From Syntrophomonadaceae bacterium (GTDB taxonomy: Bacteria; Bacillota; Dethiobacteria; DTU022): 34,228 bases of DNA. Below are positions 1-34,228 of this stretch, piece by piece (within the stretch, counting starts at the first letter, position 1; each line of letters begins with the position of its first letter). The DNA lies in assembly GCA_007119965.1 (NCBI GenBank), contig SKOR01000046.1:1-34228 (forward strand), written 5' to 3'. The notes under the pieces are model-generated. The model saw only the letters and a list, made by a program, of their open reading frames with translations. It did no database searches and was not told the DNA's origin. Made by a program: the position numbers and the translations under genes.

Positions 1-63
1 ACTACCGATGACCAGGTTAAGATTGGCGCAGAAGCCAGTGACCATGACAGCGTTGCCGGGTAA
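1..63 (+). CDS. 3' end of an upstream gene (partial)
   Basis: An open frame enters from the left edge and stops at TAA 61-63, giving about 20 C-terminal residues rich in Asp, Ala and Gly. A strong hairpin terminator follows 11 bases later, which supports a real gene end. There is too little sequence to name a family. Confidence 0.45.
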   Translation, partial: TTDDQVKIGAEASDHDSVAG

Positions 64-74
64 GTGAAGTAAAT

Positions 75-121
75 GCAGGATAAGGATGTTCATTGCCGGC
101 GTTCTTATCCTGCAATTTTTG
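75..121 (+). terminator. Rho-independent terminator
   Basis: A perfect 10-bp stem (75-84 with 104-113) is followed by AATTTTT. It closes the transcript of the partial gene at the left edge. Confidence 0.75.
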
Positions 122-143
122 CACAGTTTGCTTTGAGTTTGAC

Positions 144-180
144 AGCGGGCAACCCACAGTTACGGGGTGCCCGCTTTATT
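144..180 (+). terminator. Second hairpin, possible back-up terminator
   Basis: AGCGGGCA at 144-151 pairs with TGCCCGCT at 168-175, and the stem can extend inward with one mismatch. The following TTATTT is only weakly U-rich. It may be a tandem terminator or just a structured spacer. Confidence 0.4.
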
Positions 181-243
181 TCATATAACTACTAGCGCCC
201 TGCGCACCTCTCACTTCATTGCTTCGCCCGTAAATCCTTATGG

Positions 244-249
244 TATAAT
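244..249 (+). promoter_or_regulatory. Candidate extended -10 for the methyltransferase operon
   Basis: TATAAT is preceded by TGG (extended -10 form) 41 bases before the methyltransferase start. No good -35 hexamer is visible at 16-18 bp, so this rests on the -10 and its position alone. Confidence 0.4.
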
Positions 250-289
250 TGCATACAGATATTAATCGATAACTTTATTTAGGTGTGAC

Positions 290-1768
290 ATGATGAAAAA
301 CTATGGAAAAGCAGCAAATAAGCTTGATCCATCAAGGTTCGCCATACTTTCTGCAGGGCAGCTGGAGGATATCCACCGGGCGACGTTGGCTCTATTGAGC
401 AATACCGGGGTGCAGGTTGACAGCAAAAAAGCACGCAAATTATTTGCTTCTGCGGGGGCAAAAATTGAGAAAAAGAAGGCTGCTAAAATTGTTAAGATAC
501 CTGCTTCCCTGGTAGAAGAATGTATCAACTCTGCCCCGGGTTATCAGACTTATCGCGGCCGCCTGGCAAAGTATGATTACAGGGCGGAAGCAGGAAGTTA
601 CAGCTTCACCACATTCGGTGAATGTACCGGTATCATCGATTTAAAAACCCGGGCTGTCCGGCAGTCCGCTAAGGATGACTGCTGCCAGTCAGCGCTGATT
701 TGCGATTATATCGATGCCGTAAAAGTTGTTGAACGGCCTCTTAATCCTTCTGACTGCCCTGTCGCGACACAGCCCCTGCACAATGCTGAAGCGATCTTCA
801 GCAACACTGCCAAGCATTCATTTATAGGGCCTGGAAATGCTGAATCTTTAAAAAGAATGGCGAAGATGGCTGAAGCCTGCGCTGCCGGAAGTGAGAACTT
901 CAAGGATCGGAAAATATTTACGGCAACGGTCTGCCCTCTCAGCCCCCTGACTTTGGGGGAAGATTGCTGTGAAATAATTATGGAGGCTGCCCGTCTTGGC
1001 ATCGGTTTATTGATTTTCACCATGCCCCTGGCCGGGGCAACATCAGCTGTAACTATGGCCGGAACCCTGGTTGCTCTTAATGCAGAAATATTAAGCAGCC
1101 TGGTTTTGGCCCAACTGGCAGCCAGGGGGACGCCCTGCACATACGGCAGCGCCGGAACTATTATGGATTTAACGATGGTTGATGCGGCGCTTGGTGCCCC
1201 TGAAATGGCAGTCCTGAGTGCAGCGGCAGCGCAATTGGCTCATTGCTACAATCTGCCCTCCCTGGTTTGCGGCGGCATGAGCGACAGCAAACTTCCTGAT
1301 GCCCAGACAGGGTACGAGTTTAGTTACAGTGCCATGCTCTGTGCTATGGCCGCCGGAAACTTTATCAGCGGTATGGGTGTTCTTGAAAAAGGGATTACCT
1401 TTGATTACGCCAAGCTGTTAATGGATGCCGAAATGGCTGATTATATCATCACTGCCGCTTCAGGCATTGACACCTCACCTGAAAACCTGGCTCTCGGCAC
1501 GATTGATGAAGCCGGACCCGGTGGTGAATTTCTTACCCATGACCATACATATAATCACATGCGATCCCAATCGACAGTGGAAAAATTTGATCGGCGAAAA
1601 CGCCAGGACTGGTTGGAAGCAGGCGGAAAAGATCTTGCTCAGAAGGCTTATGAAGAAGCCGCACATATTCTTGCAGAACATAAACCGGCTCCTCTTCCCG
1701 GGAAAGCCGCAGAAATCATGGCTGATATTATCAGGCAATATGAAATAGAGTTGGGGATTGGCAAGTGA
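290..1768 (+). CDS. Trimethylamine methyltransferase (MttB) family protein, non-pyrrolysine type
   Basis: The 492-residue protein matches the MttB superfamily (COG5598) in length and overall sequence. Examples are the conserved N-terminal helix region, a central Gly/Ala-rich barrel segment around residues 235-350, and a C-terminal stretch with PGGEFLTHDHT near residue 420. Family members demethylate quaternary or tertiary amines and pass the methyl group to a cognate corrinoid protein. The frame is continuous with no in-frame UAG, so it belongs with the pyrrolysine-free members (MtgB-like), whose known substrates include glycine betaine, proline betaine and carnitine. Substrate cannot be read from the sequence. 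A second ATG at 293 gives better spacing to AGGTG (281-285). A regulator and the corrinoid protein follow directly, which supports a dedicated three-gene module. No methylcobalamin:tetrahydrofolate methyltransferase or RamA-type activase is present here, so those partners must lie elsewhere. Confidence 0.88.
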   Translation: MMKNYGKAANKLDPSRFAILSAGQLEDIHRATLALLSNTGVQVDSKKARKLFASAGAKIEKKKAAKIVKIPASLVEECINSAPGYQTYRGRLAKYDYRAEAGSYSFTTFGECTGIIDLKTRAVRQSAKDDCCQSALICDYIDAVKVVERPLNPSDCPVATQPLHNAEAIFSNTAKHSFIGPGNAESLKRMAKMAEACAAGSENFKDRKIFTATVCPLSPLTLGEDCCEIIMEAARLGIGLLIFTMPLAGATSAVTMAGTLVALNAEILSSLVLAQLAARGTPCTYGSAGTIMDLTMVDAALGAPEMAVLSAAAAQLAHCYNLPSLVCGGMSDSKLPDAQTGYEFSYSAMLCAMAAGNFISGMGVLEKGITFDYAKLLMDAEMADYIITAASGIDTSPENLALGTIDEAGPGGEFLTHDHTYNHMRSQSTVEKFDRRKRQDWLEAGGKDLAQKAYEEAAHILAEHKPAPLPGKAAEIMADIIRQYEIELGIGK

Positions 1769-1789
1769 TGCAGAAAAGAGGGCAGGTTC

Positions 1790-3052
1790 ATGAAATCTTT
1801 ACAGGCAGAATTAAAGGGTATTGAACATCTTGACGAGTTCCTGAAAAGTTTTTACATTGCGACCGGGCTTTACATAGAAGCGGTAACCCAGGACGGAGAA
1901 ATCCGTCATACCCTGGAGGATATATCGAGATGTGAGTTCTGCGAAATTGTAAGGAACATGCCTGGTGGGGCAAACAGGTGTAAAGAATCATACCGCCGGG
2001 CTTCCGTGGAAGCAGCCAAGTGGCAGGAACCTTATTTTTTTCGCTGCCATGCCGGCCTGATCCTCTGGGCTGTGCCAATTGTTATCTGGGGAGAAACTCT
2101 GGGCAGCATTATTTGCGGACAGGTTCTGTTGTGGAAACCCGATGATTTTTTCTGGCAGGAGCAGAAACAGGTCCACGGGGACTACAGGCAATTTGACAAG
2201 CTGATTGTTGCCGTTCAAAAACTCGAGGTGGTATCCGCCGAGCGTTCCCAGGCAGCAGCCGATCTGCTCTTTATTGTGGTTAACCACCTTGTGGCCAGGA
2301 ATATCAGGGCCCTTGAAGAAGTGGATCAGGCCAACAAGGTGCAGCAGGAACTGCGCCAGAAGATGGAGCGGAAGAAAAAGAAGCACGGGGGAGACAGCGT
2401 TCACTATGAATCATACTTAAAAAAAGAACGGCAGCTTCTTAAGCACATCAGGCTGGGCGATCGGGCCAGCGCAGAATCAACCCTGACGACATTGTTTGCC
2501 GACCTGTTTATCATTACCAAGGGAAAGTCAGAAGAAATCAAGCAGCGCACTTTTGAATTATGCTGTCTTGTTTCAAGGGCTGCGGTTGAAGGCGGGGTTG
2601 ATGCTGAGAGAGCCATGGAAGCGCTGGAAAAGTACAACATGAACCTAAGCGAAATCGGTGCCATTTTCCAGCAGTCGAACAAGATTATTGAGCACTGCCT
2701 GGATGATATTTTTGCTTTTACCGACAAGAAGCATATTGGCATGGTTAAAAGGGCCAGGGAGTATATTCTTGATCACTACAGCGAGCCGATTAAAGTCGAA
2801 GATGTTGCCGGCTCGCTTTATATCAGCGCATCCCACCTGAGCCGCCTTTTCCGCCAGGAACTAAATTGCACGGTCCTGGAGTACCTGACTAAAGTAAGAA
2901 TTGAAAAGGCCCTGGAGCTGCTTAAGAATAATGAATATAGCATTCAGACGGTAGCAAAAATGGTAGGTTTTAAATATTCCAGTTACTTTGTCAGGATCTT
3001 TAAGCAGAATATCGGGATAACTCCCCTTGCCTACAGGAATAAATTATTTTAG
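1790..3052 (+). CDS. PocR-domain AraC-family transcriptional regulator
   Basis: The 420-residue protein has two recognisable parts. Residues 10-170 match the PocR sensory domain (PF10114), with Cys48, Cys51, Cys64 and Cys86 in the CxxC...C...C arrangement and an AGLxLWAVPI segment. Residues about 318-420 form a tandem AraC helix-turn-helix domain (DVAGSLYISASHLSRLF, then TVAKMVGFKYSSYFVRIFK). A charged, probably helical linker (RQKMERKKKKHGG) lies between. PocR domains usually sense small metabolites, classically in cobalamin-dependent diol catabolism. Its place between an MttB-family gene and its corrinoid protein suggests it switches this operon in response to the methylated substrate or a corrinoid state, which is inference. 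GGCAGG upstream provides the ribosome site. It starts 21 bases after the methyltransferase stop, so cotranscription and autoregulation are likely. Confidence 0.88.
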   Translation: MKSLQAELKGIEHLDEFLKSFYIATGLYIEAVTQDGEIRHTLEDISRCEFCEIVRNMPGGANRCKESYRRASVEAAKWQEPYFFRCHAGLILWAVPIVIWGETLGSIICGQVLLWKPDDFFWQEQKQVHGDYRQFDKLIVAVQKLEVVSAERSQAAADLLFIVVNHLVARNIRALEEVDQANKVQQELRQKMERKKKKHGGDSVHYESYLKKERQLLKHIRLGDRASAESTLTTLFADLFIITKGKSEEIKQRTFELCCLVSRAAVEGGVDAERAMEALEKYNMNLSEIGAIFQQSNKIIEHCLDDIFAFTDKKHIGMVKRAREYILDHYSEPIKVEDVAGSLYISASHLSRLFRQELNCTVLEYLTKVRIEKALELLKNNEYSIQTVAKMVGFKYSSYFVRIFKQNIGITPLAYRNKLF

Positions 3053-3064
3053 GAGGAACAGCAT

Positions 3065-3703
3065 TTGTATGAATACGAAGCAATCAGTCAAACCGTTATC
3101 GATGGTGACACTGAAAGAACAATCCAACTGATCGAAAAGGCTTTGAAGCAGGGCTTTTTGGCCGAAAAAATCCTTGAAGAAGGATTAATTATAGGCATGA
3201 ACAGTGTTGCAGACAAGTTTAAGCACCAGAAGGTTATGATTCCCGAAGTGCTGCGGTCTACACGGGCGATGCACGCCGGCATGGTTACACTTAACTCTTC
3301 CCTCCAGAAGTCTCATAAACTTGAAGAAACGACGGTATTTATCGGTACAGTAGCCGGTGACCTGCACGATATCGGAAAAAACCTGGTTAAAATGGTGCTG
3401 GCATCAAGCGGTGTTGAAGTTATAGATTTAGGCATCGATGTTTCGGTGAAAAAATTTGTTCAGACAGTGCGCAAGGAAAAACCCCAATACCTGATGATGT
3501 CTTCTCTGCTGACGACAACGATGCCGGTAATGAGAGAGGTAATTGAGGAACTGGAAAACCGCAACTTAAGATCAGGCTTGAAAGTGGTTGTCGGAGGAGG
3601 GCCGATTACCGATCTTTTTGCCGCTGAAATCGGCGCCGATTTATATTTTGACGATCCCTTTCGCCTGCGCGAGTATTTGATGGAGCAGCACAGGCCGCGC
3701 TAA
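3065..3703 (+). CDS. Corrinoid (B12-binding) methyl-carrier protein, MttC/MtbC-like
   Basis: The 212-residue protein has an N-terminal helical cap domain (about residues 5-88) and a B12-binding Rossmann domain (about 90-205). The base-off/His-on signature DxHxxG is present as Asp99, His101 and Gly104, and SSLLTTTMP and VVGGGP follow as expected. It would carry the methyl group taken by the MttB-family enzyme to a tetrahydrofolate or CoM methyltransferase. The start is TTG at 3065: AGGAGGA (3051-3057) is well spaced and no ATG in frame is better. It begins 12 bases after the regulator stop, so the three genes look like one transcript closed by the terminator at 3774. Confidence 0.92.
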   Translation: MYEYEAISQTVIDGDTERTIQLIEKALKQGFLAEKILEEGLIIGMNSVADKFKHQKVMIPEVLRSTRAMHAGMVTLNSSLQKSHKLEETTVFIGTVAGDLHDIGKNLVKMVLASSGVEVIDLGIDVSVKKFVQTVRKEKPQYLMMSSLLTTTMPVMREVIEELENRNLRSGLKVVVGGGPITDLFAAEIGADLYFDDPFRLREYLMEQHRPR

Positions 3704-3773
3704 GAGAAAATTAAGGTTCGCGGTTTGAATAATCAAGGTTTTAGTTTCAGTATAAAAAAATAATCAGAAGCCG

Positions 3774-3805
3774 CCCGGTCTTTTAAAAAGATCGGGTATT
3801 TTTAT
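3774..3805 (+). terminator. Rho-independent terminator after the corrinoid protein operon
   Basis: CCCGGTCTTTT pairs with AAAAGATCGGG with one G-T wobble, followed by TATTTTTAT. The position is right for ending the methyltransferase operon. Confidence 0.8.
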
Positions 3806-3821
3806 ATAAATGAAGCAAGCA

Positions 3822-3934
3822 GCTTTATAGTAGGCCCAAATTTGCGCGGCCGGATACAGTGTTGAGGCAAATGAAGCTATAAAGAGCGTGAAATATATCA
3901 TAACGAGCAGTAAACAGTTATTTGATGTGCCTCA
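3822..3934. promoter_or_regulatory. Candidate upstream activator sites for the sigma-54 promoter
   Basis: Two interrupted inverted repeats are visible: GCTTTATAG (3822-3830) with CTATAAAG (3877-3884), and TGAGGCAAATGAA (3863-3875) with TTGATGTGCCTCA (3922-3934; 11 of 13 bases match when inverted). They lie about 80-190 bases upstream of the -24/-12 promoter, the usual place for enhancer-binding-protein sites. Which of them, if either, is used cannot be decided by eye. Confidence 0.35.
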
Positions 3935-4010
3935 TTGCTGTGTTAAGTTATAGGCAGACAGGCAGAGAATTATAAAATTGTGCCCTGAAGTCGCAGCTCT
4001 GCCAGGGAAG

Positions 4011-4026
4011 TGGCACGATTTTTGCT
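4011..4026 (+). promoter_or_regulatory. Sigma-54 (RpoN) promoter, -24/-12 elements
   Basis: TGGCAC, five bases, then TTGCT matches the sigma-54 consensus (TGGCAC-N5-TTGCW) at every defined position. It lies about 150 bases before the acyl-CoA dehydrogenase start, in a region with no other gene. Sigma-54 promoters need an ATP-driven enhancer-binding activator; none is encoded in this window. Confidence 0.88.
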
Positions 4027-4176
4027 TATAAGTCTGGTAGGGTTTCGGTTTAGAAGGTTCTGCTTTTTGCGGATTGCGCCGGCGCGATTTTCAACAAGAT
4101 TCAGCATTTTAAACTGATCCTGACCCAGAACAGGTTATGCAGCACTCAATTTACCCAAAATCAAGGAGGCAACAAG

Positions 4177-5319
4177 ATGGATTTCAAGTTTAACGAAGAC
4201 CAGGAAATGCTAAGCAAGGCGGCTCGATCATTTGCAGATGAATTTTTAGCCGAGTATGTTGAGGGTATTGAAGAAAATGACGAGATGCCCAGAGAGGTTA
4301 TTGAAGAAGCGGCTGCCAGGGACTTTATGGCAGTTACAATACCTGAAGAATATGATGGCCTTGGAATGGGCCATCTGGCAAGAATTATTCTCCTCGAAGA
4401 AATCAGCAGGGTATCTGCTGCCCTGGGTATGCTGCTGCAGGTCTGGCACCTTGGTATTCATCCCATAGTACGCTTTGGCAGTGAAGAGCAAAAACAAAAA
4501 TATTTGCCCCGCATGGCCGCCGGGGAACTGCTGGCCGGACTGGCTGTTACTGAATCCACTGGCGGATCAGACCCCACTGCGGTTCAAACGGAAGCTGTAA
4601 AAGACGGTGATGATTATATCTTGAATGGCCGTAAAGTTTACATTACCAGCTCTCATCTTTCCAAGGTCGTCGGGGTGATGGCCAGGATGGCTGATGACCC
4701 AAAATCATTTACTATATTCCTGCTTGACGAAGATTGCCCCGGCTGGAGAGCAGGCAGGCAGGAGAAGAAAATCGGCTTTAAGGGTAGCAACACGGGAGAC
4801 TTAATTATGGAAGATTGCCGTGTTCCGGCAGCCAATATTATCGGTAAAATCGGGGATGGCCTTAAAATCGGCCTGAACAGCATCGGTGAAGTAGGCCGTG
4901 CCGGCATGGCCGCTGTGAGCCTGGGTATTTTGGCAGCTTCACTTGAAGATGCTGTTAAGTTTTCAAACTCCCGGGTCCTTGGCGGAAAAGCGATCAACAA
5001 AAACCAGGCGATCCAGATTAAACTTGCCGATATGTACATGGATCTGGAGATGAGCCGGCTTTTAGCTTATAAAGCTGCAACCCTGGGCGATGAAGGCCAG
5101 CGCTGCGACACGGAAATGGCCATGGCCAAGTATTATTCTTCGGAAGCATCGGTGCGAAGCGCTAAGGCGGCCTGCGATATCCACGGCGGCCTCGGTTACA
5201 TGATGGAGACACCGACCCAGCGCTACCTGAGGGACGCACTACTGGTCATTTCATCTGCAGGGACCACCGAGATTCAGCAGATTATTGTCAGTAAAGCAGC
5301 AATTAAGAAATACAGTTAG
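4177..5319 (+). CDS. Acyl-CoA dehydrogenase family flavoprotein, atypical active site
   Basis: The 380-residue protein has the normal acyl-CoA dehydrogenase length and landmarks: FGSEEQKQKYLP (100-111), the flavin-binding VTESTGGSD (124-132), and the C-terminal HGGLGYMMETPTQRYLRD (336-353). It should oxidise an acyl-CoA and pass electrons to the EtfAB encoded next. The usual catalytic Glu of the C-terminal EGT motif is Ala361 (SSAGTTEI). The alternative Glu position used by isovaleryl- and long-chain enzymes aligns with Gly240 by my alignment, although Glu238 is two residues away. The catalytic base is therefore unclear and the substrate may not be a simple straight-chain acyl-CoA. AAGGAGG is well placed before ATG 4177. 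It is the first gene of the sigma-54 operon, with EtfB 30 bases downstream. Confidence 0.9.
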   Translation: MDFKFNEDQEMLSKAARSFADEFLAEYVEGIEENDEMPREVIEEAAARDFMAVTIPEEYDGLGMGHLARIILLEEISRVSAALGMLLQVWHLGIHPIVRFGSEEQKQKYLPRMAAGELLAGLAVTESTGGSDPTAVQTEAVKDGDDYILNGRKVYITSSHLSKVVGVMARMADDPKSFTIFLLDEDCPGWRAGRQEKKIGFKGSNTGDLIMEDCRVPAANIIGKIGDGLKIGLNSIGEVGRAGMAAVSLGILAASLEDAVKFSNSRVLGGKAINKNQAIQIKLADMYMDLEMSRLLAYKAATLGDEGQRCDTEMAMAKYYSSEASVRSAKAACDIHGGLGYMMETPTQRYLRDALLVISSAGTTEIQQIIVSKAAIKKYS

Positions 5320-5349
5320 TTATAATTCTTAAAAATGATGGAGGACTTT

Positions 5350-6150
5350 ATGGAAATCGTTGTATGCATAAAGCAGGTTCCAGACCCCGGGCATATTCAA
5401 CTGGATCCTAAAACGGGAACGATCATCCGCGGAGGCGTTCCTGCAATAATCAATACAGTTGATAAAAATGCTCTTGAAGCAGCCCTTCAGCTCAGAAAAA
5501 TTAATGGAGGCAGGGTAACGGTAGTCAGTATGGGCCCGCCGTCTACGGTTGAAGCTCTGCAGGAAGCCCTGGCACTGGGGGCCGATCGGGCTGCCCTGGC
5601 CAGTGATCGCGCTTTTGCCGGGGCTGATACTTTGGCCACTTCTGTAACCCTGGCCGCTTTAATTAACAAAACCGGCCCATTTGACCTGGTGCTTTGTGGT
5701 TACTCATCTCTGGACGGGGGTACTGCCCAGGTAGGCCCCCAGACAGCGGCCATCCTGGAAGTGCCCTTTTTTACCGCTGTGCAAAAAATGGAAAAATCAG
5801 CTGCAGGAATACAGGTCGAAATGGAAACCGAAGAAGGAGTTGTCGCTGCCGAATCTTCACTCCCGGCCCTGGCCACCATCACAAAGGGGATGAACCGTCC
5901 CCGGGGAATCCGCCTTTCGGAGGCGAAGAAAGCTAAAAACAAAGAACTCTTCACTTATGACCTCCAGGGTCTCGGTTTGAGCGATGATCAGGTGGGAGAG
6001 AAAGGTTCAGGTGTATGCATGGTTGAAGTGCTTCCTCTTCCCGCAGGCAGAGATGCAGAGATTATTTCCGGCGAACCGGAAGAAATCGCCGGGAAAATCC
6101 AGGGAGAAATAATGAAGTTGGGCTTGCAGAGCCGGGGGGGAAACAAATGA
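5350..6150 (+). CDS. etfB: Electron transfer flavoprotein beta subunit
   Basis: The 266-residue protein opens with the typical EtfB sequence EIVVCIKQVPD and carries DGGTAQVGPQ (about 121-130) and the adenine/flavin-contact region near KGMNRPRGIR. With EtfA it forms the heterodimer that takes electrons from the adjacent dehydrogenase. I choose ATG 5350 because TGGAGGA (5339-5345) is well spaced before it; an in-frame ATG at 5335 would place that site inside the gene. The stop overlaps the EtfA start (ATGA), a sign of translational coupling. Whether the pair is electron-bifurcating cannot be decided by inspection. Confidence 0.94.
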   Translation: MEIVVCIKQVPDPGHIQLDPKTGTIIRGGVPAIINTVDKNALEAALQLRKINGGRVTVVSMGPPSTVEALQEALALGADRAALASDRAFAGADTLATSVTLAALINKTGPFDLVLCGYSSLDGGTAQVGPQTAAILEVPFFTAVQKMEKSAAGIQVEMETEEGVVAAESSLPALATITKGMNRPRGIRLSEAKKAKNKELFTYDLQGLGLSDDQVGEKGSGVCMVEVLPLPAGRDAEIISGEPEEIAGKIQGEIMKLGLQSRGGNK

Positions 6151-7133
6151 GTAAGAATCGTGAAATATGGGTTGTCGCAGAACAGCGGCAGGGAGAATTA
6201 AAGCGGATCACCCTTGAGCTTTTAGGCAGGGCCCTTTCCCTGGCTGAAGAGAAAGGTTCGCAGGTCGGGGTCCTGCTTATGGGCAAAAGTAACGATAATC
6301 TTTGCCGGGAGCTTGCTCAAAAAGGAGCAGACCGTATTTATAGTATTGAAGGTGACGTCCTGGAGCTCTATAATCCTGAGCTCTACAGCCGGGTAGTTGC
6401 CGGCCTGGCAAAAGAATTTGAACCCGGGGCTATTCTGCTCGGGGCGACCGTGCAGGGCAGTGCCGTATCCTCATCAGTGGCTGCAACCCTGCGCACAGGA
6501 CTTACGGCGCACTGCTGCGATCTGAGTTTTTCAGAGGAAGGGCGCCTGCGCCAGGTAGTACCTTCCCTTGAAGGGTACTACGTATTTGTTTCGCACAGCT
6601 ACCCTGAAATGGCTTCAGTATCCCCCGGGGTTTTCCCCTTACTGCCCCTGGAAGAAGCAGGCAAGGGAGAGGTTGTGAACAGGGAGCTGTCTTCTATTGA
6701 AGGCTGCCTGGAAATCAAGACCTCTGTGCTATCCTTTGAAAAATCGGTAAAAGATGCTGTTTCACTTGAAGATGCCGAGATTATCGTAGCAGGCGGTGCC
6801 GGTGTGGGAAGCGCCGGCTGGTCAATGGTAGAGGATCTGGCAGAAGCCCTGGGAGGGGTGGTGGGGGCAACCCGCCCTGCGGTAGATGAGGGGTGGATTG
6901 GCCATGAACGTTTAATCGGTCAGAGCGGAAAAAATGTAAGCCCCAAACTTTTCGTTGCAGTAGGGGTGTCCGGCGATCCGCTTCATTTGAGCGGTGTAAG
7001 AGAGCCGGAGCTGTTTTTTGCCATCAATAAGAATGAGAAGGCAGCCATTTTTCAATTTGCTGATTACGGTGTAGTGGGAGATTACAGGAAAGTGCTGCCC
7101 CTGTTAATTGAAGCAGCAGTCAACAGCAGGTAA
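6147..7133 (+). CDS. etfA: Electron transfer flavoprotein alpha subunit
   Basis: The 328-residue protein has the EtfA N-terminal domain and a clear C-terminal FAD-binding domain: VAGGAGVGSAGW (near 213-224), GATRPAVDEGW, IGQSGKNVSP, AVGVSGDPLHL and AINKNEKAAIFQFADYGVVGD. The more usual GISGAIQH stretch reads GVSGDPLHL, a mild divergence near the flavin. It overlaps EtfB by four bases and so is translationally coupled. The electron donor is most simply the acyl-CoA dehydrogenase at the head of the operon. No Etf:quinone oxidoreductase or membrane Fe-S partner is encoded in this window, so the final electron acceptor is unknown. Confidence 0.94.
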   Translation: MSKNREIWVVAEQRQGELKRITLELLGRALSLAEEKGSQVGVLLMGKSNDNLCRELAQKGADRIYSIEGDVLELYNPELYSRVVAGLAKEFEPGAILLGATVQGSAVSSSVAATLRTGLTAHCCDLSFSEEGRLRQVVPSLEGYYVFVSHSYPEMASVSPGVFPLLPLEEAGKGEVVNRELSSIEGCLEIKTSVLSFEKSVKDAVSLEDAEIIVAGGAGVGSAGWSMVEDLAEALGGVVGATRPAVDEGWIGHERLIGQSGKNVSPKLFVAVGVSGDPLHLSGVREPELFFAINKNEKAAIFQFADYGVVGDYRKVLPLLIEAAVNSR

Positions 7134-7143
7134 GGATTAGTTT

Positions 7144-7203
7144 ATGAACCCGGATCACTTCAATAATTGGAATCGGTATGAGCAAATAATTCTTAAGGAG
7201 TGA
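7144..7203 (+). CDS. Possible 19-residue peptide between etfA and the HpaB-like gene
   Basis: ATG 7144 follows AAGGA (7132-7136) with good spacing and reads 19 codons to TGA 7201-7203. The stop falls across the ribosome site of the next gene, so translation could be coupled. The peptide is polar with two aromatic pairs (NHFNNW-like composition) and resembles no family I know. It may be chance in a 75-base spacer. Confidence 0.25.
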   Translation: MNPDHFNNWNRYEQIILKE

Positions 7204-7208
7204 ATCAA

Positions 7209-8672
7209 ATGTTAATGAACGGAAAGCAGTATCGCGAGAGCCTGAAGAAAATGCGGCCGAACATCTACAAGTGGGGCAAGCTGATCGAGGATGTCACCAC
7301 TCATCCGGCAACAAGACTGCATGTGGATTCTGTAGCACATTCTTACGATATGTGTTTCGATGAAGAGAAGAAGCATATTTATACAAATAAATCTCACCTG
7401 ACCGGAGAAGTGGTCCATCGCTGGAACGCTCTTTGTCAAACGGTTGAAGATCAGGTGGGCAATGCCGACATGAAAAGGGCCCAGTACCGGGTTTCCGGCA
7501 CCTGCCAGGGGGCAACCTGTGCCGGATGGACGGGATTAAATGTGCTGCATGCCGTAACTTTTGAGATGGACCAGGACCTCGGCACCAATTATCATGAAAG
7601 ACTTCAGAAATATTTCCGTTACGTTGAAGATAACGGGCTGGCCCTGGCCGGGGCGATTACCGACGCAAAAGGCAACCGTTCCATGAAGCCGTCACAGCAG
7701 GAAAATAAAGATTTGAACCTGCACGTTAAAGAAGTGAGGGACGATGGCGTTGTGATCCGCGGCTACAAAATCCAGATTTGCGGTGTTGCAGCTTCACACG
7801 AAATTATAGTGGTTCCCGGGATGGGTTACAAAGAAAGCGAAAAAGATTTTTGCTTTGCTGCCGCTATCCCAAGGGATGCCGAAGGCCTTACCTGCGTGGA
7901 GACCCGGCGACCCAGCGACAACCGTGACGAAGAAGATGGCTGGGATGCTCCCAAGGTCGGCAACATTACCCAGTCATACCTCATCTTTGATGATGTTTTT
8001 GTTCCCAATGACAGGATCTTCATGAATGGCGAATTTAAATATACCGGCAATGTGATCGGCTACTTTGCCGCTATCTACAGGGCAGCGATCGGAGCCTGTG
8101 TGGCAGGTCAGGGTGATGTAATGGCCGGGGCGGCAATCGGTATGGCCAGGGCTAACGGACTGTCACAAAAACCGTTTCAGGAAAAATTAAACCAGATGGC
8201 AATTAACAATGAAATCACCTATGGCCTGGGCCTCGGAGCTATGCTGAAGGGTAAACAGCACCCCTCTAAATTATTCGTGCCAAACCCGCTGCTGGCCCAT
8301 GTTAACAAGACCCAGGTAGGATCGCTGCCTTATACAACCAAGGTGATCGCCCAGGATATCAGCGGTGGTATCGCTGAAACAGGCTGCATGCCATCTTACT
8401 TGGATTTCCAGTCAGAGGAATATGGAAAGCACCTCCTGGAAGCCCTTTCTGCTGGGACAGACGGCGAATCAAGGGCCAGGTTGGCCAGGCTGGTTGAATG
8501 GCTTACTGTGGGCGGCGGGATTCCGGGCTGTATGCACGGTGGCGGCTCGCCGGATGGCGCAAGGTTGGTTGTCAGGGCGTTTACCAGGTGGGAAGATTAC
8601 GTCAATGACGCAATACGGATTGCCGGGGTAAAGGGAGAAATTGCCGAACCTCCAAAACCTGAAAAGAAATAA
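7209..8672 (+). CDS. HpaB / 4-hydroxybutyryl-CoA dehydratase superfamily flavoprotein with divergent active site
   Basis: The 487-residue protein matches the superfamily that holds 4-hydroxybutyryl-CoA dehydratase (AbfD) and the flavin-dependent HpaB hydroxylases. Shared landmarks are DQDLGTNYH (121-129), FDDVFVPNDRIF (260-271), the AxxGACVAGQGDV stretch (292-304) and MHGGGSP (442-448). Against my recollection of Clostridium aminobutyricum AbfD, two cluster cysteines are kept (Cys104, Cys297) and the first is shifted one residue (Cys99). The His ligand aligns with Tyr290, the catalytic Tyr with Ile294, and the two Glu residues with Gln255 and Gly440. An authentic dehydratase/isomerase activity is therefore doubtful, and the chemistry is unassigned. 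The start is ATG 7209 because AAGGAG (7195-7200) precedes it. It is the last gene of the sigma-54 operon. Confidence 0.82.
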   Translation: MLMNGKQYRESLKKMRPNIYKWGKLIEDVTTHPATRLHVDSVAHSYDMCFDEEKKHIYTNKSHLTGEVVHRWNALCQTVEDQVGNADMKRAQYRVSGTCQGATCAGWTGLNVLHAVTFEMDQDLGTNYHERLQKYFRYVEDNGLALAGAITDAKGNRSMKPSQQENKDLNLHVKEVRDDGVVIRGYKIQICGVAASHEIIVVPGMGYKESEKDFCFAAAIPRDAEGLTCVETRRPSDNRDEEDGWDAPKVGNITQSYLIFDDVFVPNDRIFMNGEFKYTGNVIGYFAAIYRAAIGACVAGQGDVMAGAAIGMARANGLSQKPFQEKLNQMAINNEITYGLGLGAMLKGKQHPSKLFVPNPLLAHVNKTQVGSLPYTTKVIAQDISGGIAETGCMPSYLDFQSEEYGKHLLEALSAGTDGESRARLARLVEWLTVGGGIPGCMHGGGSPDGARLVVRAFTRWEDYVNDAIRIAGVKGEIAEPPKPEKK

Positions 8673-8697
8673 GCGGGAATAAATGAAGTTTCAGTGA

Positions 8698-8786
8698 AGA
8701 GAGCAGGCGCTCGGATTCAGTCGAAGCAATTTCTCTGGAGTGGGAAGGTTACTGAATTAGCTCCGGGTGCCTGGTCTCTTTTTGGT
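8698..8786 (+). terminator. Long imperfect hairpin with T-tract, likely end of the sigma-54 operon
   Basis: An outer imperfect stem (AGAGAGCAGG near 8699 with CCTGGTCTCT near 8770) and an inner perfect one (ATTCAGT 8715-8721 with ACTGAAT 8751-8757) are followed by TTTTTGGTTTT. It sits between two convergent genes. The stem is long and interrupted, so it could have another role. Confidence 0.5.
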
Positions 8787-8870
8787 TTTCAATAATAACT
8801 CCTTAATTCAGCTGCCTCGGGGACAGAAGGTATCAGCCTGCTGAATGCCAGTGTTTAGTCGATTATTTTC

Positions 8871-10181
8871 TTAAAACAGCAGCATCTTTTTGGCGTGATA
8901 AATCAATTCGTCGCGGAAGTCAGGGTGCGTGATGTTGATCAGTTCGTGCGCCCTCTGCCGCATTGTTTTTCCCCTGAGCTGAGCGACCCCGTACTCTGTA
9001 ACGATATAATCGACATCATTTTTATTCGTGGTTACTACGGCTCCTTCCGTCAGCATGGGCTTAATCGTTGATACAGTTCCTGTCTTAAGCTCTGCTGTCG
9101 AATAGGTGGTTAAGATAGCTTTTCCACCCTCAGATTTGTTTGCCCCCCTGATAAAATCGACCTGGCCGCCCGTGCCGCTGATCATGCGGGGACCCACTGA
9201 TTCGGAGCAGACCTGGCCATGCAGGTCGATTTCGATAAATGCATTGATCGAGATCATGTTTTTGTGCCGGGCTATAATATTTACATTGTTGGTATATTCA
9301 ACAGGATAAAATTCTACTCCCGGGTTGTCGTCAAGAAAGTCGTATGTTCTTTTAGTGCCATAAGAAAAAGTGGAAATGGATTTTGCCGTATGAATTGGCT
9401 TGGAAAGGTTGGTTACGGCCCCGCATTCGATCAGGTCAATCATGCTGTCGGTAAACATTTCGCTGTGAATATTGAGGTTATTTCTGTCTTTCAGGCATTG
9501 CGCGACCGCATTGGGAACCGCTCCAATGCCGAGCTGAATGGTTGCCCCATCGGGGATTAAATCAATAATATGGTGGCTTATGCTTTTGGCCCGCTCGTCG
9601 ATGGGGGCAATTTTTAGTTCCGGTAGAGGTTCGTGGCATTCACAGAGGGCATCTATTTCTGAGATGTGAATGTTGCTTTCTCCATGCACCCTGGGCTGGT
9701 TTTCATTTACCTCCACGAATACTTTCTTAGCTCTTGACATCTGCCCTCTCGCTCCGCCGACTGCGGGGCCGAACGAAAAGTAGCCGTGTTTGTCCATGGG
9801 CGAAACCACGGCATAGAATATATCAGCCTCGATATAATTTCTCCAGATCAACCCTTCGTCACTGTAATAAGTATGAATCTGGTCTGCGATGCCTTTGGCA
9901 ATTGCTTTTCTGGCTAAAGGGCTGGAAAAATAAGATACATGCTCAAACTTTCCCTTAAAAGCATCTTTTAAAAAAGCATGGTCCGGCCGGCCCGTCAGGA
10001 GCAGGTGATGAGTGATGCCTTCGAGGTCTTCTTTTATAACCCGCTCTGCGATAGCTTTTACAGTTGCATAGGGCTCACCCACTATGCAGGTTGATGCGCA
10101 TTTGTCATGTGATTTAACGTGCGTTGCAATTTCTTCGGGTGTGGTTAATTTTTCCCTGTAAATTTCTTTCCACTTATTCAT
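8871..10181 (-). CDS. Acetyl-CoA hydrolase/CoA-transferase family 2 (4-hydroxybutyrate or butyrate CoA-transferase-like)
   Basis: The 436-residue protein matches the AbfT/Cat family of CoA-transferases in length and motifs. IHSEMFTDS places the catalytic, thioester-forming Glu at residue 241, GIGAVPNAV (218-226) forms part of the CoA site, and a GGQVDFIRGA block lies in the C-terminal half. Such enzymes move CoA from acetyl-CoA or another donor onto a carboxylic acid. AGGAGGTT precedes ATG 10181. The gene converges on the acyl-CoA dehydrogenase operon, and a candidate sigma-54 promoter lies about 280 bases upstream. I infer that it activates the acid which that operon then processes. Which acid is not readable from the sequence: AbfT, butyryl-CoA:acetate and succinyl-CoA:acetate transferases are hard to separate by eye. 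Confidence 0.9.
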   Translation of the reverse strand: MNKWKEIYREKLTTPEEIATHVKSHDKCASTCIVGEPYATVKAIAERVIKEDLEGITHHLLLTGRPDHAFLKDAFKGKFEHVSYFSSPLARKAIAKGIADQIHTYYSDEGLIWRNYIEADIFYAVVSPMDKHGYFSFGPAVGGARGQMSRAKKVFVEVNENQPRVHGESNIHISEIDALCECHEPLPELKIAPIDERAKSISHHIIDLIPDGATIQLGIGAVPNAVAQCLKDRNNLNIHSEMFTDSMIDLIECGAVTNLSKPIHTAKSISTFSYGTKRTYDFLDDNPGVEFYPVEYTNNVNIIARHKNMISINAFIEIDLHGQVCSESVGPRMISGTGGQVDFIRGANKSEGGKAILTTYSTAELKTGTVSTIKPMLTEGAVVTTNKNDVDYIVTEYGVAQLRGKTMRQRAHELINITHPDFRDELIYHAKKMLLF

Positions 10182-10281
10182 TTATGTCTTTAACCTCCTG
10201 TTATTTATCCTGACTTCTAAAATATATCGATCAAGGGGTATGCTTTCGGGACATAAAAACCCTCCTTTGCCTGGCAATGGT

Positions 10282-10323
10282 TATGCAGCAGTGCATAAAT
10301 GCGTATGGTGCAAAAGTGCATAC
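10282..10323 (-). repeat. Cluster of TGCATA-type palindromes in the CoA-transferase leader
   Basis: TATGCA-GCAG-TGCATA (10282-10297) is a perfect interrupted palindrome. GTATG (10303-10307) with CATAC (10319-10323) forms another, and GTGCATA occurs twice. It could be an operator or a leader hairpin in the untranslated region of the CoA-transferase transcript. Confidence 0.35.
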
Positions 10324-10460
10324 AAACGGGCGGTTTAGCAGAAACAGGGTTATTGAACGCCGCGTATGGTGGCAAAACGCTGAATGTGAGCCTGACAGCA
10401 GGCCAGTCCCCTGGCATTAAGCAGGCCGGGTTCATAAAACTTATTTTTATACCTGTATAT

Positions 10461-10476
10461 TGCAATTACTATGCCA
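10461..10476 (-). promoter_or_regulatory. Candidate sigma-54 promoter for the CoA-transferase
   Basis: On the minus strand the sequence reads TGGCAT, AGTAA, TTGCA. This matches the -24/-12 pattern with only the last base of the -24 hexamer differing from TGGCAC. It lies about 280 bases upstream of the CoA-transferase start and points towards it. The long leader lowers confidence a little; a second sigma-54 site serving a functionally matched gene raises it. Confidence 0.65.
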
Positions 10477-10706
10477 TGTTGCAGGCGGGTCCCAACAACC
10501 AGACAGGTGCAAGAATAGGTTAACTGCAGCTTCTGCCTTCCTGCTGCAAAATCACCCGGCATTCCCTCTGCACCGGCAGACCTGTCTACTTAAAAATAGA
10601 AAACCTAATTCTCTCCTGCCAAAATCTATAAAGGTAACAGAACAAAATATTAACTGCGCTTCATAGTACTAAATCTGTTTCTGCCGGTATTTGCGATATC
10701 GGGCAG

Positions 10707-10734
10707 TTGATGCAGGTTAATAAAATGGTATAAT
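10707..10734 (+). promoter_or_regulatory. Sigma-A-type promoter for the flavoprotein gene
   Basis: TTGATG, 16 bp, TATAAT, with TGG just before the -10. It points at the flavoprotein gene and would give a leader of about 210 bases. Confidence 0.6.
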
Positions 10735-10948
10735 TAGTTAGTGCCGGTTTAACCTTTTATTAAATTAAAGCTATTTACAGATCCGATGATGCTTGCGGCA
10801 GGTCAATAAAGCGTTTGCCTGCTGTTGGGAAGAGAGATGTCTACTAATGCAGGGACGAAATGAGAACCTGCGCAGCATTGTAACTCAGCAGTAATGTGGT
10901 TAAATAATCCGGCGCAGGCCGGCTTAATTTTGCCGGGGGAGGTAAAAT

Positions 10949-12226
10949 ATGGCTGAAATACTGATTATCGGCGGCGGCGTTGCCGGCATTTCTGCGGCCG
11001 TTCACGCCCGCCGGGCAGGGCGGGAAGCGGTAATTTTCGAGGCCGGCGAGCGCTGGGGCGGCCTGCTCGATCATTTCCATGTTGGCGGGTTCCGTTTCGA
11101 CAACGCCGTTCACTTTGCGTTCAGCAATAATGAACATTACCGCGCCGTACTGGAGATGACCGACTATATCACCCACCGGCCCGAACCCTACAATTATGAA
11201 CAGGGGCGCTGGTTGAAGCATCCCGTGCAAAATAATCTTTATCCTCTGCCTGCCGAAGAAAAGGTCAAAGCGATCAAGAGTTTTATTGAGCGCCCCGATC
11301 AGAGTGAGGATTCAAACTACAGGCAGTGGCTGAACGAACAGTTCGGAGAGGTGATCGCCGGCCGTTACCCTGCCCGCTATACTGAAAAATACTGGACTGT
11401 GCCTGCCGATTCTTTAAGCACAGACTGGATCGGCAGCCGCCTCTACAGGCCGAGCCTGGAAGAGGTTCTTTTCGGGGCGATGACCGACCGCACTCCTTCC
11501 ACCTATTACCTGCCCGAGCTGTTTTACCCACGCCGCGGCGGCTACCGCGCTTTCCTCGATCCGCTCGTCGAGGATCTTGACCTGCGCACGGGTAAGGAAG
11601 TAGTCCGGGTGAACCCCGTTAAAAAGTATGTCGAATGCCGCGACGGGTCGCGCGAGTATTACCTGCACCTGGTCAGCAGTACGCCCCTCCCGGTGCTGGC
11701 CGGTATGATCGACGGCGCGCCTGCGGTCGTCGGGGAACAGGCGGCGGCGCTCTGGGCGACTTCGGTGGCCCTGGTTTCGCTCGGCTTCAGCCGGCCGCAA
11801 AAGGGCGGGCACCTCTGGTTTTATATCTACGACCGGGATATCCTGCCTGCCCGAGCCCATGCTCCGAGCATGAAATCTCCCGATAACGCCCCCCAGGGCT
11901 GCAGTTCACTGCAGTTTGAAACTTATTTTTCCCGCCAGGCCCCGCTTAAGTGCAGCGGTGAAGAGCTGATTGAACACGTCCTGGACGCGGCAGAGAAAAT
12001 GGACGTGGCGTCGCGCCCGGACCTGGCTGTCGCCGACTACCGCACCCTGCCGTACGGGAATGTTGTTTTCGACCGGGGTATGGTCGGACGCCGCGACTAT
12101 GTGCTTGATTATGTCAGGAGCTGCGGTATTTTGCCGGTCGGCCGCTTTGGAGAGTGGGATTACCTCTGGGCCGACCAGAGTTTCCTGAGCGGCAAACAGG
12201 CTGAAACCTTGCCCTTCGTGGTATAA
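10949..12226 (+). CDS. FAD-dependent oxidoreductase of the amine oxidase / UDP-galactopyranose mutase-like group
   Basis: The 425-residue protein begins with a Rossmann FAD-binding motif (IIGGGVAGISAA, residues 6-17), then the GG-doublet region GERWGGLLDHFHVGGFRFD (32-50) common to protoporphyrinogen-oxidase-like and UDP-galactopyranose mutase-like flavoproteins. A conserved C-terminal FAD segment (PVGRFGEWDYLWADQS) also fits. Members act on sugar nucleotides, porphyrinogens or carotenoids. The neighbouring sugar-nucleotide epimerase and LCP ligases favour a role in cell-surface polysaccharide, which is inference. GGGGGAGG precedes ATG 10949. I cannot assign the substrate. Confidence 0.75.
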   Translation: MAEILIIGGGVAGISAAVHARRAGREAVIFEAGERWGGLLDHFHVGGFRFDNAVHFAFSNNEHYRAVLEMTDYITHRPEPYNYEQGRWLKHPVQNNLYPLPAEEKVKAIKSFIERPDQSEDSNYRQWLNEQFGEVIAGRYPARYTEKYWTVPADSLSTDWIGSRLYRPSLEEVLFGAMTDRTPSTYYLPELFYPRRGGYRAFLDPLVEDLDLRTGKEVVRVNPVKKYVECRDGSREYYLHLVSSTPLPVLAGMIDGAPAVVGEQAAALWATSVALVSLGFSRPQKGGHLWFYIYDRDILPARAHAPSMKSPDNAPQGCSSLQFETYFSRQAPLKCSGEELIEHVLDAAEKMDVASRPDLAVADYRTLPYGNVVFDRGMVGRRDYVLDYVRSCGILPVGRFGEWDYLWADQSFLSGKQAETLPFVV

Positions 12227-12227
12227 T
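12222..12227 (+). promoter_or_regulatory. Possible extended -10 ahead of the first LCP gene
   Basis: TGGTATAAT overlaps the end of the flavoprotein gene, 47 bases before the chosen LCP start. No clear -35 is present. The LCP gene may be read from both this site and the upstream promoter. Confidence 0.3.
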
Positions 12228-12273
12228 CGGGGCATAAAGATGATCAGTGAACAGCGGAAAGGGGACTTTGCAG

Positions 12274-13776
12274 ATGGATAATGATCGCGAAAAAGATAAA
12301 AACTCAGATCAGGATAAAAACCAACAGGGTGGCGAACAAAAGCCGACGCAGGGTAACCCCGATAACAGGGAAGATGAAGATCTGCCTGCCGGTGTAAAAA
12401 AACCGCTGAGCAGGATAAAGAAAATCGTGCTGGCAGCCGGTGGGTTTCTGCTTTTGCTCCTGCTGGCGGCCGGGACATATGTGATGGCCTTTTACAGCGA
12501 AGTCCGGGAGACTGAGCGGGTGCTGCTTGAAGATGTTTCTTTTGAAGAAAAATATGATATTGAAGTGGATGCAGTATTTTCAGAGCGTATTGTAAATATT
12601 GCGCTGCTTGGTTTTGACCGCGGCTGGAACCGCGAAGCGTACGGGGAATACCTTTTCCGCCCTGACATGCTTGCCGTGTTCTCTGTTAATTTCGGGACCG
12701 ATGAAATATCGGTGGTCAGGGTCCCGCGTGATTCATATGTGCCTATTCACGGCACGGGCGGTTTTCATGATAAGATAAACCATTCTTACTACTTCGGTTA
12801 CCGCCGCGGCGGGGGTGAAGACAACAATGCCGACGGAATCAGTTATACGCTGCAGACTCTCAGCAATACTCTAGGCGGCATTCCCATTCACTATTATGTA
12901 TCGGTCGATATGTATTCAGTGATCGAACTGGTCGATGCGATAGGCGGGATCTATTACGAGGTGGAAGAAGAGATAATAGATAAACACTGGGAGATCGGCA
13001 GGATACTGGTCCCGGAGGGCCCGCAGATTATGGATGGCAAGACATTCCTGCGCTACCTGCAATACCGGGATGCTGAATCCAGCCAGGATATCGGCCGGAT
13101 TGATCGGCAGATGAATTTGCTGAAGCAGTCATTTCTATACCTGCGTGAGCAGGGCCGCATAACCGATATTCCGGCGACTTACCGGATTTATAAGGACTAC
13201 GTGGATACAGACCTGACCTACACCCAGATTGCCGCCCTGGCTTATTATGCCCGCGATATTGAAGTTGCCGGCGACACCCTTAACTTCTATACCGTGCCGG
13301 GCAGCGGGCAGATGAAAGACGGCGTTTGGTACCAGGTGATAAACCAGGATGCGCGGCTGGAGATTATAGAAGAGGTTTTCGGAATCGAAGCCGGGCGCTG
13401 GCCCCCGATTGTGCTCGAGGACAGCCCCGAATATATTGAGGAACAGGAACGGAAAGAGCGGGAAGAACGTGAATTGGGGACGGACCCGGGGCATAATGAA
13501 GAACCCGGTGAAGCAGAAGAGACTGACGGTCCCGCGGAGCGGGACCAGGACGCCGCCGGGGGAATCGCGGTCCCCGACGTGAAAGGCCTGGACCTGGAAG
13601 AGGCTAAGTCGCTTTTAAGAGAGAGCGGCTTTACGATCGGCGAGGTTACTACACGCGCTTACATCTTTCTCGAAGAAGGCCTGGTTATCAACAGCCGGCC
13701 GCTGTACGGAAGCGTCAGTCCGGCCGGGACAGCAGTAAGCCTGGTTGTTTCTGAAGGGCCGGAAGATGACGAATAA
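12274..13776 (+). CDS. LytR-CpsA-Psr (LCP) family protein with C-terminal PASTA domain
   Basis: The 500-residue protein has a highly charged cytoplasmic N-terminus (1-48), one membrane segment (about 50-72) and an extracellular LCP domain (about 105-330). LCP hallmarks are RPDM (129-132), RVPRDSY (149-155) and a DGKTFLRYLQYRD...RIDRQ block. A Glu-rich linker leads to one PASTA domain (about 436-497, opening VPDVKGLDLEEAKSLL). LCP proteins transfer undecaprenyl-pyrophosphate-linked polymers such as teichoic acids or capsule onto peptidoglycan; PASTA domains bind peptidoglycan or muropeptides. The fusion would tether the ligase to its acceptor. I choose ATG 12274 over GTG 12247 because AAAGGGGA (12258-12265) is correctly spaced before it. 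The second LCP gene follows 56 bases later. Confidence 0.88.
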   Translation: MDNDREKDKNSDQDKNQQGGEQKPTQGNPDNREDEDLPAGVKKPLSRIKKIVLAAGGFLLLLLLAAGTYVMAFYSEVRETERVLLEDVSFEEKYDIEVDAVFSERIVNIALLGFDRGWNREAYGEYLFRPDMLAVFSVNFGTDEISVVRVPRDSYVPIHGTGGFHDKINHSYYFGYRRGGGEDNNADGISYTLQTLSNTLGGIPIHYYVSVDMYSVIELVDAIGGIYYEVEEEIIDKHWEIGRILVPEGPQIMDGKTFLRYLQYRDAESSQDIGRIDRQMNLLKQSFLYLREQGRITDIPATYRIYKDYVDTDLTYTQIAALAYYARDIEVAGDTLNFYTVPGSGQMKDGVWYQVINQDARLEIIEEVFGIEAGRWPPIVLEDSPEYIEEQERKEREERELGTDPGHNEEPGEAEETDGPAERDQDAAGGIAVPDVKGLDLEEAKSLLRESGFTIGEVTTRAYIFLEEGLVINSRPLYGSVSPAGTAVSLVVSEGPEDDE

Positions 13777-13832
13777 ACGGGCCGCGGACACTCAGCGCGG
13801 GTGCTCGCGCGCCTGGCAGGCAGGGGTAATTA

Positions 13833-14792
13833 ATGAGCAACCTTTCCCGTAAATCGAGATTATATATATCGCTGGGATTGATCAGCGCGATCATCCTGGT
13901 TTCATTTGCAATCATTTTTTACGGTGTTTACCAGGTCTACTTTGCCCCGGCATCACTTTTCAGCCATGATTTCGAACAGTCGGGCCGGGTGGAGGAGTAC
14001 TTCGAGGACCGTTCGATAAATGTTGCCATTCTAGGGCTGCATAACCGCAACGAAGATAACACCTTCGGGGACGTTTATTTTGTCGATACGATCATGGTTG
14101 TATCTGTAAACTTCGACCAGGATAACCTGGACCTGTTGGCCGTGCCCCGCGACAGTTATGCCGAAATTGCGCACAGCGGGGAAAAAGACAGGATCCGCCA
14201 GTCTTACAGTTACGGCTACGGGCAGGCCGGGGAAGAGCGGCACCGGGCAGGCCTGCGCTGCACGCTTGACACCGTAAGCAGCCTGTTAGGCGATGTTGAG
14301 CTGAATTATTACATCGCCATGGATATTGAGGGCTTAAAGCAGCTGATTGATGCCATGGGCGGAGTTTACTACGAGGTTGAAGAGCCGATGATCGGTTTTA
14401 CGCCCCGGGAATCGCTCGACGCCGGGCCGCAGCACTTAGACGGCCGGGGTTACCTGACTTACCTGACCTACCGGGAACCAGATGCGCGGGATGATATAAA
14501 CAGGATGAACCGTCAGCGGGAATTACTGCTGGCTACCTTTGAATATTTCCAGGAGATGGGCCTTTTTAACTATGTAATTCCCTCTTACGCAGCTTACCGC
14601 GAACATGTCCATACCGACCTGAGCTTTAACCAGGTAGCTGCCCTGGCCCTCTTTGCAGGCGAACGCCTGGAAGCCGACGCAATCAAAAATTACTCCCTCC
14701 AGGGCGAATATTTTACCCTTGACGGGGGCGAAACCTACTACCTGGATCTTGACCGCGAACTGGTCGATAAACTGGTCGCTGACATCTTTTAA
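13833..14792 (+). CDS. LytR-CpsA-Psr (LCP) family protein
   Basis: The 319-residue protein has a short cytoplasmic N-terminus, one membrane segment (about 9-33) and an extracellular LCP domain (about 55-250), with AVPRDSYAEI and the GYLTYLTYREPDARDDINRMNRQ block. The position normally read as RxD near residue 85 reads VDT, so the first conserved Arg, which helps bind the lipid pyrophosphate in characterised LCP enzymes, seems lost while the Asp is kept. It may be a reduced-activity partner of the larger LCP protein upstream. AGGGGTAA before ATG 13833 is the ribosome site. It has no PASTA domain, unlike its neighbour. Confidence 0.87.
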   Translation: MSNLSRKSRLYISLGLISAIILVSFAIIFYGVYQVYFAPASLFSHDFEQSGRVEEYFEDRSINVAILGLHNRNEDNTFGDVYFVDTIMVVSVNFDQDNLDLLAVPRDSYAEIAHSGEKDRIRQSYSYGYGQAGEERHRAGLRCTLDTVSSLLGDVELNYYIAMDIEGLKQLIDAMGGVYYEVEEPMIGFTPRESLDAGPQHLDGRGYLTYLTYREPDARDDINRMNRQRELLLATFEYFQEMGLFNYVIPSYAAYREHVHTDLSFNQVAALALFAGERLEADAIKNYSLQGEYFTLDGGETYYLDLDRELVDKLVADIF

Positions 14793-14875
14793 ATAACTTC
14801 AGGGAAAATATTTTAATTATACATTCAGGCACACGGGAAGCGATACAGCAAACCAGACAGCAGGGAGGAAACATT

Positions 14876-15832
14876 TTGGCGGCAAACAAAACATGCCTGG
14901 TCACCGGGGCAGCAGGCTTTATCGGGTCTCATCTGTCTCACCGACTGCTGGCGGAAGGCTGCCGGGTAATTGGAGTGGATTGTTTTACCGATTACTATGA
15001 GCAGCAGATCAAGGAAAACAACGCCCGGGAATTATTGAAACACCCATCGTTTAAGATGATTCGCCGGGATATTGCCGACATCGGCGAGTTCGGGCTGGAA
15101 AGCGGGGGAGTGCACTGGATATTTCACCAGGCCGCCCAGGCTGGGGTGAGGGCCAGCTGGGGCGAAGAATTTGCTCATTATACCCACCATAACGTCCTGG
15201 GTACGCAGCGCCTGCTGGAGTGGGCGCGCTGTTTCAAGCCTGAAAAAGTTATCTACGCTTCGTCGTCTTCAGTTTACGGCGATACGGGCAAATTACCGAT
15301 GCACGAAGAGGACCTGCCCCGCCCGATGTCTCCATACGGGGTCACCAAGCTGGCGGCGGAACACCTCTGCAATCTCTATAACCAGAATTTTGGAGTACCT
15401 GCAGCCAGCCTGCGTTACTTTACGGTTTACGGCCCGGGCCAGCGCCCCGATATGGCATTTCACCGTTTTATAAAGGCAGTGCTGGCCGGCGAGGAGCTCG
15501 TCATCTACGGCAGCGGCGAGCAGACCCGCGATTTTACTTTCGTCGGTGACATTGTTGAAGCGAACCTGGCCGCGGCCCGGTCAGGCAAAGCGGAAGGCAG
15601 GGTCTACAATATCGGCGGGGGCAGCCGTATTTCCATAAACGGCGTGCTTGAAATCATCGGCCGCCTGGCGGAGCGGGAAGTAAAAACCAGGCACGAGCCG
15701 ATCCAGGCAGGCGATCCGCCGCACACTTACGCCGATACCGCGCGGGCCAAAGATGAACTCAACTTCACCCCGCAAACCACCCTGGAAGAAGGCCTGTCAA
15801 TTATGCTGGACCACTTTAAAACTTCCGGGTGA
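14876..15832 (+). CDS. NAD-dependent sugar-nucleotide epimerase (UDP-glucuronate/UDP-glucose 4-epimerase-like)
   Basis: The 318-residue extended short-chain dehydrogenase has the NAD-binding TGAAGFIGSH (10-19), the catalytic SSSVYG (130-135) and YGVTK (Tyr154, Lys158), and GGGSRISI with the ADP/UDP-contact region towards the C-terminus. HQAAQAGVRASW (84-95) resembles UDP-glucuronate 4-epimerases, though the exact sugar is not certain. The start is TTG 14876, preceded by GGGAGG with seven bases of spacing. It probably supplies a sugar nucleotide for the surface polymer ligated by the LCP proteins. The 3' end overlaps the convergent DUF368 gene by 17 bases. Confidence 0.88.
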   Translation: MAANKTCLVTGAAGFIGSHLSHRLLAEGCRVIGVDCFTDYYEQQIKENNARELLKHPSFKMIRRDIADIGEFGLESGGVHWIFHQAAQAGVRASWGEEFAHYTHHNVLGTQRLLEWARCFKPEKVIYASSSSVYGDTGKLPMHEEDLPRPMSPYGVTKLAAEHLCNLYNQNFGVPAASLRYFTVYGPGQRPDMAFHRFIKAVLAGEELVIYGSGEQTRDFTFVGDIVEANLAAARSGKAEGRVYNIGGGSRISINGVLEIIGRLAEREVKTRHEPIQAGDPPHTYADTARAKDELNFTPQTTLEEGLSIMLDHFKTSG

Positions 15833-16598
15833 AATAGAGGACAATCAGGGCGCCGGCAAGGGCGGAGATTAAAAAGGTCAGGCTGAAATGAGCCGGCAGC
15901 AGGACGCGGGTCGAGCCCAGGATCAGGCCGGCCAGGAGAAATGATACAGAGACCTGGTAGCGGCGGTAAAAGGCGGATAAAAGGCGGGCCAGGCCGAGAA
16001 GGCCGGCGGCGAAGCCTGCGGCGAGGAAGCCGAGTTTCAGCCACTGCCAGCTGCTGATGGCGAAGATGACGTCATCGTAAAGGTTCATGATAATTAAGAT
16101 TGAGCTGCCCGATACGCCCGGCAGCAGCATGGTGGCGCTGGCCAGGGCCCCGCCGAGGAAAAAGTGAAGGTGGCCGCCCGGCGGGAAAACCGTGAAGGTC
16201 CTGGTCGGTTCGCAGATTATGAACCAGGTGGTTAGAAAACCTGCCGTTCCCAAAAGAAAGGGCCAAATATACTTTTTCAGCGCGCCGCCATTTGCGGGTT
16301 TTTTAACGCTAATCCTGCAGTTCAGGACAGCGGGGATCGAGGCGAGCAGCATGCCCAGTAAAAAAGCCATGATCGCCACGTTGTACTGTTCGAGCAGGTA
16401 GCTGATCACGCTGACCCCGGCAATAACCCCGCAGGCGGCTCCGGCCAGCATCGGCAGGTAGGGTTTGAACCGCAGCGTGGAGAGGTCGTCGACGAATTCG
16501 CGGTAAAACCCGAGGATTAAGATCACCGTCCCGGCACTCAGGCCGGGCAGAATCAGGGCTATTCCGATAAATGCTCCCTTGAGCAGTTTAAGGACCAA
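15816..16598 (-). CDS. DUF368 (PopT-type) polytopic membrane protein
   Basis: The protein of about 260 residues is strongly hydrophobic with several membrane segments. It carries the duplicated DUF368 signature (PF04018): KGAFIGIALILPGLSAGTV near the N-terminus and GALASATMLLPGVSGSSILI in the second half. DUF368 proteins have recently been linked to recycling of undecaprenyl phosphate across the membrane (PopT). That fits the LCP genes next door, whose ligation reaction releases this lipid. I place the start at TTG 16598, preceded by GGGGAGG five bases upstream. An ATG at 16712 would add 38 residues of unconserved, basic sequence without a good ribosome site. Confidence 0.85.
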   Translation of the reverse strand: MVLKLLKGAFIGIALILPGLSAGTVILILGFYREFVDDLSTLRFKPYLPMLAGAACGVIAGVSVISYLLEQYNVAIMAFLLGMLLASIPAVLNCRISVKKPANGGALKKYIWPFLLGTAGFLTTWFIICEPTRTFTVFPPGGHLHFFLGGALASATMLLPGVSGSSILIIMNLYDDVIFAISSWQWLKLGFLAAGFAAGLLGLARLLSAFYRRYQVSVSFLLAGLILGSTRVLLPAHFSLTFLISALAGALIVLYFTRKF

Positions 16599-16737
16599 GG
16601 CTTCCTCCCCGATAACAACATTATTAGTAAAGGGACTGCTTCGTTTACAGCTGCCCGAAAAACGGGATCTTCCCGGTGACTTGAGCAGGTACTTTATAAA
16701 CATTTTGCCCATACTTTAAGCACTCTTACCTTAAAAC

Positions 16738-16767
16738 ATTATTATTCGCAGTGCTTCAACTTGTCAA
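16738..16767 (-). promoter_or_regulatory. Sigma-A promoter for the DUF368 gene
   Basis: On the minus strand TTGACA, 18 bp, AATAAT. It points at the DUF368 gene and would give a leader of about 130 bases if translation begins at 16598. Confidence 0.6.
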
Positions 16768-16840
16768 TACTTTATCTGAAGCAGACCCTTTATTGTTGTT
16801 AAAAAAGTGTTATGATAATGATCAGGGTGGTGATATAACC

Positions 16841-17374
16841 ATGATTCAATTTAAAACGGTCCAATACGGAAGCGAAGTTAAAGAAATCGGGGTAATTGCG
16901 GATACGCATATCCCGACCAGGGGGCGGTCCCTTCCGCCTGAAATATTTAAGCTTTTTGAAGGGGTCCAGTTAATCCTTCACGCCGGGGACCTGGTTGATG
17001 AAAAGGTTATTGATCAATTAAAGGCCCTGGCCCCGGTGGAAGCGGTAGCCGGAAACATGGACCCGGTACAAATGCAAAACCGCCTGGGGCGCTTAAAGCT
17101 GATCAGGGTTGGCGAGGCAAGGATCGGTATGCTGCACGGCGACCTTGGGGAACGGAAAATAAATTTCAACCAGGTAAAAGAATTATTTCTGCCCGAAGAG
17201 CCGCAGGCGATTGTTTTCGGCCACCTGCATGAGCCGGTTAATAAAGAGCATAACGGCATTCTTTACTTTAACCCCGGCTCTCTGATCGACCCGCGCCGTT
17301 CACCGCGGCCTTCATACGGCCGCCTGCACATCGACGGGACAGGAATTAGCGGGGAAATTATCTACTTACATTAA
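16841..17374 (+). CDS. Metallophosphoesterase, YfcE/MJ0936 family
   Basis: The 177-residue protein has every motif of the small calcineurin-like phosphodiesterases: DTH (Asp21, His23), GD (Asp50), GNMD (71-74), LHGD (His99) and GHLH (His128, His130). These bind two metal ions and hydrolyse phosphodiester or phosphomonoester bonds; the physiological substrate of this family is usually unknown. I choose ATG 16841 (GGGTGGTGA upstream) because the frame extension to 16751 adds residues unlike the family. It is followed 16 bases later by a small gene and likely forms a two-gene operon with it. TTATTG-N18-GATAAT (16790-16819) is a possible promoter. Confidence 0.9.
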   Translation: MIQFKTVQYGSEVKEIGVIADTHIPTRGRSLPPEIFKLFEGVQLILHAGDLVDEKVIDQLKALAPVEAVAGNMDPVQMQNRLGRLKLIRVGEARIGMLHGDLGERKINFNQVKELFLPEEPQAIVFGHLHEPVNKEHNGILYFNPGSLIDPRRSPRPSYGRLHIDGTGISGEIIYLH

Positions 17375-17390
17375 CAGAGGAGGCGTAATC

Positions 17391-17573
17391 ATGACCCAGG
17401 AAAAAACCAACGAGCTTAAAGAGCGGATTCTCTTTGAAGCAGATGGGCTTAAACTGCCCTGTAAGCAGGCTTTCAGAATCGCTGCGGATCTAAACTGCAC
17501 CGTTCCCGAAGTTGGAAAGGCCTGCAACGAGACAGGAATCAAGATAGTTGGCTGCCAGTTGGGCTGCTTCTAA
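17391..17573 (+). CDS. Small Cys-tailed protein, possible helix-turn-helix, function unknown
   Basis: The 60-residue protein has a strong ribosome site (GAGGAGG, 17378-17384) and a clean start and stop, so it is likely real. Residues about 20-45 (CKQAFRIAADLNCTVPEVGKACNE) read like a small winged-helix or helix-turn-helix unit. The C-terminus IKIVGCQLGCF carries a CxxxC pair; four cysteines in all (23, 36, 45 and the two in the tail nearby) could bind a metal or Fe-S cluster or act in redox sensing. I do not recognise the family with certainty. It is probably cotranscribed with the metallophosphoesterase. Confidence 0.75.
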   Translation: MTQEKTNELKERILFEADGLKLPCKQAFRIAADLNCTVPEVGKACNETGIKIVGCQLGCF

Positions 17574-17656
17574 GCAGCTATGAGCAAAGTATTGTGTAAA
17601 TGAGCGTTAAAAAGAGAAAATAAAAGATATAAGAACAATAACTCACTAGAAGCCCT

Positions 17657-17700
17657 GCAAACAGAGTGACAGGCTGTAAACGGTCTGTCACTCTGTTTGC
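17657..17700. repeat. Perfect 16-bp inverted repeat upstream of groES
   Basis: GCAAACAGAGTGACAG (17657-17672) and its exact inverse (17685-17700) flank a 12-base loop. A T-tract does not follow, so it is an unusual terminator if it is one. The right arm overlaps the likely groES -35 (TTGCCC, 17697-17702). Confidence 0.6.
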
Positions 17701-17725
17701 CCGCTATGGGGCTATGCAGTATCAT
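17697..17725 (+). promoter_or_regulatory. groESL promoter
   Basis: TTGCCC, 17 bp, TATCAT, placing the start of transcription just before the CIRCE element. This is the normal arrangement for HrcA-controlled chaperonin operons. Confidence 0.6.
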
Positions 17726-17739
17726 TGTTTATGGTATCA

Positions 17740-17766
17740 TTAGCACTCACTCGCAGAGAGTGCTGC
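17740..17766 (+). promoter_or_regulatory. CIRCE operator (HrcA binding site)
   Basis: TTAGCACTC, nine bases, GAGTGCTGC matches the CIRCE consensus (TTAGCACTC-N9-GAGTGCTAA) except for the last two bases. It sits 47 bases before groES. HrcA represses groESL through this element at normal temperature; hrcA itself is not in the window. Confidence 0.93.
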
Positions 17767-17812
17767 TAAAAGAAAATAATTAATACTATCATCACAAAAG
17801 GAGGCAGGTTGC

Positions 17813-18097
17813 ATGAACCTCAAACCATTAGCAGACAGGGTTGTTGTCAAGGTTTTGGAGGCAGAAGAGAAGACGGCCAGCGGGATTGTTTTACCCGACA
17901 AGGCCCAGGAAAAGCCGCAGGAAGGTGAAGTTAAGGCTGTTGGAACAGGAAAGGTCCTTGATAACGGCACAAAGCTGGACATGGAAGTTAAGGTAGGAGA
18001 CAAAGTTATTTTTTCCCGCTATGCCGGAACCGAAGTGAAAGTAGATGGCGACGAATACTTGATTTTACGGCAGGACGATATTTTAGCCCTTATGTAA
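17813..18097 (+). CDS. groES: Co-chaperonin GroES
   Basis: The 94-residue protein is a standard Gro[25 protein letters not shown] at the N-terminus including the mobile loop, and the C-terminal [15 protein letters not shown]. It caps the GroEL ring and helps fold cytosolic proteins. AAAGGAGG precedes ATG 17813. It is the first gene of the CIRCE-controlled operon, with groEL 69 bases downstream. Confidence 0.98.
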
Positions 18098-18133
18098 ATC
18101 AAATCTTTCTGGCAGGTTAGAAATTTAAGTTGA

Positions 18134-19807
<1,674 letters not shown>

Positions 19808-19845
19808 GGTTGGCAAAACCCCGGCCCAGCGCCGATAAACATATA

Positions 19846-19878
19846 AAAACCCCCTGCAGTAACTGCAGGGGGTTTTCT
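19846..19878 (+). terminator. Rho-independent terminator of groESL
   Basis: A perfect 14-bp stem (19846-19859 with 19863-19876) with a three-base loop ends in TTTT. Because the stem starts with AAAA it can also work in the minus direction for trpB2. Confidence 0.9.
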
Positions 19879-19881
19879 AAT

Positions 19882-19920
19882 AAGTTAACAAAAAGAAGAC
19901 AGGCTTCTTTTTGTTAACTT
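19882..19920 (-). terminator. 17-bp perfect hairpin at the 3' end of trpB2
   Basis: 19882-19898 pairs perfectly with 19904-19920. The trpB2 stop codon (19914-19916) lies inside one arm. It is AT-rich and adjoins the groESL terminator, so the two probably isolate the convergent transcripts. Confidence 0.65.
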
Positions 19921-21272
19921 ATTTTTTCAAGCGAGGCGATCGACTCGTCGATCAGTTCCTGCGGGTATTCGACATCCTTGATTTTACCGGCCAGGTAGTC
20001 ATCGTAGGCGGTAAGATCGAAGTGGCCGTGGCCGCTCAGGTTAAAGAGGATAGTTTTTTCTTCGCCTGCTTCCTTGCATTCCAGGGCTACATCGATTGCG
20101 CCTTTGATAGCGTGGGCGGTTTCGGGCGCAGGGAGGATGCCTTCAGTACGGGCAAAGGTGAGGGCAGCTTCAAATACGCCTTCCTGGCCGACAGCACGCG
20201 CTTCGATCAGGCCGTCATGGTGAAGTTGGCTGACCAGCGGCGACTGGCCGTGATAGCGAAGGCCGCCGGCGTGGATGCCGGGAGGCATAAAATCATGCCC
20301 CAGGGTATACATCATCATCAGCGGGGTAAACCCGGCTGCGTCGCCAATGTCGTAGGTAAAAGATCCCTTGGTCAGGGAGGGGCAGGCCAGCGGTTCGATA
20401 CCGATGCAGCGAACCTGTTTGTCATCACGAATTTTGTCATGAATAAAGGGGAAGCTGATTCCGGCAAAGTTGCTGCCGCCTCCACAGCAGCCGATTACAT
20501 AGTCGGGGTACTGGTCGACCATTTTGAGCTGCTCTTTGCATTCAAGGCCGATTATTGACTGGTGGAGCATGACGTGGTTAAGAACGCTGCCCAGGGAATA
20601 GTTGGTATCCTTTTTGCCGGCAGCATCTTCCACAGCCTCGCTGATCGCGATGCCGAGAGAGCCGAGGGAGTCGGGAGTTTTCTCCAGAACGTCGCGCCCT
20701 GATTTAGTAGTGTCCGTTGGGCTGGCGTGGACATTCGCACCCCACACTTCCATTAGTGAGCGGCGGTACGGTTTTTGCTTATAGCTGACCTTAACCATGT
20801 AGACGGTACAGTCCATGTCGAAATAGTTGCAGGCCAGGGCCAGTGAACAGCCCCACTGTCCGGCTCCTGTTTCGGTGGACAGGCGCTTGATGCCTTCCTG
20901 CTTGTTATAGTAGGCCTGGGCTACAGCCGTATTCGGCTTGTGGCTGCCGGCGGGACTGACCCCTTCCTGCTTGTAGTAGATTTTGGCCGGGGTGCCGAGC
21001 GCTTTTTCCAGGTTGTAAGCGCGATGAAGGGGGCTGGGCCTCCAGAGGCTGTATATATCTAAGACCTCTTCAGGAATGTCGATCCAGCGTTCCTTTGACA
21101 TTTCCTGCTCGATCAGGGCCATGGGGAAGATGGGGCTTAAATCTTCCGGCCCTGCCGGTTTTTTGGTGCCCGGGTGCAGCGGCGGCTGCATCGGGTTGGG
21201 CATATCAGCCTGGATGTTGTACCATTTTTTCGGCATGTCCTTCTCGGATAATATAATCTTGCGTTCTCTCAT
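19914..21272 (-). CDS. trpB2: TrpB2-type tryptophan synthase beta-like PLP enzyme
   Basis: The 452-residue protein belongs to the TrpB2 group (longer than ordinary TrpB, about 400). The PLP lysine is in GSHKPN (Lys112), and the phosphate-binding loop is [11 protein letters not shown]. TrpB-type enzymes join indole and L-serine to give tryptophan; TrpB2 forms often act without TrpA and may salvage free indole. No trpA or other trp gene is adjacent. The upstream T-box with a UGG specifier ties expression to uncharged tRNA-Trp, which independently supports a tryptophan role. GGAGG lies ahead of ATG 21272. Confidence 0.93.
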
Positions 21273-21301
21273 TTTAAAAACCTCCTTTTAAATTTAAACA
21301 T

Positions 21302-21618
21302 AAAAAAACTCACGTCCGGGGACGAGAGTTTGATCGCGGTACCACCCTGGTTACCTGTAAGTAAATACAGGTCACTTTATCAGATACGGTAGAGCCACTC
21401 TGCGGCCCTCCAGACCTGCTTTCTTTTAACGGTGAAAGTTCCGACCGGGTCTACTCGTGCGTAATTGCCACTTTCAGCCGGTACCTCCGGGACCCATTCG
21501 CCTGGCGCGCCGACACCGGAATTTCAGCTTTGGGAGCTTTTTGCTTCCTCAATCCGGTTCTCTGGGACGACCCAATCCAGGTTACTAGTTCCTGTCATCG
21601 GTTAATTATGCTCTTTGA
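21302..21618 (-). ncRNA. T-box leader, tryptophan-specific (UGG specifier)
   Basis: The minus strand carries the T-box sequence AGGGTGGTACCGCG (plus 21335-21348) and then a terminator stem with a run of seven T (21302-21331). Stem I shows the AGTA loop-E element opposite CGAATGG, so the specifier is TGG at 21494-21496 (minus), followed by a purine. CCTGG and CCAGG flank these two strands as the closing helix. Uncharged tRNA-Trp would stabilise the antiterminator and allow trpB2 transcription. Confidence 0.93.
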
Positions 21619-21624
21619 TAAAAG

Positions 21625-21653
21625 ACAATAGCACAGCTTTTACAGCCTGTCAA
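21625..21653 (-). promoter_or_regulatory. Promoter of the T-box/trpB2 transcript
   Basis: On the minus strand TTGACA (plus 21648-21653), 17 bp, TATTGT (plus 21625-21630). The predicted start is near 21618, just ahead of Stem I. Confidence 0.8.
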
Positions 21654-21685
21654 GCGGTTTTTTTAACCGGGATAAGAACCGCTTG
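21651..21685. repeat. 9-bp inverted repeat overlapping the trpB2 -35
   Basis: CAAGCGGTT (21651-21659) and AACCGCTTG (21677-21685) are exact inverses with a 17-base spacer. The left arm shares three bases with the -35 hexamer, a place where a repressor could act. Confidence 0.45.
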
Positions 21686-21784
21686 TTTAGAAAAAAAGGA
21701 TCTGCTCAGCTGACCTGCCGGTGTTCGGCATCTTTCGGAAAATCCTAATCCCCCGGGGCCCGGGAAGGTGAGCAGAAACAAATA

Positions 21785-21826
21785 ATTTAGTTTGAAAATA
21801 AACAGGCTCTTTGTTTGAAACTAAAT
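21785..21826 (-). terminator. Hairpin terminator after the DUF2148 gene
   Basis: ATTTAGTTT (21785-21793) pairs perfectly with AAACTAAAT (21818-21826), with further A-T pairing inside. On the minus strand it follows the stop codon directly and is followed by a T-rich stretch. Confidence 0.6.
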
Positions 21827-21827
21827 T

Positions 21828-22349
21828 TTAGCGGTCGAAGTAGATACTTTTTCCGGTGGCGGAAACAGGCACTCCGACAGCCACTTCACCCTCGATCAGG
21901 CCTGCGCGAAGGGCGGCTACGCCGATACGGTACATGATGCGGTTGTCTGCATTGAAGAGCGAGGCAGTCTTGACGGCTGAACCCAGGGCAATCCCCAGGT
22001 CGATCATGCGCCATGAGCAGAGGGGGCCTTTGAATTCGGGGCCGTCTTTCAGGTTAGCGTCCATTTCTGCGCAGGTATTATAACCGCAGGCGCCGCAGTC
22101 AAGGCCGAGTGAGGCGGATCCCCGGAGCGAAAGCAGCAGGACGGCATCGGAGTCGCTTACGTTTTTTCCATCGCGATCAAAATTAGGGCGGCCGCTTTCT
22201 TCGCCGTATTTATACATCTCTGCGGCTAACGAGGCTATTTTATCCCCGGTGATAACTTCAATTCCGATAAAATCTTCGCCTTTTGCTTTGGGGGCTGTTC
22301 TTGCAGCAACAGCCATCATGCCGGCAATAGTTTTCATTTCATCTTTCAT
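21828..22349 (-). CDS. DUF2148 domain protein with Cys cluster (probable Fe-S protein)
   Basis: The 173-residue protein matches the DUF2148 family. It has a CGACGYNTC motif (Cys85, Cys88, Cys93) and Cys111 in PLCSW, an arrangement likely to bind an iron-sulfur cluster. The function of the family is not established; members are common in strict anaerobes. I choose ATG 22349 because GGAGGGG is well spaced before it and the frame extension to 22481 adds unrelated sequence. It is a single gene between the trpB2 leader and the purine region, with its own terminator. Confidence 0.85.
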   Translation of the reverse strand: MKDEMKTIAGMMAVAARTAPKAKGEDFIGIEVITGDKIASLAAEMYKYGEESGRPNFDRDGKNVSDSDAVLLLSLRGSASLGLDCGACGYNTCAEMDANLKDGPEFKGPLCSWRMIDLGIALGSAVKTASLFNADNRIMYRIGVAALRAGLIEGEVAVGVPVSATGKSIYFDR

Positions 22350-22720
22350 CAGATTAACCCCTCCAATATATGATTGATTGACGGTCCGGCTCTTACTTTG
22401 CAAGGCGGGACAGGTTGCCTGCCCGGCTTTATGCCAGATCATTACCGCTGTCACAGGCCTGCAGGTTAGCTGCGCAGGCACAATTGTTTAACCTGTTCTG
22501 TCAATACAGTTCGACCCCGGGCAGGCAAATCCTGTTTGGAGGTTTGCAGATTATTTTGATCTGTTTGAAGGATTATTTTCATTGCGCGGCGAAAAGTAAA
22601 AAGCGGAAGCGGTCGGCTTATGATTTTTATGATATGCTTACTGTAGAAAAAGAATACAGCGCCGCTTTTGTTTCAGGGAGAAAATTACATACACTTATTC
22701 GTTAAAAATATCATTTTAAC
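22350..22720. other. Intergenic region with no supported gene
   Basis: Between the DUF2148 gene and the riboswitch there are only unconvincing short frames and a small hairpin near 22456-22478. TTACAT-N18-TATCAT (22685-22714) is a plausible promoter for the riboswitch transcript. GTTAAAA/TTTTAAC (22701-22720) forms a small palindrome across its -10. Confidence 0.45.
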
Positions 22721-22850
22721 GAGGGAAAGTGTGCCTAGGGTTCCGCCGGACTTATGCTGTATGCTCCGGGCTGGTCCGAGTGGCACAGGCATCCATAAGG
22801 GTGAAAACGGTTTCCATGGGTGTCACACCGGAGGGATAAAAGCCCAGGCG
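22721..22850 (+). ncRNA. ykkC-class riboswitch aptamer, probably PRPP-sensing
   Basis: The conserved ykkC blocks are present in order: CTAGGGTTCCG (22735-22745), CTGGTCCGAG (22771-22780) and GGAGGGATAAAAGCCC (22830-22845). ykkC subtypes bind guanidine, ppGpp or PRPP. The setting, ahead of a purine permease and the de novo purine genes, points to PRPP, but the subtype call rests on context rather than on diagnostic bases. A guanidine-I switch would be expected near exporters or urea-carboxylase genes, which are absent. Confidence 0.85.
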
Positions 22851-22895
22851 GGTAGGTTTCGCTCGATACCTATCTGTTGTGGGCTTATTTTATTC
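22841..22895 (+). terminator. Riboswitch expression-platform terminator
   Basis: AGCCCA (22841-22846) can pair with TGGGCT (22880-22885), with an inner GTAGGT/ACCTAT stem, followed by TATTTTATT. AGCCC is also the closing strand of the aptamer's GGG-ATAAAA-GCCC helix. Ligand binding should therefore prevent termination (an ON switch). Confidence 0.7.
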
Positions 22896-22993
22896 CGGGA
22901 GGTGAGCGGTTAACTACTGCTAATCAGGTTCGAGAGGATGCTTTGTGAGAATGGCTGCAGTAAAATGATCAACTAAACTCAAGGAGGAAGAGC

Positions 22994-24286
22994 ATGGAGA
23001 AGTTTTTTAAGTTTAAGGAAAACAATACAAACCTGAAGACGGAATCGACCGCAGGGGCAACAACTTTTATGACCATGGCCTATATTATTTTTGTTAACCC
23101 GTTTATCCTGAGCCAGACCGGGATGGACTTCGGGGCGGTTATGACCGCTACTATTCTAGCCGCCGGTTTCACCACCATTCTGATGGGGCTGTTGACCAAC
23201 TACCCCTTTGCCCTGGCCAGCGGAATGGGCCTGAACGCCTTTTTCGCCTTTGTCGTAGCAGCCCAGTTTGGCTGGCAGGCAGCCCTGGCTGCCGTCTTTG
23301 TTTCAGGGGTTGTCTTTTTCATCCTGTCGGTTACCGGGGCGATCAGCCACATTGACGCCGCAGTGCCAACCAGCCTGAAGAGCGCGGTAGCAGCCGGTAT
23401 CGGCCTGTTTATTGCTTTCATCGGCCTGCAGAATGCCGGGATCATCGTCGGCTATGAGGCTACCCAGGTAACCCTGGGCGACCTGACCGAACCCGGCCCG
23501 CTGCTTGCTTTAATCGGACTGGTTTTCATCGCGGTGCTGATGGCCCGCAAGGTTAAAGGCGCGATTTTAATCGGGATAATCCTGACCACAATAGTCAGTT
23601 TCTTTATGGGCTTCCAGCCGGCTCCAACCGGGTTTGGCGATATTTTCGGGCCCCCGGCCAGTCTTTCGCCGATCCTGTTCCAGCTAGATTTCAGGGCGAT
23701 CCTGGCTATTCCTTTCTTTGTGATCTTTTCATTCGTGTTTGTTGATGTTTTTGACACCATGGGCACGCTGCTCGGAACCGGAGCCCGCGCCGGTTTTCTC
23801 GATAAAGACGGCCGCCTGCCGAAAGTAAACAAGGCGATGCTTGCCGATGCCGTAGGGACCATGGGCGGCGCCCTGATCGGGACAAGTACAGTAACCACCT
23901 ATATTGAATCAACAGCCGGTATTTCCGAAGGCGGAAGAACCGGTTTCACATCAGTAATAACGGGGATACTGTTTTTCTTAACCCTTTTCCTGGCCCCCCT
24001 GGCCGGGTTGGTTCCTGCCGAAGCTACCGCCCCGGCTTTGATTGTTGTCGGTGTGCTGATGGTGGGGGCAGTGATGAAAATTGACTTTGATGATTTCACC
24101 GAAGCATTCCCAGCATTTTTAACGATTATCTTTATGCCGCTGGCATACAGTATTGCCGATGGTATTGCCTTCGGTTTTATCGCTTTCCCGCTGGTTAAGG
24201 TAGTTTCCGGCAAGTTCAGTGAAGTTCACTGGCTGCTCTATATCCTGGCCGCAATTTCCCTGATTCACTTCTTCGGTTTGTTTTAA
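22994..24286 (+). CDS. NCS2-family purine permease (guanine/hypoxanthine type)
   Basis: The 430-residue protein is strongly hydrophobic with about 12-14 membrane segments. It matches the AzgA/PbuG branch of NCS2 transporters: TTFMTMAYIIFVNP (about 24-37), ASGMGLNAFFAF (about 75-86), DVFDTMGTLLG and GTSTVTTYIES. It should import guanine, hypoxanthine or adenine by cation symport; the exact base is not determined. AAGGAGG precedes ATG 22994. It is the first gene behind the ykkC-class riboswitch and precedes the purine biosynthesis run, but a 370-base gap separates it from purE. Confidence 0.92.
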   Translation: MEKFFKFKENNTNLKTESTAGATTFMTMAYIIFVNPFILSQTGMDFGAVMTATILAAGFTTILMGLLTNYPFALASGMGLNAFFAFVVAAQFGWQAALAAVFVSGVVFFILSVTGAISHIDAAVPTSLKSAVAAGIGLFIAFIGLQNAGIIVGYEATQVTLGDLTEPGPLLALIGLVFIAVLMARKVKGAILIGIILTTIVSFFMGFQPAPTGFGDIFGPPASLSPILFQLDFRAILAIPFFVIFSFVFVDVFDTMGTLLGTGARAGFLDKDGRLPKVNKAMLADAVGTMGGALIGTSTVTTYIESTAGISEGGRTGFTSVITGILFFLTLFLAPLAGLVPAEATAPALIVVGVLMVGAVMKIDFDDFTEAFPAFLTIIFMPLAYSIADGIAFGFIAFPLVKVVSGKFSEVHWLLYILAAISLIHFFGLF

Positions 24287-24655
24287 GAAAAATAAGCACG
24301 GGTTCAACCTGCAGGCGCTGCCTGCAGGGATTTGCCAGGTCAGCCGGCCGGATCACCGGGCTGCTTACCCGGGACGATAGCACGGCAGGCGAAACAGTAA
24401 ATAGCTCAGCAGCACCGGCAGCCTTAAATGGGATTATTAAGCCGGCCCCGCCAGGCTTATTGAAAGCGCTGAAGATCCCGGCCTTTCAAACCCGTTTCGC
24501 AGGCCGGGCAGGAAGCATGCCGGCCCTTATTCCAGGAGCCCTTCCCCCCGGGGGAAGGGCGGGGCAGGGGCGGAAATAAGCCCGGGCGTGCCCTGAAGCA
24601 GCGATCACCATTAACGGCCCGGCTGCTGAAAACTGACAAGACTGGAGTTGATTGA
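24287..24655. other. 370-base GC-rich spacer with palindromes, no gene supported
   Basis: CCTGCAGGC/GCCTGCAGG (24309-24329) and GCCCTTCCCC/GGGGAAGGGC (24538-24560) are perfect hairpins without T-tracts. The second lies in a nested palindromic stretch of about 24515-24590, like dispersed intergenic repeats. No riboswitch or clear promoter is visible ahead of purE. Confidence 0.5.
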
Positions 24656-25186
24656 ATGTCCAAAGTGCGAGTTGGAATTGTAATGGGCAGTGATTCAGAC
24701 CTGCCGATAGTGCGTAAGTGCACCGAAGCTTTAGACCTGTTCGGTGTGTGCTGGGAGATGGTTATCTCCAGCGCTCACCGCCACCCCGAAAAAACGGCCC
24801 GCTATGCCCGCGGAGCCGAAGAGGCGGGCCTGAAAGTGATTATTGCCGCAGCGGGCGGGGCTGCTCACCTGCCCGGTGTTATAGCTTCGATGACCCTGCT
24901 GCCGGTAATCGGGATACCTATCGCTATTGAACCGCTGCACGGGGTAGATTCACTCTATTCTATCGTGCAGATGCCGCAGGGTGTACCGGTTGCCACGGTT
25001 TCGGTAAACGGAGCCTACAATGCAGGTTTGCTGGCTGTGCAGATGCTGGCCATTGAAGATCAGCAGCTGCGCCGCCAGTTGAACAATTACCGCCAGGACC
25101 TGGCCAAGAAGGTTGAAGAAAAAGATTGTGCCCTGCGGGAAAAGGAGGCGCAGTGCCGGCGGAGCGAAACAGGTGATCAGCATTGA
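24656..25186 (+). CDS. purE: N5-carboxyaminoimidazole ribonucleotide mutase
   Basis: The 176-residue protein has the class I PurE motifs GSDSDLP (12-18), SAHRHPE (about 40-46) and AAAGGAAHLPG (about 65-75). It moves the carboxyl group of N5-CAIR to give CAIR. The C-terminal 25 residues after the PurE core are charged and look like a non-essential tail. No purK is present in the window. The stop overlaps the purB start region, so the two are translationally coupled. Confidence 0.96.
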   Translation: MSKVRVGIVMGSDSDLPIVRKCTEALDLFGVCWEMVISSAHRHPEKTARYARGAEEAGLKVIIAAAGGAAHLPGVIASMTLLPVIGIPIAIEPLHGVDSLYSIVQMPQGVPVATVSVNGAYNAGLLAVQMLAIEDQQLRRQLNNYRQDLAKKVEEKDCALREKEAQCRRSETGDQH

Positions 25187-26475
25187 TTGAACGCTATACC
25201 CGACCGGCAATGGGCAGGATTTGGAGCCTGGAGAACCGCTACCAAAAATTCCTGGAGGTGGAAATCCTCGCTGCCGAGGCCTGGGCGGAAAAGGGGGTTA
25301 TCCCCCGGGAAGCAGCCAGACTGATTGCCGAAAACGCTGCTTTTGAAGTGCAGCGGATAGAAGAGCTGGAGCTGGAAACCAGGCACGATGTGGTTGCGTT
25401 TACCCGCGCTGTAGCAGAGTCGCTCGGCGGGGAAAGCCGCTATTTCCACTATGGGCTGACTTCCTACGATATTGTTGACACTGCGCTCTCTGTCCTGCTC
25501 GGAGAGGCGGCAGCCCTGATTCATGAAGGCCTCGTGGAACTGGAAAAAGTATTAACTGACCAGGCTCTTAAGTATAAAGAAACTCCCACAGTCGGCAGGA
25601 CCCACGGGGTGCATGCCGAGGCGACCAGCCTGGGCCTGAAATTTGCACTCTGGCTGGGCGAGGTGCGGCGCGATCGCGAGCGGCTGGAGAGGGCAGCTGC
25701 CGTGGTGCGGGTCGGTAAACTTTCGGGAGCGGTCGGCAATTTTGCCCATATCGATCCCTTTATTGAGGAGTATGTCTGCAAAAAACTCGGCCTCGAGCCC
25801 GCCCCCGTCTCGACCCAGGTACTGCAGCGCGACCGCCATGCCGAATTTACCGGTGTGCTGGCCCTGATCGGCGCCACCCTGGAGAAAATGGCCCTGGAAG
25901 TCCGCAACCTGCAGCGCACCGAAACGAGGGAGCTGGAAGAACCGTTTTACAGCGGCCAGAAGGGTTCTTCGGCCATGCCCCATAAGCGCAACCCTGTGAC
26001 CTGCGAAAAGGTCTGCGGCCTGGCCCGCCTGCTGCGCGGCTATGCCGGGACAGCCCTTGAAAACGTGGCTCTCTGGCACGAGCGGGATATATCGCATTCC
26101 TCGGTCGAGCGGGTGATCCTGCCTGACAGTACAATCGTCTGCGACCACATCCTGCAGGAGATGGTCCGGGTAATCAGGGAGATCAAGGTTTACCCGCAGC
26201 ATCACGCCCGGAACCTGGAGTTAACTGGCGGCCTGATTTACTCGCAGCGCGTTCTCCTGGAGCTTGTTGAAGCAGGGCTGTCGCGAGAGAAAGCTTACGA
26301 CCTGGTCCAGCACTGCGCCATGGAATCGTGGGAAAGCGGCCGCCTGTTTAAGGAGATCCTGGCGGAGGAGCCTGAGGTAAGGGAGCGCCTGGCTGAAGAT
26401 AAGCTTGCAGATTGTTTCGATCCCGCTTACTACCTGGAGCGGGTCGATTATATTTACCGCCGCCTGGGCCTGTAA
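25183..26475 (+). CDS. purB: Adenylosuccinate lyase
   Basis: The 430-residue protein matches the short Gram-positive PurB. It has the fumarase/aspartase signature GSSAMPHKRNP (261-271) with the catalytic Ser in the flexible loop, and TVGRTHGVHAE with His141. It cleaves SAICAR and adenylosuccinate with loss of fumarate. The start appears to be TTG 25183, which gives the family-typical beginning MIERYTRP. The purE stop (TGA 25184-25186) lies within this start. Confidence 0.96.
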   Translation: MIERYTRPAMGRIWSLENRYQKFLEVEILAAEAWAEKGVIPREAARLIAENAAFEVQRIEELELETRHDVVAFTRAVAESLGGESRYFHYGLTSYDIVDTALSVLLGEAAALIHEGLVELEKVLTDQALKYKETPTVGRTHGVHAEATSLGLKFALWLGEVRRDRERLERAAAVVRVGKLSGAVGNFAHIDPFIEEYVCKKLGLEPAPVSTQVLQRDRHAEFTGVLALIGATLEKMALEVRNLQRTETRELEEPFYSGQKGSSAMPHKRNPVTCEKVCGLARLLRGYAGTALENVALWHERDISHSSVERVILPDSTIVCDHILQEMVRVIREIKVYPQHHARNLELTGGLIYSQRVLLELVEAGLSREKAYDLVQHCAMESWESGRLFKEILAEEPEVRERLAEDKLADCFDPAYYLERVDYIYRRLGL

Positions 26476-26589
26476 ACCGGGGATCTGGAGAACCGGTTAC
26501 ATATCCGCCAGCCCGGATCCGGGGCAGGCTGAAAAAATCTGAAATACAGGGAAACCAAATAATTTATTCCCGGAAAGAGGAGACGCCGG

Positions 26590-27318
26590 ATGCAAAAAGG
26601 TAAATTTTTATATGAAGGTAAAGCGAAAAAAATATTTCACACTGATGATCCTTCACTGGTCCTGGTCGAATTTAAAGATGACGCCACGGCTTTCGACGGG
26701 GTCAAAAAGGATAAACTGGCCGACAAGGGTATTTTAAATAACCGCCTGTCGGCTATCTTTTTTGAGCTTCTCGAAAAAAACGGAGTGGAAACCCACTTTG
26801 AAAAAACGGTCAGCGAAAGCGAAATGCTGGTTAAGGCCCTGACCATTATTCCTGTAGAGGTAATCGTCCGGAACATTGCCGCCGGCAGCCTGTCGAAGCG
26901 GCTCGGTATTCCCGAAGGGACAGTGATGAAGAAGACCGTGCTCGAATTTTCCCTGAAAGATGATGAGCTGCACGATCCGATGATTAATCATTACCATATT
27001 TATGCGCTGGAGCTTGCTGTCCCGGAAGAAATGGCTGAGATTGAAAAGACAGCCCTCAGGGTCAACGATATTCTGGTCCCCTTCCTGAAAGAAAAAGGAA
27101 TCACCCTGGTTGATTTTAAATTGGAATTCGGGCGCCATAACGGTAAAATACTGCTCGGGGACGAGATTTCACCCGACACCTGCCGTTTCTGGGACAGCAG
27201 CAGCAATGAAAAGCTTGATAAAGACCGGTTCAGGCGTGACATGGGCGGTGTTATCGAAGCTTACCGTGAAGTGCTGCGCCGCCTGGAGGGAGGCGACAGT
27301 CCTGCAGTGGAAAGCTAA
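26590..27318 (+). CDS. purC: SAICAR synthetase
   Basis: The 242-residue protein is a standard Pur[11 protein letters not shown] (8-17), [16 protein letters not shown] (about 94-109), DFKLEFGRH and [11 protein letters not shown]. It condenses CAIR with aspartate using ATP. GAGGAG lies before ATG 26590. The 114 bases after purB contain no clear terminator. The last 17 bases overlap the likely purS start. Confidence 0.97.
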
Positions 27319-27559
27319 GGTTGAGATTACCTTGAAAAAAGCAGTTCTCGATCCGCAGGGAGTGGCGGTAGAGAATTCATTGAAAGCGCTGGGTTACGAC
27401 CAGGTCCGCTCGGTCAGGGTGGGCAAGTATATTGAACTGACCCTGGAAGCGCCCGGTCGGGAAGAAGCTGCCGCCCGGGTAGAAGAAATGTCCCGCCGCC
27501 TGCTCAGTAACCCGGTTATTGAAGATTTTAGTTACACTTTACAGGAGGATGCGGTATGA
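27302..27559 (+). CDS. purS: FGAM synthase small subunit PurS (start uncertain, possibly CTG)
   Basis: The frame gives the full PurS fold (about 85 residues): [17 protein letters not shown], then [15 protein letters not shown] and [11 protein letters not shown]. PurS bridges PurQ and PurL. The family start falls just before KAKVEIT, where no ATG, GTG or TTG is available in frame. CTG 27302 sits 11 bases after GGAGGG and gives a start of the right length. TTG 27332 is the next option but would remove the first beta strand. The stop overlaps the purQ ATG. Confidence 0.88.
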
Positions 27560-28260
27560 AATTCGGGGTAATTGTGTTTCCCGGCTCGAACTGCGACCTC
27601 GATTCATACTTCCTGGTGCGCGACATCCTCAGACAGCCGGTTGAATATATCTACTATTACGAAGAAAGTATCAAACAGTGTGACGCGATTATTCTGCCCG
27701 GCGGCTTTACTTACGGCGATTACCTTCGTTCAGGGGCAATTGCCAGGTTCAGCCCGGTGATGTCGGCCGTAGCTGATTTTGCCGATCGCGGCGGGGCGGT
27801 CCTCGGAATTTGCAATGGGTTCCAGGTTTTAACCGAGGCCGGGCTGCTGCCCGGGGCGCTGTACCGCAACGACCATCTCCAGTTCCGCTGTGAACAGGTT
27901 TACGTGCGCGTTGAAAATAACAGCCTGCCTTTTACCCGCTCTGCTTCCCTGGGTAAGGTTCTGGAGATTCCCGTGGCCCACGGTGACGGCAACTACTACG
28001 CCCCGCCGGAGCTGCTGCGGGAAATGAAGGCAAACAACCAGGTCGTTTTTCGTTACACCGACCGGGATGGCAACGTAACTGAAGGAGCCAACCCGAACGG
28101 CTCAGTTGAAAACATTGCCGGGGTCTGCAACAGGGAAGGCAACGTGGTAGGGATGATGCCGCACCCTGAGCGGGCAGGCGAAAAAATTCTGGGCTCAAAG
28201 CACGGTTTGATCATCTTTAAATCGATTATCAGTTACTTCTTAAACCGGGAGGTGGTTTAA
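27556..28260 (+). CDS. purQ: FGAM synthase glutaminase subunit
   Basis: The 234-residue class I glutamine amidotransferase opens with [15 protein letters not shown] and has the nucleophilic Cys in GICNGFQ. The His-Glu pair is near the C-terminus ([10 protein letters not shown]). It supplies ammonia to PurL in the Gram-positive PurLQS complex. It overlaps purS by four bases (ATGA) and abuts purL with no gap, so all three subunits are translationally linked. Confidence 0.97.
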
Positions 28261-30462
28261 ATGGCCGAACAGCAGGTATGGCGGAAGCTTGGCCTGACCG
28301 ACCGGGAATACGATATGATTGTTGAACAGGTGGGCCGCGAACCGAACGAGGCAGAGCTGAACATGTACAGCGTTATGTGGTCTGAACACTGCTGCTATAA
28401 ACATTCGCTGTCATCGCTGAAGCTTTTCCCGACCACGGGAAAGCGCGTGATCCAGGGCCCCGGTGAAAATGCCGGGGTGGTTGATATCGGCGGCGGCTGG
28501 TCCGCTGTTTTTAAAATTGAAAGCCACAATCACCCCTCGGCTGTCGAACCGTACCAGGGAGCGGCAACCGGGGTGGGCGGTATTTTACGCGATATATTTA
28601 CGATGGGGGCGCAGCCTGTTGCATTTTTAAACTCGCTGCGTTTCGGAAATCCGGATTCTGCCCGCAACCGCTACCTCTTTGATGGGGTGGTCGCCGGGAT
28701 CGGCGGATACGGCAACTGTGTCGGAATCCCCACCGTGGGCGGGGAAATCTACTTTGAACCCTGTTACGGCGGCAACCCGCTGGTCAATGCCATGTGCGTG
28801 GGCGTGATGCCCACGGAACGCCTGGTGCTCGGTAAAGCCACCGGTGAAGGCAACCTGGTTGTCCTGGTTGGCGCCCGTACCGGCCGGGACGGTATTCACG
28901 GGGTAACTTTCGCCTCGGAGGAGCTTTCAGAAAAATCCGAAGAGAGGCGGCCGGCGGTTCAGGTTGGCGATCCCTTCTTGGGCAAACTCCTGATGGATGC
29001 CACCCTGGAGGCGATCGAAAAGAAACTGGTCTGCGGGGTCCAGGATTTCGGCGGGGCCGGCCTGACCTGCGCGTTGACCGAAACTGCCTCGCGGGCCGGA
29101 ACGGGTATTGAAATTGATCTTGACCTTGTCCCCCTGCGGGAGGAAGGGATGCACCCTTATGAGATCCTGACTTCCGAATCGCAGGAAAGAATGCTCCTGA
29201 TAATCGAACCCGAAAAACTGGCAGCGGTGGAGGAAGTATTCCGGCGCTGGGAACTGCAGTTAGCGGTGTTGGGCAAAGTTACCGGGGACGGCAGGGTTGT
29301 TGCCCGTCACCACGGTGCAGTGGTGGTCGATCTGCCTGCAGCCAGCGTGGCCGGGGGAGCGCCGGTTTATAACCCGGAAAGCAGGGAGCCTGAATATTTC
29401 AGCCGCCTGGCCGGGTTTGACCCGCTGACCCTGCCCCCTCCCGAAGATTATAATAAAACCCTTTTAGATCTGCTTTCTGCGCCGGATATAGCCTCGAAGG
29501 AATGGGTCTGGCGGCGTTACGATTACATGGTGCGCACCTGCACGGTGCAGGGCCCCGGGGGCGATGCCGCCGTAATCCGGCTGCGTGAAACCGGGCAGGC
29601 CCTGGCCCTTACCGTGGACGGCAACGGGCGCCACACTTATCTCGACCCGTACAGGGGCGGAATGATGGCGGTGGCCGAGGCAACACGCAACCTTAGCTGC
29701 ACGGGCGCCGAGCCGATCGGCGTGACCGATTGCCTTAATTTCGGCAGCCCTGAGAACCCGGAAATATACTGGCAGTTCAGGCAGGCGGTGGAAGGGATGG
29801 CTGCAGCCTGCCGGGCGTTGGATGTGCCCGTGGTCGGCGGCAATGTCAGCTTCTACAACGAGGTGGAAGGCGAAGCTATTTATCCCACGCCGGTGGTCGG
29901 GGCAGTCGGGCTCATTGAGAGCCCGCAGCAGCAATGCGGACTGGCCCTGCGCAGGGAAAAAGATTTGCTCCTGCTGCTCGGCCCGCGGGAAACTTCACTC
30001 GGCGGCAGCCAGTACCTGAAAAGCTGCTGCGGCAAGGTGGCCGGCAGCCTCGCCGAGCTTGACCTGGTGATGGAACACAGGGTGCAGGCGCTGCTGCGTT
30101 CCCTGATCGGCCGGGGTTTGATTGCTTCAGCGCACGATCTCTCAGACGGCGGCCTCGCTGTCGCCCTGGCGGAGTGCTGCCTGGGCGGGGGCCTGGGCGC
30201 CGAGGTAAACCTGGCGCAGGCCGATAGCCCGCTGCCCGCAATGTTCGGTGAAGGCCCGTCGCGGATCCTCATGTCTGTCGGCCCGGAAAACCAGGCCGCG
30301 GTGGTTGAAGCGGCCGGTGAAGCGGGGGTAAAGATCTGTGAAATCGGCGCCGTTACAGGCGATGCTTTGATCATCTGTCACGGCGGTGATATAATACTAA
30401 AGTTGAAGTTGTCGGCCATGAAAAAGGCTTACGAGGAGGTTTTCTCATGCATTATGGAGTAG
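28261..30462 (+). CDS. purL: FGAM synthase large subunit (small PurL)
   Basis: The 733-residue protein is the small Gram-positive PurL, lacking the fused glutaminase domain of proteobacterial PurL. Hallmarks are [11 protein letters not shown] (39-49), [21 protein letters not shown], a duplicated AIR-synthetase-like fold and a second ATP-like site with DCLNFGSPE. It converts FGAR to FGAM with ATP and ammonia from PurQ. ATG 28261 follows the purQ stop directly. The 3' end overlaps purF by 16 bases. Confidence 0.98.
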
Positions 30463-31844
30463 CTTCTCCCGGGAAGCTGCGTGAAGCCTGCGGCGTCTGC
30501 GGAGGATTTGCAGAAGATCAGCCGCTGGCCTTTCTGACCTGTTTTGCCCTTTATGCCCTCCAACACCGCGGGCAGGAGAGCGCCGGGATAACGGCTGGCC
30601 CCGGAGAAGGCCGCAAGCTCTGGATTAAGAGAGGTATGGGCCTGGTATCGGAAGTATTTCCTGACAGCGCAGACTTGAAAGGGATTGTCTGCAAGATGGC
30701 TGTCGGCCATGTGCGCTACTCGTACGGCCTGGATGGGCGCGATCCTGAAAATACCCAGCCCCTAAAACTGCGCTACCGTCACGGTGAACTGGCTGTTGCC
30801 CACAACGGCCACCTGCTTAATGCCCTGGAACTGCGGGAAGAACTGGAGTGCCAGGGGGCGATATTCCAGACCGATACCGACAGCGAACTGCTGGCCCACC
30901 TGGTAGCCAGGCAGGGCAGCGAGAGCCTCGAAGAGGCGCTGGCTGAAGTCGTGCCGCGCCTGAAAGGCGCTTTTGCCTTTGTAATCACTGACGGGCGCAA
31001 GGTAATCGGTCTGCGCGACGGTAACGGTTTCCGGCCGCTGTCGCTGGCATCACTGGAATGCGGCGGTTACTACCTGGCTTCTGAAACCTGCGCCTTTGAC
31101 ACGATCGGGGCTGCCTTTATCAGGGACCTGGAGCCCGGCGAGATGGTCGTTCTTGATGAAGAAGGTATGCACAGCCGGCAGGTGATCGAAAATCCCAGCG
31201 CGAACCTGTGCGTTTTTGAGTTTATCTACTTTGCCCGCCCCGACAGCAACCTGCAGGGCAGGAATGTGCACCTGGTGCGCAGGGAGTTGGGCAGGCGCCT
31301 GGCCCGCGAATACCCTGTGGAAGCCGATATAGTCTCCGGGGTGCCCGATTCCAGTATTGCCGCCGCCTCAGGGTTCGCCGAAGAAGCGGGGCTGCCTTAC
31401 GAGATGTCGCTGGTTAAGAACCGTTACATCGGGCGCACCTTCATCAGGCCGACGCAGAAAATGCGGGAAGAAGGGGTCGATATAAAGCTTAATGCTGTCA
31501 GGAAGATCGTGGAAGGTAAGAAGGTAGTCCTGGTTGACGATTCGATCGTGCGGGGGACAACCAGTTTAAAACTGGTCAGGATCATGCGGCGGGCGGGGGC
31601 TACTGAAGTTCACCTGCGGATCAGTTCGCCCCCCGTAGTCGGCTCCTGTTATTACGGAATCGATACTCCCGACAGGCAGGACCTGATCGCCTATAACCGC
31701 AGCGCCGAAGAAATTGCCAAATTGACAGGTGCCGATTCGATTGGTTTTCTAAGCATGGACGAAGTTGTCGCTTCCCTGGATCTGCCGAAGGGAGTACTCT
31801 GCCAGGCCTGTTTCAGCGGCGATTACCCTGTAGAGCCAGAATAA
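30447..31844 (+). CDS. purF: Amidophosphoribosyltransferase (Fe-S type)
   Basis: The 465-residue protein commits PRPP to purines. Cys15 in EACGVCGG should become the N-terminal nucleophile after a short propeptide is removed; the usual Phe after GV is Cys here. The glutaminase domain ([10 protein letters not shown], then NGHLLN) is followed by the PRPP-binding [13 protein letters not shown] (about 358-370). A pair of cysteines near the end ([11 protein letters not shown]) and one near residue 253 fit the [4Fe-4S] ligands of Bacillus-type PurF. The reaction releases PPi, of interest because a pyrophosphatase gene follows. AGGAGG precedes ATG 30447 inside the end of purL. Confidence 0.97.
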
Positions 31845-31893
31845 GCAGGAGTCCGGGTTAAAATCGGATAATATATCTTGTAGCTGCGTACAG

Positions 31894-31914
31894 CAGCCTG
31901 CAACCTGCAGGCTG
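31894..31914. repeat. 9-bp perfect hairpin between purF and hppA
   Basis: CAGCCTGCA and TGCAGGCTG flank a three-base loop. No T-tract follows, so it may be an RNA stability or processing element rather than a terminator. Confidence 0.45.
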
Positions 31915-31989
31915 GCTGAGCGGATACCGGATTCTGACCAATAATATCAGGTAAAGCATAATGAAATGAAACTTAGGAGGTAGTATGAA

Positions 31990-33969
<1,980 letters not shown>

Positions 33970-33977
33970 AGCTGATC

Positions 33978-34004
33978 AGCCCGGCCTGGCGCCGGGCTTT
34001 TTTT
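33978..34004 (+). terminator. Rho-independent terminator after hppA
   Basis: AGCCCGGC (33978-33985) pairs with GCCGGGCT (33991-33998), followed by seven T. The purM gene beyond it would need read-through or its own promoter. Confidence 0.9.
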
Positions 34005-34093
34005 AATACCCTGTAATCTCTAAACGGCAGCGGGCCCCGGGCCCGCCGGAAGACCCGGTTAAAATATTTACCTTACAAGGGGGCAGGGAGCTA

Positions 34094-34228
34094 ATGAGCG
34101 ATGAAATGAATTACCGCAAGGCTGGTGTCGATATCGCAGCCGGCGAAGCGGCGGTTGAGCGGATCAAGGGTTTGGCCCGTTCGACCTTCAGGACAGGGGT
34201 CCTGCACGGCCTGGGCGGTTTCGGCGGG
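34094..34228 (+). CDS. purM: Phosphoribosylformylglycinamidine cyclo-ligase, 5' part
   Basis: The first 45 residues are visible before the window ends. [20 protein letters not shown] followed by [11 protein letters not shown] is the characteristic PurM N-terminus. The enzyme closes the imidazole ring of FGAM to give AIR, the step after PurLQS. AGGGGGCAGGGAG supplies the ribosome site before ATG 34094. It is truncated only by the window edge. It resumes the purine gene series after the inserted hppA and terminator. Confidence 0.93.

Follow-up and report, generated by a model that had tools for sequence, protein, structure and literature searches.

The DNA analysed here (hereafter the window) is a stretch of 34,228 nucleotides from a Syntrophomonadaceae bacterium. 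Four genes follow one another on its forward strand: they encode an acyl-CoA dehydrogenase (ACAD)-like protein that lacks the catalytic Glu (ACADx, 4177–5319), the ETF beta subunit EtfB (5335–6150), the ETF alpha subunit EtfA (6147–7133) and a 487-residue protein resembling 4-hydroxybutyryl-CoA dehydratase (4HBD), which we call HBDx (7209–8672). A gene of the 4-hydroxybutyrate/butyrate CoA-transferase family (8871–10181, reverse strand) converges on them from the right. The HBDx reading frame is intact, and the start chosen by an earlier, sequence-only reading is right, since the ATG at 7209 is preceded by AAGGAG; a longer frame opens with GTG at 7200.

HBDx belongs to the AbfD/HpaB superfamily: both Pfam domains were found, HpaB_N (2.9e-72; 243.9 bits for a gathering score of 35) and HpaB (2.7e-34; 118.5 bits for a gathering score of 25), while no NCBIfam model matched at its cut-off, TIGR02309 and TIGR02310 scoring far below theirs. 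The best relative of solved structure was AbfD of Clostridium aminobutyricum (1u8v, E = 1.8e-80; identity 33–41%), with the Nitrosopumilus 4HBD (6vjr) also close. An AlphaFold2 model built from 58 sequences (mean pLDDT 93.5) matched 1u8v over the whole chain with a TM score of 0.93 and an rmsd of 1.7, whereas comparison with HpaB-type flavin monooxygenases (2yyg and others), which share the superfamily fold, gave TM scores of 0.7–0.84. With AbfD and 6vjr, HBDx has in common the fold, the length, the FAD-contact stretch TDxKG[DN]R, R90, three cluster cysteines and the CoA-ester context. By contrast, the HpaB relatives in our alignment lack the cysteine set (Cys99, Cys104 and Cys297) by which HBDx had been set apart from plain HpaB, and HBDx is found in anaerobes beside CoA-ester genes.

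The active site of HBDx differs from that of AbfD in the known catalytic residues. Using the numbering of the 1u8v sequence itself and a computed alignment, we compared HBDx with the [4Fe-4S] ligands of AbfD (C99-x3-C103, H292 and C299) and with its catalytic residues (E257, Y296, K300 and E455). The three cysteines are kept, but the first two form a C-x4-C pair (C99 to C104, codons at 7503–7520 of the forward strand, like those that follow; invariant in 39 clade sequences) owing to the insertion of G101, and the histidine is replaced by tyrosine. The catalytic residues become Q, I, V and G, respectively: Q255 (7971–7973) is Gln in 95% of the clade, for Glu in 100% of 37 canonical sequences; the segment Y290-RAA-I294-GA-C297-V298 (8076–8102) aligns with H292/Y296/C299/K300; and G440-C441 (8526–8531) aligns with E455-S456. 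C393 (8385–8387), which lies in a two-residue insertion, is invariant in the clade and absent from canonical 4HBD. The sequence-only reading, whose alignment had not been computed, had listed E257 to Q255, H292 to Y290, Y296 to I294, E455 to G440, C299 as C297 and the shifted first cluster Cys, all of which recur in the computed alignment; it had missed K300 to V298, Q189 to I190, the inserted Gly392-Cys393 and S456 to C441. In none of the clade sequences examined did a proper alignment bring the His, the Tyr and the two Glu back into register.

These replacements are nearly fixed in 44 clade sequences, as E257, Y296 and K300 are fixed in the 37 canonical ones, and T190 of AbfD is C or A in the clade. 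New residues (Q255, Y290, Q301, N333, H351, C393, C441 and D449) are equally conserved. The statement that HBDx has lost the catalytic residues therefore holds for the AbfD set, but "replaced" is the better word. Indeed, the fixed substitutions, the G392-C393 insertion, C441 and the new conserved residues point to an active site that was rebuilt and not merely stripped. Additional small branches within the 4HBD family (L034, L035, L040, L072, L073, L080 and L081) have other active-site sets, for example GTCNYRC (His kept, Tyr296 as Cys) or C-x4-C with the His as Gln; two other family members (L095_2 and L096_99) have no cluster cysteine, yet their fourth-ligand helix retains its His and Lys.

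The 44 homologues, from Bacillota, Thermodesulfobacteriota and Thermoplasmatota, share nearly the same residue set and form one clade (SH-aLRT support 100 and a long stem of 0.82, by a quick tree method). Thus a separate clade devoid of the Glu/His/Tyr set, named beforehand as the supporting outcome, was recovered. 1u8v and 6vjr fall in another group, so that HBDx is not placed with the characterised 4HBDs, and it stands outside the HpaB-type monooxygenases, the HpaB relatives forming a distant branch. HBDx thus represents a large, unnamed branch of this flavin/Fe-S family in fermenting bacteria and archaea, of which we found no description in the literature covered (most subscription journals lie outside that coverage). 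In 398 genomes of the phylum, the matches fell into two groups, one with 47–83% identity (502–951 bits) and one with at most 39% (at most 321 bits), for a self-score of 1137 bits; HBDx is present in 12 of these genomes. The branch also occurs in one Syntrophaceae MAG and in about 41 of 194 Thermoplasmatota genomes (partial copies counted), in several of which it is the sole family member found. In the window's own genus, HBDx was found in this genome alone out of seven (several of the others being incomplete), which suggests a gain by transfer. The same genome encodes a separate canonical AbfD (contig C93) that is 65% identical to 1u8v and has an intact catalytic set. A third family member (G000:C116:39508-40530, locus L013) is visible for residues 149–476 only, as it reaches a contig end. 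As judged from dN/dS ratios of 0.03–0.14 in close pairs with measurable dS, the HBDx clade is under purifying selection.

We then compared the genes within 8 kb of HBDx at 40 loci with those at 21 canonical 4HBD loci, treated alike. An ETF pair was present at 24 of the HBDx loci versus one canonical locus (p = 2e-5; the Fisher tests used here ignore phylogeny, and the neighbour evidence comes mostly from related genomes that are not independent). The 16 HBDx loci with no ETF within 8 kb are partly explained by contig ends. An ACAD was nearby at 23/40 versus 5/21 loci, and a CoA-activating enzyme lay near HBDx at 25/40. HBDx therefore differs from AbfD and 6vjr in its neighbours (ETF, ACAD and other CoA-activating genes) as well as in its residues, and the branch is linked to the metabolism of acyl-CoA.

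Four kinds of CoA-activating enzyme adjoin HBDx across the loci. Relatives of the window's 4-hydroxybutyrate/butyrate-type transferase immediately precede HBDx in L001, L010 and L131; a Pct/YdiF-type transferase is found beside it in L005, L006 and L132–L134; and a ligase that is as close to PaaK as to 2-hydroxyisobutyryl-CoA synthetase in L043, L045, L048, L135, L146 and L147. In Thermoplasmatota the order is ACAD-ligase (MbcS-like)-etfB-etfA-DUF6125-HBDx, with divergent methylmalonyl-CoA mutase genes. Deducing a single substrate from enzymes of four types fails; since the activating enzymes differ among loci, the substrates of HBDx may differ too. Some of the loci where a CoA-transferase neighbours HBDx (L001, L010, L131, L005 and L132) also contain genes for 3-hydroxyacyl-CoA dehydrogenase, crotonase, thiolase and an Fe-S oxidoreductase. 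The L005-type loci resemble the acrylate pathway (Pct, lactoyl-CoA dehydratase, AcrC-EtfBA) in having a Pct/YdiF-like transferase, an AcrC-like ACAD (513 bits for a cut-off of 640) and EtfBA, but HBDx stands where the dehydratase gene would be; the genes examined did not include one for a 2-hydroxyacyl-CoA dehydratase. Note that the DUF6125 protein, which has conserved cysteines, directly precedes HBDx at L138:8321-8863 and ten other Thermoplasmatota loci. In addition, a membrane protein family of about 456 residues with no clear Pfam match (L010:11719-13089, L045:10513-11889 and L043:14026-15042), possibly an acid transporter, shares sigma-54 units with the PaaK-like ligase and HBDx.

The ACAD encoded in the window is not a classical one: ISSAGT replaces the IYEGT that bears the catalytic Glu (YEGT to SAGT), and a Gly presumably occupies the alternative Glu place of isovaleryl-CoA dehydrogenase, as judged by comparison with that enzyme's sequence. 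SAGT, SGGT or AGGT stands for YEGT in this protein and at five other loci (L043, L048, L050, L051 and L147). These base-less ACADs form a clade of their own (FastTree support 1.0), and the EtfA and EtfB proteins of the ACADx loci also cluster together, while ordinary ACADs that keep the Glu are found at other HBDx loci. In the HBDx tree, L010 and L001 are the sequences that group with the window protein, while L147 and L043 stand apart from it. It thus seems that HBDx and ACADx-ETF came together on more than one occasion. A profile of ACADx picked out 10 of the 398 genomes with a clear score gap (at least 599 versus at most 444 bits), seven of which are among the 12 HBDx carriers (p = 3e-10; the search scored the best few candidates per genome, so that the counts are lower bounds). 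G111 and G387 carry HBDx and ACADx on separate contigs. ACADx loci without HBDx gave mixed hints, a biotin-dependent Na+ decarboxylase (L194) and amino-acid genes (L190), and no pathway could be read from them. The arrangement at L194:7500-14836, where ACADx-EtfBA lies beside a biotin-dependent Na+-translocating decarboxylase set, is nonetheless a lead to the ACADx substrate.

Two sigma-54 (-24/-12) promoter-like sites are found in the window: TGGCACGATTTTTGCT (4011–4026, forward strand) upstream of ACADx-etfBA-HBDx and TGGCATAGTAATTGCA (10461–10476, reverse strand) upstream of the CoA-transferase gene; the genome encodes RpoN. These are the only exact matches to TGGCNYNNNNNTTGCW in the window, for 0.59 expected. 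As 13 of 100 shuffled sequences also reach two, the placement of the sites weighs more than their count, and it ties the CoA-transferase to the ACADx-etfBA-HBDx operon. Sigma-54 sites precede HBDx units at 13 of 31 bacterial loci; such units mostly begin with a CoA-activating gene or a transporter gene, and transporter genes share them with HBDx. Sigma-54 control is not specific to the HBDx branch, since canonical 4HBD loci also have such sites (5/20, p = 0.25), in line with a habit of the 4HBD family (PMC12316311).

The genes further upstream belong to a different unit. A terminator-like hairpin (3773–3797, forward strand) separates the mttB-mtxC operon from the ACADx unit, and an mttB gene is near HBDx at only one of the 40 loci. 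The mttB-PocR-corrinoid genes have no counterpart at the other HBDx loci. We therefore rejected the idea that HBDx works with them in methylotrophy or in TMA metabolism, and regard the neighbouring mttB operon as unrelated to it. The product of the gene at 290–1768 is an MttB-family methyltransferase whose score exceeds the cut-off of the NCBIfam model for pyrrolysine-type TMA methyltransferase, with an Rfam PYLIS_3 match at 1277–1376; at the position of the unusual residue of 7xcl it carries an ordinary Met, and it is likely a non-pyrrolysine member. Elsewhere in the window, a Guanidine-I (ykkC) riboswitch match (22724–22852; 63.2 for a gathering score of 63) lies upstream of a purine-type permease gene and pur genes, and this element, instead of sensing guanidine, may be one of the variants for PRPP or ppGpp.

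What might HBDx do? The suggestion that it belongs to a branch of its own, with another CoA-ester reaction or a changed Fe-S site, is borne out, as far as sequence goes, by the fully supported clade, the fixed replacements, the three cysteines and a genomic setting unlike that of canonical AbfD; HBDx thus probably catalyses a CoA-ester reaction different from that of AbfD. The three cysteines, the FAD-contact residues, the CoA-ester neighbours and the strong constraint argue for an active enzyme with FAD, probably a [4Fe-4S] cluster and a rebuilt active site. The cluster, assumed from the three cysteines, would have C99, C104 and C297 as ligands and, at the place of the former His, either a Tyr or an open site. 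In AbfD, Y296, deprotonated by E455, has reportedly been proposed to reduce FAD, and E257 to act as a proton donor via T190; the E257Q variant reportedly has no measurable activity and Y296F less than 1%. Since the whole relay is missing in HBDx, the 4HBD radical is not expected to form in the same way.

Our leading reading, which we put forward tentatively, is that HBDx is a redox-neutral CoA-ester lyase or isomerase that works without the AbfD tyrosine/glutamate radical relay (Y296-E455, T190-E257) and feeds an ACAD-ETF system in short-chain acid catabolism. The clade, its fixed substitutions, the fold and the gene linkage to CoA activation, ACAD, ETF and sigma-54 control are what we observed; the cluster, the substrate, the reaction and its direction are inferred. 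A short-chain carboxylate would be imported, and the CoA-transferase or ligase encoded nearby would convert it to its CoA ester. HBDx would then catalyse a redox-neutral elimination or isomerisation of this ester, giving or using an alpha,beta-unsaturated acyl-CoA that the neighbouring ACAD and ETF would handle, and the product would pass into beta-oxidation.

The main rival to this lyase/isomerase reading is a direct ETF-linked redox role, in which the FAD and the cluster of HBDx pass electrons between the acyl-CoA and EtfAB while ACADx does the redox-neutral chemistry. The ETF is indeed the sharpest difference from canonical 4HBD loci, HBDx lies 67 bp from etfA, and ordinary dehydrogenation by an ACADx without its catalytic Glu is doubtful in the window. 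However, nearly all ETF loci have an ACAD, mostly Glu-bearing (L005, L044, L131, L132 and the archaea), which accounts for the ETF, and we consider this role rather unlikely. Less probable still is that HBDx remains a 4-hydroxybutyryl-CoA dehydratase or a vinylacetyl-CoA isomerase that uses other residues: against the shared fold, the identity to AbfD, the kept TDxKG[DN]R and the 4-hydroxybutyrate CoA-transferase-like neighbour stand the replacement of H292, Y296, E257, K300 and E455 throughout the clade, the presence of an intact canonical AbfD in the same genome, and CoA-activating neighbours that are mostly of other kinds.

We also hold it improbable that HBDx releases the amine of a betainyl- or aminoacyl-CoA by elimination, with a good leaving group making up for the lost AbfD acid residues. 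Such a reaction would be analogous to that of the gamma-butyrobetainyl-CoA TMA lyase BbuA. This lyase belongs to the broad ACAD superfamily of flavoenzymes and shares about 10% identity with 4HBD; the C4 elimination that it catalyses is analogous to that of AbfD (PMC8364193). The loss of acid/base residues would fit, and an mttB-like gene lies 5.4 kb upstream of HBDx. HBDx is nevertheless of the HpaB type and not of the ACAD type, the mttB gene is a rare neighbour beyond a terminator, and the partners differ: class III CoA-transferases and a betaine transporter for BbuA, but other CoA-transferase families and transporters of MFS, unknown or amino-acid types for HBDx, no betaine transporter being seen among the HBDx neighbours scanned. 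Finally, despite the absence of the known catalytic residues, a catalytically dead duplicate is most improbable, and decay of a duplicated 4HBD is ruled out, given the fixed alternative residues, the three retained Cys, the invariant C393, the low dN/dS, the spread over two domains of life and the Thermoplasmatota genomes in which no other family member was found.

HBDx and its base-less partner ACADx might make up a two-flavoenzyme pathway not yet described, with a Tyr-for-His Fe-S flavoenzyme and ETF serving a CoA-ester reaction new to anaerobic metabolism, the HBDx part being common to Clostridia-like bacteria and Thermoplasmatota archaea; we offer this as a possibility on the doubtful side. 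4HBD is a textbook flavin/Fe-S radical enzyme in which the roles of the residues were worked out by single mutations. In the HBDx branch, which present annotation would label 4HBD or 4-hydroxyphenylacetate hydroxylase, evolution has combined those very changes, and the protein persists in two domains of life. The branch is thus a natural test of which residues serve the cluster, the radical and the leaving group, and it marks an uncharacterised short-chain acid route in sediment archaea and fermenting bacteria.
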